Source of the DNA: Pirellula sp. | GTDB lineage: Bacteria > Planctomycetota > Planctomycetia > Pirellulales > PNKZ01 | DNA length: 64,000 nt | Assembly: GCA_013822735.1 (NCBI GenBank) | Contig: PNKZ01000010.1 | Coordinates: forward strand, 1 to 64,000 | Direction of reading: 5' to 3' | Shown here: in pieces, positions 1-64,000 of the stretch | Layout: each line of letters opens with the position of its first letter | Position numbering within the stretch: position 1 is the first letter of the stretch | Program-made: the position numbers and the translations under genes | The notes under the pieces: model-generated | The model's input: the letters and a program-made list of their open reading frames with translations, nothing else | The model's database searches: none | What the model was told of the DNA's origin: nothing

Positions 1-3
1 GGG

Positions 4-44
4 CCGGCCAAAAATCGCCTGGATTTCGGGCCGGCACTTTTGGG
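4..44 (+). terminator. Terminator-like hairpin for an upstream gene
   Basis: An inverted repeat runs from 4 to 36. The arm gccggccaaaaatc pairs with gatttcgggccggc at 12 of 14 positions around a 5-nt loop, and ACTTTT follows. This fits a weak intrinsic terminator for a plus-strand gene lying left of the window. The T-run is short, so efficiency is doubtful. Confidence 0.4.
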
Positions 45-79
45 ATACTGACCGTCGAAATCGTATGGATCGCGAACCT

Positions 80-698
80 CCTCCGGCAGGCTTGATTTCG
101 CGGACGGTTGATCGACTCTTTCTGCGTGCACCGAAAGAGATCGGCCCGTCAAACATGAGAAGGGAGCCTGCCGACGGGAATCGCGATCGAACGTGTCTGC
201 GGAGTTTTGAGCTCGTCGGATGCCGCTGCATACGAGTAGGGAATCCACCGGTCGGAACACCCGGTCCTGAAAAGACGCGGCGGAGGAGCAAGAGACTTCG
301 GGTACGTTCGCACCGGCGACGGAATCTTCGTCGGTGCGCGTCGGGCGTGCGTCGCCGTGTTGGGAGGGACCGCCGTCGTAACGGCGCTTTCTCGGAAACG
401 CGGCGGCGGTACCGTAGCCGAACCTCGGTAGCCAGTCCGTAGGTTGTGGCGCGGGAGACGCTTGAACGTACGAAGGCCGTACTCGTTCCCCAACGAGGTC
501 CCTGTAATGGATGGGAGCCTAGTGGTTGCAACGGCAGCCCGAGTTCCTCCGGCCGAGAGGACGAGATCCGGTGCGTCGGCGTGCGGACAGTAGCGCGCGG
601 CAACGCAAGTTGCTGCGCGAATAAGTCCGGGCGCCCGTGTTGTCCGACTTTCTTCTGCGATCCGGCAGGCCGTACGCCGACGCACGAACTTTTTTGGT
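80..698 (+). ncRNA. Putative large structured non-coding RNA (about 600 nt)
   Basis: No reading frame here looks like a protein: all are Arg/Pro-rich and unlike any family I know. The stretch is instead dense in strong helices. 571-586 pairs with 670-685 over 16 bp with a single G-U. Inside it, 595-604 pairs with 609-618 (10 bp, one G-U) around a GCAA loop, a GNRA tetraloop. Other helices are 84-92 with 165-173 (9 bp), 113-122 with 133-143, a hairpin at 310-337, 371-376 with 381-386 (6 bp, CGTA loop), 482-487 with 492-497 (CCCC loop) and 543-549 with 557-562. The final 16-bp helix is followed by GAACTTTTTT at 686-695, so plus-strand transcription with an intrinsic terminator is likely. I find no RNase P, tmRNA or SRP signature. 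The 5' end is a guess from the first helix; function is unknown. Confidence 0.5.
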
Positions 699-750
699 TG
701 ACTTCGGAACGTTTGGTTCACGATGCGCTACCGGTGCGCGCCTGGAGAAT

Positions 751-868
751 AAAAGGGGGCAGGGGCCGAGGGTGAGGGGGCAGTATCTTGAGAGAGCGTC
801 TTATGCAACCCGCCACTCGTCACGCACCACTCGCCACCGTTCTTACTCACCCCTGGCCCTCTCCCCTT
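751..868. repeat. G-rich/C-rich imperfect inverted repeat
   Basis: A G-rich arm at 751-780 (core AGGGGCCGAGGGTGAGGGGG) is answered by a C-rich arm at 845-868 (core CACCCCTGGCCCTCTCCCC). About 20 of 24 positions can pair across a 64-nt spacer. Such paired arms resemble the palindromic intergenic repeats scattered through planctomycete and proteobacterial genomes. No transposase lies nearby. Confidence 0.45.
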
Positions 869-1473
869 CGCACGTCCACAGTTCCCGGCTTTCGCCGAAT
901 TTTGCCGCGACGCCCTTTAACCCCGAATACCCCTGCAATTTGCGATGGAACGACAAGCGCCAGGATGCGGCCAATCACAATCTTCCGCACACTCGACAAT
1001 TGCGACTAAAGTCCTACCCCGTGTTGAATCGAAACTAACTATCGGAAGGCTTGCGTATTGATCGCTCTGATTGGGACGGTCAGTACGCTTGCTGCAGGGG
1101 GGAACCTGCCGCCGGCCAAGCATTTTTATGCTTGCATCGAATCACTGCGCACATCCCGCGCGCCGTGGTCGGTGTGTCTTACGGCTACTCTCCCCTGACC
1201 TTGCCTCGCCGGGCAATCTGAATCCGGTCGCCGGTGAAACTCCGCAAGCTGCGGGCCTTAGCAAGCTTGAACGGTCATGCGGGTTTTCCCTGGTTTCCGG
1301 ATACCGTGTTCGCCGAAGGAAACTTTCAGGCACGGATCAGAAGGAACTGTACGTAGCCGAACCCAACCCACACCGACCGACGGGTCCCAACCCAGTTGTT
1401 TGCGGTTTTCAGGAGACGCCACCCACGGCTCTTGAGAGGGATCGCCCTGACCGCCGACCGCAGACAAGGGACC
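869..1473. other. Gene-poor intergenic stretch
   Basis: I see no protein gene, tRNA or known riboswitch in these about 600 bases. The open frames crossing it have no recognisable family or ribosome-binding site. Only small hairpins are visible, for example CCGCAAGCTGCGG near 1242-1254. Part of it is probably the promoter and leader region of the regulator that starts at 1547. Confidence 0.4.
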
Positions 1474-1508
1474 GCATGTTCCGCCAGTGACGCAAGTGCG
1501 GAACATGC
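1474..1508 (+). promoter_or_regulatory. Perfect 11-bp inverted repeat upstream of the HTH-receiver gene
   Basis: GCATGTTCCGC at 1474-1484 is repeated in perfect inverted form (GCGGAACATGC) at 1498-1508, with a 13-nt spacer. It ends 38 nt before the start codon at 1547. It could be an operator for autoregulation or a leader hairpin. There is no T-run, so a terminator is unlikely. Confidence 0.4.
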
Positions 1509-1546
1509 TTCAAAACCAACGCGTATAGATAATGGGAGAGCGTGCG

Positions 1547-2122
1547 ATGAAGGTTTTCACTACAGGACAGGTCGCCAAGATCTGTAAAGTGGCGCCCCGC
1601 ACCGTCAGCAAATGGTTCGATTCCGGCCGGCTTAAGGGATACCGCATCCCGGGCTCGCAGGATCGGCGGATTCCTCGCGAATATCTGATCAAGTTCCTCA
1701 AGGAACACGGGATGCCCCTGGGCGACCTGGAAGACGAAGCGATGGCCAAAGTGCTCATCGTTAGCCAAGATCAGATCCTCATCGAGAATCTGAAACGTGA
1801 GCTGCCGGTGGAACGGTCGTTCAAGCAGTCGGTCGCGGCGAGCGGATTCGAAGCCGGCATTCAAGCCGAAAGCTTCCATCCGGACGCGATCGTCGTCGAC
1901 TTCTCGATCGGGCGCACCGAAGCTTTGCAGATCTGTCAAAATCTCCGTCGCAATACGGAGTACTCGGAGACGATCTTGATCGCTCTGCTGCCGGACGACG
2001 GCAACACGGCGGGCATCGATCGTTCGACGATCAATGAAACGTTTAAGAAGCCTTTCGACGCCGCCCTGCTCGCGGAACGCCTCCGCACCCTGATCGGCGG
2101 TCGCAAGGAACTCGTTCGCTAA
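1547..2122 (+). CDS. HTH DNA-binding / response-regulator receiver fusion protein
   Basis: The product is a predicted transcription regulator of 191 residues. Residues 1-55 form an excisionase/MerR-type helix-turn-helix (TTGQVAKICKVAPRTVSKWF) ending in the wing GRLKGYRIPGSQDRRIP. Residues about 67-188 form a receiver-like domain with an acidic patch (SQDQ), a likely phosphoacceptor Asp118 in VVDFS and a conserved lysine at 167/168 (KKPF). I chose the ATG at 1547 over one at 1532 because GGGAG lies 8 nt upstream and the HTH begins directly after it. The gene is followed by a strong terminator and is preceded by a perfect inverted repeat. No histidine kinase is adjacent, so it is an orphan regulator here. 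HTH-plus-receiver fusions of this order are common in planctomycetes; the regulon cannot be inferred. Confidence 0.85.
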   Translation: MKVFTTGQVAKICKVAPRTVSKWFDSGRLKGYRIPGSQDRRIPREYLIKFLKEHGMPLGDLEDEAMAKVLIVSQDQILIENLKRELPVERSFKQSVAASGFEAGIQAESFHPDAIVVDFSIGRTEALQICQNLRRNTEYSETILIALLPDDGNTAGIDRSTINETFKKPFDAALLAERLRTLIGGRKELVR

Positions 2123-2155
2123 GCCCAACTTGTCCGATATCGCCGGCTACGTATT

Positions 2156-2193
2156 AAACCGCCGCGGTTGACCCCCGCGGCGGTTTTGTTTTT
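2156..2193 (+). terminator. Intrinsic terminator
   Basis: AAACCGCCGCGG at 2156-2167 pairs perfectly with CCGCGGCGGTTT at 2175-2186 around a 7-nt loop, followed by TGTTTTTG. It ends the HTH-receiver transcript, 33 nt after the stop codon. Confidence 0.8.
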
Positions 2194-2361
2194 GCGCTCG
2201 ATTTGATTTTGTCTCGAGCGCTGCTCGCATGGATGACGGCCGGCCAAAAATGCATTTGGCGGTCCGCGCGGCGAAGGCCTACAATGGTGCTTCGAAGGCG
2301 ACGAACTCTACGTCGTCGCCTGAACTTCCCGCCGCCGCGACCCGCGTTCCCTCCGCCGCGC

Positions 2362-3789
2362 ATGCCTCATGTCTCCTTCCACGACCGATCGCGGCGCGAG
2401 TTTCTGCGACTCGGCGGGCTAGCGTTGCCGTGGGCTTGGGGAATGTCGAGCTTTGCGCGCAGCGTCGAAGCCGCGACGACGGCAGCCGCCAAGCAGCCGC
2501 CGGGCTTCGGCAAAGCGAAGTCGGTGATCCTCGTCTATTGCGACGGCGGCCAAAGCCAGCTGGAGATGTGGGACCCCAAGCCCGACGCTCCGGCGGAAGT
2601 TCGCGGCGACTTTCGGGCGATCGCCACGAGCGTGCCGGGGACCTTTTTCGGGGAGCACCAGCCGCGGATCGCGAAGCTCGCCGATCAGTTTACCGTCGTG
2701 CGATCGATGTCGCACGCCGATCTCGACCACGGGTCGGCAACGTACCTTTCGCTTACCGGCAAGTATCACAAGAAGATCTCGGGCAACCCTCCGCCGCTGC
2801 CGACGGATGAACCGACGCTCGGCGCCGTGCTACGTGCGGTGCGCCCCAACGGACGCTTTCCATACGACGCGGCCCACCTCAACGGGCCGCTGCTGCAACC
2901 GGAGATTCCGTCGGCCGGGCAGCAGGCCGGGTTTTTAGGTCCGGCGTTTGAGCCGCTCGTCTTGGGAAACGTCGCCGACGGCACAATCCCCATTCCCGAA
3001 CTGACGGCTCAGGCCGACCTACCGCCGATGCGCATGCAGGAGCGGCAATCGCTCAAGCGGGCACTCGATGGTTACGTCGCCGATTTGGCGTCGGCCCCGG
3101 AAACGCGCAAGTCGGGAACGGAATACGAGCAAGCGCTCACATTGCTCGACACGCCGCAATCGCGCGCCGCGTTTGACTTGCGGAGCGAACCGGCGACGCT
3201 GCGCGAGCGATACGGCGTCAATCAATCGGGGCAGGCGCTGCTACTGTCGCGGCGATTGGTGGAGGCAGGGCTCCCGCTGGTCACCGTCTTTTGGAGCCCC
3301 AGCAGCCGCGGCCAAGACAAACTCCCCGATTCGACCGACGCCTACGGCTGGGATACGCACAACGATATCTTCAGCTCGCTTAAGAATCATCTGCTGCCGC
3401 GCTTCGACCAAGGATTCTCGGCGCTGCTGGAAGATCTGGAAGCCCGCGGACTGATGGAGTCGACGCTCGTCGTTTGCCTGGGTGAGTTCGGCCGGGCGCC
3501 GCTCGTGGCGTTGGAAAAGAATTTTGCCGGCAGTACGCCCGGTCGAAAGCATTGGGCCAACGTTTACTCGATTGTCATGGCCGGTGCCGGCGTGTCGGCG
3601 GGGAAGATCGTCGGGGCGAGCGATCGCCAAGGGGGCCGACCCGAAGGGCGACGCTACGGTCCTTGGGATACGATTGCCACGATTTACTCCGCGCTGGGCA
3701 TCGACCCGGCCGGCCATTATCGCGACCTGCTGGGTCGCCCGATTCCGCTAAGCACCGGCAGACCGATCGAAGCGCTTTATCACGATTAA
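2362..3789 (+). CDS. DUF1501 family exported protein (sulfatase-like fold)
   Basis: A 475-residue protein of the planctomycete-rich DUF1501 family, whose fold is related to alkaline phosphatases and sulfatases; the substrate is unknown. The start at 2362 puts a twin-arginine signal at the N-terminus (SRREFLRLGGLALPWAWG), so Tat export is likely. Family hallmarks are visible: ILVYCDGGQSQLEMWDPKPD near the N-terminus, VRSMSHADLDHGSATY, GWDTHNDIF, CLGEFGRAP and GRKHWANVYSIVMAGAGV. The frame stays open upstream to 2203, but the extra sequence is Arg-rich and unlike the family. It is not accompanied by the usual DUF1549/DUF1553 partner here. A GTG-started YhcH gene follows 27 nt downstream and may be cotranscribed. 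Confidence 0.88.
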   Translation: MPHVSFHDRSRREFLRLGGLALPWAWGMSSFARSVEAATTAAAKQPPGFGKAKSVILVYCDGGQSQLEMWDPKPDAPAEVRGDFRAIATSVPGTFFGEHQPRIAKLADQFTVVRSMSHADLDHGSATYLSLTGKYHKKISGNPPPLPTDEPTLGAVLRAVRPNGRFPYDAAHLNGPLLQPEIPSAGQQAGFLGPAFEPLVLGNVADGTIPIPELTAQADLPPMRMQERQSLKRALDGYVADLASAPETRKSGTEYEQALTLLDTPQSRAAFDLRSEPATLRERYGVNQSGQALLLSRRLVEAGLPLVTVFWSPSSRGQDKLPDSTDAYGWDTHNDIFSSLKNHLLPRFDQGFSALLEDLEARGLMESTLVVCLGEFGRAPLVALEKNFAGSTPGRKHWANVYSIVMAGAGVSAGKIVGASDRQGGRPEGRRYGPWDTIATIYSALGIDPAGHYRDLLGRPIPLSTGRPIEALYHD

Positions 3790-3816
3790 CAACCAACTCT
3801 CCGCGAGGACGATTCC

Positions 3817-4272
3817 GTGATTCTCGATTGCTTGGAAAACGCCGACCGCTACGCCGCGATGCATCCCGGTTTTGCCGCCGCGTTCCAGTTCCTACGCACC
3901 GCCGATTTCTCGAACATGCCGCAGGGCCGCAATGAGATCGACGGCGATCGGCTCCATGTGATGGTCGGCCGCGAGCCGGGCCAAGGTCGCGAGAAGCGGA
4001 AGCTCGAGTTCCATCAACAGTACATCGATATTCAATGTGTGATTACCGGCAACGACGAAATCGGCTGGCGCTCGTCGGCCCGCTGCACGGGCCTCGATAC
4101 GCCATACGACGCCAAGCGCGAAGTCGGCTTCTACGCCGATCGACCGGAATCGTATTTCGATCTGGGGCCTAATGAATTTGTGATCTTCTGGCCGGAAGAT
4201 GCGCATGCGCCGCTTTCGGGGCGAGGCGACATGTTGAAAGCCGTCGTGAAAGTGGCAGTCGACTGGAAGTAG
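3817..4272 (+). CDS. YhcH/YjgK/YiaL (DUF386) family protein
   Basis: A 151-residue beta-sandwich protein of the family that includes E. coli YiaL, EbgC and the sialic-acid anomerase NanQ. Members act on sugar anomers or support sugar catabolism. Family features are the EKRKLEFHQQYIDIQ segment with the metal-binding His and Glu residues, and the C-terminal FVIFWPEDAHAP stretch with a further His. The start is GTG with a CGAGGA ribosome-binding site 8 nt upstream. Placement next to a major-facilitator transporter supports a role in sugar-acid or amino-sugar use, but no matching catabolic enzyme is adjacent. Confidence 0.85.
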   Translation: MILDCLENADRYAAMHPGFAAAFQFLRTADFSNMPQGRNEIDGDRLHVMVGREPGQGREKRKLEFHQQYIDIQCVITGNDEIGWRSSARCTGLDTPYDAKREVGFYADRPESYFDLGPNEFVIFWPEDAHAPLSGRGDMLKAVVKVAVDWK

Positions 4273-4331
4273 CGGGACTCAATTCAAGTCAGCACGTTTC
4301 GAGTTTCGATGCAACCAGCCGACCGGTGCCG

Positions 4332-5687
4332 ATGTCAATTACTTCCGTAGATACCGTGCGACCGACGCATGTTCGCTACTCGATTCTCGCCGCGACCACG
4401 GCGGCTTCGTTTATCCTCTATTTGCATCGGGCCTTCATCGCGGAGATTCTGAAGTACGACGACATTCGCGCCGAACTGCAACTCACGCCGGAGAACGTGG
4501 CTGCCACGTATAGCGCGTTCTTCTTCTCCTACGCGCTCTGCCAAGTGCCGATGGGTTCGTTGGCCGATTCGTTCGGACGCCGGCAAGCCTTCACGTTGTA
4601 CGTCGTGACCTGGTCGCTTTTCACGGCGATAGGGGGATTCGTCACCGGCTTCGGCATGATGTTCATGGTTCGGCTGGCGCTCGGCATAGCACAGGCCGGG
4701 GCCTACCCGACGGCCGGCGGATTGGTAAGCCGCTGGGTGCCCGTGAGTCAGCGCGGGCGCGCGAGTGCGTTGGTATCGGCGGGAGGGCGGTTCGGCGGAG
4801 TCGTGTTCGCCTCGCTCACTACGTTGCTTTTAAAAACATGGGGGATGCCGTGGCAACAGATCATGGTGCTCTACGGCGCGATCGGCGTGCTGATCGGAGT
4901 TTGGTTCTGGATCGTCGCGCGTAACGATCCGCGTGAGCATCCGAGGTGCAACGCCGCCGAGGTGGAACTTATCGAAGAAGGACGGCCGCCGGAAGCGCCG
5001 CAATCGGGCGAGCCGGTGCGGGCGCCGATACGCGAAATGTTGTTGAGCCCGATGATGTGGTGCATGTGCGTGACGCAGTTCGGCACCAACATCGGTTGGG
5101 CTTTCTTAATTACGGCGCTCCCCACCTATTTGCGCGAGGCAAAGCGAGCCGACGACGTCGCCGGAAGCCAAATGACGAGCTTAATTTGGCTGCTGGGATT
5201 CTTCGGCACGATGCTCGGCGGACCGCTGGTCGACGCGACGACGCGATACTTCGGTTTGCGCTGGGGTCGCGTGCTGCCGACGATCGTCACGCGGTTCCTG
5301 AGCGCGGCGTTGTATTGGATTGCGCTGAAGACCGGTGATCCCTGGACCGCAACGTTCGCCTTTGCCGCCGTCGCCTTCTTTTGCGATCTGGGAATCCCCG
5401 GCATTTGGGCCTTCGCGCAGGATGTCGGCGGGAAGAGCGTCGGTGCCGTGCTCGGATTCGGCAACATGTTCGGCAATTTGGGAGCCGCGGCCGCCGCCTA
5501 CGTTTACTTGTGGTCGGATCAGACGTTCGCCTTCGTCGACACGACGACCGGCGTCAGCAATTTGAGCGATCACCATGGCACGCTCTATGCCGCGATGGCC
5601 GGATTCATCGTTTCGGGCGTCGCGGCAATCGGCATCAATGCGTCGAAACCGATTGTTCCGGAGGTTCGCGAAACCTCGGACGCGTAG
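4332..5687 (+). CDS. MFS transporter, anion:cation symporter type
   Basis: About 451 residues with around 12 hydrophobic segments. It resembles the hexuronate/galactonate/glucarate-type anion:cation symporters of the major facilitator superfamily. Motifs include the loop-2/3 signature GSLADSFGRRQAF (about residues 75-90), LGIAQAGAYPTAGGLVSRWV in helix 4-5 and the second-half loop GGPLVDATTRYFGLRWGR. I used the ATG at 4332; a GTG two codons upstream is possible. It probably imports a sugar acid or other organic anion with protons. The neighbouring YhcH-type gene fits sugar-acid metabolism, but the substrate is unknown. Confidence 0.88.
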   Translation: MSITSVDTVRPTHVRYSILAATTAASFILYLHRAFIAEILKYDDIRAELQLTPENVAATYSAFFFSYALCQVPMGSLADSFGRRQAFTLYVVTWSLFTAIGGFVTGFGMMFMVRLALGIAQAGAYPTAGGLVSRWVPVSQRGRASALVSAGGRFGGVVFASLTTLLLKTWGMPWQQIMVLYGAIGVLIGVWFWIVARNDPREHPRCNAAEVELIEEGRPPEAPQSGEPVRAPIREMLLSPMMWCMCVTQFGTNIGWAFLITALPTYLREAKRADDVAGSQMTSLIWLLGFFGTMLGGPLVDATTRYFGLRWGRVLPTIVTRFLSAALYWIALKTGDPWTATFAFAAVAFFCDLGIPGIWAFAQDVGGKSVGAVLGFGNMFGNLGAAAAAYVYLWSDQTFAFVDTTTGVSNLSDHHGTLYAAMAGFIVSGVAAIGINASKPIVPEVRETSDA

Positions 5688-5717
5688 CCGTGTTTCATCC
5701 CATTCCGAGGCGATGCT

Positions 5718-6317
5718 ATGATAGAGGCAATCTCCTCGCCGCTACGCCGCCCCCGCCCAAACCTGACGCGCCCCGTGCGCCTCCTCGCCTCCGAGCCCGC
5801 TTTGAACGAACCCGACGAAAAGAAGATGGATCCCGGCGTCGTCGCCGCGCTCTTCGTCGAACATGCGGAGGAGTTGCGCCGATTTCTGATCGGCATCTTG
5901 CGAGACCACAACACGGCGGCCGACGTGCTGCAGATCACGTTCGCCAAGGCGATCGAACGAGGACATACGGCCCGCGAAGAGACGCTCAAGGGGTGGCTGT
6001 TTCGGGTCGCTTACAACGAGGCGATCGTCGTCAAACGCCGGCAGGCGGTGCAGAATCGGGCCGTCAACGCGTTGGGCGCCGCGGGGGAAAAGCCGTCGAC
6101 GGCGCCGGAAAGCCGGATGATTCGCTGGGAAGACGTCGACCGGGTACGTCACGCACTCGACGGCTTGCCGCGCGAGCAGGCCGAGGTCGTGCGGATGCGG
6201 ATGTACGACGAAAAGAAGTTTATCGAGATTGCGGAAGAGCTGCGATTGCCGCTGGGAACCGTGCTGACGCGGATGCAGGCCGCACTCAAGAAATTGCGCA
6301 AGGCGCTCGATCCTTAG
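5718..6317 (+). CDS. RNA polymerase sigma factor, ECF (sigma-70 family)
   Basis: A 199-residue ECF-type sigma factor. Region 2 is visible as ELRRFLIGILRDHNTAADVL followed by QITFAKAIE and GWLFRVAYNEAIVVKRR. Region 4 is the helix-turn-helix LPREQAEVVRMRMYDEKKFIEIAEELRLPLGTVLTRMQAALKK region near the C-terminus. The first 36 residues are Pro/Arg-rich, so the Met at 5826 could be the true start; a TATGAT at 5717-5722 overlapping the first ATG makes this worth noting. No anti-sigma factor is adjacent; the next gene is convergent, 17 nt away. Targets cannot be told from the sequence. Confidence 0.85.
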   Translation: MIEAISSPLRRPRPNLTRPVRLLASEPALNEPDEKKMDPGVVAALFVEHAEELRRFLIGILRDHNTAADVLQITFAKAIERGHTAREETLKGWLFRVAYNEAIVVKRRQAVQNRAVNALGAAGEKPSTAPESRMIRWEDVDRVRHALDGLPREQAEVVRMRMYDEKKFIEIAEELRLPLGTVLTRMQAALKKLRKALDP

Positions 6318-6334
6318 AGCCGCGACGCCGACCG

Positions 6335-7984
6335 TTACGGCTTGCCCGTCACAGTCAGCCAAAGCGACGTGGTCCGCGCATTCGGAACGGCGGCGACCGG
6401 CGTCGTCGCCGTGCGGTGTGAAGCGGCCGGCTTCGTTACCTCGCCGACGATACGAACCGGGCCGGAGAACTTCGCAGCCGCCGGCACTTTGAGCGTGACC
6501 GACTTTGCAGTGGGCCCCTTGGCCGACGATACGGCCTCGACCTCGGCGAACTCCTTCGGCAATCCTTCCAGCCGTACCGTGATTTCCGCCGTCATACCCG
6601 TCGGACGTTCGATGGCGACGGGGATCTCCAGCGGCGCCTTCGTGCTTCCCGAGAACTCCGAGGCGGACGTCGTGAGGGCGAAGTCGGTCTCCGTCGGTCG
6701 AATGTCGAGTAAATATACGTGACGAAAGCTCGTCGCCCCGAACAGATCTTCTACGACGATGCGATACGCTCCGTCGGCGGGAACCTTGAAGACGAGGTCG
6801 GCATCGGGATTGCCGCGCCCGGCGTCGTCGCCGCGCATCAACTCCTTGCCATCGGCGTTTTCAACAATCAGTAATGGATCAACGCCGAAGCCCCACAGCT
6901 TGCTCTGTGCTCGGATGCGCCACGACTGGCCCTTGCTCCACTTTACGGCATACACGTCTCGGTCCTGCTCCGCTGCGATGCGACCATTGACGATGCACGG
7001 CGTCTCGATCTGCTGCGGCTTCGCGCGATCGTTCGGCTCTTGCTCCGTGAGCGTCGGCAAACCGACGGCGACACAGAACGCCGACCCGGCGACGGAACTC
7101 GGCACGCCTAGAGCCGTCGGCTTTTCGACAACATCCGTCCGGGTGGTCACCCACTCGGTAGCGGGAAAGTTCCAGCCTTGCGGCACCGTCTTCGCCGAAC
7201 CATCACGCGGCACGGCAAGCGGGAAGACGTGGTCGACGTATCCTTCGGTCGTGAACGTGAGCCGGTAGAACGCGCTCGTCGCCCCGTGATACTTAATCGA
7301 CGAGTTCGGGTCGCTCGCAAAGGCGAACAGGCGAACGTAGTACGTGCCCGATTGAGAAATCGTGTGCACAATTCTCGGATCGAGTCCGCGGTCGTCATGG
7401 CTCTGCACAGTCACGAAGCCGGCCTCATCGACTAACTGCAAAATGGCGTCGATCTGCGACCCGAAGACGGTATTGGCGTCCAATGAAGCAATCAGAGTCT
7501 GGCCGGCCTTCAACGTGAGACGAAACGAATCGAGGTCGCCGCCTTTTACCAGTGCGCCGTTGACGGTGGTCGGTTCCGGGCCGATCTCTTGCGCTCCTGA
7601 CAACAAATCGTTGGTCTCTTTCTCGGCGACTTCTTTGGTCGTCCCAACGATCCACACCGCAGGCTTGCTCGCGCCGTCGTCGCCGAGCAAGCGGATCCAG
7701 CGCGGCCCCGGCGCGGCATCGGCATCGACAATCGCCGAAAACTTCCCCTTTTCCTTCGCCGCTTCCCAGCGTACGCCCGTGCCCGACACCCACGCGCGCA
7801 TCGGCCATTTATCGAAAGCGCCTGCAACCACTACTTCCGTCGTCGTCCCACGCTGGCCGCCTGCCGGCGCAAGCGACTTGATCTCGGGCGACGCAGCCGC
7901 TGCAATTCCGCCTAGCGCCAAGAGTAACAGCCAGGCGATCGGCGCACTACGCGTCACACGATGCAAAAAACGATGCCCGCTCAC
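6335..7984 (-). CDS. Exported protein with pre-peptidase C-terminal (PPC) domains
   Basis: A 549-residue secreted protein starting with a hydrophobic signal (SAPIAWLLLLALGGIAAAA). Two PPC-like beta-sandwich modules are visible. One is EKETNDLLSGAQEIGPEP with DLDSFRLTLKAGQTLIASLD near residues 140-175; the second is EQEPNDRAKPQQIETPCIVN with DRDVYAVKWSKGQSWRI near 315-355. No protease catalytic domain is present, so this is a stand-alone PPC protein of the kind planctomycetes keep beside DUF1501 and DUF1549/DUF1553 genes. The start is GTG and overlaps the DUF1501 stop by 4 nt (GTGA), so translation is probably coupled. Its role is unknown; binding a cell-surface polymer or partner is plausible. 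Confidence 0.8.
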   Translation of the reverse strand: MSGHRFLHRVTRSAPIAWLLLLALGGIAAAASPEIKSLAPAGGQRGTTTEVVVAGAFDKWPMRAWVSGTGVRWEAAKEKGKFSAIVDADAAPGPRWIRLLGDDGASKPAVWIVGTTKEVAEKETNDLLSGAQEIGPEPTTVNGALVKGGDLDSFRLTLKAGQTLIASLDANTVFGSQIDAILQLVDEAGFVTVQSHDDRGLDPRIVHTISQSGTYYVRLFAFASDPNSSIKYHGATSAFYRLTFTTEGYVDHVFPLAVPRDGSAKTVPQGWNFPATEWVTTRTDVVEKPTALGVPSSVAGSAFCVAVGLPTLTEQEPNDRAKPQQIETPCIVNGRIAAEQDRDVYAVKWSKGQSWRIRAQSKLWGFGVDPLLIVENADGKELMRGDDAGRGNPDADLVFKVPADGAYRIVVEDLFGATSFRHVYLLDIRPTETDFALTTSASEFSGSTKAPLEIPVAIERPTGMTAEITVRLEGLPKEFAEVEAVSSAKGPTAKSVTLKVPAAAKFSGPVRIVGEVTKPAASHRTATTPVAAVPNARTTSLWLTVTGKP

Positions 7985-9339
7985 GCCATGAGTTCCTTGA
8001 TTGGCGTGGGGTCGCTCACCAAGTGCGTCGGGCGCCCCTGCGGCGTGTAGTAAATTTTGTCCGGATCGATGCCGAGCTTGCGATAGATGGTCGACGCAAA
8101 ATTCTCCGGCGACAGCACGCGCTCGACCGCGGCATAGCCGTTGCGATCGGTGGCGCCGATGACCGTGCCGCCGGGAACGCCGCAGCCCGCAAACAACACG
8201 CTCATGGCGTTAGCCCAATGGTCGCGGCCCGGGCTACCTTTACCGGAGAGCGTTGAGATCTTCGGCGTTCGCCCGAACTCGCCGAGCATCACGACAAGCG
8301 TCGTGTCGAGCAGACCGCGGTCGGCGAGATCGGAAATCAACGCGGCGACGGAGCTCTCCAATTTCGGGGCGTCGTTCCGGAACTTAGGAAAAATATCGGA
8401 ATGGGAATCCCAGCCGCCGTCGTAGAGCGTGATCCACGGCACGCCGGCCTCGACCAAACGCCGGGCCAGCAAACATCGCTGACCGAAAGCATTGCGCCCA
8501 TATCCGTCGCGAACCTTCTCCGATTCGCTGCCGACGTTGAACGCCTGCTGGGCCTGAATCGACGTCACGAGGTCGTAGCCCTGCTGCGTGTAGGTATCGA
8601 CGGCTCCCACCGGATCGCCGGCCGCGGCATCGGCAAAGCGCGGCAATTGGTCGACGAGTTTACGCAAGTCGCGGCGTCCCATGAAGCGGTCGTCGGTCAG
8701 GCCTTCCGGCAAGTTGACGTCACGCACTCGGAACGTCGCTTGGCTCGGATCGTCCGACACTACGAACGGCGCGTACTTGGCTCCCAAAAAGTTAGGGCCG
8801 CCGGAGCGCGACATTGACGGAATCGAGAAGTAGCCGGGCAGGCCGCGCGGCGTCTTCCGTTCGTAAGCCGTCACGCTGCCGAAGCTCGGATGAAAACTGA
8901 CGAAAGCGCCGCAGCCGACCGGAATGCGCGTCGGCGAGCCGGTCATCATGTAGTGGTTGCCGGCCCCGTGATTCCCTTGATTGTGACAAATCGAGCGCAC
9001 GACGCAAAGTTTGTCGCTAATGCCCGCGAGCGCCTTCATGTTCTCCGAGAAGAACATGCCGGGCGTTCGCGTGGCGATCGGATCAAACTCGCCGCGAATC
9101 TCAATCGGAGCATCCGGCTTTGGGTCGAAGGTTTCGAAATGCGACGGACCGCCGTCGAGCCAGACCATGATGACGCTAGTGGGCTTGCGCGCCGTACTCT
9201 TCGCGGGATTCGGAGACTTTTCCGCGGCCTGGGCTCGCAACCGCAGTAGGTTCGTGAGACCTCCCCCGGCAAACCCGGCCAAGCCGAGTTGCAGACAGTT
9301 GCGGCGCGTCATTCCTTCACAGTTGCGCATCGGGTTCAT
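7981..9339 (-). CDS. DUF1501 family exported protein
   Basis: A 452-residue DUF1501 protein with an N-terminal twin-arginine-like signal (MTRRNCLQLGLAGFAGGG). Family segments are VIMVWLDGGPSHFETFDPKP, VRSICHNQGNHGAGNHYMMT, YDGGWDSHSDIFPKF, MLGEFGRTPK and GRDHWANAMSVLFAGCGV. It is the middle gene of a three-gene minus-strand operon: the DUF1549/DUF1553 gene ends 9 nt upstream and the PPC gene overlaps by 4 nt. The family is strongly expanded in Planctomycetes and suspected to act on sulfated or complex polysaccharides, but no activity has been proven. It is a distant paralogue of the product at 2362-3789. Confidence 0.9.
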   Translation of the reverse strand: MNPMRNCEGMTRRNCLQLGLAGFAGGGLTNLLRLRAQAAEKSPNPAKSTARKPTSVIMVWLDGGPSHFETFDPKPDAPIEIRGEFDPIATRTPGMFFSENMKALAGISDKLCVVRSICHNQGNHGAGNHYMMTGSPTRIPVGCGAFVSFHPSFGSVTAYERKTPRGLPGYFSIPSMSRSGGPNFLGAKYAPFVVSDDPSQATFRVRDVNLPEGLTDDRFMGRRDLRKLVDQLPRFADAAAGDPVGAVDTYTQQGYDLVTSIQAQQAFNVGSESEKVRDGYGRNAFGQRCLLARRLVEAGVPWITLYDGGWDSHSDIFPKFRNDAPKLESSVAALISDLADRGLLDTTLVVMLGEFGRTPKISTLSGKGSPGRDHWANAMSVLFAGCGVPGGTVIGATDRNGYAAVERVLSPENFASTIYRKLGIDPDKIYYTPQGRPTHLVSDPTPIKELMA

Positions 9340-9348
9340 GCGGCGATC

Positions 9349-11613
9349 CTAATTCTTAAACATAAACTCGGGCGTATTAAGCAAGGCCCACAACAAGTCT
9401 TCGGCAAACTGGCGCTGTTTCGTGCGGTCGGCAGGCACTAATGCCGCGGCGGCATTCCGTTCGGCGGTCGTCGGATAGCGGCAATAGACGGACAAATACA
9501 TTTCTTCGATCCATTCGTCCGGGGCGGCATCCTGCTTGAGCAAGCGAGCTGCGAGTCCCTTGTCGCTGGTCACCTTGTCGTGTAACGACGGAGCGTTCAT
9601 CAGGTGCAGCGATTGTACGAGCGTCGATTCAGCGAGTCGTTCACACGGCGGGTCTTGGTTCGGGTCGGGTCGACCGAACGAGTCGAGAAACAAGTTCTGA
9701 ACTCGATGCGTCCAAAGTTCGACGGCCCGCGAGTTCGGCGGCATCGCAGCGAACGATTCCGGAACGCCGGTAACTTCGCAAACGGCATCGAGCAACGTTT
9801 CGGCGCGAAGCCGTTGTCGATAGTGGCGAGAGTAGTTCTTGGTGTCCCAATTGTTGCGCGGGTTGGGCAAGGCGGAGAGCTCGTACACGTGCGACGTGAG
9901 GATCGTCCGCAGCAATTGCTTGATGTCGAACTTCTGCGCGCGGAACTCTCGCGCTAGCGCGTTGATCAGTTCCGGGTTCGACGGAGGATTCGTGGCCCGA
10001 ATGTCGTCGACCGGTTCGACGATGCCGCGCCCCATGATTTCCGTCCAAATGCGATTGACCGCGACTTGTGCGAAGTAGGAATTTTCGGGCGAAGTCATCC
10101 AGCGGGTAAACGCGGCCCGAGGATCCTCATCGTCTTTCACGGGAGCCGAGCCGAACAGAGGTTTCGGCGGCACATTTTCGCCGGTGAGCGGGTGTTTCAC
10201 CGTTCCCTCGGTTCGCGTGTAGATGAATTCTTCGCTACCGGAGATTGGGGCCGAAATGCCGGTGCCTTTGTAGCCTACGCGGCTAAAGTAAGCGGCAGTT
10301 CCGAAGAAGTCGTCCTGCCCCCACACTTCAAACGGATGATGATGGCACCGGGCGCAATCGAGTCGCACACCGAGAAACAACTGACAGACCATCGTGGTGA
10401 CTTCTTCCGGTGAGCGACGATCACGGTACAGGACCGTGGCGCCGTTGCGAAACGTGCTCCCGCGCGAGGCGACCAAGTCCGCCACGAAGCGATCGTACGG
10501 CTTGTTCGTGCGGAAGGCGTCGCGAATCCACTGGTCATAGACCACCGTGGCTTTGATACCGACACGATACGGATTCGGCCTCAATAAATCGGCCCACTTA
10601 TTCGCCCAATGGTCGGCATATTCCGGCCGGGCCAACAGCGCATCGACTAGCTTCGCGCGTTTGTCCGGCGAAGTATCGGCGAGAAACTTACGAGCCTCGT
10701 CCGCCGTGGGAAGAGTACCGATGACATCGAGGTGGGCGCGACGGAGGAACGTCGCATCGTCGCAAACTTCCGACGGCACGATGCCGAGCCGCTCGAGCCG
10801 CTTCCAAACCAGTTCGTCGATGAAATTGCGACGCGGCAAACTCGCGTAGATGTCCTTATCGACCTTGCCGGCGAGCGGAACGGCGACGTTGAACACGGCA
10901 ATATGATTCATGTAGCGGGCCATGATCGCCGTTTCGCCGGGGAGCGCACCGGCCGTGACGAGGCCAGCGGCGTCAATGGCAGCAACCGCCGATTCGTTCG
11001 ATTGGTACGCTGTTAGAAGCGTGACGTCACGCTTCGAGCCGTCGCTGTACTTGGCGGTAACCTTCAATTGTTCACGCGACTTGGCCGGCAGAATGCGGTC
11101 CCGCGGTGCTACTTCAATGCCGACGAGTTTCGGATCGGTAGCCTGAGAACGCGGCATGCCCGAAGCGATCCAACGTTTGAGCGTCGCGTAGTTTTCGCTC
11201 TCGGCGGGAAGTTTCACGCCTCCGCCGTGCGGCACGATGCCGGCCGCTTTAAGAAGCAACAAGCTCTGCTCGGGCGCCGACGGTTGCACGCGCCGACCGC
11301 GGGCTTGCTTGACGATGGCGTTGAAATCGAAGTCGGCATCAAAGCCGAGCAGCGAAAGCTGGAACCCGTTCTGGCCGCGCGATTTGCCGTGGCAAGGGCC
11401 GCTGTTGCAACCGGCGACCGTGAGAATCGGCATGACGTCGAGTTCGAAGTTGACCGCGCTCGTAGCGGCGGGCACGGCGTCGCGATGCGTCGCCGGCAAG
11501 GGGACGGCCGCCGGAGACGCCGCATCGACCGAAGCCGGGACCAACGCAACCGCGGCACTCGCGAGCGCTATGACCCAAACGGCGGTGAGGGACCAACTCG
11601 CGGAGCGAGGCAT
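9349..11613 (-). CDS. DUF1549/DUF1553 (PSD1) domain protein with c-type-cytochrome-like N-terminus
   Basis: About 754 residues. After a signal peptide (TAVWVIALASAAVALVPASV) comes a planctomycete cytochrome-like segment with the motif GCNSGPCHG, a possible heme site of the C-x4-CH type. Next is a bacterial Ig-like part (VTAKYSDGSKRDVTLLTAYQ). Then come the DUF1549 domain (RRAHLDVIGTLPTADEARKF; HHHPFEVWGQDDFF) and the C-terminal DUF1553 domain (AQVAVNRIWTEIMGRGIVEP; LLWALLNTPEFMFKN). I chose the ATG at 11613 so the signal peptide is near the N-terminus; the frame is open to 11685. This is the first gene of the operon with DUF1501 and PPC genes. The family is typical of Planctomycetes; its enzymatic role is not established. 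Confidence 0.88.
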   Translation of the reverse strand: MPRSASWSLTAVWVIALASAAVALVPASVDAASPAAVPLPATHRDAVPAATSAVNFELDVMPILTVAGCNSGPCHGKSRGQNGFQLSLLGFDADFDFNAIVKQARGRRVQPSAPEQSLLLLKAAGIVPHGGGVKLPAESENYATLKRWIASGMPRSQATDPKLVGIEVAPRDRILPAKSREQLKVTAKYSDGSKRDVTLLTAYQSNESAVAAIDAAGLVTAGALPGETAIMARYMNHIAVFNVAVPLAGKVDKDIYASLPRRNFIDELVWKRLERLGIVPSEVCDDATFLRRAHLDVIGTLPTADEARKFLADTSPDKRAKLVDALLARPEYADHWANKWADLLRPNPYRVGIKATVVYDQWIRDAFRTNKPYDRFVADLVASRGSTFRNGATVLYRDRRSPEEVTTMVCQLFLGVRLDCARCHHHPFEVWGQDDFFGTAAYFSRVGYKGTGISAPISGSEEFIYTRTEGTVKHPLTGENVPPKPLFGSAPVKDDEDPRAAFTRWMTSPENSYFAQVAVNRIWTEIMGRGIVEPVDDIRATNPPSNPELINALAREFRAQKFDIKQLLRTILTSHVYELSALPNPRNNWDTKNYSRHYRQRLRAETLLDAVCEVTGVPESFAAMPPNSRAVELWTHRVQNLFLDSFGRPDPNQDPPCERLAESTLVQSLHLMNAPSLHDKVTSDKGLAARLLKQDAAPDEWIEEMYLSVYCRYPTTAERNAAAALVPADRTKQRQFAEDLLWALLNTPEFMFKN

Positions 11614-11783
11614 CCGAAGGCTCTCGGCGATGAAAAGGCGGGAAGCGTACGTGGCGGGACCGATCGTGAGATCGAGTGAATTCATTTTAACCCGGCAGGC
11701 TCACATCCGGCAAGCAGGTTTTAGATCGCGACAACGACGGGCTTCTTACGACTTTATCAAATCGCACACCGCGGCCGCGTCCA

Positions 11784-14279
11784 TTACCAAGCCGGAACGA
11801 GCATTCCCTGCGCGTCGCGCTGCCACGGCGTCCAAACGAGCGTGACTTGCCCGAGCGTGATATCCGATTTCTTCGGCGCAATTTCCACTTCTTCAAACGT
11901 CCACGTCGTCGGATCGTATTGCTTCTGGATCACCGTGACCTCGGACTGAATGCGGGCCTCGAGATCGGCCTGCTTCTCGGCGATCGCTTCGAGATTGGCT
12001 TCGGCGGTGTCGACGTCGCCGCGTTGCCGTGCCGTGCGACCGGCCGACTTGATGGTGGACGCCGCGCGATTGACGCTCGTCGCACTGCCGAGTTTGCGGC
12101 CGAAGATGCCGCCGAGAATCGTCTGGCCGATCGAGATGACGGTGTTCACCGATTGATCCTTGACGTCGGCCTTCTCCTTCTCCAGCTTCTGTTCGGCGCG
12201 GCGTTTCTGATCGATGAGCGTCTGCACTTTGACGGCGTACTTGGCCCGCAACTTTTCGACGGCCAGATCACGTTGCTCGCGTGCAGCCAGACCGAGTCGA
12301 GCGCGAAACTTGTCCTCCGGTTCGTCCGGTTCGGAACACTCTTTCAGTACTTCGCACTTTTTGACCGTCACGCGTTGATCGCGATAGAGGGCTTCCTTGA
12401 GAGCCGAGGTCAAGGCCGTGTAGCGTTTCGGGCGAGTCAGGTCGGCGGGAAGTTCCGCGAACTGGGCGATCGCGACAGGTTCACTCGCTAAATCAGGAAC
12501 AGTCTTCAAGACATCGGCGTCGTGCCAAACGGTGGTCGGTACCTCATCTTCCACAACGCTTAACAACAAAACGTCGCGCCACAATTCGACCCCTTCCTTA
12601 GCAGAGACGAAATGAACGCGGCCTGTGCCGAATAACGCCGGTCGATAGAGGGGAGGCGCCGCCGGCGCTTTACTGACCATGAATTTTTCCAACACCTCGG
12701 GAGGCAGCACGGGACGGCCTGCTCCGGCTTCGGGCTTTGCGACTGTCGACTCTTGAGGACTGGTCGAAGGAGATGCCGCCGACCTTTGCGGGGCGACAGT
12801 CGCGGCCGTCGTGGATCTGCGATCCTTCGTGAGTCGTGCAATTTGATCTCGATCGAGCGGGCCGCGAAGAAACGATAGCGCCCAGCGCGACTGAAAGACG
12901 ACCGGTTCGTCTTCGTGGACATTGTTCATCAGAAAGATACGGTTGCCGAGCCCGGAGAGAATCTTTTCGATACGGGCCCGATCGAACTTCGCGCCCGCAG
13001 CGGCGCCTGCCCCTTCGAGGCCGTCGAGCACGCGCAGTTTGTCGCGCTCGGTTTGCAGCCGGCCGAGAAACCAGGTGCCGCAATTAGCGAGGCCCTTGTA
13101 GTCGAGATCGACCGGATTCTGCGTCGCCAGCACGATGCCGAGGCCGAACGCCCGCGCTTGCTTGAGCAGAGTGAGCATCGGCAATTTTGACGGCGGGTTG
13201 GCCGTCGGCGGGAAATATCCAAACACTTCGTCCATGTAGAGGATGGCGCGCAGGCTAGTCGTGCCCGATTGCGACCGCATCCAAGAAATCACTTCGTTGA
13301 GCAATAGCGTGACGAAAAACATTCGCTCCGCATCGCTGAGATGGGAAATCGAGAGAATGCTCAACCGCGGCTTGCCTGTTTCCGTGTGGAGCAAACGACC
13401 GATATTCAACGGTTCCCCCTCCATCCAGGCCGCGAAGCCTGGAGAAGCAATGAGATTGTTGAGCGCCATCGCGAGTTCGAAACGTTCCTTTGCCGGATAG
13501 AAACTTTCGAGATCGAGAAAGCCCACCTTGTCGAACGGCGGTTGCTGGATGCCGCGAATAACCGCGCCGAGATCCACGTCGCGCCCTTCACGCCAAGCCC
13601 GACCGAGCAGCGTGGAAAGCAGAATATGCTCACGGCTTCGCAGCGGGTCGCCTGCAATGCCGACGAGCGACAACAGGCCCGACACGGTCGCTTGGATGCG
13701 GTCGCGGAGAAGTTCGGCGTTCTCCATCACCTCTTTCGCCGGCGCGGCAAACGAACGCAGAATCGTCAGCGGCAGGCCCGTATTGCTGCCGGGCGTATAC
13801 ACGGCAACATCGACCGCTTCGCGTAGGCGGCGAATGCGATCGGGCGATTGGCCCCACTCGGCGAGCCCTTCAGTCCATTGCTTCGCCGTCTTCTGAGCGA
13901 GTTCCGCAACAGAGAGCCCCTTGCGGACGGCATCCGCGGGATCGAGCCAAGCTTCGAAGTCGGCCGGCTTCAAATCGGGGAATGTCAGCAGCAAGTTGCT
14001 GAGGTCCCCTTTGGGGTCGATGATGAGCGCCGGAATGTTGTCGATGGCCGCTTCTTCGAGCAGCGAGATGCAGAGGCCCGTCTTGCCGCTCCCCGTCATA
14101 CCGACGCAGAGCGCGTGCGTCGTCAGGTCTTTGGCGTCGTACATCACCAAGTCGTCGAGCGTTCGCGACTGTTCCAGGTCGTATTCTTTGCCGAGGTAAA
14201 ACTGGCCGAGCTTCTCGAAGTCTTGTTCTTGCATAAATTCGTGCGAAGACCTTCTGGGCGGCGTGAGGGCGGACATCAA
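11784..14279 (-). CDS. HerA/FtsK-like P-loop ATPase with C-terminal coiled coil
   Basis: An 831-residue ATPase. Walker A is GMTGSGKTG at about residues 60-68 and Walker B is ILYMDEV near 344-350. Between them are LIIDPKGDLSNLL and other segments typical of the HerA/VirB4/FtsK superfamily, and VLATQNPVDLDYKGL is a sensor-like stretch. After a Ser/Pro/Ala-rich linker (about 490-530), the C-terminal third is charged and coiled-coil-like (KLRAKYAVKVQTLIDQKRRA), then a short Gly-rich hydrophobic stretch (SIGQTILGGIFGRK), then an acidic C-terminal tail. No NurA nuclease, SIR2 or pilus gene is adjacent, so the substrate (DNA or protein) is open. A second Met at 14234 is a possible start. A strong terminator separates it from the upstream YTV gene. 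Confidence 0.75.
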   Translation of the reverse strand: MMSALTPPRRSSHEFMQEQDFEKLGQFYLGKEYDLEQSRTLDDLVMYDAKDLTTHALCVGMTGSGKTGLCISLLEEAAIDNIPALIIDPKGDLSNLLLTFPDLKPADFEAWLDPADAVRKGLSVAELAQKTAKQWTEGLAEWGQSPDRIRRLREAVDVAVYTPGSNTGLPLTILRSFAAPAKEVMENAELLRDRIQATVSGLLSLVGIAGDPLRSREHILLSTLLGRAWREGRDVDLGAVIRGIQQPPFDKVGFLDLESFYPAKERFELAMALNNLIASPGFAAWMEGEPLNIGRLLHTETGKPRLSILSISHLSDAERMFFVTLLLNEVISWMRSQSGTTSLRAILYMDEVFGYFPPTANPPSKLPMLTLLKQARAFGLGIVLATQNPVDLDYKGLANCGTWFLGRLQTERDKLRVLDGLEGAGAAAGAKFDRARIEKILSGLGNRIFLMNNVHEDEPVVFQSRWALSFLRGPLDRDQIARLTKDRRSTTAATVAPQRSAASPSTSPQESTVAKPEAGAGRPVLPPEVLEKFMVSKAPAAPPLYRPALFGTGRVHFVSAKEGVELWRDVLLLSVVEDEVPTTVWHDADVLKTVPDLASEPVAIAQFAELPADLTRPKRYTALTSALKEALYRDQRVTVKKCEVLKECSEPDEPEDKFRARLGLAAREQRDLAVEKLRAKYAVKVQTLIDQKRRAEQKLEKEKADVKDQSVNTVISIGQTILGGIFGRKLGSATSVNRAASTIKSAGRTARQRGDVDTAEANLEAIAEKQADLEARIQSEVTVIQKQYDPTTWTFEEVEIAPKKSDITLGQVTLVWTPWQRDAQGMLVPAW

Positions 14280-14283
14280 CGAA

Positions 14284-14323
14284 AACGGACCGATTCGCCC
14301 GAGGAGGAGCGAATCGGTCCGTT
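14284..14323 (-). terminator. Intrinsic terminator of the YTV gene
   Basis: A perfect 15-bp inverted repeat: aacggaccgattcgc at 14284-14298 and its complement at 14309-14323, with a 10-nt loop. Read on the minus strand it is followed by TTTTCGTT. It ends the transcript of the YTV protein gene and insulates the ATPase gene downstream. Confidence 0.75.
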
Positions 14324-14386
14324 GATTCTAGCAGAGCCGCCGGCGGCTTTTGGCCGGCACGGCGGCGGATTTATGGGCCGCCAAAC

Positions 14387-15541
14387 TTACTTCTTCGGCA
14401 CCGGCAGGGGAGCGGGCGCCGGAGCAGCCGGACGCGGCTTTAGAGTCGGCGACGGGGCCGGAGCGGGAGCCGGCGCGACACTCGGAGCAGGGGCGACCGC
14501 CGGAGCTTCGGCCGGCGTCGTGCAGGCCGGCACCGGATCGCAGACCCATTTGCGGACCGTGCATTGCACCGACTTCGGCACGCAGCGGACGACCGGAACT
14601 TGGATCGTCTTCTCGACCTGATGCGGAACCATGACGGTGTACTGGTCGACCTTTGTTTCCGTCACGTCTTTGTACCGCGTCACGTCGAACGTCCGAGTCT
14701 TCTTTTCCGGAACGCAGGTAACGACCGGCACTTCGCGAACGACTTGTTCGGCGACTTGCTCGCAGATCTGTACTTGACGCGTACGCGTTTCCGGCTTGCA
14801 GACCGTGACACAATATTCATACGGCTTCGCCACGACGTACTGCTTCATGACGGTGTACGCCACTTGTTGCTGCACGTATTGCGGAACCCAGACGCGTACG
14901 CAACGGGTAACCATCGGCGGCGGAGCGCAGCCGCCACAGCTGCCGCATCCACCACAGTTTCCGCGGGGAGCGTAGCCGTAGCCGTAACCATATCCGGCAC
15001 CGTAGCACGGCACTTGAATCTCGCGCGTTTCCCAATGACCGCGATCGACGCAGATCGTTCGCGTCGCTTGTTCGGGTCGGCACTCGACAATGTTCTGCAC
15101 GCCTTGACGGCGTTCGACATGCGGCACCATCACGGTGTAGTTTTGTTGCACCGTGCGATGAACCGGCTTGTAGACGGTCTCGGTAACTTTCTTCATCGCC
15201 GTCTTCTGCACCATGACGGTGTATTCTTCCGTCACGGTTTCCTTATACGGCACACGACGGCAAACATTGTAAGAACGTTCGCGGGTTTCCGGACGGCACT
15301 CGGTCGTCATGACCTTGCGCGTTTCGTACGTCGTCTCGTTGACATACACGGTACGAGAGACGACGACATCTTCATAATGTCCGGCCACGGCGGCCACGCT
15401 CTCGACGCAAGCCGGCGCGCATGCGGCGGGTGCGTACTGCGGCGTACATCGCCGGTGAAAAACTCCCGCGTCGGCCGAAACGGCCGAGCAAGCAACCATG
15501 GCCGAAGCCGCGGCCGCCCAAACGTAACCCTTGCTGCTCAT
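14387..15541 (-). CDS. Cell-wall YTV-repeat protein, Cys-rich
   Basis: A 384-residue exported protein with an N-terminal signal (VWAAAASAMVACSAVSADAG). It carries four YTV modules: EEYTVMVQ, QNYTVMVP, VAYTVMKQ and DQYTVMVP. Each sits among alternating Val/Thr-rich strands with regularly spaced Cys (CRPETRERSYNVCRRVPY; CKPETRTRQVQICEQV). A central Gly/Tyr/Cys linker (GAGYGYGYGYAPRGN) and a Pro/Ala-rich C-terminus (about residues 345-384) complete it. YTV proteins are known components of the planctomycete proteinaceous cell wall, for example in Rhodopirellula baltica; disulfide cross-linking is inferred from the Cys. Gene context adds nothing specific. Confidence 0.82.
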   Translation of the reverse strand: MSSKGYVWAAAASAMVACSAVSADAGVFHRRCTPQYAPAACAPACVESVAAVAGHYEDVVVSRTVYVNETTYETRKVMTTECRPETRERSYNVCRRVPYKETVTEEYTVMVQKTAMKKVTETVYKPVHRTVQQNYTVMVPHVERRQGVQNIVECRPEQATRTICVDRGHWETREIQVPCYGAGYGYGYGYAPRGNCGGCGSCGGCAPPPMVTRCVRVWVPQYVQQQVAYTVMKQYVVAKPYEYCVTVCKPETRTRQVQICEQVAEQVVREVPVVTCVPEKKTRTFDVTRYKDVTETKVDQYTVMVPHQVEKTIQVPVVRCVPKSVQCTVRKWVCDPVPACTTPAEAPAVAPAPSVAPAPAPAPSPTLKPRPAAPAPAPLPVPKK

Positions 15542-15727
15542 AAGATGCTCCTCGTTGTTCGATCGTCGCGGCGTTGCAGACAGCCTGCACGGGGGCCTCT
15601 CTCAGACTCTCCCACTCCCGCAAACTGCCGCGACCTCCATTCCCGACGAATATAGTCAGGCCGAACTCAAAGAAAATGGGGATCGTCGGAAAAACGGGAA
15701 ATATGCATCGATTTCATGGACTTCTGG

Positions 15728-16936
15728 TTAGGGACCAACCATTCGACGCGGGTTTTCAAACCAAATGACGTTTTCGCTCATCTGTCCGGCAACCAAAAGA
15801 TCGAGGTCGCCGTCGCGATCCATGTCGAGAGCTCGCAGGTCGTAGGCGGCCTGATTCTCGGCGACGACATGCCGTGTGAACGCGCCGCGCCCGTCGTTTT
15901 CGTACCACGCGCAAAGCTTGTCGCCGTACGCGCAGGTCGCGGCGTCGAGGTCGCCGTCGCCGTCGATGTCGGCCACTTGCAACGAATGCGGTTCGAGAAT
16001 CTGCGCGTCGATCTCGTGCAGCTTCCACTGCGGCAGTTCGGCGTCCGTCGCCGGCGGCAACTGTTCGAACCAAACGACGCCGCGACCATGGCCGCGCGTG
16101 GCGAAGAAGTCGGTGCGCCCGTCACCGTTGATCTCGGCCTGTTGAATGTTCGTAGCGCCGCCGAGTTTATCGGCGATGATCTGTTTGCGCCAGCCGCCCG
16201 ACTTCGGATCGGCGGGGGCTTGCCACCAGGCGAACCAAGCGTCGGGCGTGCTTTCCGCTTGGTTGCCCCCTTTTGCCGCCAACGCGATATCCGGACGGCC
16301 GTCGCCGTCGACATCGCCGAAGCCGAAGTAGTGGCTCAGTCCGGCCGCGTCGCGATCGGCAAATACATGCCGATGCCAGGCTTCGCCGGCGCGCGGATTT
16401 TGCGGCACTTGCAGCCACACTGCCGACGAGGGAAACGGCCCGAGCGGCTGCGCACTGTTCGCGATCAGGTCGATCCGGCCGTCACCGTCGACGTCTCCCT
16501 TGAGCAGGCCATGTACGCCGACGATCTTGTCGTCGATCGTGCGCGAGGCCCACTTCTCTTCCAACGGACGGGCAGGCGTCTCCAGCCAGAACACGTTGCC
16601 CGGCTGGTACTGCGCTCCGATGTAATCGAGGTCGCCGTCATCGTCGACGTCGAACACTTCCGCGTGGATCGCGTTGTGCTCTTTGTTGTTCTCCAACTCA
16701 ATCGCCCGCCAAGTTGGCGCCACCAGCAACCGAGTGACGCCGGCTGTCGTGCACACGACGTCGGGGAGCCCGTCGCCGGTAAAGTCGCCGCCGACGGCCG
16801 TGTTCGTGCGCCCTCCTTGCCAAACGACGTGACGTTTCCACGCCATGTCGACCGCATAGCAGCCGGATTCGTGGTACGCGCACACTGCCGCGATAAGTCC
16901 CGTTGTAATTCCGGCGATGACTCGCAGGCTATACAT
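15728..16936 (-). CDS. Exported FG-GAP/VCBS repeat protein
   Basis: A 402-residue secreted protein, signal sequence at residues 3-30 (LRVIAGITTGLIAAVCAY). It is predicted to fold as a seven-bladed beta-propeller. At least six calcium-binding repeats of the DxDxDGxxD type are visible: DFTGDGLPD, DVDDDGDLD, DVDGDGRID, DVDGDGRPD, EINGDGRTD, DIDGDGDLD and DMDRDGDLD. Such proteins are abundant in planctomycetes and are thought to bind surfaces or ligands; no enzyme domain is attached. It stands alone on the minus strand, 186 nt upstream of the YTV gene. Confidence 0.85.
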   Translation of the reverse strand: MYSLRVIAGITTGLIAAVCAYHESGCYAVDMAWKRHVVWQGGRTNTAVGGDFTGDGLPDVVCTTAGVTRLLVAPTWRAIELENNKEHNAIHAEVFDVDDDGDLDYIGAQYQPGNVFWLETPARPLEEKWASRTIDDKIVGVHGLLKGDVDGDGRIDLIANSAQPLGPFPSSAVWLQVPQNPRAGEAWHRHVFADRDAAGLSHYFGFGDVDGDGRPDIALAAKGGNQAESTPDAWFAWWQAPADPKSGGWRKQIIADKLGGATNIQQAEINGDGRTDFFATRGHGRGVVWFEQLPPATDAELPQWKLHEIDAQILEPHSLQVADIDGDGDLDAATCAYGDKLCAWYENDGRGAFTRHVVAENQAAYDLRALDMDRDGDLDLLVAGQMSENVIWFENPRRMVGP

Positions 16937-17062
16937 GGCGAAATGCTCCGAATACGCGAGGCGAGTGGAAATGGGTCGGCGGCGGCGGTACGACGTTTGC
17001 CAATCTATAGCACAAGGCGAGAAATCAATCAGTGAAGTGCCTGCCTAGGAGCCATAACCATC

Positions 17063-17515
17063 ATGGATAAGCGACTAAAACTCAATCAAGAAGTTACCGT
17101 TGGTTGCCAACCAAGCAAACAAGACCTGCAAGAGCTGGCGCTGGAGGGTTATCGATCGGTCGTCAATCTACGGCTGGCGGGCGAAGAGGTCGAACAGCTT
17201 TCGCCGACGTCGGAGGGGAGCCTTGTTCACCAGTTAGGCATGGAATACGAACATCTACCCGCTTCACTGAATTCGCTGAGCTCCGAAACCATCGACCGCT
17301 TTCGAGTCGACTATATGCACCTTCCCAAACCGGTGTTTGTGCATTGCAAAAGCGGGAAGCGTGCCGGAGCGTTCGCATTGCTGCATTTAGCGGCCGAGCG
17401 AGGGTGGACCGGCGCGAAGACGCTCGAAGAAGCGGAACAGATGGGATTGCACTTAGACCAATCGCCGCTGCGCGCGTTTGTCGAAAGCTATGCCGATCAA
17501 CATCGAAACACGTAG
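17063..17515 (+). CDS. DUF442 / beta-lactamase-hydrolase-like phosphatase
   Basis: A 150-residue protein of the DUF442 (Blh-like) family, related to dual-specificity phosphatases. The catalytic loop is FVHCKSGKRAGAFALLH near residues 92-108, with Cys95 and Arg100 in a C-x4-R pattern typical of this family rather than the C-x5-R of classical phosphatases. The N-terminal part (VGCQPSKQDLQELALEGYRSV and VNLR) also matches. Homologues are fused to or found beside sulfide and persulfide enzymes, but no such neighbour is present, so the substrate is unknown. It is convergent with the aconitase gene. Confidence 0.8.
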   Translation: MDKRLKLNQEVTVGCQPSKQDLQELALEGYRSVVNLRLAGEEVEQLSPTSEGSLVHQLGMEYEHLPASLNSLSSETIDRFRVDYMHLPKPVFVHCKSGKRAGAFALLHLAAERGWTGAKTLEEAEQMGLHLDQSPLRAFVESYADQHRNT

Positions 17516-17530
17516 CGGAAGTCGGAACCG

Positions 17531-17566
17531 GACCTGAGCATCGCGAGTTTCGCGATCGCTCAGGTC
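17531..17566. terminator. Bidirectional hairpin between convergent genes
   Basis: GACCTGAGC at 17531 pairs with GCTCAGGTC ending at 17566, extended by TCGCGA/TCGCGA with one bulged base, giving a stem of about 15 bp. It sits 15 nt after the DUF442 stop and 32 nt from the aconitase stop. There is no T-run on either strand, so it may block read-through only by structure. Confidence 0.4.
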
Positions 17567-17597
17567 GGTTCAGATATCCGTTAGCGTCGGGCCATTC

Positions 17598-20318
17598 TTA
17601 AGCGTCGAGCAGCAACTTGCGCAACACCGTCTGCAGGATGCCGCCGTTACGGTAGTAGTCGCGCTCGACTTGCGAATCGATACGCACGCGAGCCTGGAAT
17701 TCGGTCACCTTGCCGCCCGGCGCCGTGGCGCGAACGGTCAACAAGCTGCGCGGTTGCAAGCTGTCGTCGAGCCCGACAAAGTCAAAGACTTCCTCGCCGG
17801 TAAGACCGAGCGTGGCAGCATTTTGGCCGGGTTGGAATTCCAACGGCAGAATTCCCATGCCGACTAAGTTGCTGCGATGGATACGTTCGAAGCTCACGGT
17901 AATCACGGCCCTAACACCGAGAAGATACGTACCCTTCGCCGCCCAATCGCGGCTGCTCCCCGTGCCATATTCCGCGCCGGCGAGAATCACCAGCGGTACG
18001 CCGTCGGCCTTGTACTTCATCGCAGCGTCGTAAATGGCCAATTGTTCGCCGCTCGGCAAATGGCGGGTGACGCCCCCTTCGACGCCCGGCACCATTTGGT
18101 TGCGAATGCGAATATTGGCAAACGTGCCGCGCGTCATCACGCGATCGTTGCCGCGCCGGGCGCCGTAGCTGTTGAAGTCGACCGGCTGCACTCCCTTTTC
18201 CATGAGGAACTTGCCGGCGGGGCTCGCCTTGGCGATGTTTCCGGCCGGTGAGATATGGTCGGTCGTCACCGAGTCGCCCAATACCGCCAACACGCGCGCC
18301 CCTTGAATCGGCTTGATCGGGCTCGGCTCTTTCGGCAGATCGATCAAGAACGGCGGCTCTTGGATATACGTGCTCGAATCGTGCCACGTGAACAAGTCGC
18401 TCTCCGGCACTTGAATCGCATTCCAACGCGGGTTGGCGTTGAACACGTCGGAGTAGCGATCCCGAAACATCTCCGGCAGCACGCACTTCTCGACGGCGTC
18501 GCGCACTTCTTCCTGCGACGGCCATACGTCTTTCAAATACACGGGCTTGCCGTCTTTGCCGTTGCCGAGCGGTTCGGTCGCCAAATCAATTTCCGTCGAG
18601 CCGGCCAAGGCATAAGCAACAACTAGCGGCGGGCTCGCCAGATAGTTGGCCTTCACATGCGGATTGACGCGACCTTCAAAATTGCGGTTGCCGCTCAACA
18701 CGGCCGAGGCCACGAGATTGCCGTCGACCACGGCCTTAGCGACCGGATCCGGCAGCGGGCCGCTGTTGCCGATGCAGGTCGTGCAACCGTAGCCCACGAT
18801 GTGGAACCCAAGTTGCTTGAGGTCTCCCATCACGCCGGCCTTTTCCAGGTAATCGGCGACGACGCGCGAGCCGGGAGCCAAGCTCGTCTTCACATACGGC
18901 TTTACCGACAGGCCCTTGGCGACGGCCTTCTTCGCCAACAATCCGGCGCCGAGCATCACGCTCGGGTTGCTCGTATTGGTGCAGCTCGTAATGGCGGCGA
19001 TGACCACGGCGCCGTGCGTGATGTCTTGCGACTTGCCGTTGTCGGTGAACGTCCCGGTACGAGCCAGCGCCGCGGCATCGAGAGCGAAGCCGCGCTTATC
19101 CATCGGAGCGGTGAGCGAATCGTGAAACTCCTTCTTCACGTTCTTCAGCGCCACGCGATCTTGCGGACGCTTCGGACCGGCCAAGCTCGGCTCTACGGTG
19201 TTTAGGTCGAGCTTGAGCAACTTCGTGAACGACGGCACGGGCGTGGCATCGGTGCGGAACAGGCCCTGCTCCTTCATATAGCGTTCGACCAGTTCCACAT
19301 CGGCGGCGGATCGACCGGTGCGGTGGAGGAAGTCGATGGTTTCATCGTCGATCGGGAAGAAGCCCATCGTGGCGCCGTATTCGGGCGCCATGTTGGCGAT
19401 GGTCGCGCGATCGGCAAGCTTCATCGTCGTCACGCCGGGGCCGCAGAACTCGACGAACTTATTGACCACCCCTTCCTTGCGAAGCATTTGGGTCACGGTC
19501 AGCACCATGTCGGTCGCCGTCGCGCCGGCCGGCAGAACGCCCGTGAGTTCCACGCCGATCACTTCCGGCATGAGCATGAAGAGCGGCTGGCCCAGCATGT
19601 TGGCTTCCGCCTCGATGCCGCCGACGCCCCAGCCCAAGACGCCGAGACCGTTGATCATCGTCGTATGGCTATCGGTACCGACGAGCGAATCGGGGAACGC
19701 GACCGGCCCGAGCCCGTCGTCTCGCACCCAAACGCACTTGGCCAAGTATTCCAAGTTGACCTGATGCACAATGCCGAGGCCCGGCGGCACGACGCGGAAA
19801 TTGTCGAGCGCCTTTTGGCCCCAGCGGAGAAACTCGTAGCGTTCGCCGTTGCGTTCGAATTCGAGGTCTTCGTTGAGTTGCTGTGCGGCGTCGATCGCAA
19901 AGCGGTCGACCTGAACGGAATGGTCGACCACGAGATCGACAGGAATCAGCGGATTGATCTTCTTCGGATCGCCGCCGAGCCGGCTCATCGCGCTGCGCAT
20001 GTGCGCGAGGTCGACGACGCACGGTACGCCGGTGAAATCTTGCAACACGACGCGGGCCGGCTTAAACGGCACTTCCACTTCCACGGTCTTCCCCGGCTTC
20101 CACCCGGCGAGTCCGCGGACGTCTTCTTCCAACACTTGATAGCCGTCGCAATTGCGTAAGACCGCTTCCAGCAGAATGCGGATCGAATAGGGCAGCTCCG
20201 CGGTTTTGCAAAGCCCGGCTTCTTCCAATTTGGAAAGTCGATAAATGCCGTACGTGCCGGCCGACGTGGTAAACGTGTCGCGAGCGCCGAAGAAATCACG
20301 AGGACGATCCGAAGCCAT
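17598..20318 (-). CDS. acnA: Aconitate hydratase (AcnA type)
   Basis: A 906-residue aconitase interconverting citrate and isocitrate in the TCA cycle, using a [4Fe-4S] cluster in the cytoplasm. Cluster ligands are in [14 protein letters not shown] and [15 protein letters not shown]. Other hallmarks are [57 protein letters not shown] and [20 protein letters not shown]. The domain order is that of AcnA/IRP, not AcnB. I chose the ATG at 20318 ([11 protein letters not shown]) because AAAGGA lies about 9 nt upstream and family members start here; the frame continues 66 nt further. It is transcribed divergently from the AAA+ ATPase gene. Confidence 0.96.
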
Positions 20319-20758
20319 TCCGACGATCCTTTGCTGAGGTTTCCGCCTAAGGTTGCCGGCGTCGCAGATTGCACTACGCCGCAAGTTGCAAGGTCGGCAT
20401 TTTAATGCAAACGGTCCGCGTATTCCATGCTCGGAAATGGCCGCGGCGCAAACCCATTTCCGTTGCTTTCGCTACGCGCCGACTGCGCTCCCACAGCACC
20501 GAAGCAATACATTTCGGAACAATTGTGCAACCTCAGGCGGAGGCGGTATATCCGCTATCTACGGCGTATTCGTTACGTAGTCGTAAGTCGACGGGGGTGC
20601 GACGCAGGTGTGAAGCCTTCCGCAAACTTGACCCCTTGCTGCGGCGACCTAAGTTTGCACGAACCCGAAAGGCGTTCGCACCCGACACGTGCGACCCGCC
20701 CCGGTAAGCGACGGTTTTGTCCCCGCCGACCTGTGCGGCAAACTGCGATTTATCACCC
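20319..20758. other. Divergent promoter region
   Basis: This 440-bp gap separates the divergent aconitase and AAA+ ATPase genes and must hold both promoters. A weak sigma-70-like pair for the plus-strand gene is TTGACC at 20628-20633 with TAAGTT at 20650-20655 (16-nt spacer). I see no clear operator, gene or hairpin. Confidence 0.35.
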
Positions 20759-22279
20759 ATGAGTTCCGTCGGAACACCTCCGGATCGGCCCACGCCCAAT
20801 GCGGCGCCTGCCGGAGACGCGAAACTCGACGAGCTGCTCACCCGCATTAAAGCGATGGCCGCGAAGGGCGCGCCCCCCGCCGCCCCGGTCGAGAAGACGC
20901 CGGCCCCGATAACTCGCGCCGCCGCGGCTTCTCAAGAAGAACCGGAATCGATCAAAGCGGTCGCCACGACCGTCTCCGCCACGCCCTCCTCCGCGAATAC
21001 GACGTCACCTGCCGACGGCGAGTCTTTCGTACCGCTCGAGCCGTCGAGTTTTCGCCAAGCTCGGCTGAATGAGGCCGAAGCGGAAAACATCGCGCTGAAG
21101 TTTCTTCTCTCCGTCGGCAGCGCCACGGGGCGCGAAGTCGCCGATCAGATGAAGCTGCCGTTCAAGCTCGTCGACGAGATGCTGTTTCAGTTAAAGTCGG
21201 ATCAACTCGTCGTCTATCGCGGCTCGGCGATGGCAGGCGACTATCAATACCAACTCACGGAGACGGGCCGCGAAAAGGGGCGCCGGCTCGTCGAACATTG
21301 CACGTACTACGGCGCCGCGCCGGTCCATCTCAAGGACTACATCGAAAGCGTCGGGCGGCAATCCTTGACGAAACGGCATCCCTCGGTCGATGACCTGGCC
21401 GAAGCCTTCTCCGACTTGAAGGTCAGCCCGCGCATGCTTCAACGGCTGGGTCCGGCCATCAATTCCGGCCGGGGCATGTTTCTCTTCGGCGCGCCGGGCA
21501 ACGGCAAAACCAGCATCGCCGAACGAATCACGCGCGCCTTCGGCGACACGGTTTGGATCCCCCGCGCAATCAGCGTCGACGGCGAAATCATCCGCCTCTT
21601 CGACCCCAGCAATCACGAAGCGGTGCCGACCGACAAGGTTGATGGTCTCTTACAAGATCAGCACATCGACCGTCGCTGGATCCGCATCCGTCGCCCCACG
21701 ATCATCGCCGGCGGCGAGCTCACGATGGACTCGTTGGAAGTGACGCTCAACCGCTCGACGGGCATCAGCGAAGCGCCCCTGCAGCTCAAGAGCAACTGCG
21801 GCACGCTCGTCATCGACGACTTCGGCCGGCAACGGATGAGCACCGACGAGCTCTTGAATCGCTGGATCGTGCCGCTCGAAAAGCGCTACGATTTCTTGAA
21901 TTTGCCGAACGGCAAGAAGATTCAAGTGCCGTTCGATCAGCTCATTATCTTCTCGACGAACCTCGAGCCGAAGCAACTCGTCGACGACGCGTTTCTCCGC
22001 CGTATTCCGTACAAGATCGAAGTGAAAGATCCGACGGAAGAAGAATTCCGCGACCTCATGAAGCTGATGGCCGAAAAGCTCGGTTTCGAGTACGACTCCG
22101 CAGCGGTCGACTACGTGGTCGAGACGCACTACAAACGGGTCAATCGCCCGTTCCGCTGCTGCCAGCCGCGCGACTTGCTGCTGCAGATCAAGAACCTCTG
22201 CCTGTTCGAACGAAAGACGCCGACGATGTCGCCGGAATCGTTCGACTTCGCCGTCGACAACTACTTCGCGGTGATGTAG
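20759..22279 (+). CDS. AAA+ ATPase with N-terminal winged-helix-like domain
   Basis: A 506-residue ATPase. The first about 100 residues are Ala/Pro-rich and probably disordered. Residues about 105-175 resemble a winged helix ([40 protein letters not shown]). The AAA+ core follows with Walker [17 protein letters not shown] near 240-255, Walker [12 protein letters not shown] near 355, sensor-1-like [12 protein letters not shown] and the Arg-containing [17 protein letters not shown] chose the ATG at 20759 ([11 protein letters not shown]); a start 42 nt upstream lacks support. Members of this group are sometimes called predicted ATPases with chaperone activity; some are linked to pilus or secretion loci, but no such gene lies here. 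Function unassigned. Confidence 0.82.
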
Positions 22280-22309
22280 ACGCGACCTAAGTGCTTGACC
22301 GCCGGCGCG

Positions 22310-22439
22310 ACTTACGTCGATTCTGAGTTTCGCCCTGCGCAGATAACTCGACATATCTGCGCACCCCTTGTGGGTTTTGAGGTTGTGCGCAGATAGATGG
22401 AGTTATCTGCGCACAACGTAGATAACCGTCGACGTAAGT
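22310..22439. mobile_element. 130-bp nested-palindrome element (MITE- or REP-like)
   Basis: The outer 11-bp terminal repeats ACTTACGTCGA (22310-22320) and TCGACGTAAGT (22429-22439) are perfect inverses. Inside are two further palindromes with the same core. Unit 1 is tgcgcagata at 22336-22345 and tatctgcgca at 22354-22363. Unit 2 is ttgtgcgcagata at 22383-22395 and tatctgcgcacaa at 22404-22416. Each has an 8-nt spacer. No protein is encoded. The arrangement suggests a non-autonomous mobile or REP-type element, or paired operator-like sites. It starts 31 nt after the ATPase stop. Confidence 0.6.
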
Positions 22440-22595
22440 GGGGAGCAGAAGCGAGTGGTTAGAGCGATACGCAGGGTGTAGAAACTCCGGTCGCTCACGC
22501 TCCCGGCTCGCCTGTTTTTCTTCTATCTCCCCAATCCCCTCCGCATCCGCCCTGATCTCCTTTGCTGGAAGAACGTCAAAGGAGAATCTGCGGAC

Positions 22596-22612
22596 GGCAC
22601 ACGGAGTGTGCC
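22596..22612. repeat. Short palindrome GGCACAC-GGA-GTGTGCC
   Basis: A perfect 7-bp inverted repeat with a 3-nt loop in the gap before dcd. The rest of 22440-22699 holds no gene I can support. The palindrome looks like a small dispersed repeat, but only one copy is in this window. Confidence 0.35.
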
Positions 22613-22699
22613 TGCAACTTTCGAATTGCCAAAGATCACCCTGCACGGTAGCAAAACCGATGGGCGATCTCCAGGCGATTTTTGGCCGGCCTCCACCCG

Positions 22700-23278
22700 C
22701 TACGCGTGCGAGCGTTCGATGCCGAAATCGAGCTTCAATTGCGGGTCCCCCTCGCACTCCGGGTTCAGCTCTTTGAAGAGCAAGCTCGGCTGGATGTCGT
22801 GATTGTTTTGGTACTTGTCGCTCTCGTAGTTCGTATAGTCGCCGACGATCTGATGGTAGAAGATTTGGCAAATCGGCACGCCCGCATAAATGCGGACCGG
22901 CTGCACGGCGAACATTTCCAAAGTCCAGTAACCGCGGAAGCCGACGTCGCCGAAGCCGGCGGTGACATGAACGAACAAGCCCAGCCGACCGATCGACGAA
23001 CGCCCTTCGATCATCGGCACCAGATCGTAGGTCTCCGTGCGCTCGATCGTGCGACCTAGATAAAGCTGGTGAGGGCTTAAGACCAAGCCTTCCGGCGGAA
23101 TGGAAAGCCGGCGCACGCGATTGGCTTTCTTCATGTCGAGCACGACCTCTTCGTAGGTCATCAACTCTTCATGCAGCGTGAGGTTGTAGCTGTTGGGGTT
23201 GAGATTTCGCTCATCGTACGGATCGATGACGATATTGCTTCCCAACTGATTACGGATCTCGTGCCCGGAGAGAATCAT
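22700..23278 (-). CDS. dcd: dCTP deaminase
   Basis: A 192-residue trimeric dCTP deaminase of the dUTPase superfamily, converting dCTP to dUTP for thymidylate synthesis. Hallmarks are the N-terminal MILSGHEIRNQL, LNPNSYNLTLHEEL, the phosphate-binding GRSSIGRLGLFVHVTAGFGD and the catalytic Glu in GYWTLEM. It may be mono- or bifunctional (with dUTPase activity); the sequence alone does not settle that. Its ATG overlaps the stop of nth in ATGA (23275-23278), so the two are translationally coupled and nth is the upstream gene. Confidence 0.95.
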   Translation of the reverse strand: MILSGHEIRNQLGSNIVIDPYDERNLNPNSYNLTLHEELMTYEEVVLDMKKANRVRRLSIPPEGLVLSPHQLYLGRTIERTETYDLVPMIEGRSSIGRLGLFVHVTAGFGDVGFRGYWTLEMFAVQPVRIYAGVPICQIFYHQIVGDYTNYESDKYQNNHDIQPSLLFKELNPECEGDPQLKLDFGIERSHA

Positions 23279-24108
23279 CGTCGGCTTCCCTTGCCCGCGA
23301 GGGCCTTAGATTTTTTCTTCGGCATCGATTTCTTCGTCTTCGCTGCCCCGTAACTCGTCACCCCGGATTTCGCTGCGGCGACCTTCGGCGGCGGCGATTT
23401 CTTCACGACCCCGATCTTCGGGCAAATCTCCGCCAGCCCGCACGCTTCGCAGCGCGGCTTACGGGCCACACAAACGCGCCGGCCGTGCCAAATCAGCCGG
23501 TGGCTGAAGTTGATCCACTCTTCCGGCGGCAAGAGCGCGGCCAAATCGTGCTCGATCTTCACGGCGTCCGACTTGTGTTTCGTCAGGCCAAGCCGGTTGG
23601 AGAGCCTAGTGACGTGCGTATCGACCACCACGCCCGAGGGAATGCCGAAGGCGGTGCCGAGCACGACGTTGGCAGTCTTGCGACCGACGCCGTCGAGGGC
23701 GACCAGTTCCGCCAAGGTATTCGGTACTTGCCCGCCATGTTTTTCAACGAGGGCTCGGCAGCAGCCCTGAATGTTCTTGGCCTTGTTCCGATAAAAGCCG
23801 GTGCTGCGGATCACCTGCTCCAGCTCTTCGAGCGGGGCGTTCGCATAGTCGGCGGCGGTGCGGTAGCGGCGGAAGAGGTCGCGGGTGACGATATTGACGC
23901 GTTCGTCGGTGCATTGCGCCGAGAGAATCACGGCCACGAGCAACTCCAGCGGCGACGAATAGCGCAGCGCGCATTCCGCATCGGGATACAACCGTGCCAG
24001 ACCTTCGGCGACATCCAGAGCCCGTCGTTTGGCGGCGGCGGTAGCGGCCACTGGTTGACCCCGGAGTGCAAAAGCGATCATCGCGGCGATCCGCGAGCAA
24101 GCGGTCAT
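23275..24108 (-). CDS. nth: Endonuclease III (DNA glycosylase / AP lyase)
   Basis: About 277 residues; removes oxidised pyrimidines and cleaves at AP sites in base-excision repair. The helix-hairpin-helix LVALDGVGRKTANVVL contains the catalytic Lys, and the catalytic Asp is in GVVVDTHVTRLSNRLG. The [4Fe-4S] ligands are CVARKPRCEACGLAEIC with C-x6-C-x2-C-x5-C spacing. The C-terminal about 45 residues are a Lys/Ala/Pro-rich tail (KKSMPKKKSKALAGKG) not usual in the family; it may add DNA affinity. The frame is open to 24351, but I prefer the Met at 24108 or the one at 24081. It is cotranscribed with dcd through a 4-nt overlap. Confidence 0.93.
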   Translation of the reverse strand: MTACSRIAAMIAFALRGQPVAATAAAKRRALDVAEGLARLYPDAECALRYSSPLELLVAVILSAQCTDERVNIVTRDLFRRYRTAADYANAPLEELEQVIRSTGFYRNKAKNIQGCCRALVEKHGGQVPNTLAELVALDGVGRKTANVVLGTAFGIPSGVVVDTHVTRLSNRLGLTKHKSDAVKIEHDLAALLPPEEWINFSHRLIWHGRRVCVARKPRCEACGLAEICPKIGVVKKSPPPKVAAAKSGVTSYGAAKTKKSMPKKKSKALAGKGSRR

Positions 24109-24226
24109 TCTCCGCGACGCTCCGGGAGTGTCAAGCGAACGGCGTGCGAGGCAAGTTTGACCATTTTCACTCCGAGTGTTAGGCTCGGCGCGAATCGCGA
24201 GCTTTCTTGTCTCACCAAGAGTCCGT

Positions 24227-24619
24227 ATGGAATCCGCCGAATATGATCCGCTGTATCTGAAGGGGATCGAATTCTTCAATACCTGCGAGTTTTTCGAAAG
24301 CCACGAGGCTTGGGAAGAACTGTGGCAGGAAGACTTTGGGCCTAGCCGCAAGTTTCTCCAAGGATTGATTCAGGCGGCCGTGGCGCTGCACCATTTCGGC
24401 AACGGCAACATTCGGGGCGCAAAAAAGGTTTACTACGGAAGTTGCGGCTACCTCGAGCCGTATCGCCCCAAGTATCAGGGGCTCGATCTCGATAAATTCT
24501 TGGCCGAAATGAAGACCTGTTTCACGGAAGTCATCGCTTCGGGGGACGACTACCCGCAAATCGACATCGTTCCGGATACAATTCCGGAGATTCACCTTGA
24601 CCCGCCGCCGGCCGCGTAA
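24227..24619 (+). CDS. DUF309 family protein
   Basis: A 130-residue all-alpha protein of the DUF309 family. The signature is EFFNTCEFFESHEAWEELW followed by RKFLQGLIQAAVALHHFGNG and KVYYGS. Conserved His/Glu in FFESHEAWE suggest a metal or ligand site, but no activity is known. I chose the ATG at 24227 because the conserved domain begins right after it; the frame extends 51 nt upstream. It is transcribed away from nth and is followed 58 nt later by the Lon-substrate-binding-domain gene. Confidence 0.82.
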   Translation: MESAEYDPLYLKGIEFFNTCEFFESHEAWEELWQEDFGPSRKFLQGLIQAAVALHHFGNGNIRGAKKVYYGSCGYLEPYRPKYQGLDLDKFLAEMKTCFTEVIASGDDYPQIDIVPDTIPEIHLDPPPAA

Positions 24620-24677
24620 GTTTGCGTATTGCCGCCGGGGGACGATCTAGAAGTTTGACCAAGCTTGCCGGCCGTTC

Positions 24678-25382
24678 ATGTCTGAAAACGCACTCGCCTT
24701 CGATCCCGCGACTTTCTCCGGCAAGGCTCGGCTCTTTCCGTTGCCCAACCTCGTGATGTTTCCGCACGTGCTGCAGCCGCTGCACGTGTTTGAGCCGCGC
24801 TATCGAGCGCTGCTGGAAGAATCGTTGGCCGACGACCGCCTGATCGCCATGGCCGTGCTCGCGCCCGGCTGGGAGAAAAACTACGAAGGGCGCCCGCGGC
24901 TCCGCCCCGCCGCATGCTTGGGGCGCGTGGTGACGCATCAGCAAGTGGAAGAAGGGCGCTACAACATTCTCCTGGCCGGCCTGCGACGGGTACGCATTGT
25001 CCAGGAACTGCCGCCGGACAAGCTATTCCGCGAAGCCAGGGTCGAGATCGTCGACGACCTGTACCCCGTAACGACCGCGGCCGAGCGTCCGGCGTTGCAA
25101 TTCAAGCTGCTCGACGCGTTCCGCAAGTTCCTGCCGAATGTTCCGGAAGTGCATCAGCACTTGGAAGACCTGCTCTCGACCGAAGTCTCGCTCGGGATGC
25201 TCACCGACTTGGCCGGCTACACGATGCAGATTCCGATCGACGCGAAAGACTCGCTCTTGAGCGAGCCCGACGTCGACCGCCGCTGCCGAAAGTTGCTCAA
25301 CTTAATGGCCGGGCTGCCGACGAAATCGCGCGAGCCGGGCGACGGCGGTACCCCCTGGCCGCCGGACTTTAGCGTGAATTAG
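24678..25382 (+). CDS. Lon protease substrate-binding (LON) domain protein
   Basis: A 234-residue protein consisting of the N-terminal LON substrate-recognition domain only, without the AAA+ or Ser-Lys protease parts of Lon. The key start is LFPLPNLVMFPHVLQPLHVF and EPRYRALLEESLADDRLIAM, followed by RVVTHQQVEEGRYNILLAG and RVRIVQEL. Such stand-alone proteins may be adaptors or substrate binders; none is mechanistically understood in planctomycetes. The length is typical for this group. Confidence 0.88.
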   Translation: MSENALAFDPATFSGKARLFPLPNLVMFPHVLQPLHVFEPRYRALLEESLADDRLIAMAVLAPGWEKNYEGRPRLRPAACLGRVVTHQQVEEGRYNILLAGLRRVRIVQELPPDKLFREARVEIVDDLYPVTTAAERPALQFKLLDAFRKFLPNVPEVHQHLEDLLSTEVSLGMLTDLAGYTMQIPIDAKDSLLSEPDVDRRCRKLLNLMAGLPTKSREPGDGGTPWPPDFSVN

Positions 25383-25397
25383 AGCATCTGGGGCGAG

Positions 25398-25477
25398 CGT
25401 CGAGCCGTAAGGCCGACGTGTCTGCAGCTTCCTAGCTCGTGAGTCAATTCCAGACACGTCGGGCTTACGACTCGACG
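25398..25477. repeat. Long palindromic intergenic repeat (27-bp arms)
   Basis: The arm beginning CGTCGAGCCGTAAGGCCGAC at 25398-25424 is matched inversely by 25451-25477 at 25 of 27 positions, with a 26-nt spacer. The left part, with 10 further bases from 25388, recurs at 42400-42432 with one mismatch over 33 nt. So this is a dispersed repeat family. Confidence 0.7.
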
Positions 25478-25577
25478 ATCGCCTGGAAAAGTCGCCAGTC
25501 CCCTGGTCGCGTTGCGCCCGGCTTGGCAAGATACTCAGCTTCATTGATCGAATGCAGACATCGGAGGTCACGCATCC

Positions 25578-26315
25578 ATGACGGGAACCTGTGCGATAGT
25601 CTTGGCGGCCGGCCAAGGCACTCGGATGAAGTCGGACCTGCCGAAAGTGCTCGTGCCGGTCTGCGGTCGGCCGATGATCGACTATGTGCTCGACATGCTG
25701 GCCGAAGCCGGAATCGACCGCGTGATCGTCGTCGTCGGATATCGGGCCGACCTCGTCCGCGAACATTTGGCGGGGCGACGCGGTCTCACGTTTGTAGAAC
25801 AACGCGAACGGCTCGGCACCGGGCACGCCGTGATGGTCTGTCGTGAAGAACTTGCCGGCCAGACGGGCCCGGTCGTGATCGTCACCGGCGATTCGCCGCT
25901 GGTGCGCGCGACGTCGATCCGCGCGCTGCTCGCCGAGCGCGATAAACTCGACGCCGCCTGCATTCTCGGCACCGCGCACAAGGCCAACCCCTTCGGCCTG
26001 GGGCGTATCGTACGCGACTCCGCCGGAAAATTCGCGGCGATTGTGGAAGAAAAAGACGCCACGCCCGCCGAGCGACAAATCACCGAAGTGAACATGAGTT
26101 GCTACGTTTTCGCGGCGGGCGACTTGCTGACGGCGCTCGGAGAGCTACGTGCCGACAACGCGCAGAAAGAGTATTATATTACGGATTGCCCCGGCAATCT
26201 CCGGCGATCGGGTCGCATCGTCGAGGCCTTGCCGGTGCTGACGCCCGCGGAAACGCTGAGCATCAACACGGTCGACGAATTGGCGATCGTCGAAGCCGCG
26301 ATGCGGGCAGAATAG
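25578..26315 (+). CDS. GlmU-like sugar nucleotidyltransferase (pyrophosphorylase domain only)
   Basis: A 245-residue NTP-transferase matching the N-terminal uridylyltransferase half of GlmU, which makes UDP-GlcNAc from GlcNAc-1-P and UTP. Motifs are IVLAAGQGTRMKSDLPKVL (nucleotide binding), GTGHAV, VIVTGDSPLV (metal-binding Asp), FGLGRIVRD, IVEEKDA and EVNMSCYVF. The C-terminal left-handed beta-helix acetyltransferase of bifunctional GlmU (normally about 450 residues) is absent, so a separate acetyltransferase must exist elsewhere or the substrate differs. It stands about 100 nt before prs, a pairing seen in many bacteria (glmU-prs). Confidence 0.87.
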   Translation: MTGTCAIVLAAGQGTRMKSDLPKVLVPVCGRPMIDYVLDMLAEAGIDRVIVVVGYRADLVREHLAGRRGLTFVEQRERLGTGHAVMVCREELAGQTGPVVIVTGDSPLVRATSIRALLAERDKLDAACILGTAHKANPFGLGRIVRDSAGKFAAIVEEKDATPAERQITEVNMSCYVFAAGDLLTALGELRADNAQKEYYITDCPGNLRRSGRIVEALPVLTPAETLSINTVDELAIVEAAMRAE

Positions 26316-26417
26316 CCGGATTGTCGACGTCGGTGAGTCCCCTCGCTCGCGCTTCGGGGCTGATAACGCGAAACCAAGCACGTGGCACTTAGCACCCCAG
26401 CACGTTCGAAGAACTTC

Positions 26418-27362
26418 ATGACCGACCTCAAGATTTTTAGCGGCCGCTCCAACCCCACGCTTACGGCGCGCATTTGCGACTACCTCGGCGTGCCGCCGGG
26501 CAATATCTCGCTGGCCAGCTTTCCCGACAGCGAAATCTCCTGCAAGCTCGAAGAGAACGTGCGCGGACGAGACGTCTTCCTCGTGCAGAGCACCTGCGCG
26601 CCGGTGAATGAAAGCTTGATGGAACTGCTCGTGATGATCGACAGTTGCAAGCGGGCCAGCGCCGAACGGGTGACCGTCGTCATTCCGTATTTCGGCTATG
26701 CCCGGCAAGATCGCAAAGACGAAGGACGCGTGCCGATCACGGCGAAGCTGGTCGCCAACATTATCGAACGTGCCGGCGCGAATCGCGTGCTCACGATGGA
26801 CCTCCACGCCGCGCAGATTCAAGGTTTCTTCGATCTCCCGGTCGACCACTTATACGCCGCGCCGGTACTCAACGACCATTTCCGCCAGATGGATTTCGCG
26901 CCGGACGACGTCGTGGTCGTCAGCCCCGACGAGGGAAGCATCAAGCGCGCTCTCGGCCATGCTAAGCGGATGGGCGCGCGGCTGGCGATCGTCGACAAAC
27001 GCCGCTCCAGCGCCGAAAACACCAAGCAAGAAAACATCATCGGTTCGTCGGTCGACGGCAAAGTCTGCTTCATGTTCGACGACATGATCAGCACGGCCGG
27101 CTCCATTTGCGGCGCCGCCGCCAAGGTCGCGGAAGCGGGCGCCCGCAAGATTTTCGTCGGCGCCACACACGGCATTCTCTGCGGCAACGCCTTGAAGAAT
27201 CTGGAAGCCGCGCCGATCGAGAAGCTCGTGATCACCGACACGATTCCGCTCACGCCGGAGCGGAAGCTGCCGAAAATCACGGTCCTCAGCGTCGCCCCGC
27301 TCTTGGGCGAAGCGATCAAACGCATCCACCGCAACGAGTCGGTGAGCCGGCTGTTTACGTAG
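26418..27362 (+). CDS. prs: Ribose-phosphate pyrophosphokinase
   Basis: A 314-residue PRPP synthetase, transferring pyrophosphate from ATP to ribose-5-phosphate for nucleotide, His and Trp synthesis. Hallmarks are LKIFSGRSNPTLTARICDYL, SFPDSEISCKL, VVIPYFGYARQDRK (ATP loop), MDLHAAQIQGFFDLPVDHLY, VVSPDEGSIKRA and the PRPP loop VCFMFDDMISTAGSI. The start at 26418 fits the family; 12 codons upstream in frame are not conserved-looking. It lies between the GlmU-like gene and, after an exported-protein gene, rplY and pth, keeping part of the widespread glmU-prs-rplY-pth order. Confidence 0.96.
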   Translation: MTDLKIFSGRSNPTLTARICDYLGVPPGNISLASFPDSEISCKLEENVRGRDVFLVQSTCAPVNESLMELLVMIDSCKRASAERVTVVIPYFGYARQDRKDEGRVPITAKLVANIIERAGANRVLTMDLHAAQIQGFFDLPVDHLYAAPVLNDHFRQMDFAPDDVVVVSPDEGSIKRALGHAKRMGARLAIVDKRRSSAENTKQENIIGSSVDGKVCFMFDDMISTAGSICGAAAKVAEAGARKIFVGATHGILCGNALKNLEAAPIEKLVITDTIPLTPERKLPKITVLSVAPLLGEAIKRIHRNESVSRLFT

Positions 27363-27562
27363 GCGGTTCAGGTTTCTTGGTTCAGAGTTCCGGGTAGCGG
27401 CGCACACTACGATGCCCCGCTTGCTCGCGGCGGCGGTTCCGCCGATAATCTCCGTCTGTCCGTGAGCCAGCCATCCGCTTCTCGGTAGCCATGCTCTTCT
27501 CCGCGGCCGTGCAATGTGCGCCGCCGCATCCATGGTTACACCTGCACATAGGGAGCGTCTCA

Positions 27563-28276
27563 ATGCGTTGCGCCATTTCTCGGAAGTCGCCGCTTCGTTT
27601 CGCCGCACTTTCGGCCGCCATGCTACTCGCGTCGGCGTCGATTGCTTCGGCACATTTCGTCTGGATCGATTCGACCACCGAAGGGGAAAAGACCCTGATC
27701 AAGAGCGGCTTCGGCGAACCTGGCGGCTGGGATCCGGACCTGATCGACAAAATTTCCGCGACCGTCTATTCCGTGAAGTCGAAGTCGGGCCTCAAAAAGC
27801 TCGACATGAAACTCGACACCGTGGAAAAGGAATATCGCACGACCATCGAAGGTGCCGCCCCGGCGGCGATCGTCGGCACGACCGACTACGGCGTCGTGCA
27901 ATTCGGCCCGAGTCCGGCCGGATACCTTCGTTACACGGCCAAGCGATTGCTCGGCGACCCGCAGAAGTGGAACGACTCGGCGACGAGCTCGCTCCGCATC
28001 GAACTCGTCGCAAAGTTCGCCGGCGATCACGTCGACCTTCAGGCCCTGTATCTCGGCAAGCCGGCCGCCGACGCCAAGATTAAAGCCACGCTCCCCAACG
28101 GCGACGAAGTGGAGATGGTCACCGACGCCAAGGGCCGCGCAATATGGCAACTGGCGGGCCCGGGCAACTACGGCTGCTATCTCGGCGTGAAAACTCCGAA
28201 AGAGGGGACGCACGGGGAGAAGAAGTACGCCGTGCTCATGGACTACACCACGCTATCTTTTACGGTCGCCAAGTAA
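27563..28276 (+). CDS. Exported DUF4198-like protein
   Basis: A 237-residue secreted protein. The signal peptide is FAALSAAMLLASASIASA, cleaved before HFVWIDSTT, a His at the mature N-terminus that is typical of DUF4198 and related metal-associated periplasmic proteins. The rest is beta-rich (IELVAKFAGDHVDLQALYLG, ATLPNGDEVEMVTDAKGRAI) and looks like two Ig-like domains. The start at 27563 has GGGAG 7 nt upstream; the frame is open to 27491. It interrupts the prs-rplY order. A role in metal handling is only inferred from the family. Confidence 0.72.
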   Translation: MRCAISRKSPLRFAALSAAMLLASASIASAHFVWIDSTTEGEKTLIKSGFGEPGGWDPDLIDKISATVYSVKSKSGLKKLDMKLDTVEKEYRTTIEGAAPAAIVGTTDYGVVQFGPSPAGYLRYTAKRLLGDPQKWNDSATSSLRIELVAKFAGDHVDLQALYLGKPAADAKIKATLPNGDEVEMVTDAKGRAIWQLAGPGNYGCYLGVKTPKEGTHGEKKYAVLMDYTTLSFTVAK

Positions 28277-28300
28277 GCAGCGCTGGAACCGCCTCCCTGT

Positions 28301-28362
28301 AGGGAACGCCCTCCGTGGCGTTCCGTTCGTCCCATTCGCGGAACGCCACGGAGGGCATTCCC
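28301..28362. repeat. Palindromic repeat GGGAACGCCCTCCGTGGCG, copy 1
   Basis: The 24-nt arm at 28302-28325 matches the inverse of 28339-28362 at 23 of 24 positions, with a 13-nt spacer. A second copy is at 39392-39471. It lies 25 nt after the exported-protein gene and could act as its terminator, though there is no T-run. Confidence 0.72.
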
Positions 28363-28769
28363 GAAAGGTGTGCCGACACAGCAACGGCGACCGCGCAAAC
28401 TGGGCAGTTTATGTCGGCCGAAAGCCTCGCATGAAATGGGGCTTTCTCCCGGATTTCTTTCCGTTTTTCGCGCCGCTGGTCGACCCTAATTTTCCTGCTC
28501 CCTTGGGGTTGCATTCAAGCGCGTTTCGTGGAGAATGGACCGACTTGGCGGGTCGCGAATAGCGTTGCATGCACCTCGGCGAATCGCTCGATATCGAGCG
28601 CGTGCCTGAGCTTAGGCGCTTTTTCGCCCGGTTTTTCCGAACATCTGTTGACGATCGTCCCATTTGCGGACGCCGCTCGACGCCTGTCGGAAATCCCTAC
28701 ACCCGCCCGCTATCGAACAATACGGTTTTCGAACCAATACACTGCTTGAGCTTGTAGGAAGTATTAGTC
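28363..28769. other. Leader region of rplY with palindromes
   Basis: About 400 bases without a protein gene. CGCTCGATATCGAGCG at 28585-28600 is a perfect 16-nt palindrome. It is followed by gcct-gagctt-aggc and GCTTTTTC at about 28603-28625, which together look like a weak terminator or attenuator on the plus strand, 145 nt before rplY. I cannot place the rplY promoter. Confidence 0.35.
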
Positions 28770-29396
28770 ATGCCGGAAGTGTTTCACGTCAGCTTGCGTC
28801 AGGAAACGGGCACCCGGAATATGCACCGCCTGCGTCGCGCCGGCAAAGTGCCCGCGGTGCTCTACGGTCACGGCCAGGGAGTGCTGAACCTCTCTCTCGG
28901 CGTCGATGAAGTGAAGGCTATGGTTCGCCACGGCGCTCGCGTCGTCGATCTTGAAGGGGCCGTTACCGAAAAGGCGTTCGTGAGCGAACTGCAATGGGAC
29001 GCCTTCGGTCGCGAAGTGCTGCACATTGATCTGGCCCGCGTCAACGCCGACGAACGCGTCACGGTCGAAGTCACGGTCGAACTCAAGGGTGAGTCGGAAG
29101 GCGTGAAGGCCGGCGGCGTCATCGACCACGTCACGCACACCGTCGAAGTCGAGTGCCCGGTGATCGCGATCCCCGCCAAGGTGATCCTGCGAGTCCACGC
29201 ACTGAAGCTCGACGGCCACTTGAATGCCGACAGCATCGAATTGCCCGAAGGCGTCACCCTGGTGACCGACGCAGAAACGGTAATCGCCACCTGCGCGAAG
29301 CCTGTGGAAGCGGCCGAAGGCACGGGTGCCGACGGCGCCGAGCCGGAAATCATCGGACGCAAGGCGGGCGAAGGCGAGGAAGCGGAAGAGAAGTAG
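28770..29396 (+). CDS. rplY: 50S ribosomal protein L25 (general stress protein Ctc form)
   Basis: A 208-residue two-domain L25/TL5/Ctc protein that binds 5S rRNA in the large subunit. The N-terminal L25 domain has RLRRAGKVPAVLYGHGQG; the C-terminal beta domain has GVKAGGVIDHVTHTVEVECP and LPEGVTLVTDAETVIATC. It ends in an acidic Glu/Ala-rich tail of about 35 residues, common in long L25 forms. It is followed about 100 nt later by pth, a conserved neighbour in many bacteria. Confidence 0.94.
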   Translation: MPEVFHVSLRQETGTRNMHRLRRAGKVPAVLYGHGQGVLNLSLGVDEVKAMVRHGARVVDLEGAVTEKAFVSELQWDAFGREVLHIDLARVNADERVTVEVTVELKGESEGVKAGGVIDHVTHTVEVECPVIAIPAKVILRVHALKLDGHLNADSIELPEGVTLVTDAETVIATCAKPVEAAEGTGADGAEPEIIGRKAGEGEEAEEK

Positions 29397-29500
29397 TCGT
29401 TGCGGCTGCCGGAATGCCTTTTACCTGTTCTGTGCTTCGATCATGCACCGGGCGGGAAGAAGCTGTTGCGGCGTCGTGCGGCCGGCCGCTCTAGATTCTC

Positions 29501-30079
29501 ATGAAGCTGATCGTCGGCTTGGGGAACCCGGGGCGCAAGTACGAAGGAACGCGGCACAACGTCGGTTTCGATGTGGTGTCGCTGTTGGCGAAACGCGGCG
29601 GAGCCGCGAGTGCCAAGCGAGCGTTCCAAGGAGAAACATTCGACATCACGGTCGGCGGCGAGCGGACCATGCTGTTGATGCCTCATACGTTCATGAACCG
29701 GAGCGGTTCGAGCGTCGTCGAGGCACGCGACTTTTACAAGCTGACCAACGCCGAAGTCCTCGTGGTGTGCGACGACCTCAACCTTCCCTTGGGAAAGTTG
29801 CGGCTGCGAGCCAAAGGGTCGGCCGGGGGTCAGAAGGGGTTGGCCGATATTATTCGGTGTTTGGGGGGTGAGGAGATCGCTCGGTTGCGGGTCGGCATCG
29901 GTTCGCCGAACGACGTGCACGCCGACATGGACGCGGCCGATTTCGTGCTCGGGAAGTTCGCCAAAGGGGAACAGACCGCGGTCGAAATCGCCTCGCAATT
30001 CGCGGCCGATGCCGCGGAGTGTTGGGTCCGCGAGGGAATCGCCGCCGCAATGAATCGATACAACGCGAAGATAGACTAG
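29501..30079 (+). CDS. pth: Peptidyl-tRNA hydrolase
   Basis: A 192-residue Pth, hydrolysing peptidyl-tRNA released from stalled ribosomes. Active-site motifs are LIVGLGNPGRKYEGTRHNVG (Asn and catalytic His), MPHTFMNRSG and VVCDDLNLPLGKLRLRAKGS with the catalytic Asp. GGQKGLADII and LRVGIGSP also match. The length is standard. The stop codon is directly continuous with an inverted repeat that fills the space to rpsF. Confidence 0.95.
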   Translation: MKLIVGLGNPGRKYEGTRHNVGFDVVSLLAKRGGAASAKRAFQGETFDITVGGERTMLLMPHTFMNRSGSSVVEARDFYKLTNAEVLVVCDDLNLPLGKLRLRAKGSAGGQKGLADIIRCLGGEEIARLRVGIGSPNDVHADMDAADFVLGKFAKGEQTAVEIASQFAADAAECWVREGIAAAMNRYNAKID

Positions 30080-30192
30080 AGACTTCAGACAAGAGACCGG
30101 AGACGTCAGAACAGAATTTGATGACCGTGAAATCGAGCCGAGCGAAGCTTTCCTTCGACGTCTCGAATCTCCCGTCTCTGATCTGTCGTCTC
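30079..30192. repeat. Imperfect inverted repeat between pth and rpsF
   Basis: GAGACTTCAGACAAGAGACC with its extension (30079-30107) is roughly inverted at 30157-30192 (gacgtctcgaatctcccg with its extension). The arms begin at the last base of the pth stop. Pairing is imperfect with small bulges. It resembles a decayed palindromic element and may reduce or time read-through into rpsF. Confidence 0.4.
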
Positions 30193-30210
30193 GCTTTCAG
30201 GAGCTGCCAC

Positions 30211-30633
30211 GTGGCAAAGCACGTTTACGAAGCGATGTTCATTTTCGACTCCAACCGGTTCGGTCGCGACCCGGGCGGCGTCTCGGGCGCCATTGCGACC
30301 ATGGCCCAAAAGTTCGGCGGCGAAATCCTCGCCAGCCGCCTTTGGGAAGAGCGTCGTCTGGCCTACCCGATTAACGGTCAACGCAAGGGGACCTATTGGC
30401 TCACGTACCTCCGCTTGGAGAGCAAAGAGCTGACCAACCTGAATCGCGAGATCGCGCTCAACGAGTCGATCATGCGTTCGTTGATCCTCAAGGTCGATCC
30501 GCGGATCGTCGAAGCGCTTGTCAGTCACGCTTCGTCGGCGCACACGCCGGCTCCGGAAGCTGCGAAGCCCGCCGTGCGTCGCCCCGACGCCGGTATCGTG
30601 GTTCCCGCCGAAGCCGCGGCGATCGACGACTAA
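30211..30633 (+). CDS. rpsF: 30S ribosomal protein S6
   Basis: A 140-residue S6. The core is YEAMFIFDSNRF, FGGEILASRLWEERRLAYPI, GTYWLTYLRLES and NREIALNESIMRSLILKVD. The C-terminal about 40 residues are an Ala/Pro-rich extension. The start is GTG at 30211, with AGGAG at 30199-30203 at ideal spacing; the frame is open far upstream without any support. The rpsF-ssb-rplI-dnaB order follows; rpsR, usually between ssb and rplI, is missing. Confidence 0.94.
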   Translation: MAKHVYEAMFIFDSNRFGRDPGGVSGAIATMAQKFGGEILASRLWEERRLAYPINGQRKGTYWLTYLRLESKELTNLNREIALNESIMRSLILKVDPRIVEALVSHASSAHTPAPEAAKPAVRRPDAGIVVPAEAAAIDD

Positions 30634-30681
30634 CGTTCTCGGACTTCTCAGCGAACATCCCTCGCTCCAGCAGCATTCGCC

Positions 30682-31206
30682 ATGGCCAGCTTCAACAAAG
30701 TCATCTTGATGGGCAATCTGACCCGCGACCCCGAAGTGCGTTATACGCAAGGGGGCACGGCGGTGTCGGAGATCGGCTTGGCCGTCAACGACAAGCGTAA
30801 AGATGCCAAGGGAGACTGGGTCGAAGAGACGACGTTCGTCGACGTCACGCTCTGGGGCCGCACGGCGGAAATCGCCGGCGAATACCTCGGCAAGGGCTCG
30901 TCGGTTCTCGTCGAAGGCCGACTCAAGCTCGACAGCTGGGAAAAGGACGGCCAGAAGCGCTCGAAGCTCCGCGTCGTCGCCGAAAACATGCGTATGCTCG
31001 GCGGCAAAGGGGGCGGAGGGGGTCGCGGCGGCTCCGCACCTCCCGACGAAAGCGAATTCACCGGCGAGTCGTCTTCCGAATACGGCGGCGGCGCCCCTTC
31101 GCGTGGCGCGAGCTCCGGCGGCCCGCGCGGCGGCGGCGGCAGTCGAGGCGGCTCCTCCGGCGGCGGCGGTCGTCCTCCGGCCGAAGACGGCGACATCCCG
31201 TTCTAG
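30682..31206 (+). CDS. ssb: Single-stranded DNA-binding protein
   Basis: A 174-residue SSB with an OB fold at residues 1-108 ([57 protein letters not shown]). It has a very Gly/Ser-rich linker (about 113-165) and the conserved acidic tip EDGDIPF that docks replication and repair partners. It sits between rpsF and rplI, upstream of dnaB, as in many bacteria. Confidence 0.96.
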
Positions 31207-31294
31207 TCGTCGCTCCCACTTATTCATAATGCCGCGACCGTCGGTCGCGCTCTGACAACAAACATTCGGTTCGTAATATCAGGATTCCGCAATC

Positions 31295-31849
31295 ATGCCC
31301 ACCACCAAGAAAACGTACGGCAAGCGTTTGCCCCGCGGTCGCAACGGCGGCATTGAGCTGATGCTCATTCAAGACGTCGATCACCTCGGCAAGCAAGGGG
31401 ACGTCGTCAGCGTTCGCCCCGGCTACGCGAACAACTACTTGCTGCCGCAAGCTCTGGCCACGGTCGCCACGGAACATCACAAGCGCATGGTCGATAAGCA
31501 CCGTGCCCGCTTGAACGAAATCCAAAAGGCCCGCATGGCCGGCCTCCGCGAATTCGGCGACCAACTCGCCAAGCAGAGCGTTACGATCGAAGCCAACGCC
31601 AACGACGAAGGCCATCTCTACGGCTCGGTCGGCCCGACCGAAATCGTCAACGCGCTCAAGCGGTTGGAATACACGATCACCGCCGATCAAGTGCGCCTCA
31701 AGGGCCCGCTCAAGGAATTGGGCCTCTACACGGTCAAGATTCACCTCGGCCACGAAATCGAGAGCGACCTGAAGGTTTGGGTCGTGCCGATGGTTTCCGA
31801 CGAGCACGCCGAGAAGAAGCCCGTCGAAAAGGCGGCCGAGAAGAAGTAA
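31295..31849 (+). CDS. rplI: 50S ribosomal protein L9
   Basis: A 184-residue L9 that bridges the L1-stalk side of the large subunit. The signature is DHLGKQGDVVSVRPGYANNY and LLPQALAT, then a long connecting helix (EHHKRMVDKHRARLNEIQKA) and the C-terminal domain (GSVGPTEIVNALK). About 20 extra residues (PTTKKTYGKRLPRGRNGGIE) precede the usual MLIQDV start and look basic, like an added rRNA contact; an internal start at the Met of MLIQDV is the alternative. A strong terminator follows. Confidence 0.93.
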   Translation: MPTTKKTYGKRLPRGRNGGIELMLIQDVDHLGKQGDVVSVRPGYANNYLLPQALATVATEHHKRMVDKHRARLNEIQKARMAGLREFGDQLAKQSVTIEANANDEGHLYGSVGPTEIVNALKRLEYTITADQVRLKGPLKELGLYTVKIHLGHEIESDLKVWVVPMVSDEHAEKKPVEKAAEKK

Positions 31850-31898
31850 TCGTTCGGCCCGGTATTCATTTAGGACAGGGCCGCAACTCGCTATAATC

Positions 31899-31936
31899 AC
31901 GGCGTTCGCAAGCTTCGGCTGCGAACGCCGTTTTTC
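31899..31936 (+). terminator. Intrinsic terminator after rplI
   Basis: ACGGCGTTCGCA at 31899-31910 pairs perfectly with TGCGAACGCCGT at 31920-31931 around AGCTTCGGC, followed by TTTTTCTT. TATAAT at 31892-31897 lies immediately before it and could be the -10 of a dnaB promoter, with a poor -35 (TTTAGG) 17 nt upstream. Confidence 0.82.
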
Positions 31937-31995
31937 TTGCGCTCGCCCGTTCCCTTTCGTCTCGCGAGTCGCGTCCGCACGGAGGAGTGTTTGCC

Positions 31996-33411
31996 ATGTC
32001 GACCCAAGAGCGCGAACGGTTCGGAAATCGTCGCGACAATCCGCCGGTGCGGCCGACTTCGGAACTCTTCGACCGTTCGCCGCCGCATAGCCCGGAGGCG
32101 GAAAAGGGCGTGCTCGGCAGCCTGCTGCTCGACCCGCGCGTGTGCGACGACGTGGCGCTGGTCCTCCGCCCGGAGGAGTTCTATTCGCCCGCCTATCGCA
32201 AGGTGTATGAGTGCATGCTCGACATGCACAACTCCGGCAAGCAGATCGACGCCACGTTGCTCATCGAGCGGCTCCAGGCTCAAGGCGATTTCGAAATGCT
32301 CGGCGGCATGTCGATGCTGCTCGACGTCGCCGAATGCGTGCCGACCGCGGCCAACGCCGTCTGGTACTCCCAGATCGTGCGCGATAAAGCCGTCGTGCGC
32401 GACCTGATCCACGCCTCGACCGAGATCCTCCGCGACTCCTACGATCAATCGATCGAGCCGCGTGAATTGCTCGCCCAAGCCGAAGCCAAGGTCTTCGCGA
32501 TCCTCGAACAAAAGGGCTCGAACAACGTCGCCGGCATGGCCGACATCTTGCACGAGACCATGCTCCGCATCGACGACCGGATCAGCCGCGGCGGCGGCAT
32601 CGGCGGCATTTCCACCGGCCTGCGCGATCTCGATACGCAAACCGGCGGCCTGCACGACTCCGAGCTCATCATCCTCGCGGCGCGGCCGTCGATGGGCAAA
32701 ACGGCGCTCGCCGCCACGATCTGCGAAAACGTCGCGATGGACAACCACTTCGGCGTCCTGTTCGTCAGCTTGGAAATGTCGCGGCTCGAATTGGCCGAGC
32801 GCATGCTCTGCTCACGCGGCAAAATCAACGGCCACAACCTCCGCAACGGCACTATCTCGAAAGCGGAACGCCAAAAGCTGATCGAAGCCTCGAGCGATTT
32901 GAGCCAAGCGCCGATCTACATCGACGATTCGCCGAGCCGCACGATGACGGAAATCGCCGCGGCCGCGCGCCGTCTCAAACGCCGCGAAGGTCTCCGGTTG
33001 ATCGTCATCGATTACTTGCAGCTCATCGAGCCGGACAATTCCAAAGACCCTCGGCAGGAACAAGTCTCCAAGATCGCGCGCCGCCTCAAGGGCATGGCCC
33101 GCGAATTGAAAGTGCCGGTTCTCTGCCTTTCGCAGCTCAATCGCCAGGCGGAGGCGTCGAAAGACAATCGGCCCAAGCTGAGTCACTTGCGCGAGTCGGG
33201 CGCCATCGAGCAAGACGCCGACGTCGTGATGTTCGTCCATCGCGAAGAGTACTACATGACCAACGACGAAGACAAAGCCAAGGTGGCGGGCAAGGCCGAC
33301 CTGATCATCGCGAAGCAGCGCAACGGGCCGATCGGCGACGTGAAAGTCGCTTGGCTCAAAGATTACACGCGCTTCGAAGACCTGACGAAGGAAGAGTATT
33401 CGTTCGACTAG
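31996..33411 (+). CDS. dnaB: Replicative DNA helicase DnaB
   Basis: A 471-residue hexameric 5'-3' replicative helicase. The N-terminal DnaB domain begins PPHSPEAEKGVLGSLLLDP. The RecA-like C-terminal part has Walker A AARPSMGKTALA, VLFVSLEMSRLELAERML, Walker B LRLIVIDYLQLIEP, VLCLSQLNRQAE, SGAIEQDADVVMFVHREE and IAKQRNGPIG. I placed the start at the ATG 31996, 10 nt after GGAGGA; a GTG at 31987 abuts that site too closely. No intein is present. It is the last gene of the rpsF-ssb-rplI-dnaB block but has its own possible promoter. Confidence 0.96.
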   Translation: MSTQERERFGNRRDNPPVRPTSELFDRSPPHSPEAEKGVLGSLLLDPRVCDDVALVLRPEEFYSPAYRKVYECMLDMHNSGKQIDATLLIERLQAQGDFEMLGGMSMLLDVAECVPTAANAVWYSQIVRDKAVVRDLIHASTEILRDSYDQSIEPRELLAQAEAKVFAILEQKGSNNVAGMADILHETMLRIDDRISRGGGIGGISTGLRDLDTQTGGLHDSELIILAARPSMGKTALAATICENVAMDNHFGVLFVSLEMSRLELAERMLCSRGKINGHNLRNGTISKAERQKLIEASSDLSQAPIYIDDSPSRTMTEIAAAARRLKRREGLRLIVIDYLQLIEPDNSKDPRQEQVSKIARRLKGMARELKVPVLCLSQLNRQAEASKDNRPKLSHLRESGAIEQDADVVMFVHREEYYMTNDEDKAKVAGKADLIIAKQRNGPIGDVKVAWLKDYTRFEDLTKEEYSFD

Positions 33412-33431
33412 GGGTAGAAGTCATGCGTTCG

Positions 33432-33488
33432 GAGTTATGAATTATGAGTTCCGAAAATTCATAACTCATAATTCTGAACTCATAACTC
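33432..33488. repeat. AT-rich palindrome at the dnaB/methyltransferase junction
   Basis: Outer arms GAGTTATGA (33432-33440) and TCATAACTC (33480-33488) and inner arms attatgagtt (33441-33450) and aactcataat (33463-33472) are perfect inverses. A 7-nt bulge separates them on the right side. The base content is far more AT-rich than the surroundings. The right outer arm encodes the last two residues and stop of the minus-strand methyltransferase. Confidence 0.6.
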
Positions 33489-34538
33489 GCCGTAGGCGCA
33501 CGCCTCGTTCTTGTTCGCCGTCAGACGACGCAGACCGAAGCGGTAGCCGCTGCCGCGCAGCACGTCCTTCACGCTTTCGAGCTTGGCGTCGTCGTCGCGT
33601 CCGCGGAATTTCACGGTGACGCAGAACGCGCGACAGTGCCGCTCCCCGAGCCAGCGGGCCAAAAGCTCGCAGATTCTGTCGGGAAAGGCGATGATGTCGC
33701 TCAAGAGCCAATCCACCGGCTCGGATGGAAAGTATTCGAAGGCGTCGGTTTTGAGAAAGGTCAGCCGCGGGTTGCTCATCAAGTCGTCGCGCAGCGGGCT
33801 GCGGTCGATCGCCGTCACCAACGCGCCCCGCTCCAGCGCCGTGTAAGCCCAACTTCCCGGCGCGCTCCCCAAGTCGACGCACGTTTCTCCCGGCTGAATC
33901 TTCCGACCGAGCCGAAGTTCCGCTTCCACCAACTTCGCAAAGGCCCGCGACGGTGCAAGCTTGTCGACCGCGGGCTCAATCATGCCGCCGACGAACGGCG
34001 ACAAGCAATAGCGCCACGCGCGCCGCGACTCCTCCTCGGCGATCGAGACGAAACCCTCGGTCGGCGACGTCAGCAACACCTGCACCAGCGCTTCGCCCGG
34101 GAGCCACGCATCTTCGGCGGCTTCGTTCATTCGCCGCAAGAGCCGACGACGCACCTCGCGCAATTTGGCAACGAGCGCATCGCGCACCAACTTCGTACGA
34201 CCCGCGCCCGTCGATCCATCGGCAAACGGCGTGGCGAAAACATGCAATCGCCACGGCGTGCTCGCTTGATCGAGCCTTGCGGAAATCCGCTCGCAAACGG
34301 CGTCGGCCCATTGCGAAATGGACGCGGCCGCGCACGGTTCGGCGTCGGGCAGCACCTGGGATGCAAAAGCGACGATCGGCGCCGAAGCCGCGGCGTCTGC
34401 GCGCGGCTCCGACTTCACGACGACGCGTCCCTCCGGCAGCGCGTCAAGTTCGCACGCCGACGGGCCGGGCAAAGTCCGCCGCAATTCGTCGGCCAGCGCA
34501 GCTTCCCAGCCCGCTTCGCAAATGAAAACAGTCGGCAT
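33480..34538 (-). CDS. RlmM-like (FtsJ-fold) rRNA 2'-O-methyltransferase
   Basis: A 352-residue protein with an N-terminal THUMP-like or accessory part and a C-terminal Rossmann methyltransferase. SAM motif I is CVDLGSAPGSWAYTALERGA (about residues 227-246). Then come VTAIDRSPL, LTFLKTDAFEYFP, the catalytic Asp in VDWLLSDI and a Lys in CVTVKFRGRDD, giving the K-D-K-E arrangement of FtsJ/RlmM enzymes. E. coli RlmM modifies C2498 of 23S rRNA; the same target is only an inference here. The last codons lie in an AT-rich palindrome. It is convergent with dnaB. Confidence 0.8.
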   Translation of the reverse strand: MPTVFICEAGWEAALADELRRTLPGPSACELDALPEGRVVVKSEPRADAAASAPIVAFASQVLPDAEPCAAASISQWADAVCERISARLDQASTPWRLHVFATPFADGSTGAGRTKLVRDALVAKLREVRRRLLRRMNEAAEDAWLPGEALVQVLLTSPTEGFVSIAEEESRRAWRYCLSPFVGGMIEPAVDKLAPSRAFAKLVEAELRLGRKIQPGETCVDLGSAPGSWAYTALERGALVTAIDRSPLRDDLMSNPRLTFLKTDAFEYFPSEPVDWLLSDIIAFPDRICELLARWLGERHCRAFCVTVKFRGRDDDAKLESVKDVLRGSGYRFGLRRLTANKNEACAYGEL

Positions 34539-34612
34539 CAGAAGACATCAGTCTCAACAAAGCGATTCTCAATCTGCCGACCGCCGCCTGCCCGCCGCCG
34601 ACTCGCCCGCAA

Positions 34613-35335
34613 CTAGATCTCTTCGTTCTCTTGGCGAATATCCACGCGCAAAGCGCCGAGCAACTTCATGATCTGCGCTTCCTTCTTCTTGATGAAGGGA
34701 ACGTTGTCGAGAATGATCGCCCGCTCGTTGGCCGGTTGCAGAATTAGCCGACCCGATTGCAGCAGCATGTACTCGAACAAATCGTTGATCTCGTTATCAA
34801 GCCGGAGGTTCGGCGTGGCACGACGTTCCAAATTGCTGAGAAATCCGTGGTGGTGCAGGATCTCGTTGGCCCGCACTTCCCAATAGTCGAAGCTAAGCGT
34901 CAGGAAGGAAGCTGCGAAAATGCCGCCGAGAATTCCGGTGAAGGCCCAATACCAAGTGGCGTTCGCCAACGGCCGAAACTTCGCGAGAAACGCCGTGAGC
35001 GCCGGGAGCAACTCCGGCTTGAGCGTAAAGAGCAGCACTATGCCGAGCGCAAGAGCCGCCGCGCAAAAGAACATCGTCAACGACGTCGTCCGCGGAAAGT
35101 CGAACGCCAGCACCACAAGGTTCACGGCGAAGAGCGCCAAGAACAACGTATTCATCACGACCACGACTTTATTGTGCGGATCGAGCGCGGCCGACGAAAA
35201 GCTCAGATAGAGCGCCGTGATGAAGCCGAAGATCAACGTCGGGTACAAGAAAATGATCTTCGGGTACGAAACGACGATCACGCTTTCAACATCGCCATCC
35301 TTCTTCAGCGGGGCGGGAACGGCAGCTTGCGACAT
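34613..35335 (-). CDS. Multi-pass membrane protein with C-terminal PH-like domain
   Basis: A 240-residue protein of unknown function. Four hydrophobic segments are visible: IIFLYPTLIFGFITALYLSF, VVVVMNTLFLALFAVNLVVL, SLTMFFCAAALALGIVLLFT and WYWAFTGILGGIFAASFLTL. The rest (YWEVRANEILHHHGFLSNLE to GALRVDIRQ) is soluble and reads like a bacterial PH-type domain (NEILHHHGFLSNLERR, RLILQPANERAIILDNVPFI). I chose the ATG at 35335 (MSQAAVPAPL); the longer frame adds 39 residues with no support. No neighbour hints at a role. Confidence 0.65.
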   Translation of the reverse strand: MSQAAVPAPLKKDGDVESVIVVSYPKIIFLYPTLIFGFITALYLSFSSAALDPHNKVVVVMNTLFLALFAVNLVVLAFDFPRTTSLTMFFCAAALALGIVLLFTLKPELLPALTAFLAKFRPLANATWYWAFTGILGGIFAASFLTLSFDYWEVRANEILHHHGFLSNLERRATPNLRLDNEINDLFEYMLLQSGRLILQPANERAIILDNVPFIKKKEAQIMKLLGALRVDIRQENEEI

Positions 35336-35638
35336 GAACGGGTTCTCGTGAGGAGGACTCGGGATGCAAAATTCAACGCCGACGCATACATTTCGTCGCT
35401 TCGATGTGCCGCGACACGCCGAAGCGTCTACCAGTGATTCGCCGGCGACCACAAAATCTTACCACGCCCCTTATCTCCGGCGCAAGCACTTCCGTCACCG
35501 AACGCACGGAGTGGTTCGACATCGCGCACCGCCCGGTGCAGAAATGCCGCTGGTTGGACGCCCGGCCGGCGCTGTGTTAGGCTGTTTTCCGAGCTGCCTG
35601 CTACGTAAAGTTTCCCGCCTAAGAGGAGTTTCCCGCCC

Positions 35639-36163
35639 ATGAAGACGCTATGCACCCTGGCCCTCGGCCTGCTGTTGGCCGCCGGTTCCGCCGGAGCCGC
35701 CGAATTGAAAGAAGGGGACGTCGCCCCTGACTTTTCGCTCCAAGGAAGCGACGGCAAGACCTATAAGCTCTCCGATTTCCGCGGCAAGTCGGCCGTCGTG
35801 GTCGCTTGGTACCCGAAGGCCTTCACCGGCGGCTGCACCACCGAATGCAAGAACATGAAAGCCGAAGGGGACAAGATCCGCGAATTTAACGTCGCCTACT
35901 TCACCGCCAGCGTCGATGAAGCCGACTACAACAAGAAGTTCGCCGAATCGCTGAGCTTGGATTATCCGATCTTGAGCGACCCCACGAAGAAGACCGCCGC
36001 CGAATACGGCGCCTTGAATCCGAAGGGGGTTTCGAGCCGTTACACCTACTACATCGGCGCCGACGGTCGCGTGCTCTACATCGACAAGGCCGTGAAGCCG
36101 GCGTCGGCCTCCGCCGACATCGCCAAGAAGCTCGCCGAACTCGGCGTGCCGAAAAAGTCGTAA
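35639..36163 (+). CDS. Exported peroxiredoxin (AhpC/TSA, BCP-like)
   Basis: A 174-residue thiol peroxidase. An N-terminal signal ([18 protein letters not shown]) indicates export, which is unusual for BCP-type enzymes. The thioredoxin fold follows with [20 protein letters not shown] and the active site [16 protein letters not shown], where Cys66 is peroxidatic and Cys70 the likely partner (BCP spacing C-x3-C). Other matches are [18 protein letters not shown] and [19 protein letters not shown] lies 11 nt before the ATG. A strong terminator follows, so it is a single-gene transcript. Likely role: detoxifying peroxides outside the cytoplasm. Confidence 0.9.
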
Positions 36164-36187
36164 CAACTCCGCCAGACTGCAACCACG

Positions 36188-36223
36188 AGCGGAGTCGAGC
36201 CCCACGCTCGGCTCCGCTTTTTT
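36188..36223 (+). terminator. Intrinsic terminator after the peroxiredoxin gene
   Basis: AGCGGAGTCGAG at 36188-36199 pairs with CTCGGCTCCGCT (12 bp, one G-U) around CCCCACG and is followed by six T. It separates the gene from the convergent ligA, whose stop is 14 nt further on. Confidence 0.82.
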
Positions 36224-36236
36224 GTTGCGCGAAACT

Positions 36237-38425
<2,189 letters not shown>

Positions 38426-38459
38426 GACGTCTGGCTTTCCGAATACCCGCTTTAGCAGT

Positions 38460-38855
38460 TCAGCAGTTGTTTTCCGGCCGCGCGCATTCGGGCGCCATCG
38501 TCGCCGGGAGATTGCGATGGCTGTTCGGCACGAAGCAGAGAAACTTCAAAGTCGCCCCGCCCGTGTTGCGGAATTGATGCACTTCGTCCGGCGCCACAAA
38601 CACCACCGTGCCGGGCCGTAGCGGCCGCGCGACGTCTCCCTCGTAGATGTCCCCTTCCCCTTCGAGCACGAACACTTCGTGTTCATAGGGGTGGCTATGC
38701 CGCGGCGTGTAGCCGCCGGGGGCGACTTCAAATTGGCGCATGGCAAAATTCGGTGCCCCGTCGGTTTCGTCGACAAGCCAACGTACGCGACAGGCGTGCG
38801 AGCCCGGCATCGTCACTTCGGCACTCGCTACCGCTTCGTACGGCGTAACTTTCAT
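38460..38855 (-). CDS. Cupin domain protein
   Basis: A 131-residue single-domain cupin. Metal-binding motif 1 is GGYTPRHSHPYEHEVFVLEG with its two His and Glu; motif 2 is PGTVVFVAPDEVHQFRNTG. The substrate is unknown. I chose the ATG at 38855 because GAGGAGC lies upstream and it overlaps the stop of the preceding membrane-protein gene in ATGA (38852-38855), implying coupled translation. Confidence 0.85.
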   Translation of the reverse strand: MKVTPYEAVASAEVTMPGSHACRVRWLVDETDGAPNFAMRQFEVAPGGYTPRHSHPYEHEVFVLEGEGDIYEGDVARPLRPGTVVFVAPDEVHQFRNTGGATLKFLCFVPNSHRNLPATMAPECARPENNC

Positions 38856-39241
38856 GACACTTGCTCCTCGTTCGTGACTGGTTCGGCATTGCCGGCCTCG
38901 GCCTCGCGACTCAAACGCTGCTTCTCTTGGGCGCGGCGAATCCAATAGCTATCGGTCCCCATCGCCGCAAACGTCGCGACGGTGAGCACCGCCAATTCGA
39001 TGAGCAACAGCTTCTCGCCGTTGCGTTCCATATAGGCCAACAACTGGTGCGGCCCGGGACGTGCGGCACCATTGGCGTCGGCCGTTCCGGGCGAACTCGC
39101 CGTCGCGCGCACCTCGTGCGGTCGCTCCGGCCGCAAGGCACGCATGGCCATCAGCCCGTAGGCGCAAGCCGTCAGGCAAAATGCCGTGCCGACGATCACC
39201 AGCAACACGTAAAACGGATTGAAACCCTTCTTGAATCCCAT
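38852..39241 (-). CDS. Small membrane protein, unknown function
   Basis: About 129 residues with two predicted membrane helices: NPFYVLLVIVGTAFCLTACA near the N-terminus and LLLIELAVLTVATFAAM near residues 80-100. Between them is a hydrophilic stretch (RPERPHEVRATASS). The C-terminus is charged (RRAQEKQRLSREAEAGN). I recognise no family. The start at 39241 sits 6 nt after a minus-strand TATAAT, suggesting a leaderless message; an in-frame ATG at 39277 is the alternative. It is coupled to the cupin gene by a 4-nt overlap. Confidence 0.6.
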   Translation of the reverse strand: MGFKKGFNPFYVLLVIVGTAFCLTACAYGLMAMRALRPERPHEVRATASSPGTADANGAARPGPHQLLAYMERNGEKLLLIELAVLTVATFAAMGTDSYWIRRAQEKQRLSREAEAGNAEPVTNEEQVS

Positions 39242-39247
39242 GCTGGA

Positions 39248-39277
39248 ATTATAGCGGCACGCGGGGTCGTTGGTCAT
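39248..39277 (-). promoter_or_regulatory. Candidate promoter, possibly leaderless
   Basis: On the minus strand ATGACC (39272-39277) and TATAAT (39248-39253) are separated by 18 nt. The A of the ATG at 39241 lies 7 nt after the TATAAT, just where transcription would begin. It would drive the membrane-protein/cupin pair. Confidence 0.35.
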
Positions 39278-39391
39278 ACCGGCAAGTGCCTCAAAGGAGC
39301 CTCGCCGGCCGCCCCTGTTCGATCGGCGAGGGGCCAGTTATGCTGATAGATTGCTGTTTGCCTCGCCGGCGTCACCAGTGCGCCGACGAAT

Positions 39392-39471
39392 TGTAGGGAA
39401 CGCCCTCCGTGGCGTTCCGGCCGTGTCTGTTTTGCTCGAATTGCGGAACGCCGCCGAGGGCGTTCCCTACA
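39392..39471. repeat. Palindromic repeat GGGAACGCCCTCCGTGGCG, copy 2
   Basis: The 28-nt arms 39392-39419 and 39444-39471 are inverses at 26 of 28 positions, with a 24-nt spacer. The left arm is nearly identical to copy 1 at 28301-28325. It ends 24 nt before the start codon I assign to uvrA. Confidence 0.75.
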
Positions 39472-39495
39472 GTTCCGAACACGAAGGCATTACTT

Positions 39496-42396
39496 TTGGC
39501 CGAGCGACTGATCCAACTCCGCAAAGTCGAAGTCCATAACCTTAAGGGGATCGATCTCGATCTGCCGCGAGGGAAGCTCATCGTTTTTTGCGGGCTCAGC
39601 GGCAGCGGCAAAAGCAGCCTCGCCTTCGATACGCTCTATGCCGAAGGGCAAAGGCGCTACATCGAGAGCTTCTCCGCCTACACCCGGCAATTTCTCGAAC
39701 GGCTGGAAAAACCGCAGGCCGAGCGCATCGACGGCCTCCCCCCGTCGATCGCCGTCGCCGCGAAAAGCTCAACCCGTTCGACACGCTCCACCGTCGGCAC
39801 GGTGACCGAAGCCAACGACTACATGCGGCTGCTGTTCGCGAAGATCGGCCGGCTGTTCTGTACCGGCTGCGGTCGGGAAGTGCTGCGCGATAGCCCGCAA
39901 AGCGTTGCCGAAGCCTTAGCCAAGGTTCCGGTCGGCCGGCGGTTCATGATCGCCGTGCCGAAAAGCTTGCCCGAGGCCGACGACGCCGGTCAGGCCCTGG
40001 CCGAACGACTCACGGCCCTGCGCGAAGACGGCTTCACGCGGATCGTGCTGCACGAACGAACCATTAATCTCAGCCAAGATTTCACGCCGACGCCGGAAGA
40101 CCTGCGCGAACGGTCGTTCGACATCATCGTCGACCGACTCAAGACCGGCGAAGCCGCTTCGCAGCGCATTCGCGATTCGCTCGAAACGGCTTTTGCCGCG
40201 GGCGACGGCCGCTCGGTACTCTACGTGGAACATGCCCCCGGCACGACCAACGGCGACGATGCCCCGCTCGCGGCGCTCGGCGGCAAATCCGTGACGGTCG
40301 ACGGCGCCGCATGGCGGCGGATCGGCTATGTGAATCGCCTCGCCTGCGAAGATTGCGGACTCACATTCCCCGAGCCCGAGCCCCGGTTCTTCAGCTTCAA
40401 TAGCCCGCTCGGCGCTTGCCCGGAGTGCGAAGGCTTCGGCAACGTGATCGACATCGACATGGACCTGGTCGTGCCCGATCCGCAGAAGAGCCTCAAGGAA
40501 GGGGCCGTCGCTCCGTGGAACACGCCGGCCTATGAGCACGAGCTTAAAGAGTTGCTCGCGCTGGCGAAGGACCTCCACTTGCCGGTCGATGTTCCCTTTA
40601 AAAAGCTCACGCCCGAGCAACTTCGCATCGTCGTCGAAGGCGTGCCGGAGCGCTCGTTCGGCGGCCTCAAAGGTTTCTTCGCTTGGCTGGAGAAGAAGAA
40701 GTACAAGATGCACATCCGCGTGTTCCTGAGCCGCTGGCGCAGTTACCGCGAATGCCCGACCTGCCATGGCGCCCGACTTCGCCCCGAGCCGCTCGCCTGG
40801 CGCATCGGCGGCCGCAACATCGCCGAGATCACGGCCATGAAAACGGTCGATGCTTCGGCCTTTCTCCGCAACCTGCAACTCAGCGAATACGACGCCGCGG
40901 TCGGACGGACGATGCTCGAACAAGTGCAATCGCGCATCGGCTATCTCGAACAAGTCGGCCTCGGCTACCTGACGCTCGACCGCACAATTCGCACGCTCTC
41001 GGGCGGCGAAATGCAACGGGTCACGCTCACGTCGACTCTCGGCTCCGGCCTGGTAAACATGCTGTACGTGCTCGACGAACCGTCGGCCGGCTTGCATCCG
41101 CAAGATACCGATCGACTCGTCTCGGCCGTGAAGCGCTTGCGCGATCGGGGCAACAGCGTCGTCGTCGTCGAGCACGATGAAACAATGATCCGCGCCGCCG
41201 ATCAAGTCGTGGAAATCGGGCCGGGCGCAGGGCGCAACGGCGGACGTGTGGTGTATCAAGGCACGCCCGGTGACATGGAAGCGACCGTCGGTAATATGAC
41301 GGGCGATTTTCTCGCCGGCCGTCGCGGAGCTTCCATTCCCGCGCTGCGCCGCAAGGCCGAGCACGGCTGGGTCCGCCTGGCCGGCGCGCGCGGCAACAAC
41401 TTGCAAAACATCACGGTCGAATTTCCGCTGGGGGTCCTCTGCGTCGTTACCGGCGTCAGCGGGGCCGGCAAAAGCACGCTGGTACAAGACACGCTTTACC
41501 CGGCCTTGTGCCGTCGGATGCATGTGGAAGCGCCGCGCCCGCTCGATTACGACGACGTCTTCGGCGACGGCCAAATCGACGACGTGGTGCTGGTGGATCA
41601 AAGCCCGATCGGTCGCTCGCCCCGTTCGAACCCGGTGACCTACGTCAAAGCGTTCGACGAAATCCGCGCCGTGTTCGCGGAACAAGTCGAAGCCCGTACG
41701 CGCAACTACACGGCGGGCTACTTTAGCTTCAACGTGGAAGGGGGCCGCTGCGAGCGTTGCGAAGGAGACGGCTATCTCGAAGTCGACATGCAGTTCATGG
41801 CCGACGTATTCATGAAGTGCCCCGAATGCCGCGGACGCCGTTATCGCAAAGAGATTCTCGACGTTACGTACCGCAACGCCTCGATTGCCGACGTGCTCGA
41901 CATGACCGTCCGCGAGGCGTTCACCTTCTTCCGCGGCAGCACGAAGGTGCAAGCCAAGCTGAAGAAGCTGATGGACGTAGGCCTCGACTATTTGCAGCTC
42001 GGCCAGCCGGCCAACACGCTCTCCGGCGGCGAATCGCAACGCTTGAAGCTGGCCGGCTACATGGCCTCGGCCCGCAAGGGTCGGGCACTCTTCATCCTCG
42101 ACGAACCGACCTCGGGCCTGCACTTTGCCGACGTCGTGCAACTGATGGATTGCTTCGAGGCGTTGTTAGGCGTAGGCCATTCGTTGATCGTCGTCGAACA
42201 TAACATGACGATCATCAAAGGGGCCGACTACGTAATCGACCTCGGCCCCGGCGCGGCCGATGAAGGAGGACGCGTCGTCGCGAAGGGCTCGCCCGAACAA
42301 GTAGCCCACGTCGCGGAATCGGCCACCGGCCGCGTGTTGGCTCAACTGCTCGCCGCCGAGAAAAAAGCCGCCGCCGAACGAGAACGCTCCGCCTAA
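39496..42396 (+). CDS. uvrA: Excinuclease ABC subunit A (UvrA)
   Basis: About 966 residues; damage-recognition ATPase of nucleotide-excision repair. Two ABC modules are visible, with Walker A GLSGSGKSSLAFDTLYAEGQ and GVSGAGKSTLVQDTL, signature motifs TLSGGEMQRV and TLSGGESQRL, and Walker B VLDEPSAGLHPQD and ILDEPTSGLHFAD. Zinc-binding pairs are CTGCG, CPECEGFG, CPTCHGARL and CERCEGDGY...CPECRGRRY. I chose the TTG at 39496 (MAERLIQLRKVEVHNLKGI) because GAAGG lies about 9 nt upstream; earlier in-frame codons run through a palindromic repeat and are not UvrA-like. No uvrB or uvrC is adjacent, as is usual. Confidence 0.93.
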   Translation: MAERLIQLRKVEVHNLKGIDLDLPRGKLIVFCGLSGSGKSSLAFDTLYAEGQRRYIESFSAYTRQFLERLEKPQAERIDGLPPSIAVAAKSSTRSTRSTVGTVTEANDYMRLLFAKIGRLFCTGCGREVLRDSPQSVAEALAKVPVGRRFMIAVPKSLPEADDAGQALAERLTALREDGFTRIVLHERTINLSQDFTPTPEDLRERSFDIIVDRLKTGEAASQRIRDSLETAFAAGDGRSVLYVEHAPGTTNGDDAPLAALGGKSVTVDGAAWRRIGYVNRLACEDCGLTFPEPEPRFFSFNSPLGACPECEGFGNVIDIDMDLVVPDPQKSLKEGAVAPWNTPAYEHELKELLALAKDLHLPVDVPFKKLTPEQLRIVVEGVPERSFGGLKGFFAWLEKKKYKMHIRVFLSRWRSYRECPTCHGARLRPEPLAWRIGGRNIAEITAMKTVDASAFLRNLQLSEYDAAVGRTMLEQVQSRIGYLEQVGLGYLTLDRTIRTLSGGEMQRVTLTSTLGSGLVNMLYVLDEPSAGLHPQDTDRLVSAVKRLRDRGNSVVVVEHDETMIRAADQVVEIGPGAGRNGGRVVYQGTPGDMEATVGNMTGDFLAGRRGASIPALRRKAEHGWVRLAGARGNNLQNITVEFPLGVLCVVTGVSGAGKSTLVQDTLYPALCRRMHVEAPRPLDYDDVFGDGQIDDVVLVDQSPIGRSPRSNPVTYVKAFDEIRAVFAEQVEARTRNYTAGYFSFNVEGGRCERCEGDGYLEVDMQFMADVFMKCPECRGRRYRKEILDVTYRNASIADVLDMTVREAFTFFRGSTKVQAKLKKLMDVGLDYLQLGQPANTLSGGESQRLKLAGYMASARKGRALFILDEPTSGLHFADVVQLMDCFEALLGVGHSLIVVEHNMTIIKGADYVIDLGPGAADEGGRVVAKGSPEQVAHVAESATGRVLAQLLAAEKKAAAERERSA

Positions 42397-42399
42397 GCT

Positions 42400-42432
42400 C
42401 TGGGGCGAGCGTCGAGCCGTCAGGCCGACGTG
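42400..42432. repeat. Half copy of the 25388-25424 repeat
   Basis: The 33 nt beginning CTGGGGCGAGCGTCGAGCCG match 25388-25420 with one substitution. The inverted partner arm seen at 25451-25477 is absent. It starts 4 nt after the uvrA stop, and its last bases (GTG) form the first possible start codon of the next gene. Confidence 0.65.
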
Positions 42433-43380
42433 AACGTAAATACGAGAATCGACATCGCTGTGACGAACTCTTCCTGCGAAGCCACCGTGTTCTATGACGA
42501 CGCCGGCGAAGCGTCGGCCCGAATCTACGCGTTGGCCGCACCAACGATCGACGGTCGACTCCTCACGGTCGACGAACTCGCCGACTGCCGGCTCGATTGC
42601 CGCGTCGAAGGCCCGAAATGCCGCTACTCGACGACGCTCCCGACACGCGTGAAGCTCACCCATCGCGGAGTGACGAACTGGGGCGAGATTCCGGCACTCG
42701 TGGCCGAGGCGTATCTCCCCGACCCTTGCCCCTGGAGCCCGGAACTGCCGTTTCTCTATCGCGTGATCGGCGAGGTACGACTCGGCGAGACCGTGATTGC
42801 GGAGATCGATCAGTCGTTCGGAATTCGGCCGATGAGCGTGGTTCGCAACCGCGTCAAATTTCAAGGGAAGACTTGGGTGCCGCGGATCGTACGACAAGAG
42901 CACGTTCTTGGCGAAGCACCGTTAGTTCAGTGGCGAGAGACTTCAACCGTCTTGGCGGTAGTCGATCCGCACGACGACGATTGCAAAGCGGCAGATGAAG
43001 TCGGCGTGCTGCTCCTAGCCGATTTGCGAATGCGCGGGGAACAACTTCTAACTCGAATGCGGCAACTGAGTCGATTTCCATCCGTCGCCATGATCGAAAC
43101 TCAGGAGTGGGTACTAGAGACTGAACGGAGCAGCGCTAGGAACACATTGACTGTGGCTGAAATTCAGCATTTACAAAACTCGCAGTCGAAGCCGGACGTC
43201 TACATTTGGCCGAATGAGAACGGCGATTTTGATATCGCGTCCGAGACGACGCGAAAACATGCCGTAATTGCGAGCCGCGATGTCGATAATGCGACATCGC
43301 TCATGGAAGCACGCTCCGCATGCGACGCCCTTCAGCGTGATTTAGCAGGCGTCTACGATCCCGCCGGGTACATGGCATGA
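42430..43380 (+). CDS. Reduced GH2-like protein (Ig-like domain plus barrel remnant), probably non-catalytic
   Basis: A 316-residue protein I read as a shortened relative of glycoside hydrolase family 2. ITNSS-type beta strands are followed by the GH2 signature DPCPWSPELPFLYRVIGEVR and QSFGIRPMSVVRNRVKFQGK. After that, DEVGVLLLADLRMRGEQLL and RQLSRFPSVAMIE match the first strands of the GH2 barrel (the GllV..D and HPSv motifs). The remaining barrel and a clear catalytic Asn-Glu in context are missing; NEN occurs in WPNENGDF but not in the usual setting. No signal peptide. The GTG start lies in a dispersed repeat, so the 5' end may have been remade. The stop overlaps the ThiF gene by 4 nt. Confidence 0.6.
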   Translation: MNVNTRIDIAVTNSSCEATVFYDDAGEASARIYALAAPTIDGRLLTVDELADCRLDCRVEGPKCRYSTTLPTRVKLTHRGVTNWGEIPALVAEAYLPDPCPWSPELPFLYRVIGEVRLGETVIAEIDQSFGIRPMSVVRNRVKFQGKTWVPRIVRQEHVLGEAPLVQWRETSTVLAVVDPHDDDCKAADEVGVLLLADLRMRGEQLLTRMRQLSRFPSVAMIETQEWVLETERSSARNTLTVAEIQHLQNSQSKPDVYIWPNENGDFDIASETTRKHAVIASRDVDNATSLMEARSACDALQRDLAGVYDPAGYMA

Positions 43381-44423
43381 ACGAACCCCTCGATCCCGCG
43401 CTCGAACGCTACGCTCGCCAGATTCGCTACGCCCCGTTCGGCGAGGACGGCCAGCATCGGCTACTGGCGAGCCGTGTGCTGGTGTGCGGTGTCGGGGCGC
43501 TTGGCAGCGTGCTGGCAAATACGCTCGCTCGGGCCGGTGTCGGGAAGCTTCGGCTGGTCGACCGGGACTTCGTCGAGCTGAACAACCTGCAACGACAGGT
43601 GCTTTTCGACGAGGCCGACGTCACAGCGAACTTGCCCAAAGCGATCGCCGCCGCCGAGAAGCTCCGTGCGATCAATTCCGCGATCGAAATCGAGCCGATC
43701 GTCGCCGACGTCGGGCCGGATAACATCGCGAGCCTTTGCGATGGTGTCGATCTGATTGTCGACGGCACCGACAACTTCGAAACGCGCTTTCTTTTGAACG
43801 ACGCGGCGGCCAAGTTCGGAATCCCTTGGGTCTACGGCGGCTGTATCGGCGCCGAAGGCCAAACGATGACGATCGTCCCCGGCGAGACGCCGTGCCTGCG
43901 CTGCGTCATGGCCGAGCCGCCGCCGCCGGGCTCTTCGCCAACTTGCGATACCGCCGGCATCTTGAGCCCGATCATCAACGTGATCGCGTCGATCGAAGCG
44001 ATGGAAGCGATCAAGATTCTCGCCGGCAAGCGCGACGCGATTCAGCGCGGGCTCATGCTTTTCGATCTGTGGGACAACACGGTCCGCACGGTGAAGCTCG
44101 ACAGTTTAAGCGACTTGGCCGATTGTCCGACTTGTCGCCATGCAGATTACCCGTGGCTCGAAGGGCGCCGCGGCAGTCGCACCGCCGTGCTTTGCGGACG
44201 GAACGCCGTGCAGATCTCCGGCACCGCCGGGCACACGCTTTCGCTTGAAGCGCTGGCTGCGAAGTTAGCCGTGGTCGGCAAGGTTTCGCGCAACCCGTTT
44301 CTGCTCCGCGCGCAGGTGGGCGAATATCTGCTCACGGTGTTTCCCGACGGTCGGGCCATCGTCGGCGGCACCGACGACGAAGCGGTCGCCCGCACCGTAT
44401 ACGCAAAATACGTCGGGGCCTAG
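43377..44423 (+). CDS. ThiF/MoeB family adenylyltransferase
   Basis: A 348-residue E1-like enzyme that adenylates the C-terminus of a ubiquitin-like sulfur carrier (ThiS or MoaD type). Motifs are LERYARQIRYAPFGEDGQHR, the nucleotide-binding GVGALGSVLANTLARAGVG, VDRDFVELNNLQRQVLF, IVDGTDNFETRFLLNDAA and the zinc ligands CLRCVM and CPTCRH. TCDTAGILSPIIN carries the Cys position used in thiolation. The C-terminal about 80 residues (GRNAVQISGTAGHTLSLEAL to VGGTDDEAVARTVYAKYVG) form an extra ThiS/MoaD-binding-like domain found in MoeB/ThiF variants. No ThiS, MoaD or rhodanese gene is adjacent. ATGA overlap with the GH2-like gene implies coupling. Confidence 0.9.
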   Translation: MNEPLDPALERYARQIRYAPFGEDGQHRLLASRVLVCGVGALGSVLANTLARAGVGKLRLVDRDFVELNNLQRQVLFDEADVTANLPKAIAAAEKLRAINSAIEIEPIVADVGPDNIASLCDGVDLIVDGTDNFETRFLLNDAAAKFGIPWVYGGCIGAEGQTMTIVPGETPCLRCVMAEPPPPGSSPTCDTAGILSPIINVIASIEAMEAIKILAGKRDAIQRGLMLFDLWDNTVRTVKLDSLSDLADCPTCRHADYPWLEGRRGSRTAVLCGRNAVQISGTAGHTLSLEALAAKLAVVGKVSRNPFLLRAQVGEYLLTVFPDGRAIVGGTDDEAVARTVYAKYVGA

Positions 44424-44572
44424 GCGGTCGCGTAGCCTCGCGCGGCGAGCCTTTTGAAAACGCTTGTGTCGGCCCTCCGGACCGAATAACATAACAACCT
44501 TAAGAAATTCCCCGCCCCGGTTTTTCAGGCCTCGCACGCCACGAACCGTCACTCGCCAGAAGGGTCAAAAGC

Positions 44573-45592
44573 ATGCACGCCCCGCGCCCGATTTCCGTCT
44601 CGTTTTCTGCGATTATCACCTGTCTCGCGTTGGCGATGTCAGGCGGCTGCAATCGCGGCGGCGACGACAAAATCCACGTGGCGTTCGTCACCAACAATCC
44701 ACATGCGTTTTGGACCCTCGCCGAGCGCGGCTGCGAGAAAGCCGCTAAGGATTTCAACGTCCAAGTTGAGTTTCGTCGTCCGGCTCAGAACAGCCCGAAG
44801 GATCAGCAGGACATCGTCGATAAGCTGTTGCTCATGGGCATCCAAGGAATTGCCGTGAGCCCGAACGACGGCAAGAACCAAGCTGACTATTACAACGAGA
44901 TCGCCGCGAAGGTTCCGCTCATCACGCAAGACAGCGACCTGCCGCCGGGAAGCAAGCGCCGGTGTTACCTAGGCACGGATAACGTCGGCGCCGGAAAAGC
45001 GGCCGGCCAAATGGTGAAGGAAATCCTGCCCGACGGCGGACAAGTCGTGATCCTCGTCGGCAGCCTCGACGTGCAAAATGCCGTCGAGCGCCGGCAAGGA
45101 GTGCTCGACGAACTCGGCGGCAAGGCGGGCGCCACCGGTCCGCAACTCGGCAAACACGAGCTCCTGACGACAATCACCGACGGCGGCAAGGCCGACGAGT
45201 GCAAGCGCAAGGTCGAAGACTTCCTCGTGAAATACACCGGCGATCCGCAGAAGCTCTGCTTCGTGGGACTCTGGGCCTACAACCCGCACATGGCATTAGA
45301 AGCGATCAAGACCGCGAAGCTGGAAGGCAAAGTGAAGGTCGTCGGCTTCGACGAAGACGAACCGACGCTGGCCGGCATTCGCGCCGGCCTGATCCACGGC
45401 ACGGTCGTGCAATCGCCGTTCGAGTTCGGCTACGAGGCGATTCGCATTCTCACCGGCCTCGTCAAGAAAGATGAGAGCGTACTGCCGCCCGGCGGCGTGC
45501 TCTACATCCCGTTCAAGGTCATCAAGAAAGACGAAGTCGACGCTTTCGAAAAGCGGCTAAACGAACTACGAAACCCGCCGAAGGCCGCTTAG
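44573..45592 (+). CDS. Sugar ABC transporter substrate-binding lipoprotein (RbsB type)
   Basis: A 339-residue periplasmic binding protein of the ribose/galactose family. The signal ends in a lipobox, LAMSGGC, so it is a lipoprotein. The type I fold shows IHVAFVTNNPHAFWTLAERG, IQGIAVSPNDGKNQADYYNE, VPLITQDSDLPPGSKRRCYL, GTDNVGAGKAAGQMV and VKVVGFDEDEPTLAGIRAGL. The order binding protein, ATPase, permease (44573-48108) makes a complete CUT2-type importer. The sugar cannot be named from sequence. No promoter is obvious in the 150-nt gap upstream. Confidence 0.9.
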   Translation: MHAPRPISVSFSAIITCLALAMSGGCNRGGDDKIHVAFVTNNPHAFWTLAERGCEKAAKDFNVQVEFRRPAQNSPKDQQDIVDKLLLMGIQGIAVSPNDGKNQADYYNEIAAKVPLITQDSDLPPGSKRRCYLGTDNVGAGKAAGQMVKEILPDGGQVVILVGSLDVQNAVERRQGVLDELGGKAGATGPQLGKHELLTTITDGGKADECKRKVEDFLVKYTGDPQKLCFVGLWAYNPHMALEAIKTAKLEGKVKVVGFDEDEPTLAGIRAGLIHGTVVQSPFEFGYEAIRILTGLVKKDESVLPPGGVLYIPFKVIKKDEVDAFEKRLNELRNPPKAA

Positions 45593-45655
45593 CCCAACTG
45601 CGTCCGTCGCGACCTCCTTCGAATCTCTCCTCCGCCACTCGAAAGTAGCCTCTCC

Positions 45656-47157
<1,502 letters not shown>

Positions 47158-47161
<4 letters not shown>

Positions 47162-48108
47162 AGAAACTCATCGGACTCTTGCTGGTACTCATCGTGCTCT
47201 ACGGGGCGCTCATCACGATGCTCCCGCCGCGGGCCATCGGCCAGAACAATTTCAATCTGGCCCGACGCGTCGGGCAGTACGGCATCATCAGCCTCGGGGC
47301 CGGGGTGCTCATCGTCAGCGGAGGGATCGATCTCTCGATCGGTTCGTTCATCGGCCTCAGCGCTACGGTGCTCGCCGTCGGCATTCAGCGAAAAGGATGG
47401 TCGCCGGCCACGGGCATCGCCGCGGTGCTCGGGCTCGGCGCCGTCGTCGGCTGGATTCACGGCATGCTCGTCACCAAAGCGAAACTACAGCCGTTCGTCG
47501 TCACGCTGTGCGGGCTCTTCATCTATCGCGGGCTCGCGCGCTGGTATGGCGACGATTCCAATGCCGGCCTCGGCTCCGAGCACGAAACATTTCGCCGCGC
47601 GTTCTCCAAGTACGAGTTCGCCGGGCTGCCCGTGGAGTTTTGGTATCTGATGGGAGCCGTCGTCGTGTTCGGCGTGTTACTGCATCGCAGCACGTACGGG
47701 CGCTATCTGTTCGCCATCGGCTCTAACGAACTGGCCGCACGCTACTCCGGCATTCGAGTCGACCGATACAAAATCTTTGCCTACATGCTTTGCTCGCTTA
47801 CCGCCGCGTTCTTCTCGATCATGTTCCTCGCCGACTCGAACAGCGTGCAGCCGTCGAGCACCGGGTCGCTCATCGAGTTGTATGCGATCGCCGGGGCGGT
47901 GCTCGGAGGTTGCAGCTTGCGCGGCGGCGAAGGGTCGGTTGCCGGCATCGTGCTCGGAACGGCGATCCTCTTCGTGCTCATGACGACGGTATTCGTTGCC
48001 GGCGTCTCCGATAAATTGGAATACACGGCAATTGGGCTGACTTTGCTGGTCGGCGCCATGCTCGACGAGTTCCTCCGCAGGCGGGGTACGGCCGTGCGCA
48101 AGGCCTGA
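47158..48108 (+). CDS. Sugar ABC transporter permease (RbsC type)
   Basis: A 316-residue integral membrane protein of the BPD_transp_2 family with about 8-10 hydrophobic helices (LIGLLLVLIVLYGALITML; ISLGAGVLIVSGGIDLSIGS). The hallmark SGGIDLSIGSFIGLSATVLA and the helix segment GVLLHRSTYGRYLFAIGSNE and LAARYSGIRVDRYKIFAYM are typical of RbsC/XylH permeases. GAVLGGCSLRGGEGSVAGIV also matches. Only one permease is encoded, so a homodimer is expected. Confidence 0.92.
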
Positions 48109-48200
48109 CCCGCATGTGGATTGGTTAACGCGCGATCAGCTGTAGCGACGATACGAATTCTGAGGCACCTACTCCTCGCTTCAGAAATCTCCGATCGATC

Positions 48201-49127
48201 ATGCGCCCCGTCGTCGTCAAATCGTTTCTGCATGCCATCAGTTCGACGCTCGACGCGCCGACGTCGGTGCGTCAAGCGACAAACATCGACGCGCTCGGCG
48301 ATTGGAAACTCGGCGACGTGCTCCACGCTCGCGACGGCGTCGTAGTGCGCGATGCCTCGCCGCTTACGGCCGCGACGACGGAGCCGCCGCGTTACGTCGT
48401 GAAGCTGCTGGATGCGAAGGTCGACGACCTGGCGCGCATGGCGCGGTTTTGTCGCGAGGCCGCGGCCGGGCGCAGCGTGAGTTCGCCGCATGTGGTGGCC
48501 GTGCTGGCGGCTCATCTGCGCGAAACGCCGCGCTACTTCGTCATGCCGAAGCTGGCCGGCCGTTCGCTGGCCGAGCTGCTCGCGCGGCGCGGCCGGTTGA
48601 GTCCGGCGTCGGCGCTCTGCGTCGCGCGGCAATCGGCGGCGGGCCTGCAGGCGATTCATGCCGCCGGCTGGACGCATGCCGATCTGCGGCCGTCGAACAT
48701 CATGGTCTCGCGCACCGGCCATGCGACCTTGATCGACCTGGAACATGCCGGCACCGCCGACGACGATTCCGACCCGATCGCGCGCTGCATCGCGGGCACG
48801 GTCGAGTATTTGGCACCCGAGGCGGCCTGTTCGCGTCATCGCGTCGACGGTCGCAGCGATTTCTATTCGCTCGGGATTGTCCTCTTTGAAATGCTGACGG
48901 GCCGATTGCCGTTTCAAGGGACCACGCCGGAAGCGACGATCAACGCGCATCTGACGCAAGAGCCGCCGTACCTGCGCGAGCTCGCCTCGGATTTGCCGGA
49001 GAACGTCTGCACGCTCGTGCGAACGCTGCTGCACAAGCAACCGCTGCGGCGCCCGCAATCCGCCGGAGAACTAGTGGAAGCCTTGGCGCGGCTGGAAATC
49101 GAACACCTGGAACTACGCTGCGCTTAA
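48201..49127 (+). CDS. Atypical Ser/Thr protein kinase (possible pseudokinase)
   Basis: A 308-residue Hanks-type kinase domain without membrane segment. The VAIK-type lysine is in YVVKLLD (Lys68). The catalytic loop is HADLRPSNIM (159-168), so HRD-type Asp161 is kept but Lys of DLKPxN is Arg. The DFG motif is DLE (179-181). The Gly-rich loop is not recognisable. GTVEYLAPE (199-207) and DFYSLGIVLFEMLTGRLPF are normal. It may be active in unusual fashion, as some bacterial kinases are, or act as a pseudokinase. It follows the ABC permease by about 90 nt on the same strand, but no functional link is evident. Confidence 0.8.
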   Translation: MRPVVVKSFLHAISSTLDAPTSVRQATNIDALGDWKLGDVLHARDGVVVRDASPLTAATTEPPRYVVKLLDAKVDDLARMARFCREAAAGRSVSSPHVVAVLAAHLRETPRYFVMPKLAGRSLAELLARRGRLSPASALCVARQSAAGLQAIHAAGWTHADLRPSNIMVSRTGHATLIDLEHAGTADDDSDPIARCIAGTVEYLAPEAACSRHRVDGRSDFYSLGIVLFEMLTGRLPFQGTTPEATINAHLTQEPPYLRELASDLPENVCTLVRTLLHKQPLRRPQSAGELVEALARLEIEHLELRCA

Positions 49128-49146
49128 CGGCGAAGGCTTCCAACTC

Positions 49147-50514
49147 TCACACCGGCGGCTTCTGCTTTCGGTAGCTCATGTCGAGCAAGTCGATCGGATG
49201 CGCGATCCACAGTTTCGCGCCGCGCAACCTCGCCTCGCGGGCCACCTGCAATAAGCAGCCGGTATTCGCCGTCAGCACTGCTTTCGCGCCGGTCGAGAGA
49301 ATATTGTCGAGCTTGCGCTTGCTCAGAATCGCCGACATCTCCGGCTGCGTCAGGTTGTAAGTGCCCGCCGCGCCGCAGCAGAGCTCCGTCTCGGGAAGGT
49401 CGACGAGCTTGAGGCCCGGGATCTTCGCCAAGAGCTTGCGCGGCGCTTCCTTGATCTTCTGCGCGTGCCCCAGGTGGCAGGCGTCGTGGTACGTGGCCGT
49501 GAAATTCATTTCGCCTTCAGGCGGCACGATGCCGAGTTCGTCGAGAAACTCGTTGATGTCGCGCGTCTTTGCGGCGAGCGCCTCGCGCGCCGAGGAGCCG
49601 GCGTCGTGCCAGTGATGGCCGTAGTCTTTCATCATCGCGCCGCAGCCCGCCACATTCATAATCACACGATCGACGTCGGCGAAGGCCTTCACGTTCTTGT
49701 CGGCAAACTCCCGGGCCGGCTCGGCCGATCCGGCATGCAAATGAATCGCTCCGCAGCACACTTGCTCGCGCTCGATGATTACGTCGCAGCCGTTTTGCTG
49801 GAGCACGCGCGCGGTCGCCCAATTGGTATGGCGAAACATTACGTCGTTCACGCAGCCGGTGAACAAGCCGACCCGCGCTCGTCGCCGGCCGATCGCCGGA
49901 AGGAATTCCGGCAACGGCGGCTCGCTCGGGAAACGCTCGGGCAACGTGTAAACGAGTTGGCGCATCCGCTGCGGCAAGAGCTTCAAGAGTCCGAGCTTTT
50001 CGCTCAGCCGAATTAGGCCGAGGCGCTGGGCCCACTTCGCCGGCGCCAATGCCCAACGGAGCCGCTTCGGATAGGGAAACAATCCGAAGAGAATGTATTT
50101 GTGAAACCAGTCGTCTTGCGGACGGGGCCCTTCGGCGACTTGATCCATCGCCACGCGAAACGGCTCAATGAGCTTCCCGTATTGAACGCCGGAAGGACAC
50201 GCGGTTTCGCAGGCGCGGCAGTCGAGGCAAAGTTCCAAGTGCCCACGGACTTGTTCCGTGAGCGGGAGGCGACCGTCGGTGACGCCGCGCATCAGATAGA
50301 TGCGGCCGCGCGGACTGTCGTTTTCGTTGCCGGTGACCACGTACGTCGGACACGACGCCGTGCAGAGGCCGCAATGAACGCAATCGAGAAACAGCCCGTA
50401 ATCGATCCCCGCGCCGGGATTGGCCCCCACGGCGAGCGGCGGAACAACGGTGCTCCCGTGCTCGCCGGCGCTCGGCGGATTCTCGGTCGTCGTCGTTACG
50501 GCGGAACTATTCAC
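49147..50514 (-). CDS. glcF: Glycolate oxidase iron-sulfur subunit GlcF
   Basis: A 455-residue subunit carrying two [4Fe-4S] clusters: CVHCGLCTASCPTYV and CLDCRACETACPSGVQYG. Two CCG-type Cys-rich domains follow: VGLFTGCVNDVMF with EQVCCGAIHLHAG, and YHDACHLGHAQ with ELCCGAAGTYNL. It accepts electrons from the GlcD flavin during glycolate or D-lactate oxidation and passes them to the quinone pool. The N-terminal 35 residues are variable. It is third in the codirectional glcD-glcE-glcF operon, starting 9 nt after glcE ends. Confidence 0.93.
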   Translation of the reverse strand: MNSSAVTTTTENPPSAGEHGSTVVPPLAVGANPGAGIDYGLFLDCVHCGLCTASCPTYVVTGNENDSPRGRIYLMRGVTDGRLPLTEQVRGHLELCLDCRACETACPSGVQYGKLIEPFRVAMDQVAEGPRPQDDWFHKYILFGLFPYPKRLRWALAPAKWAQRLGLIRLSEKLGLLKLLPQRMRQLVYTLPERFPSEPPLPEFLPAIGRRRARVGLFTGCVNDVMFRHTNWATARVLQQNGCDVIIEREQVCCGAIHLHAGSAEPAREFADKNVKAFADVDRVIMNVAGCGAMMKDYGHHWHDAGSSAREALAAKTRDINEFLDELGIVPPEGEMNFTATYHDACHLGHAQKIKEAPRKLLAKIPGLKLVDLPETELCCGAAGTYNLTQPEMSAILSKRKLDNILSTGAKAVLTANTGCLLQVAREARLRGAKLWIAHPIDLLDMSYRKQKPPV

Positions 50515-50523
50515 TTCGCGGCC

Positions 50524-51804
50524 TTATCCAAAAATAAATCGATCGGGATTCAGCAAGCCCTTCGGATCGAACGTTTGCTTCACGCGCTTCAACATCGCAT
50601 CGCTCTCTCGGGCCGGGCCCCAACATACCGAACGGGTCAACTCGCCGGCGAACGGCGAGCTCCAAACGGTGCATTGGCCGCCGAGGCGGGTCGCGAGCGG
50701 ATGGAGCACCTGCAAGAGCGGCGTGGCCAATTCGTGGGCCTGGAGTTCGCTATCGAGCCGGGCTAATACAGTACCACCACCCGCATGCGCAAGCAGGCTC
50801 GCAGAGGGGAACAACCGCCGCACTTCCGCGACCAACGCAACGACGGAACTGGGTCGCGCGGTGAGCTTCAGCACGAGCGGCAGCTTCGATTTTACCGCAG
50901 TCCCCGCACCGCCGTCACAACCGAATTCGGTCAATCGCTGACGCAACGATGCGCATGCTTCCGGCTCGCCCACGGTGCGCGACACGGGGAAGCCCGCGGT
51001 TTGCCATTCGTTCTTCAGCGTGGCCAACATCCACTCTACTTCGGCACCGGTTCCTTCCAGCCCGACGACGAAGTAGGCTGCCGGAGGCGGGCCGGGCAAG
51101 TTGAACTCGGCAATCTCGGACCAAGCGGCGCCCATGAGCAAGTTGACGGAGACCGGAGTCGTTTGTGAGGCGGCCATCGCGACGGCGAGCGACTCTGCTT
51201 GTTCGAGCGATGCCAGGCCGTGCACGAGATAGGCGGCCGCGGCGGGGCGCGGCTTCACCTTGAACGTCACTTGCGTGACGACGGCGAGCGTGCCGAGCGA
51301 CCCGACGAGTAGCTTGCAAAAGTCGTAACCGGCGACGTTTTTCACGACCCGACCGCCGGCGCTGAACGCCGTGCCGCGCCCGTCGACCGCGGAAATGCCG
51401 ATCACGTAGTCGCGAATCGTGCCGTAGCCGAAGCGGCGCGGACCGGCGGCGTTCATCGCCAACGCGCCGCCCACCGTGGCGTCACCGGCTTGCGGGACAT
51501 CGAGCGGCAAGAATTGGTTCTCCGTCGCCAGCGTTTGCTGGAGCGCGGCGACCGTCATGCCGGCCTCGACGGTGATCGTGAGATCGCGGGCCGGGTAGTC
51601 GACCAAGCGATTTAGGGCAGTCGTCGCGATGCCGCAACCTTGGCGCTTACCGATTGGCGCGCAGTGCAATGCCGTGCCGCCGCCGAGCGGATAGATAGGC
51701 GTGCCGGCGCTGAAGCAGGCTTGCACCTGTGCGGCAAGATCCGCTTGCGTGGCGGGAGCGCACGTTTCGCTGAGCGGCAATAGTTTCGAGGCCTGGGCAA
51801 GCAT
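50524..51804 (-). CDS. glcE: Glycolate oxidase FAD-binding subunit GlcE
   Basis: A 426-residue FAD-binding (FAD_binding_4/PCMH type) protein. The N-terminal FAD fold has TPIYPLGGGTALHCAPIGKR, LTITVEAGMTVAALQQTL, LPLDVPQAGDATVGGALAMN and GVVKNVAGYDFCKLLVGSLG. It has the shorter C-terminus typical of GlcE rather than GlcD, with the usual G-rich end (FDPKGLLNPDRFIFG). With GlcD and GlcF it forms the membrane-associated glycolate oxidase. The upstream glcD stop is 24 nt away. Confidence 0.92.
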   Translation of the reverse strand: MLAQASKLLPLSETCAPATQADLAAQVQACFSAGTPIYPLGGGTALHCAPIGKRQGCGIATTALNRLVDYPARDLTITVEAGMTVAALQQTLATENQFLPLDVPQAGDATVGGALAMNAAGPRRFGYGTIRDYVIGISAVDGRGTAFSAGGRVVKNVAGYDFCKLLVGSLGTLAVVTQVTFKVKPRPAAAAYLVHGLASLEQAESLAVAMAASQTTPVSVNLLMGAAWSEIAEFNLPGPPPAAYFVVGLEGTGAEVEWMLATLKNEWQTAGFPVSRTVGEPEACASLRQRLTEFGCDGGAGTAVKSKLPLVLKLTARPSSVVALVAEVRRLFPSASLLAHAGGGTVLARLDSELQAHELATPLLQVLHPLATRLGGQCTVWSSPFAGELTRSVCWGPARESDAMLKRVKQTFDPKGLLNPDRFIFG

Positions 51805-51828
51805 GCGATGCGAATTTAGAGGAGCAAG

Positions 51829-53364
51829 TTAGAGGGCGGCGCGACGGCCGGGATGTGTGCGATCGATCGAGGGCGATGGTTTCGGTTTGTGTTCCATACC
51901 GCAACCGCCGGCGGTCGGCAGCATTTTGCCGGGGCTGAGGCGATGGTCGGGATTGAAGCAGGTGCGCACGCGCTGCATCACTTCCAAGTCGCCGGGAGCG
52001 AAGAGCTTGGCCATGAAGGGGATTTTTTCGACGCCGATGCCATGCTCGCCCGTCACGCTGCCGCCGCAATCGATGCAGGCTTCGAGGATCTCGCCTCCGG
52101 CATCGAGGGCGGCCTTCACTTGGGCCGGCTCGCGTTCGTCGAAGAGCACGATCGGATGGATATTGCCGTCGCCGGCGTGAAACACGTTGACGATGCGCAC
52201 GCCGTACTTGGCGCTGATTTCCGTGATGCGGCGGAAGATGTGCGGCAACTTCGTCCGCGGGACGACGCCGTCTTGCGTGCAATAGCTGGGGCTCAAGCGG
52301 CCGATCGCGCCGAACGCCTGCTTGCGACATTTCCAAAGCTTGAGGCGTTCCTTCGGGTCGTCGGCGCGACGCACTTCGCGCGCTCCGGCCGCGTCGCAAA
52401 GCGCCACGACGCGATCGCGCTGCTCGTCGAGGCCGGCTTCGAGACCGTCGAGTTCGATCAGCAGAATGGCTTGAGCATCGAGCGGGAACCCGAAGTGAAA
52501 GGCCTGCTCCAGCGCGATGAGAATCCCTTGATCCATCATCTCGAGCGCGGCGGGAATAATGCCCTGGCCGATGATATCGCTGATGGCTTGCGTCGCCGCG
52601 TCGACCGATTCGAAGATCGCCAGCATCGTGCGATAGCCTTGCGGATCGCGCGTGAGGCGGACCCAAACCTTGGTGACGACGACCAAGGTGCCTTCGCTGC
52701 CGACGAGCAGGCCGACCAGATCGGGCCCGACGTAGTCTTCCGCCGGCCCCCCGAAGCGAACGATGGAGCCGTCGGTCAGGACGGCTTCGACGCCCAGCAC
52801 ATGATTGACGGTGACGCCGTACTTAAGCGTGTGCGGGCCGCCGGAATTCGTGGCGACGTTGCCGCCGATGGTGCAGGCCCCCTGGCTCGAAGGGTCGGGG
52901 GCGTAGTGGAAGCCCGTCCCTTTGAGGGCGTTGGTCAACCAGACGTTGACGACGCCGGGCTGCACGACGGCATAGCGATCGCGGAGATTGATTTCTTCGA
53001 TCGCCTTCATCCGTGTGAAGACGATCAGTACCCCGCCGTCGACCGGCAAGCACCCGCCGGCGAGACTAGTGCCCGCTCCCCGCGGCAAGAAAGGGACGTC
53101 GAACTCGTTGCAGAGCCGGACGATCGTTTGCACGTCGGCCGTGTGGCGCGGGAAGCAGATGACGTCGGGACAGTTTTTCTCGATCGTGAAACCGTCGCAC
53201 TCATAAACCACCATTTCCGCGTGGTTCGCCAACAGGTTGTCGTCGCCCAAAGCGCGTCGCAATTCGGCGAGGAGCGTCGGGAATCGGGATGCGATCACGG
53301 CGGAGGGATCCACTGGGCGGGGCGGCGCGAGGCGTGAGAGTGCTATTCTACCTGCGGCCGGCAT
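51829..53364 (-). CDS. glcD: Glycolate oxidase / D-lactate dehydrogenase flavoprotein GlcD
   Basis: A 511-residue FAD-linked oxidase. The FAD-binding part has VPFLPRGAGTSLAGGCLPVD, YAVVQPGVVNVWLTNALKGT, ACTIGGNVATNSGGPHTLKY and GLLVGSEGTLVVVTKVWVRL. The C-terminal cap has NVFHAGDGNIHPIVLF and GEHGIGVEKIPFM, with His residues near the substrate. It oxidises glycolate to glyoxylate, or D-lactate. The Met at 53364 lies at the edge of a palindromic stretch; a GTG (VDPSAVIASRF) 17 codons in is an alternative start. It is the first gene of the glcDEF operon. Confidence 0.92.
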   Translation of the reverse strand: MPAAGRIALSRLAPPRPVDPSAVIASRFPTLLAELRRALGDDNLLANHAEMVVYECDGFTIEKNCPDVICFPRHTADVQTIVRLCNEFDVPFLPRGAGTSLAGGCLPVDGGVLIVFTRMKAIEEINLRDRYAVVQPGVVNVWLTNALKGTGFHYAPDPSSQGACTIGGNVATNSGGPHTLKYGVTVNHVLGVEAVLTDGSIVRFGGPAEDYVGPDLVGLLVGSEGTLVVVTKVWVRLTRDPQGYRTMLAIFESVDAATQAISDIIGQGIIPAALEMMDQGILIALEQAFHFGFPLDAQAILLIELDGLEAGLDEQRDRVVALCDAAGAREVRRADDPKERLKLWKCRKQAFGAIGRLSPSYCTQDGVVPRTKLPHIFRRITEISAKYGVRIVNVFHAGDGNIHPIVLFDEREPAQVKAALDAGGEILEACIDCGGSVTGEHGIGVEKIPFMAKLFAPGDLEVMQRVRTCFNPDHRLSPGKMLPTAGGCGMEHKPKPSPSIDRTHPGRRAAL

Positions 53365-53474
53365 ACTCCGCCGGCAGCGCTCGCCTGCGGCTTTCGCAGG
53401 CCCGACGAACTTTCACCGCGTCAGGCGAAAATATCGCCGAATGCCGAAACGTGCGGAATGCGGGAAACGTCGTG

Positions 53475-53504
53475 TTGTCCGGTTTCTCGCCGCCGGACTA
53501 TAAT
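53475..53504 (+). promoter_or_regulatory. Sigma-70-like promoter for the carboxy-terminal protease gene
   Basis: TTGTCC at 53475-53480 and a perfect TATAAT at 53499-53504 are 18 nt apart. A transcript starting near 53511 would have a leader of about 100 nt before the ATG at 53613. A small hairpin GCCTGCG...CGCAGGC lies upstream at 53383-53401. Confidence 0.5.
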
Positions 53505-53612
53505 TGCTCAGTTGCGCCGGCTCGGCAAGCGCGGGCCCGGTTGTTCGACGCCGTCGCTCGACGTTGTCGCGGCGCGGTCGCAGAGTGTCTTATCGTGGGC
53601 AGGAGTGGATCT

Positions 53613-55223
53613 ATGTCGCGAAATCGCTGGGTGGTGGTCGTCGCTACGCTCTGTCTCGGCACGATGGGTTGGAGTTCGCTGCCGGGCGAAGAACCGAAAG
53701 AGACGAAAGAAGCGAAGCCCGCCGCGAAGGAAAAGCAGGTCGACGACAAAGAGAGCTCCACAAAGCCCGCCGACGACGCGAAAGCGAAAAGCGAGGACGA
53801 CGAATACTACGAACTGTATCGCGTCTTTTCGGAGACGATGTTTCAGGTCGAACAAAATTACGTGAAGAAGGTCGACCGCCGCAAGCTGATGGAAGCGGCG
53901 ATCCGCGGCTTGCTCGACGAACTCGATCCGTATTCGAACTTTATCAGCCCCGACGAAATCGACCGGTTCCGTACGAGCGTCGATAGCCAATTTGGCGGCA
54001 TCGGCATTCAGATCACCCAGGAAAACGGCGAACTGCGGGTGCTGAGCCCGATCGTCGGGAGCCCGGCGTACAACGCGGGGCTCGAAGCCGGCGATGCGAT
54101 TGTCGAAGTGAACGGCAAATCGACCGAAGGAATCCCGCTCGACGAGGCGGTGAAGCTTCTGAAGGGTGAGCCCGGCACGAAGGTGAAGCTCACGGTCATC
54201 CACGTTCATAGCCGGAAGCGGGAAACGCTCACGGTCGAGCGGAAGATTATCGAAGTGGAAACGGTACTCGGCGACAAGCGCTCGGACGACGACCAGTGGA
54301 ACTTCATGCTCGACGACGAGAAGAAGATCGGCTACATCCGGCTGACCTCGTTTAGCCGGGCGACCGCTTCGGATTTGGAGGCGGCGCTCAAGAGTCTGAA
54401 GAAGCAAGGGATGAAGGGCCTAGTGCTCGACCTGCGTTTCAACCCGGGCGGCTTACTGAAATCGGCGATCGAGGTGGCGGATTTGTTCGTCGCCGACGGC
54501 CGGATCGTCAGCACCAAAGGACGTAATACGGAAGAGCGCCCCGTGAACGCGCGCAAGCCGGGGACGTTTGAAGGGTTTCCCATGGCCGTGCTGGTGAATC
54601 GGTACAGCGCCAGCGCGAGCGAGATCGTTTCGGCATGTTTGCAAGACCACAAGCGGGCCATCGTCGTCGGCGAGCGCACGTGGGGTAAGGGGAGCGTGCA
54701 GAACGTCATTGAACTCGAAGAAGGCCAAAGCGCGCTGAAGCTCACGACCGCAGCGTACATGCGACCCAACGGTCACAACATCCATCGCTTTCCCGATTCG
54801 AAAGAAACCGACGAATGGGGCGTGATGCCGGACAAAGGTTTCGACCTAAAGCTACCCGACGCCGAACTGGGCGACTTGGTGCGCACGCGCCGCGACCGCG
54901 ACTTGCTGCTTGTGAGCCATTCGCCGGCCGTGAAACGGGAGGCGCCTGCCGCAGATCCTCAAGTCGAACAGAAGGCGACCGAGGTGAAGGCCGACGACGA
55001 GGACGAGCCGAAAGCGGCGGGCGACGCCGAGAAGCCCGCGGCCGACGACGAGAAAACCGATCCGAAGAAGGAAGCCAAGAAGCCGCTGAAGGTTCCGCCC
55101 GGCGCGCACTCTCCGGCCAACCCGACGAAGAAAGATTTCGTCGACCGGCAACTAGGCAAGGCGCTCGAATACATCGCCGAGCAGCAGCAAGTGGAGCAGG
55201 CGAAGGTCGACACGGCCAACTAG
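53613..55223 (+). CDS. Carboxy-terminal processing protease (S41, CtpA type)
   Basis: A 536-residue exported serine protease. An N-terminal hydrophobic signal (VVVVATLCLGTMGWSSL) is followed by a Lys/Glu/Asp-rich linker (residues about 25-65). Next come an N-terminal helical part (LYRVFSETMFQVEQNYVKKV), a PDZ domain (FGGIGIQITQENGELRVLSP, AYNAGLEAGDAIVEVNGKST) and the S41 core. The nucleophile is Ser in NRYSASASEIVSACLQDHKR and the Lys is in TWGKGSVQNVIEL, the usual Ser-Lys dyad. The C-terminal about 100 residues are charged (PAADDEKTDPKKEAKKP) and probably disordered. AGGAG precedes the ATG by 6 nt. Its stop shares CTAG with the convergent yceH gene. Confidence 0.93.
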   Translation: MSRNRWVVVVATLCLGTMGWSSLPGEEPKETKEAKPAAKEKQVDDKESSTKPADDAKAKSEDDEYYELYRVFSETMFQVEQNYVKKVDRRKLMEAAIRGLLDELDPYSNFISPDEIDRFRTSVDSQFGGIGIQITQENGELRVLSPIVGSPAYNAGLEAGDAIVEVNGKSTEGIPLDEAVKLLKGEPGTKVKLTVIHVHSRKRETLTVERKIIEVETVLGDKRSDDDQWNFMLDDEKKIGYIRLTSFSRATASDLEAALKSLKKQGMKGLVLDLRFNPGGLLKSAIEVADLFVADGRIVSTKGRNTEERPVNARKPGTFEGFPMAVLVNRYSASASEIVSACLQDHKRAIVVGERTWGKGSVQNVIELEEGQSALKLTTAAYMRPNGHNIHRFPDSKETDEWGVMPDKGFDLKLPDAELGDLVRTRRDRDLLLVSHSPAVKREAPAADPQVEQKATEVKADDEDEPKAAGDAEKPAADDEKTDPKKEAKKPLKVPPGAHSPANPTKKDFVDRQLGKALEYIAEQQQVEQAKVDTAN

Positions 55224-55999
55224 CGCGTCGACTTTAACTCTTCCAGCTCATCGCGGAGAGCTAGTACTTCCGCTTTGAGCTTCGCAAACTCATCGCGCAA
55301 GGCCTCGAGCTCGTCGCCGCCGGCGGATTGCCGAACGCTTCCGACCTGCGGCGGTCGTGGACCTGCGGCATTTGTCGGGCGCGGGGAATCGTCGTCGTCT
55401 TCATCCGCGCCACCTGGCGGAACCGTCGCTTCGAATTCACGGCGCACCTTTTCGAGCTCGCGCTGTTCGTAAAGGTTGTGGGTCACCACGTGCCCGCGTC
55501 CTTCGGAGGTGAGCGAAATCACCAAGCCGCGCTGTTCCAGATTCTGGAGAATCGTGCGCAGGGCGGAGAGATCGGCAATTTGCTCCATGCGCGAGGCGCG
55601 CTGCCGGAGTTCCCCTTCGGTTTGCGCGCCGCGCAAGAGTAGCTCGGTCATCACCGCGAGTTCGAACTTGTCGACGCCGAACCATTCCGAAAGGTAGTGG
55701 CGAAACTTCTCCGTCCGGCCGCTCCCTTGCACCAGCGACACGGCCCCGTAGTTGCGCAACCGCTCCAGCGGATCGTCGAGCTGGTCCGGCTCGAGCGACA
55801 TCAGCGGATAGCGGTTGTTCTTCTGATTGCAGCCGGTGCAAATGCCGTTGAGCGTCATCGGGTAGCTCTCCGGCACGGTCTTCGCCTTCTCGACAAGCAC
55901 CCCCAAGATGCGCCGCTCGATCGCAGGCACGGGACGCCACTTCGGCTTCACGGCGGTTTCGCTTGCGGACGCATTCGAGGCAGTCGGATCGGTACTCAT
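55220..55999 (-). CDS. YceH family (DUF480) protein
   Basis: A 259-residue protein with two winged-helix domains of the DUF480 family: RRILGVLVEKAKTVPESYPM followed by TGCNQKNNRYPLMSLEPDQL, and ELAVMTELLLRGAQTEGELR and the second wing. The C-terminal part adds an acidic stretch (DEDDDDSPRPT) and a short coiled coil (ELEALRDEFAKLKAEVLALR). I used the ATG at 55999 (MSTDPTAS); the frame is open to 56146. DNA binding is likely but no target is known. Its last codon overlaps ctpA's stop in CTAG. Confidence 0.88.
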   Translation of the reverse strand: MSTDPTASNASASETAVKPKWRPVPAIERRILGVLVEKAKTVPESYPMTLNGICTGCNQKNNRYPLMSLEPDQLDDPLERLRNYGAVSLVQGSGRTEKFRHYLSEWFGVDKFELAVMTELLLRGAQTEGELRQRASRMEQIADLSALRTILQNLEQRGLVISLTSEGRGHVVTHNLYEQRELEKVRREFEATVPPGGADEDDDDSPRPTNAAGPRPPQVGSVRQSAGGDELEALRDEFAKLKAEVLALRDELEELKSTR

Positions 56000-56138
56000 C
56001 TGGAGCCACATTCGATAGAGTTTGGGCGGTGTGCTCGGGCAATTGTAGCGAAGCGCCGGCCGGAATACATTGACGGCTCCCCAGAATCCCGCCGGCCCTT
56101 TCTCGCCGCTGTTCCTCCCACTCCGAGACGCCCCTGCC

Positions 56139-57260
56139 ATGCGCATCGACGCCGTCGAACTGTTTCATGTCGCCATGCCGCTCATCAGCCCTTGGCGCAC
56201 GGCATACGGCGAAGACTTCACCGTCGAATCGGTGCTCATTCGCATGGAGAGCGAAGGGAAATACGCCTGGGCCGAGTCGTCGCCGCTGGCCGCGCCGTGC
56301 TATAGCCCCGAGTGGGCCGGCGGCGTGTTCGCGACGTTGAAGCAGTGGATGGCGCCGGCCGTCGTCGGGAAGTCGGTTTCGTCCGGCGACGACATGCAAG
56401 CCAAGCTCGCCCACTTCAAAGGCAACTCCTTCGCCAAGGCCGCGCTCGACAACGCCTGGTGGGTGCTCGACGCGAAGCTGCAAGAGATGCCGCTCTATCG
56501 CAGGCTGGGCGCCACGCGCAACGGCGTCGACACCGGCGCCGATTTCGGCGTTTGCGACACCATCAACGAATTGCTCGACGACATCGCTCCGGCCCTCGAC
56601 GAAGGCTACAAACGCGTGAAGCTCAAGTTTCGGCCGGGCTGGGATACGGAGATGCTCCGCGCCGTCCGCAATCGCTTCCCCACGCAAACCTTTCACATCG
56701 ACTGCAACAGCGGCTACCGCATCGGCGACTTGGAAATGTTCTGCCGCATCGACGATTTCAACCTCGCGATGATCGAGCAGCCGCTGCAATACGACGACCT
56801 CGTCGACCATGCCCGCCTGCAAGAGACGATCCGCACGCCGATCTGCCTCGACGAAAGCATCTGCTCCGTCGATCGGGCCGTCATGGCGCTCGATCTCGGC
56901 AGCTGCCAGTACATCAATATCAAGCCCGCGCGCGTCGGCGGTCTCACCAACGCGCTCAAGATTCACGACCTCGCGAAAGAGGCGGGAATTCCGTGCTGGG
57001 TCGGCGGCATGCTCGAAAGCGCCGTGGGGCTGCAGATCATGGTCGCCCTGGCGATGCTCGACAACTTCACCTATCCGGCCGATATCTTTCCTTCCAGCCG
57101 TTTCTACACCGACGACCTCGGCAAACCGGAGCTCCAGCTCACGCGCGGCCCCGACGGCAGCCCGCAAGTGAAAGCGTCGGAAGAACCGGGGATCGGCTGC
57201 GAACCGAGCCCGGAACTATTGCAAAAGGTGACGGTCGCACACGCGCGGATCGAAGCGTAG
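56139..57260 (+). CDS. menC: o-Succinylbenzoate synthase-like enolase-superfamily enzyme (MenC)
   Basis: A 373-residue enolase-superfamily protein closest in pattern to MenC/N-acylamino acid racemase. The first catalytic Lys is in YKRVKLKFRPGWD (KxK motif). The metal ligands are Asp in FHIDCNSGYR, Glu in LAMIEQPLQYDDL and Asp/Glu in TPICLDESICS. The second Lys is in YINIKPARVGG. MenC converts SHCHC to o-succinylbenzoate in menaquinone synthesis; N-acylamino acid racemase is the alternative activity. No other men gene is visible, so the symbol is tentative. The start at 56139 (MRIDAVELFHV) matches the family. Confidence 0.82.
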   Translation: MRIDAVELFHVAMPLISPWRTAYGEDFTVESVLIRMESEGKYAWAESSPLAAPCYSPEWAGGVFATLKQWMAPAVVGKSVSSGDDMQAKLAHFKGNSFAKAALDNAWWVLDAKLQEMPLYRRLGATRNGVDTGADFGVCDTINELLDDIAPALDEGYKRVKLKFRPGWDTEMLRAVRNRFPTQTFHIDCNSGYRIGDLEMFCRIDDFNLAMIEQPLQYDDLVDHARLQETIRTPICLDESICSVDRAVMALDLGSCQYINIKPARVGGLTNALKIHDLAKEAGIPCWVGGMLESAVGLQIMVALAMLDNFTYPADIFPSSRFYTDDLGKPELQLTRGPDGSPQVKASEEPGIGCEPSPELLQKVTVAHARIEA

Positions 57261-57286
57261 TGGCCGGAGCGATGGCTACGACACGG

Positions 57287-57368
57287 TAGCGAGCGGCGGG
57301 GTTGATCCCCGCCGTCTGAGAATGTGCGTCGCGATCCAGACGGCGGGGATCAACCCCGCCGCTCGCTA
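57287..57368. repeat. Perfect 32-bp inverted repeat
   Basis: The arms at 57287-57318 and 57337-57368 are exact inverses with an 18-nt spacer. Each arm itself contains a nested palindrome GGCGGGG-TTGAT-CCCCGCC. The element begins 26 nt after the menC stop and ends inside the glycosyltransferase gene, whose last residues and stop it encodes. Confidence 0.82.
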
Positions 57369-58630
57369 GGGGACAAGCCTTCGAGCAATTCCGCCGTGTC
57401 GTCCAGCGCCGTCGAACCGGCGATTCTCGCCGCCACATCGCGGCAGGCCTTGGCGACATCCGGCGATTCAAGCAACGATCGCAACGCGGCGGCCAAGCGG
57501 TCGCCGCGGAATCGCCCGGGGTACAACGCCGCGGCCACGCCGAGCCGTTCGGCTCGCTCGATATTGTCGGGCTGGTCGTGCGACATCGGCATGACCACTT
57601 GCGGCACGCCGGCGGCAAACGCTTGCGACATCGTACCGATGCCGCCGTGATTCACGAGCGCCGCGCAGCGCGGGAGCAGCTTTGTGAACGGTGCAAACGG
57701 GCAATGCCGAACCTCGGGAGGCAGATCGGCGGGAATCTGCTCCGTGTGTCGCGTGAGCAACAAGCCGCGGCGGCCGAGCCGACGACAAGCATCGACCGCG
57801 GCCGCAAAGAATTGTTGCCCGAACGTCATCGCGCTGCCGGGCGTAAAGGCAATCGGCGGCGTACCGGCGGCGAGAAACTGTTCCAAGTCCTCGTCGAGCG
57901 GCGTCACGTCGTTTTCATCGTAGAGCGGAAAGCCGGTGAGGCGCACCTGCGGCGGCCAATCGGGCTGCGGCGGCGCGAACCAGGCGGGAAACATGCCGAT
58001 CGTCAAACGCGGCGCGTGGCACCAGCGGTCGAGAATCCGCTTGACCGGCGGCAGTCCGAGCTCGCTGCGGAGCGTATGAAAGTCGGCGCCGACCCAACGA
58101 TCGACGAACAGTCGATCGGCCATCCAGTATTGCGCGCGAATGAGCGCGCGCGGCAGCCACGTTTGCGTCTGCATCCCGCTGATTTTCGGCGGACAGATCA
58201 TGCTCCGCATCATCACCGGCTGCAGATGGATCGACGCGGTCGGCACGCCCAGATGCTCTTCGGCAAAGAGCGCCCCCATCGCTAAGCTCGACGCCCCGAC
58301 GACCGTTTGCCCCCGCACGTAATGCGCGGCGATGAGCTCGTACACCTTCCGCACCATCGGCGCGATGCCGAGTTGAAAGATGGTCTTCGGGCCGCGCGTC
58401 GGATGCCAAATATCCGGATTGGCGAGCATCTCGTGATACTGCTCGGCCGGGAAAAGCTCGATAAATTCCAACCCGGCGCGCTCGATGAGCGGGGCGAAAT
58501 AGCCGCCGGTGACAATCGAAACGCGATGTCCGCGGCGTCGCAAGGTTTGCCCGAGCCCGACGAACGGATGGACGTCGCCGGCGCTGCCGATCGTCGCGAG
58601 CAGGAAGTGCAACGGACGTTCCGCAGACAT
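57350..58630 (-). CDS. Glycosyltransferase, GT1 (UDP-glycosyltransferase-like)
   Basis: A 426-residue GT-B glycosyltransferase of the GT1/MGT-like group, which glycosylates small hydrophobic acceptors such as sterols, macrolides or carotenoids. The N-terminus has LLATIGSAGDVHPFVGLGQT (acceptor side). The C-terminal donor-binding signature is LPRCAALVNHGGIGTMSQAF and AGVPQVVMPMSHDQPDNIER. The last five residues (SERRG) and stop are encoded by the palindromic repeat at 57287-57368. It ends the right-hand lipid gene set, 10 nt after fabI, so it may glycosylate that lipid; this is inference. Confidence 0.85.
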   Translation of the reverse strand: MSAERPLHFLLATIGSAGDVHPFVGLGQTLRRRGHRVSIVTGGYFAPLIERAGLEFIELFPAEQYHEMLANPDIWHPTRGPKTIFQLGIAPMVRKVYELIAAHYVRGQTVVGASSLAMGALFAEEHLGVPTASIHLQPVMMRSMICPPKISGMQTQTWLPRALIRAQYWMADRLFVDRWVGADFHTLRSELGLPPVKRILDRWCHAPRLTIGMFPAWFAPPQPDWPPQVRLTGFPLYDENDVTPLDEDLEQFLAAGTPPIAFTPGSAMTFGQQFFAAAVDACRRLGRRGLLLTRHTEQIPADLPPEVRHCPFAPFTKLLPRCAALVNHGGIGTMSQAFAAGVPQVVMPMSHDQPDNIERAERLGVAAALYPGRFRGDRLAAALRSLLESPDVAKACRDVAARIAGSTALDDTAELLEGLSPSERRG

Positions 58631-58640
58631 AGTGCTCCCG

Positions 58641-59450
58641 CTATTCGCCGCTCATGGCGCGCCGCACGAGGTCGCGGTCGAAGTAGTTCACTTCCATGCC
58701 GGCGTCGACCGTGAGCGTTTGGGCGTTGATGCCGGAGGAACGCGGGCTCAAGAGAAACGCGGCGGTATTGGCGACCTCGCCGGTTTGCACGGCCTGCTTC
58801 CGCAACGTGGCCTGCTCCGCGAAGAGATAGGCATCGACGTAGCCCGGAATGCCCGCCGAGGCCGACGTCTTGAGCAACCCGGCGCCGACCGCATTGAAGC
58901 GAATTTTCGAGAACTGGCTGAACGACTTCGCGAGAAACGCGAGCGACGAATCGAGGGCCGCCTTCACGGGGGCCATGAAGCCGTAGTTTTCCGCCGCCAT
59001 ACGGGTCGTCGAGATCGAGATGGCCACGACCGAAGCGTCGGGCACCAGCGTCTTTTCAAAAGCCTTGGCCAGAGCGATGAGCGAGAAGCAGGAAACGTCG
59101 ACGGAGCGCAGAAACGCGGCCCGGCTCGTGTCGTGAAACGGCTTCGGCCCTTCTTCGTAGTCGGCGAAGGCGATCGAGTGCAGCAGGCCGTGCAGCTTGG
59201 GATGCGCCGCGGTCACTTCGTCGCGCAGCCGATCGATTTCTTCCTGACGCTCGACGTCGCAAATAAAAACGTCGCTCTCGGGAACCAACGGCTCGAGCTG
59301 CGCTTTGCGCTCGGCCGTCCGCACGGCGTACACCACGTTCGCGCCGGAATCTTGCAGCACGCGGGCCGTATGCCAAGCGACGCTCTTCTTGTTGGCGACA
59401 CCGCACACGAGAATCGTCTTATCGGCGAGTTGCAAGAAGTCGGCGGGCAT
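58641..59450 (-). CDS. fabI: Enoyl-ACP reductase, FabI-like SDR
   Basis: A 269-residue short-chain dehydrogenase of the FabI type, reducing trans-2-enoyl-ACP with NAD(P)H. The cofactor site is [20 protein letters not shown]. The catalytic pair Tyr156 and Lys163 falls in [16 protein letters not shown], numbered exactly as in E. coli. The helper tyrosine (Tyr146 in E. coli) is Ile here, in AISISTTRM, so substrate handling or triclosan response may differ. [20 protein letters not shown] also matches the family. It is part of the codirectional FAS-II-like set, 36 nt after fabZ. Confidence 0.9.
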
Positions 59451-59486
59451 CGTGATCGGGCTCGGTGAATGCGAAAGCGTATTCGA

Positions 59487-59930
59487 TTACTTGGCGGGCT
59501 CGGCCATGGTGCAGGCAAACTCGAACCGGGCGGCAACCTGACCGCCGCAACTGACCTTGGCCTTCATGAAATAGGCGTCGGCCAGTTTCTCGACGAGTTC
59601 GACCTCGATGTCGATCGTTTCGCCGGGACGGACCATCCGCTTGAAGCGCACCCCGTCGATGCGCGTCGCCACGGGAACCTTTCCGGCGACGGCGGCCGCT
59701 TGTTTCGACAACAGCACGGCCCCGGCTTGCATCCCGGCTTCACACAGCAGCACGCCGGGCGTCAGCGGGAAGTTCGGGTAGTGGCCGCGGTAGAAATACT
59801 CGTCGCCGGTAAACGTCTTCCGGCAATGGATCGTCTTTTCATCTTGCGCGACGACCGTGTCGATCAAGAGAAACGGGTCGCGATGCGGAATCGCAGCTTG
59901 AATGGCTTCCAACGTCATGGGGTAGCTCAA
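59487..59930 (-). CDS. fabZ: 3-Hydroxyacyl-ACP dehydratase (FabZ-like)
   Basis: A 147-residue hot-dog-fold dehydratase. The catalytic His50 is in YRGHYPNFPLTPGVLLCEAG and Glu64 follows in LLCEAGMQAG. AIPHRDPFLLIDTVV is the N-terminal signature, and RIDGVRFKRMVRPGETIDIE the central strand. It dehydrates 3-hydroxyacyl-ACP. It lies between the first flavoprotein gene and fabI and so probably serves the same pathway. A second Met four residues in is an alternative start. Confidence 0.92.
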   Translation of the reverse strand: MSYPMTLEAIQAAIPHRDPFLLIDTVVAQDEKTIHCRKTFTGDEYFYRGHYPNFPLTPGVLLCEAGMQAGAVLLSKQAAAVAGKVPVATRIDGVRFKRMVRPGETIDIEVELVEKLADAYFMKAKVSCGGQVAARFEFACTMAEPAK

Positions 59931-59966
59931 AGAAGTAAGGCGTCGAGAAGCGGAGAACGGCGAACG

Positions 59967-61412
59967 CTAGGAGGCGGCCGTGACTTCGGCGGAACGACGG
60001 CCGCCGGAGAGGTAGGCGTCGACGTCGTTGGCGACGATCACGCCGTAGTTCACAGCGCCGAGCCAGCCCGACATGATGATGCCGACGCTGCCCGCGTGGT
60101 AAAGCCCGGCGATTTGTTGCGAAATCGCTCGGCTGACGGCCAAGCCTTCGAACTTCGTGCCGAAGCTGGCTCCATCCAGGTGCCGCGTGTAATGCTCGAA
60201 GGTCTTCGGCGTCGAAGCTTCGACGTATTCGAGGCGAGCTCGAATGTCGGGCACATATTTCTCCAACGCGGCAAGCGTGGTTTCGATCAAGTCGCGCTTG
60301 CTTGCGTCGTAGTCTTCGTCGGAGAGGTGGCCCCAATCCGAGAAGTTGGCGTTTGTGCTGGAAACGATCATCGAGCGATCGCTGCCGGGACGCGTGCGCG
60401 GATAGTAGAACGAATAGGTCCGGCTCGTTACATCGCGGCTTAAGAGCGCTTCGGTTTGGAAGCGGGGCGCGGTGGAGCTAAACAGCAAGTCGCCGTTGGC
60501 TTCGTCCAAGTGGTCGCCGGGCTTCAAGGCCATGTAGACTTGGCAGCTGGAGTTGTTCAGCCGCACGGCCCTGGCTTCGTCGATGAACGCTTTGTCGAAG
60601 TGCTCTTCGCCGATGAGCTTGAAGATGGTCGACTTCAGATTGGCGTTGGAAACGATCGTCCGGCAGCGGATCGTGCGACCGTTGATTTCCGCCGACTCGA
60701 CCTTGCCGCGGCGGACGTTGATCCGTTCGACATTGGAGCGAATGCGTAGGTCGACGCCGTTGTGCGCCAGCTCGTCTTTCATGAGGCCGATCAAACGATC
60801 GGTGCCGCCCTCGAAGGTGAAGACTCCCTTCGACATGAAGTTGGAGAAAACGATGCCGTAGCTCACGGCGGGGTCTTCGAGCGTCGAACCGTTGGCGTAG
60901 GTGATCGGCTCCATGAGGAGGCGAATGACGTCGTCGCGTCCCGGGAAGAACTTTTGAAAGAACTGGCCGGTGGTTTGGTTTTGGTCGTCGTAAAAGTTGA
61001 GCGCCCGGGCGGCGTCGAAGAACGCGACGACGGTTTCCGCGGGCACCTTGAACTTTTCGACCAGTTGCCGGGTGAAATCTTCGCGGTCGAACGTCGTCGA
61101 CAGTGAGAACATCGGATTGTCGAAGCGGATGTTCTTAAGCTGGACGATCGAATCGGCGATCTCACGCGTCCAATAACGGCGGCAGCTTTTGATCATGCCG
61201 ATCGGAAAGCCGTGCAGCGAAATATCGAAGATGTGCCCGCCGGCCCGTTTGAACCAGGTGGCCATGCCGCCGAGTTGGTAGTGTTGCTCGAGCAGCAACA
61301 CGCTCCGGCCCGTTTTCGCGAGAGTATTGGCGGCCGTAAGCCCGCCGAGTCCGCTGCCGATGACGATCACGTCGTACTCGTCGCGGCATCCTTTGAGAAA
61401 ATCTTTCGACAT
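59967..61412 (-). CDS. Phytoene-desaturase-like FAD oxidoreductase 1
   Basis: A 481-residue flavoprotein of the CrtI/amine-oxidase superfamily. The N-terminal dinucleotide fold is [20 protein letters not shown] with the Glu in [40 protein letters not shown] and [18 protein letters not shown] are typical of carotenoid desaturases and isomerases. The C-terminal FAD-contact segment is [21 protein letters not shown] chose the ATG at 61412 ([15 protein letters not shown]); the frame is open to 61544. Paired with the next gene and FAS genes, it is likely to desaturate, dehydrogenate or isomerise an acyl or polyene intermediate. Function not proven. Confidence 0.85.
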
Positions 61413-61572
61413 CGGCTTCCAGGCAAAGGCGAGACTGTAGTGGGTGGCTGGGGCCGGAGCCGACGGCGAAGCCCCCGTGGTGAGGAGCAACGCTTCGTTC
61501 TGCTCCGGCAAAGCTGGGGCATCACTACGTTCTGCCCCAGGCACCCGCCGCTACTAAGATCGGAAACAAACT

Positions 61573-62976
61573 CTAGCCGGCTTGCAGCACGTGACGGTTA
61601 GCCATCGAAATGCCGCTCACGAGCGCTCCGATGACGCCGACGTACCCTTGGTCCGTTCCGCACAGATGCAAATTGGGCAAAAACGTACCGCCATCGTACC
61701 GCTTTTTCGGAGCCCCGTAAATCGCCCCGTTTACATGGCCGGTATAGCGCACGACGGTCGTCGGCGAGAACATATCGGTGGCGATGACGTGGTTGCGGAA
61801 GTCGGGGAGATAGCCGACCGCGACCTCGGAGAGCGCGTCGAACCAGCGCGCTTTTTCAGCGCGATACTCGGGCTCCGCGAGCGCTCGCCACCGGTCGAAG
61901 TTTGCTAAGGCGGTGACGCGTACGAGACCGGCCTCGCTGCTGTGGTCTTCACCGAACTGGAAGTTGCCCGGCACGCAAATGACGCCGCTGCGGAGGTCGA
62001 CCATGTCGGCAGGGCGTTGCCAATGGAACTCAGGAGTGGCGTTGAAGAAGACGATCGTGCGATCGCAGCCGAGCGCGTGCGCCGGCTGATCGAGCACCGA
62101 CATGGTTTCGACGAACGACAACCGGCCGGCTTCCGTCGCCACGGCGGGATCTGCGCGATCGCAGAGTTGCATGGTTTCCACGTAGCCGGCGCTGGAGAGA
62201 ATCTCGCGCGCTTCGAGTTGCGTGCCGTCGTCGAGCAGGACGCCCACGGCACGGCCCCCTTCGTGAACGATTTGCTTGACGCCGGCACGGAGGCGGAGCT
62301 CGCCGCCGAGTTCTTTATAGCGACGCGTGAGGAGCTTCAAGATCGGCCGGATGCCTTCCGCCGGGCGCGCGAACCCTTCGCAGAAGATGCTGCGAAACAT
62401 GATGAAGAACTGGGCGACGTCCATGTCTCCCTCGCGCGCGCTGCCGTAGTACATGAGCGGGCAGAGGAGCATCTCGACCAAGAGCGGGTCGGAGAGATAC
62501 TGCGCGAGGAACTTGCGGGCCGAAGCGTCGGCCGAGTCGAGCGGGAGGTCGTCGTAGTCGGGCACGGCCGCGGTGAGGCGATCGAAGCCGTCGATCTGCG
62601 AGGGGAAGGCGCGGGCGATTTCCGTGCGGAGAAGCTCGAAGTCGTTCGAGAAGTCGAGTTGCGTGCCGGGAAAGGCGACGCGGGAGCCGAGTTGCGGCTT
62701 CAGGGCGAGATCGTCCCATGAGAAGCGAAGCTGCCGCAGCAGCCGGGCGAGCGGGCCCCGTTTGGCGCCCTTGGGCGTGTAGTTGGTGACGGCGTGCAGG
62801 CCGACGTCGTAGTTGCGGCCGTCGAGGCGGTAGAACGAGTTGAGGCCGCCGATCGTCGTGTGCCGCTCGAGGATGCAGACGCGCTTCTCGTAGTGCGCGA
62901 GGCGAATGCCTGCGGCGAGGCCCGACATGCCGGCGCCGATGATAATCGCGTCGTACGACTTAGGTTCGGGGTTCAT
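61573..62976 (-). CDS. Phytoene-desaturase-like FAD oxidoreductase 2
   Basis: A 467-residue flavoprotein, distant paralogue of the product at 59967-61412. The FAD-binding fold is SYDAIIIGAGMSGLAAGIRL with ILERHTTIGGLNSFYRLDGR. Central AEGIRPILKLLTRRYKELGG and the SAGYVETMQL segment resemble CrtI-type desaturases. The C-terminal FAD segment is NLHLCGTDQGYVGVIGALVS. It is encoded between the ACP and the first flavoprotein, all on the minus strand. Two such genes beside fabF-ACP-fabZ-fabI recall gene sets proposed for ladderane and other unusual planctomycete lipids. Confidence 0.85.
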   Translation of the reverse strand: MNPEPKSYDAIIIGAGMSGLAAGIRLAHYEKRVCILERHTTIGGLNSFYRLDGRNYDVGLHAVTNYTPKGAKRGPLARLLRQLRFSWDDLALKPQLGSRVAFPGTQLDFSNDFELLRTEIARAFPSQIDGFDRLTAAVPDYDDLPLDSADASARKFLAQYLSDPLLVEMLLCPLMYYGSAREGDMDVAQFFIMFRSIFCEGFARPAEGIRPILKLLTRRYKELGGELRLRAGVKQIVHEGGRAVGVLLDDGTQLEAREILSSAGYVETMQLCDRADPAVATEAGRLSFVETMSVLDQPAHALGCDRTIVFFNATPEFHWQRPADMVDLRSGVICVPGNFQFGEDHSSEAGLVRVTALANFDRWRALAEPEYRAEKARWFDALSEVAVGYLPDFRNHVIATDMFSPTTVVRYTGHVNGAIYGAPKKRYDGGTFLPNLHLCGTDQGYVGVIGALVSGISMANRHVLQAG

Positions 62977-62984
62977 GGCTTAAA

Positions 62985-63086
62985 GGTTCAGGGTTCAAGG
63001 TTCAGCGTTCAGGGTTGACGGAAGATGCCGCGGAGCACGCGACCCTAAACCGCGAACCCTGAACCTTGAACTCCGAACCCTGAACC
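62985..63086. repeat. Tandem-motif inverted repeat (GGTTCAGGGTT type)
   Basis: The left arm at 62985-63016 is built of GGTTCAGGGTTCAAGG-like units. The right arm at 63055-63086 is its near inverse (AACCCTGAACCTTGAAC), with a 38-nt spacer. It fills the gap between the second flavoprotein and ACP genes almost entirely, starting 9 nt before the flavoprotein ATG in transcript sense. It could form a long hairpin in the operon message. Confidence 0.6.
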
Positions 63087-63090
63087 GTTC

Positions 63091-63351
63091 TTAAACCTTT
63101 TGCAGATCGCGCATGCGGGGTTCGAGATATTCGACCGTGCTTTGCATGCTGCGGAGATGCAAATAGTCTTCCTCGGGAATTTGCACGCGGTAGCGCTTCC
63201 GCAACTCCATCACGATGTCGAGGAAGTCCATGCTGTCGAGCTGCAATTGCTCGCGAAACGCCACGTCGTCCTTGAGCGTTCCGAGATCGTCGTCCGGCGC
63301 AATGTCCGAGAGAATGTCGAGAATCGTTTCCTTGATATCGTCTTTCGTCAT
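63091..63351 (-). CDS. Acyl carrier protein
   Basis: An 86-residue acyl carrier protein. The phosphopantetheine site is Ser40 in LQLDSMDFLDIVMELRKRY, and the four-helix pattern (IKETILDILSDIAPDDDLGT) fits. DSMD instead of the DSLD common in housekeeping AcpP suggests a specialised carrier. It is encoded between fabF and the two flavoproteins, so it most likely carries the intermediates of that cluster. Confidence 0.88.
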   Translation of the reverse strand: MTKDDIKETILDILSDIAPDDDLGTLKDDVAFREQLQLDSMDFLDIVMELRKRYRVQIPEEDYLHLRSMQSTVEYLEPRMRDLQKV

Positions 63352-63476
63352 TGCGTCGAGATTCCTAATCGCTTTCCTAGGGCTTCGTGTTTCGCGGTTG
63401 GCCGCAGGCCGGATCGGATGGGGCCTGCGGACGGCGAGCGGATGGCCCGCGTTGCTAAATGTTCCAAGTTGCTAAA

Positions 63477-64000
63477 TCAGATCTTCTTGATGATGACGGC
63501 CGAGTTGATACCCAACATGCCGAACGAATTATTGAGAATATACTCGACTTGAACACCCTTTTTCGGTTCGTTTCGGACAAGTCCCTCCAGAGCGCACTCC
63601 GGATCGGGGTCGTCGATGTTGATGGTAGCGTGGCAGGTGTGGTCGTGAAAACTAGGCAAATTGCCTGCTAATTCCAAAGCTCCGGCCGCGCCCATGGCAT
63701 GGCCGATGAAGCTTTTGGTGTTGTTAAAGAGGGTGTTCGGATTGTTCTGAAACACCTTGCGTAAAGCCGTAGCCTCTTGAACGTCGCCGCCGGAAGTACC
63801 TGTCGCGTGCGTGCTGACGATGTCGATTTGCTCCGGCCGAAGGTTCGCGAACTTCAGGGCCTTCTGCATGCACTCGGCCTGACGATTGGCGTCGGGCATG
63901 ACGAAATCACCGGCGTCGGAGTTCATGGCGTAGCCGACGAGCTCGCCGTGGATTTTGGCGCCGCGACGTTGGGCGTCGTCGAGACGTTCGAGGACGTAAA
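63477..64000 (-). CDS. fabF: 3-Oxoacyl-ACP synthase (FabF-like), 5' part outside window
   Basis: The C-terminal 173 residues of a ketosynthase; reading frame continues to the window edge (YVLERLDDAQRRGAKIHGEL), so the gene starts beyond 64000. The first catalytic His is in IVSTHATGTSGGDVQEATAL and the second in FNNTKSFIGHAMGAAGALEL. GVQVEYILNNSFGMLGINS is the C-terminal motif with the Asn-Ser-Phe-Gly turn of KAS II. It would condense malonyl-ACP with acyl-ACP in the cluster. The Cys nucleophile lies in the missing part. A hairpin (CCGCAGGCC / GGCCTGCGG, 63402-63430) separates it from ACP. Confidence 0.9.
   Translation of the reverse strand, partial: YVLERLDDAQRRGAKIHGELVGYAMNSDAGDFVMPDANRQAECMQKALKFANLRPEQIDIVSTHATGTSGGDVQEATALRKVFQNNPNTLFNNTKSFIGHAMGAAGALELAGNLPSFHDHTCHATINIDDPDPECALEGLVRNEPKKGVQVEYILNNSFGMLGINSAVIIKKI

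Follow-up and report, generated by a model that had tools for sequence, protein, structure and literature searches.

The interval 56-695 on the plus strand of the window (the whole 64,000-nt stretch of Pirellula sp. DNA that was analysed) is probably the gene for a stable, non-coding structured RNA belonging to a new multicopy family. This family, which appears to be previously undescribed, consists of RNA-only genes of ~400 to 850 nt, each with its own putative promoter and terminator, that occur as 13 to 25 scattered copies in some relatives. A first-pass annotation, made from the letters alone, had placed at 80-698 a large RNA of no recognised class, strongly folded, non-coding and ending in a terminator. 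Covariation, the non-coding character of the homologues and the Rfam results all support that proposal, and none of the three outcomes named in advance as refuting it was observed. Beyond it, the element is one of a dispersed multicopy family and has a putative promoter module upstream (20-49). No description of such a family was found in a limited collection of literature on planctomycete and multicopy structured RNAs, which is weak evidence of novelty.

Extent, promoter-like module and predicted fold

The features of the window RNA and its surroundings are as follows.

1..49 (+): promoter-like module, with a -35-like TGGATT at 20-25, an 18-nt spacer containing GGGCCGGC and a -10-like GATACT at 44-49
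2-9 (+): GGCCGGCC half-site, part of the promoter-like module
56..695 (+): structured RNA, whole unit; probable ends ~7 nt past the -10 box and at the end of the T-run
84..93 (+): 5' strand of a predicted helix near the 5' end, pairing with 164-173
164..173 (+): 3' strand of the same predicted helix
562..700 (+): conserved 3' terminal domain of the family; match to covariance model R3 (see below), 52 bits, E=3e-11
571..586 (+): 5' strand of the terminal stem; shows family-wide covariation with 670-685
594..619 (+): predicted 11-bp hairpin with a GCAA tetraloop at 605-608
670..685 (+): 3' strand of the terminal stem; covarying, and unchanged in the genome's second copy
690..695 (+): T-run that follows the terminal stem and resembles an intrinsic terminator in sequence; a T-rich run is kept in copies of genomes G002, G004, G006 and G034
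705..745 (+): conserved block past the T-run, with no differences in the genome's second copy

The whole unit was delimited from the strong folding of 80-698, the homology of its 3' domain to the family and the promoter-like module upstream. The minimum-free-energy fold of 80-698 on the plus strand has -296.1 kcal/mol, compared with -266.7 +/- 5.2 in dinucleotide shuffles (z -5.6), and the opposite strand reaches z -2.6 in the same kind of test. Folded alone, the 3' domain of the window RNA has z -5.1. Two elements claimed earlier, the 16-bp terminal helix (571-586 with 670-685) and the T-run, are present as described. The two other helices exist in the predicted fold but are each one pair longer than had been stated: the GCAA-capped hairpin (594-604 with 609-619) has 11 bp rather than 10, and the helix near the 5' end has 10 bp rather than 9. 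The 5' end, put at 80, is probably near 56. Throughout the body (~56-560), the helices are those of a predicted fold.

Folding energy alone is not decisive, because the interval 56900-57518 of the window, which has a REP palindrome inside, folds relative to its shuffles as strongly as the RNA or more so. The strong folding there results from a long inverted repeat at ~57290-57370, situated between protein genes at 56070-57260 (+) and 57350-58630 (-). It is therefore the comparative evidence that decides.

The module at 20-49 may function as a promoter, as judged from its layout. In G006, which belongs to another genus, TTGAAA-18 nt-CATAGT or a variant of it lies directly upstream of 12 RNA copies, and the spacer between -35 and -10 contains GGGCCGGCC or a close variant. 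Since the layout in the window matches that in G006, the transcript start was placed near 56. The G002 copies carry another, equally constant upstream block, composed of TGGCCYAANTCTTCGCGTTGAA, a spacer and GTGCGATGTT. The window's own genome, G000, holds ~30 copies of the promoter-like module. That all of these lead into an RNA of the window type was considered and rejected, as most copies of the GGCCGGCC module precede a different repeat family or a protein gene. The module is thus not specific to the RNA family. Two contigs of G000 (C32 and C19) have their right ends just past such a module and a third (C10) starts with one, which indicates that the assembly breaks at repeated elements.

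Other repeats were observed in the same genome. A second multicopy element of ~440 nt, with at least 15 copies seen (loci L007-L015 and L153-L172, e.g. L155 and L160), often follows the GGCCGGCC module and has a AATCGACGTAAGT...ACTTACGTCGATT inverted repeat around several TGCGCAC/GTGCGCA palindromes. Where G000 and G002 have the window-type RNA ahead of rpsA, G003 has an element similar to this one, and G001 a less clear example. In the window, a palindromic repeat (AGGGGGCAGGGGCCGAGGGTGAG...CTCACCCCTGGCCCTCTCCCC, 754-868) follows directly after the conserved block. A related repeat follows the second copy of the RNA, and further partial copies exist in the genome. Several other subfamilies of the RNA have a TGNNGCGCGC-like (GCGCGC-type) motif at a similar distance after the T-run.

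Relatives, covariation and strand

Sequence comparison alone reached little. BLASTN searches with the window RNA, first in 40 and later in 396 genomes of the order, yielded one relative, a second copy in the window's own genome; those of the other short matches that were checked lie inside protein genes. Phage and plasmid collections and a pattern scan of viral contigs contained no relatives of the window RNA, and two matches from a pattern scan of genome contigs, with only 22-24 matching bases, were taken as chance. The second copy comprises the 3' part, with 88% identity to window 623-779, and lies upstream of rpsA at the opposite end of the window's contig. The window begins at base 1 of that contig, so both contig ends fall inside the element.

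Synteny led further. Before rpsA in G002, a genome of the same genus, there is a 3' domain that has diverged in sequence and retains the same stem and the same T-run. Between the window and copy L053, 3 of the 16 terminal-stem pairs are changed on both sides, and in 22 sequences compensatory changes affect 7 of the 16. A covariance model (R1) built from two sequences, the 3' domains of the window and of the G002 rpsA locus, recovered 23 further copies in G002 and five in G006. Of the broader models R2 and R3, the latter was built without any sequence from the window's own genome. R3 places 25 copies in G002, 13 in G006 and 13 in G004 (five of them weak), the last two genomes representing two further genera of the family outside the window's genus. 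It also identified the window itself at 562-700(+) with the score listed above, whereas the best unrelated match had an E-value no better than 0.3. The window's 3' domain is thus recognised by a model derived from other genomes only, and the terminal stem shows compensatory changes in comparisons that include the window. An R3 match with E=4e-7 in G034, from another family of the order, lies at a contig start and is followed by a T-run. G003 and G005 gave no match below E=0.05, and R3 did not convincingly recover the truncated second copy in G000. Weak R3 matches in G001:C101 and G054 were discounted, as they overlap protein genes. A candidate in G001 was located by synteny only: it has the same promoter module, an 856-nt strongly folding stretch (z -5.2) and a TTTTTGGTTCACGATG end, and it lies before the same HTH gene as the window RNA.

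The first-pass annotation had proposed collecting homologues and examining them for covarying helices. Relatives were obtained through synteny and covariance models, and their covariation is strong. In an RNAalifold analysis of the 16 complete G002 copies, a multibranched fold of ~500-550 nt was obtained, in which 47 of 182 pairs have compensatory changes. The compensated cells number 112; shuffles have 45.6 +/- 5.6 and slid controls no more than 29. None of 500 shuffles reached any of five covariation measures. Because relatedness among the copies is lost in shuffling, greater weight belongs to the slid control and to the strand test described next. For the terminal stem across G002, G004 and G006, 23 compensated cells were counted, compared with 4.7 +/- 1.7.

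For the strand test, pairs with a Watson-Crick majority were taken and their minority G-U and A-C cells counted. On the proposed strand, there are 173 G-U and 54 A-C cells. Optimising the structure on the opposite strand instead reverses this ratio (60 versus 167). The excess of G-U over A-C shows selection on a plus-strand RNA, and the plus strand is also the one on which the promoter and the T-run make sense. The copies may alternatively be DNA-level repeats of the MITE/BIME kind, whose hairpins serve a transposase or a nucleoid protein and whose transcription into RNA is incidental. The copies are indeed dispersed, those in G002 are bounded by inverted REP-like tips, and the window's genome is rich in palindromic repeats. 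Wobbles tolerated on one strand only largely refute such a repeat, however, and the promoter modules and T-run in the right polarity, together with covariation of interior helices far from the ends, also speak against it, leaving it quite improbable.

That the sequence encodes a protein on either strand has next to no likelihood. Open reading frames do cross the 80-698 region, and long open frames exist on both strands, but the 16 G002 homologues carry no codon signature. Their substitutions show no 3-periodicity (0.113/0.115/0.107), and 91% of their indels break the frame (107 of 1133 are divisible by 3), which refutes coding for these homologues. The earlier judgement that the stretch cannot be explained as protein is borne out to this extent.

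How far the members share a body is a separate matter. A profile of G002 and G006 copies used with nhmmer matched the window only at 665-695 and did not reach its body (~56-560). This body is too diverged for alignment, and between it and the other subfamilies no sequence homology is detectable beyond a resemblance at the level of motifs. The homology demonstrated for the window copy is confined to the 3' domain and the promoter module, which would allow the two parts, body and 3' domain, to have separate histories. G006 also contains a shorter subfamily (type B, L139-L146, ~350-420 nt). Its promoter and terminal stem are those of the other copies, but its body is different and its 3' domain contains a CUUGUUC motif. 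In the most cautious alternative, sharing would be confined to the promoter module and the 3' stem-terminator domain, a common 3' tail of many non-coding RNAs, and the bodies would be unrelated RNAs or spacers. The window, G004 and short G006 type B copies have no detectable body sequence in common, and the 3' domain and promoter are the common parts, as this alternative would have it. On the other hand, the bodies of G002 and of the A type of G006 share ordered motifs (GACCUC..GGUUUCGA, GAAUCG..GCG and a CCGCUUGU loop), so bodies can be homologous and are not completely independent. The window body and the syntenic G001 stretch also fold far better than shuffles. A shared tail on different bodies is accordingly judged unlikely, if still to be reckoned with beside a family of whole RNAs.

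Dispersal and the most likely role of the RNA

The gene neighbours differ at every G002 copy, and 7 of the 25 copies are no more than 400 nt from the end of a contig (0.5 expected). Such an excess at the ends of draft contigs would help to explain why the family has gone unnoticed. Same-genus genomes also differ in whether the RNA is present at two syntenic positions, one upstream of rpsA and one upstream of the HTH gene. These observations bear on the idea that the RNA is a cis-regulatory leader of the downstream HTH/response-regulator gene (1532-2122). The RNA does lie upstream of that gene on the same strand, and in G000 and G002 a copy precedes rpsA. It has its own T-run more than 800 nt ahead of the gene, however, and the neighbours change from copy to copy. 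Moreover, same-genus genomes lack the RNA before the same gene while a separate conserved leader (964-1531) stays in place. A leader role is therefore scarcely plausible. The interval 964-1531 is itself the leader of the HTH/response-regulator gene; its identity within the genus is 73-79%, and short pieces of it are conserved throughout the order. An RNAalifold structure from 4 sequences has 122 pairs there, 15 with compensatory changes, and this leader is possibly another structured RNA.

The boundaries of the duplicated unit are visible in G002. Copy-to-copy identity falls from ~0.95 inside to ~0.26 outside the outer inverted REP-like GTAG...CTAC tips, so that the unit has inverted REPs at both ends, the mark of the REP/RAYT type. 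The outer left end is present in nine G002 copies and missing from 5 of 14. Palindromes of the GTAGCAGGCACGTTCCACGTGCC type accompany 15 of the 16 full copies and were found in none of the other G002 stretches checked, except beside an RNA copy. REP-bounded ends are shown in G002 only; in the window, the contig starts at the promoter module and the RNA is followed by the palindromic repeat at 754-868. By analogy, the G002 units look like mobile cargo of the REP/RAYT type and may have moved by a REP-mediated route. Each of the eight genomes tested has genes for Y1 transposases, whether or not it carries the RNA, so the presence of these genes is non-discriminating, and those fetched from G002 lack the REP of the RNA unit. 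In G004, one RNA copy (L194, G004:C246:3600-6100) was observed directly upstream of a RAYT-like Y1 transposase gene with flanking palindromes of its own.

The most probable reading is a fast-evolving multicopy RNA family of one planctomycete-like bacterial family, each member being a putative transcription unit with a promoter module, a folded body and the common 3' domain. In two genera the promoter module has GGGCCGGC between -35 and -10. The 3' domain has a closing GUGCGUCG...CGACGCAC stem that leads directly into the T-run, and it would terminate transcription. Conservation of structure on the transcribed strand shows that the copies function as RNA. They probably multiply by dispersing to intergenic sites unrelated to one another, in G002 apparently as units with REP-like inverted ends. 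The transcript is most likely an abundant scaffold RNA, alone or with a protein, that would act in trans and be retained despite turnover of its copies. The analysis found neither a protein partner nor a target of the RNA. A stronger form of this idea, a mobile RNA-only gene that encodes no protein, spreads in REP-bounded units to ~25 copies per genome and changes rapidly in its body while promoter and 3' domain stay conserved, is tentative and somewhat doubtful.

Few large structured RNAs are known in bacteria, and OLE, ROOL and GOLLD, which form RNA-only assemblies, are without a settled function. A new family of such large RNAs, with strong covariation, a putative promoter and terminator and up to 25 copies per genome, offers many natural variants for work on structure and function. 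It also raises a question that is seldom put to RNAs of this sort: can an RNA gene without a protein behave as a mobile, multiplying element?

Comparison with known RNA classes and repeats

The window RNA had been described as matching no known class, and the Rfam check proposed for it gave no clear match. The window has none at gathering level, and permissive scans of its region 1-1530 and of six relatives returned only sub-threshold chance matches, with no group I or II intron family in 1-1530. A diverged member of a known large class (OLE, ROOL, GOLLD, group II intron, tmRNA or RNase P RNA) would fit the size, the helix density and the general look of ornate bacterial RNAs (PMC12286853). 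The permissive scans argue against it, as does the fact that the only RF00010 (RNase P RNA) match of the genome lies elsewhere (G000:C31, E=5.5e-83). Neither tmRNA nor tRNA was found in the window by ARAGORN, and the covariance models of ROOL, GOLLD and OLE do not match the locus. Such membership is very improbable.

The present family resembles ROOL, GOLLD and OLE in being a large (~600-800 nt) single-transcript RNA with many covarying helices and no coding potential (PMC12286853). ROOL and GOLLD, whose function is unknown, have been reported from phages and prophages, often near tRNA islands (PMC12286853). Unlike these two, the RNA described here has no tRNA in the window and is present in up to 25 intergenic sites of one genome. 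It further differs from all three in the absence of an Rfam match and in being defined by a common promoter module and terminal stem. REP/BIME sequences and RAYT units are a second point of comparison. The rayt genes always lie between two inverted REPs (PMC2817692), and the G002 RNA units similarly have inverted REP-like outer palindromes starting with GTAG, a likeness seen in the G002 copies. The cargo of the G002 units is an RNA gene, unlike the transposase gene of RAYT units. Finally, the family shares with small RNA genes that end in intrinsic terminators the possession of its own promoter module, stem and T-run, but its members are several times longer, are multicopy and have an interior multibranched fold under covariation pressure.

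Follow-up and report, generated by a model that had tools for sequence, protein, structure and literature searches.

Polyunsaturated acyl chains in bacteria are known mainly as products of large Pfa synthases or of oxygen-dependent desaturases. In Shewanella, Photobacterium and Geobacter bemidjiensis, a Pfa synthase supplies unsaturated acyl chains to OleA, and the Ole enzymes act in the order OleA, OleD, OleC, OleB. Two further systems are built from fatty acid synthase (FAS) genes. According to excerpts of PMC2649909 and PMC4790861, the ladderane clusters of anammox bacteria (kuste3603-3608, kuste3336 and others) hold FabF, ACP, FabZ and CrtI-fold flavoproteins together with radical-SAM genes. 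Excerpts of PMC2649909 also report C31:8 and C31:9 hydrocarbons and a lack of other known PUFA pathways for Desulfotalea psychrophila, and describe FAS clusters of this organism with phytoene-dehydrogenase-like and SAM-enzyme genes; in the same source, oxidative desaturation is proposed by Rattray et al. for the Kuenenia and Desulfotalea enzymes.

A locus made of the same part types was analysed in a window of 64,000 nucleotides of Pirellula sp. (contig PNKZ01000010.1, assembly GCA_013822735.1). In a literature search of open-licence papers, no description of the cluster or of its link to ole genes was found. The cluster is read here, with a probability of roughly 0.7, as a dedicated type II FAS whose products, acyl thioesters destined for OleABCD, are unsaturated and most likely polyunsaturated. 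This reading is based on gene content, synteny with ole genes, co-occurrence, and near mutual exclusion with PfaA.

Gene organization of the locus

The seven genes given in the first-pass annotation as a codirectional run with small gaps were all recovered on the minus strand from 64000 to 57350 (FabF, ACP, two CrtI-fold flavoproteins, FabZ, a FabI-like reductase and GT1), with Pfam support and intergenic spacings of 10 to about 160 bp (Table 1). The listed open reading frame of CrtIB starts at 61544 with GTG; its homologues (MPKDFLKG consensus) point to 61412. FabG is absent from the operon of this genome. Extension past 64000, which had been proposed as a search for further FAS, radical-SAM or methyltransferase genes, showed that the run does continue, with OleD and then OleC; no radical-SAM family was matched by Pfam among 14 proteins encoded on contig C10 within the cluster or near it (FabF counted twice, two spurious frames included, OleD left out). 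The 137-aa and 180-aa open reading frames upstream of FabF were rejected as unknown genes; they are spurious frames, of which the second and most of the first overlie the intact OleD.

Table 1. Positions of cluster, ole and related genes. Plain numbers refer to the window, "contig" to the contig of the window beyond its edge.
Feature	Position	Strand	Remarks
FabF-type ketosynthase, C-terminal part in window	63477..64000	-	full gene to contig 64721, 414 aa
ACP	63091..63351	-	PF00550; DSM phosphopantetheine site
CrtIA, CrtI/carotenoid-isomerase-fold flavoprotein, 467 aa	61573..62976	-	PF01593
CrtIB, second CrtI-fold flavoprotein, about 481 aa	59967..61412	-	PF01593; start inferred from homologues
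FabZ-type 3-hydroxyacyl-ACP dehydratase	59487..59930	-	PF07977; His and Glu retained
FabI-like enoyl-ACP reductase	58641..59450	-	PF13561; Tyr-x6-Lys
GT1-type glycosyltransferase	57350..58630	-	PF06722/PF03033
OleD	contig 64924-65898		codirectional, directly upstream of FabF
OleC	contig 65895-67595		codirectional; 4 bp overlap with OleD
OleA	C27:50837-51880		over PRK09258 cut-off
OleB	C10:176529-177425		57% identical to Blastopirellula homologue
Other FabF copy	contig C1		622 bits; cut-off 493.75
Other FabF copy	contig C17		496.9 bits; cut-off 493.75

OleC was assigned with PRK09274 (678 bits, cut-off 478), followed by olefin beta-lactone synthetase models at 539 and 503 bits, which did not reach the cut-offs of these models (900 and 850). 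OleD is an intact frame called from its homologue at locus L091, to which it is 71% identical; the best models of that homologue are OleD reductases (386 and 356 bits, below the cut-off of 580). The NAC motif with the active-site Cys of OleA was present in 44/44 compared sequences. The genome thus holds a complete OleABCD gene set. Since OleD and OleC adjoin the cluster and OleA and OleB lie elsewhere, the locus is probably a supply arm of OleABCD and not a ladderane set.

FAS-type enzymes

The cluster FabF reached 305.6 bits against an equivalog cut-off of 493.75, and is therefore not the main housekeeping type II FAS copy; two other genomic copies lie above this cut-off. It is a divergent paralogue with an intact Cys-His-His triad: in an alignment of 92 sequences, that of the window among them, Cys167, His305 and His341 were invariant and Lys336 was lacking from a single sequence. 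FabZ scored slightly below its cut-off (PRK00006, 111.4 versus 113 bits), and both catalytic motifs were present in 62 of 64 distinct sequences. The FabI-like reductase reached at most 183.5 bits with FabI models, below their cut-offs. Its Tyr-x6-Lys motif was found in 72/72 rows and the DS[LMV] motif of ACP in 60/60, overlapping loci of one genome being counted separately in both cases.

The proposal of a dedicated cluster for an unsaturated lipid is thus supported. The first-pass annotation had named as contrary findings that these genes are the sole housekeeping FAS copies and that the flavoproteins group with carotenoid enzymes beside a crtB elsewhere. This combination was not observed, because FabF copies above the cut-off lie elsewhere and a different contig carries the squalene/phytoene-synthase genes. 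The glycosylated product that had also been suggested was dropped because GT1 was detected in the own genus only (3 of 121 loci); GT1 adjoins the conserved system and is probably not part of it.

The flavoprotein pair

With NCBIfam, CrtIA matched carot_isom best (78.3 bits, cut-off 586.9), and CrtIB matched desat_CrtD (94.6 bits) and carot_isom (94.1 bits), all far below the family cut-offs. Across 25 loci from named records, the identity of CrtIB is 65-77%. The structural models (pLDDT 87 for CrtIA, 85 for CrtIB) were closest among solved folds to 4rep, with Z 30.4, rmsd 3.6 and 433 aligned residues, and Z 31.0, rmsd 3.3 and 433 aligned residues, respectively. The fatty-acid isomerase 2b9w gave Z 22.0, rmsd 4.0 and 390 aligned, and Z 22.2, rmsd 4.1 and 383 aligned; many amine oxidases matched at least as well. 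The pair thus resembles the CrtI, CrtD and carotenoid-isomerase flavoproteins (4rep, 4dgk) in fold (Z 22 to 31) and by distant sequence similarity, and differs from them in gene context.

That the pair are carotenoid desaturases which happen to lie beside fatty-acid genes is very improbable. Their fold and weak matches to CrtI, CrtD and carotenoid isomerase would agree with it, but the scores are a small fraction of the cut-offs (94.6 versus 549.7 bits) and different families share the arrangement with FabF and ACP. No squalene/phytoene synthase lies beside the cluster; the PF00494 matches of the genome are confined to C1:562293-563926, where another amine-oxidase-family flavoprotein follows directly.

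For the comparison with anammox bacteria, genomes were taken as anammox by a hydrazine-synthase domain match and their family. That a planctomycete outside the anammox group makes cyclobutane lipids by a ladderane-like pathway would be in keeping with the similar parts described in the excerpts of Rattray et al. (PMC2649909) and with the position of FabF, which directly precedes a CrtI-fold flavoprotein in the genomes taken as anammox as in the cluster here. Such a pathway is nevertheless hardly credible. The CrtIA profile gave partial, weak matches in 12 of 13 genomes taken as anammox (best 2.8e-20), and the neighbouring FabF was about 28-31% identical over near-full length. In a tree with long branches, CrtIA (97/87), CrtIB (100/100) and 11 anammox flavoproteins (100/99) formed separate groups; it held 24 CrtIA and 23 CrtIB rows including those of the window, with 115 and 61 others available. 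The tree labels anx3607 and anx3336 were set by gene context and length, not by comparison with Kuenenia proteins. Homology to the ladderane set was rejected on the weak partial matches and the separate clade. In this phylogeny, of the kind proposed in the first-pass annotation, the pair and the anammox proteins did not group together, and membership in a ladderane set, also at odds with the Pfam scan for radical-SAM families, is not supported. In addition, the ole genes go with the cluster here, and none of 17 genomes taken as anammox had an OleA over the cut-off. The likeness in part types (FabF, ACP, FabZ, CrtI-like enzymes) holds as an analogy. The Desulfotalea clusters, as far as described in the excerpts of PMC2649909, share the part types and differ by their SAM-enzyme genes.

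Distribution in Planctomycetota

The gene order recurs across Planctomycetota and is conserved between families. Of 116 loci with CrtIA, 103 extend at least 2.5 kb upstream, and 80 of these show the order FabF-ACP-CrtIA; 101 extend at least 2.5 kb downstream, and 55 of these show CrtIA-CrtIB, whereas in the other 46 CrtIB was not found directly behind CrtIA. This arrangement is far beyond chance. At four loci from three other families (L079, L081, L083, L084), all four ole genes adjoin FabF-ACP-CrtIA-CrtIB-FabZ-FabI, and at L089 a single run reads FabF-ACP-CrtIA-CrtIB-FabG-FabZ-FabI-OleA-OleB-OleC. A metagenome-assembled record labelled Candidatus Kuenenia (L124), obtained in a scan that returned the best 80 of at least 584 relatives, has a CrtIA 66% identical to a Gimesia-like query; its label was treated as doubtful and not used as evidence.

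In a sample of 294 genomes of the phylum, CrtIA and CrtIB were each found in 66 genomes and both in 65, out of 67 with either. The CrtIA profile also matched G123, which was set aside as a weak paralogue (E 1.1e-29; next weakest match 7.0e-89). All 66 CrtIA genomes had OleA over the cut-off, 41 further OleA genomes had neither CrtIA nor CrtIB, and the OleA profile matched none of 14 control genomes. The OleA start lay at most 10.2 kb from CrtIA in 27 of the 66 genomes and not within about 10 kb in 39. The genomes are related, so that Fisher p-values overstate the independent evidence, and clear contrasts within families are few (f4, f49).

These counts also bear on the possibility that the cluster makes a conjugated polyene, or else a polyunsaturated fatty acid for membrane lipids, and that the ole genes are one user of the product among several. 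In favour of it, conjugated polyenes are formed by type II synthases in which enoyl reduction is skipped, and in many carriers no ole genes were seen beside the cluster. The recurrence of the FabI-like reductase and FabZ in the operon speaks against this possibility, as does the presence of OleA in every CrtIA genome, since a general role in membranes would not call for OleA; it is regarded as unlikely.

Near mutual exclusion of the pair and PfaA

PfaA was searched with TIGR02813 (curated cut-off 1010.1 bits) in 79 of the 107 OleA genomes, namely in each of the 41 that lack the pair and in 38 of the 66 with CrtIA. Matches over the cut-off were found in 32/41 genomes without the pair versus 0/38 with it. 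At E <= 1e-189, a line drawn after the values had been seen, the counts were 39/41 versus 1/38; the match of G090 had E 4.7e-190. One genome, G196, combined the pair with a PfaA-like match below the cut-off, and two OleA genomes (G003, G253) had neither system at the thresholds used. With a loose threshold, generic PKS were matched as well, among them those of several pair-bearing genomes and of 3 of the 14 controls. The genome of the window had no PfaA over the cut-off; its best match (336 bits) lies within a PKS-NRPS open frame.

In the OleA tree, from which L115 was left out because it was not among the rows retained by the filter, the 16 sequences from PfaA genomes formed one side of a branch (100/100). 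Both kinds of OleA, from PfaA genomes and from carriers of the pair, occur in family f4. The 27 carrier rows did not form one unbroken group, because the long-branched L267, which has neither system, falls among them.

Proposed pathway

The cluster most likely takes the place of the Pfa synthase with a set of separate enzymes, making (poly)unsaturated chains that are joined by OleA. Both systems need KS, ACP, KR, DH and ER functions; Pfa proteins are large and multidomain, whereas the cluster provides a separate small protein for each step and, unlike Pfa, leaves double-bond placement to the two flavoproteins or FabZ.

FabF would elongate the chain on the cluster ACP, and each cycle would be finished by a ketoreductase FabG (in the operon in some lineages, here presumably a copy elsewhere), FabZ and the FabI-like reductase. 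The CrtI-fold pair may set or keep cis double bonds, so that some cycles would end with a double bond retained and not fully reduced. OleA would then join two chains head to head, followed by reduction by OleD, beta-lactone formation by OleC and decarboxylation of the beta-lactone by OleB, giving a long-chain polyene, possibly the C31:9 hydrocarbon of bacteria with Pfa and Ole. This product and its double-bond pattern we infer from the gene set and its partners.

The reaction of CrtIA and CrtIB, isomerization or desaturation, we likewise infer. They could be true desaturases, dehydrogenases that oxidise saturated or monounsaturated acyl-ACP and still feed OleABCD. The closest solved folds, 4rep first, are CrtI-type desaturases, and oxidative desaturation is what the excerpts of PMC2649909 propose for the Kuenenia and Desulfotalea enzymes. 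Carotenoid isomerase, a redox-neutral enzyme, is, however, among the closest named sequence families, and the adjoining full reduction cycle fits retention of a double bond as well as later oxidation. Desaturation is put at somewhat less than an even chance. A more specific and more tentative suggestion is that the pair are the two enoyl-ACP isomerases required for making methylene-interrupted polyunsaturated chains (one trans-2 to cis-3, the other trans-2 to cis-2), which would alternate with full reduction and build 16:4(n-3) on the cluster ACP. The cluster might then be an oxygen-independent type II PUFA synthase, unrelated to Pfa, that feeds OleA.

A route of small enzymes that swaps with Pfa before OleA would explain how polyunsaturated hydrocarbons could arise in planctomycetes without pfa. 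It would mean that CrtI-fold proteins can act on acyl chains, and through the cluster the chemistry of the CrtI-like enzymes of ladderane-forming anammox bacteria could be approached in a tractable model.

Cluster anatomy and flanking genes

The window covers positions 1-64000 of contig C10, which has 207 kb, in an assembly of 6.88 Mb, 38 contigs and 99% completeness. Related loci and named records suggest membership of Planctomycetota, probably of the Pirellulales. The codirectional gene set recognized in the first-pass annotation was confirmed, and all of its members lie on one strand. The gene facing it is one that we take, from its sequence, to be an enolase-superfamily member. Extension past position 64000 revealed OleD and OleC upstream of FabF, followed by genes for a RimK-like ATP-grasp protein and a methenyl-tetrahydromethanopterin cyclohydrolase, and by a PKS-NRPS open frame of 5133 residues. 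Together with OleA and OleB located elsewhere, the genome thus holds a full set for the head-to-head hydrocarbon pathway (OleABCD).

Positions of the cluster genes and associated features (L009 and L010 are loci of contig C10)
Feature	Contig	Position	Strand	Remark
Enolase-superfamily member (presumed)	C10	56070-57260	plus	faces cluster
GT1 glycosyltransferase	C10		minus	
FabI-like reductase	C10		minus	
FabZ	C10		minus	
CrtIB	C10	59967 to about 61412	minus	CrtI-fold flavoprotein
CrtIA	C10	61573-62976	minus	CrtI-fold flavoprotein
ACP-CrtIA gap	C10	62981-63086		inverted-repeat tract
ACP	C10		minus	
FabF	C10	window end	minus	last 173 residues inside window
OleD	C10	64924-65898		upstream of cluster
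OleC	C10	65895-67595		upstream of cluster
RimK-like ATP-grasp and cyclohydrolase genes	C10	L009:10595-12525		immediately before OleC
PKS-NRPS open frame	C10	69509-84898		L009:12509-20000 and L010:1-7898
OleB	C10	176529-177425		
OleA	C27			

The ATP-grasp and cyclohydrolase genes stood together before OleC in 11 of 121 mapped loci, linking one-carbon (C1) genes with the hydrocarbon cluster. The 3' end of the PKS-NRPS frame overlaps the cyclohydrolase gene; its scanned part contains KR, condensation, adenylation, carrier and terminal reductase domains, with a ketosynthase match closer to the 5' end. The inverted-repeat tract consists of GGTTCAGGGTTC/GAACCCTGAACC-like units, and scoring 40 out of 161 candidates gave at least 18 further short matches, at 14 or more sites elsewhere in the genome.

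Comparison with housekeeping and carotenoid genes

Ten ketosynthase-like matches were obtained in the window genome. Two exceeded the FabF cut-off (493.75), both outside the cluster, and the cluster FabF scored 305.6, in line with the dedicated fatty-acid/polyene cluster proposed initially. The flavoproteins are not adjacent to carotenoid synthase genes, the squalene/phytoene-synthase genes being located on contig C1 and not on C10. Judged by sequence, the cluster is neither a housekeeping nor a carotenoid set. The catalytic Cys, His and His of the cluster FabF are intact, as in 92/92 aligned sequences. Both FabZ motifs were present in 62 of 64 distinct sequences, the OleA cysteine motif in 44/44, and, counting overlapping loci of one genome, the Tyr-x6-Lys of the FabI-like reductase in 72/72 rows and the ACP serine site in 60/60.

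Conserved gene order

A synteny map was built from 121 loci, all selected for holding CrtIA or CrtIB: the own locus, 40 genome loci and 80 from named records (the best 80 of at least 584 relatives). CrtIA was present in 116. Of the 103 loci with 2.5 kb or more upstream, 80 had the order FabF-ACP-CrtIA. On the downstream side, CrtIA was followed by CrtIB in 55 of the 101 loci offering 2.5 kb or more, and the series CrtIA-CrtIB-(FabG)-FabZ-FabI was seen in 42 of the 88 offering 5 kb or more. One or more ole genes occurred in 29 of the 61 loci extending 7 kb or more on each side. Four loci (L079, L081, L083, L084) carried all four ole genes, in opposite orientation in L081; in L089, OleA, OleB, OleC and the cluster, FabG included, formed one run. 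Among the matches listed, CrtIA carriers included Rhodopirellula baltica, an uncultured Gimesia, a Blastopirellula, Bythopirellula polymerisocia, Adhaeretor mobilis and Thalassoglobus neptunius. The planctomycete-type FabF-ACP-CrtIA was also seen in a MAG record under the name Candidatus Kuenenia stuttgartiensis (L124), its CrtIA being 66% identical to the Gimesia-like query; mislabelling or contamination is probable.

Co-occurrence with OleA and near exclusion of PfaA

The sample comprised 294 genomes spread evenly over Planctomycetota. CrtIA (after removal of one weak paralogue from 67 matches) and CrtIB were each present in 66 genomes and together in 65; only one flavoprotein was found in G282 (54% complete) and G273 (80% complete). 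OleA exceeded its cut-off in 107 genomes, including all 66 with CrtIA; in 27 of these 66 its start lies no more than 10.2 kb from CrtIA.

The polyunsaturated fatty acid synthase PfaA was searched in 79 of the 107 OleA genomes (41 without flavoproteins, 38 with). Matches above the curated cut-off were obtained in 32/41 versus 0/38, and at E <= 1e-189, a line set post hoc with the values already seen, in 39/41 versus 1/38. In 20 of the 41, the start of OleA was 10.7 to 20.5 kb away from PfaA. Weaker matches (E 1e-80 to 1e-111) in some pair-bearing genomes, the window genome among them, and in three control genomes look like generic PKS. G196 was the sole pair-bearing genome of the 38 with a PfaA-like match beyond that level (2.3e-194, below cut-off). 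Fisher tests were extreme, but because the genomes are related the p-values are not to be read at face value; replacement within families is better evidence (f4, pair in 14 genomes and Pfa in two; f49, one and four).

When 44 OleA sequences were placed in a tree, all 16 that came from PfaA genomes formed one side of a single branch (support 100/100, length 0.71). OleA of the two f4 Pfa genomes fell on this side, apart from three f4 flavoprotein rows. Such a split by supplier is expected if OleA evolved to suit the chain, or the carrier protein, feeding it. A divergent homologue (L267, branch 1.68) came from a genome, G003, with neither the pair nor a strong PfaA match.

On these genomic grounds, coupling of the cluster to Ole is well supported (probability about 0.85). 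A polyunsaturated product is likely, ranking below the coupling.

Flavoproteins and predicted pathway

Models of CrtIA (pLDDT 87) and CrtIB (pLDDT 85) both matched CrtI-type 4rep best (Z 30.4, rmsd 3.6 and Z 31.0, rmsd 3.3, respectively; 433 aligned each). A ladderane-like role had been suggested, and FabF directly precedes most flavoproteins in anammox clusters. In a 62-row tree, subject to a long-branch warning, the anammox flavoproteins (100/99) were separate from CrtIA (97/87) and CrtIB (100/100), which speaks against that role; as far as this tree shows, they are like parts, not orthologues. Kuenenia enzymes are described as having failed to substitute for CrtI in lycopene synthesis (PMC4790861). 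Four genomes (G145, G160, G277, G290) each gave at least 16 matches to the hydrazine-synthase alpha domain PF18582, mostly in large open frames, and are probably not anammox.

In bacteria with Pfa and Ole, a predicted 16:4(n-3) chain is condensed by OleA (PMC6463001; PMC4882568). Its double bonds are thought to require two isomerisations, from trans-2 to cis-2 and from trans-2 to cis-3, both assigned to Pfa dehydratase domains (PMC4882568). By our counting from the omega end, cis-3 would be formed at C6 and C12, and cis-2 at C8 and C14. In the boldest reading, the two flavoproteins would perform the two isomerisations; this is tentative, at roughly one chance in three. Alternatively, they may be true desaturases, as proposed for Kuenenia and Desulfotalea enzymes (PMC2649909). 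The same source reports C31:8 and C31:9 hydrocarbons and similar FAS clusters, with no other known PUFA pathway, in Desulfotalea psychrophila, and cites planctomycetes as makers of hydrocarbons of this type. According to a review, every C31:9 producer also makes EPA or DHA (PMC4882568), which counts against this reading of the pathway. Among planctomycetes, Gemmata obscuriglobus and Planctomyces limnophilus are listed as carrying pfa-like clusters in a 2011 survey (PMC3098273).

The earlier reading of a ladderane-, aryl-polyene- or glycolipid-like cluster is corrected to that of a probable supply arm of the OleABCD hydrocarbon pathway, replacing the Pfa synthase.
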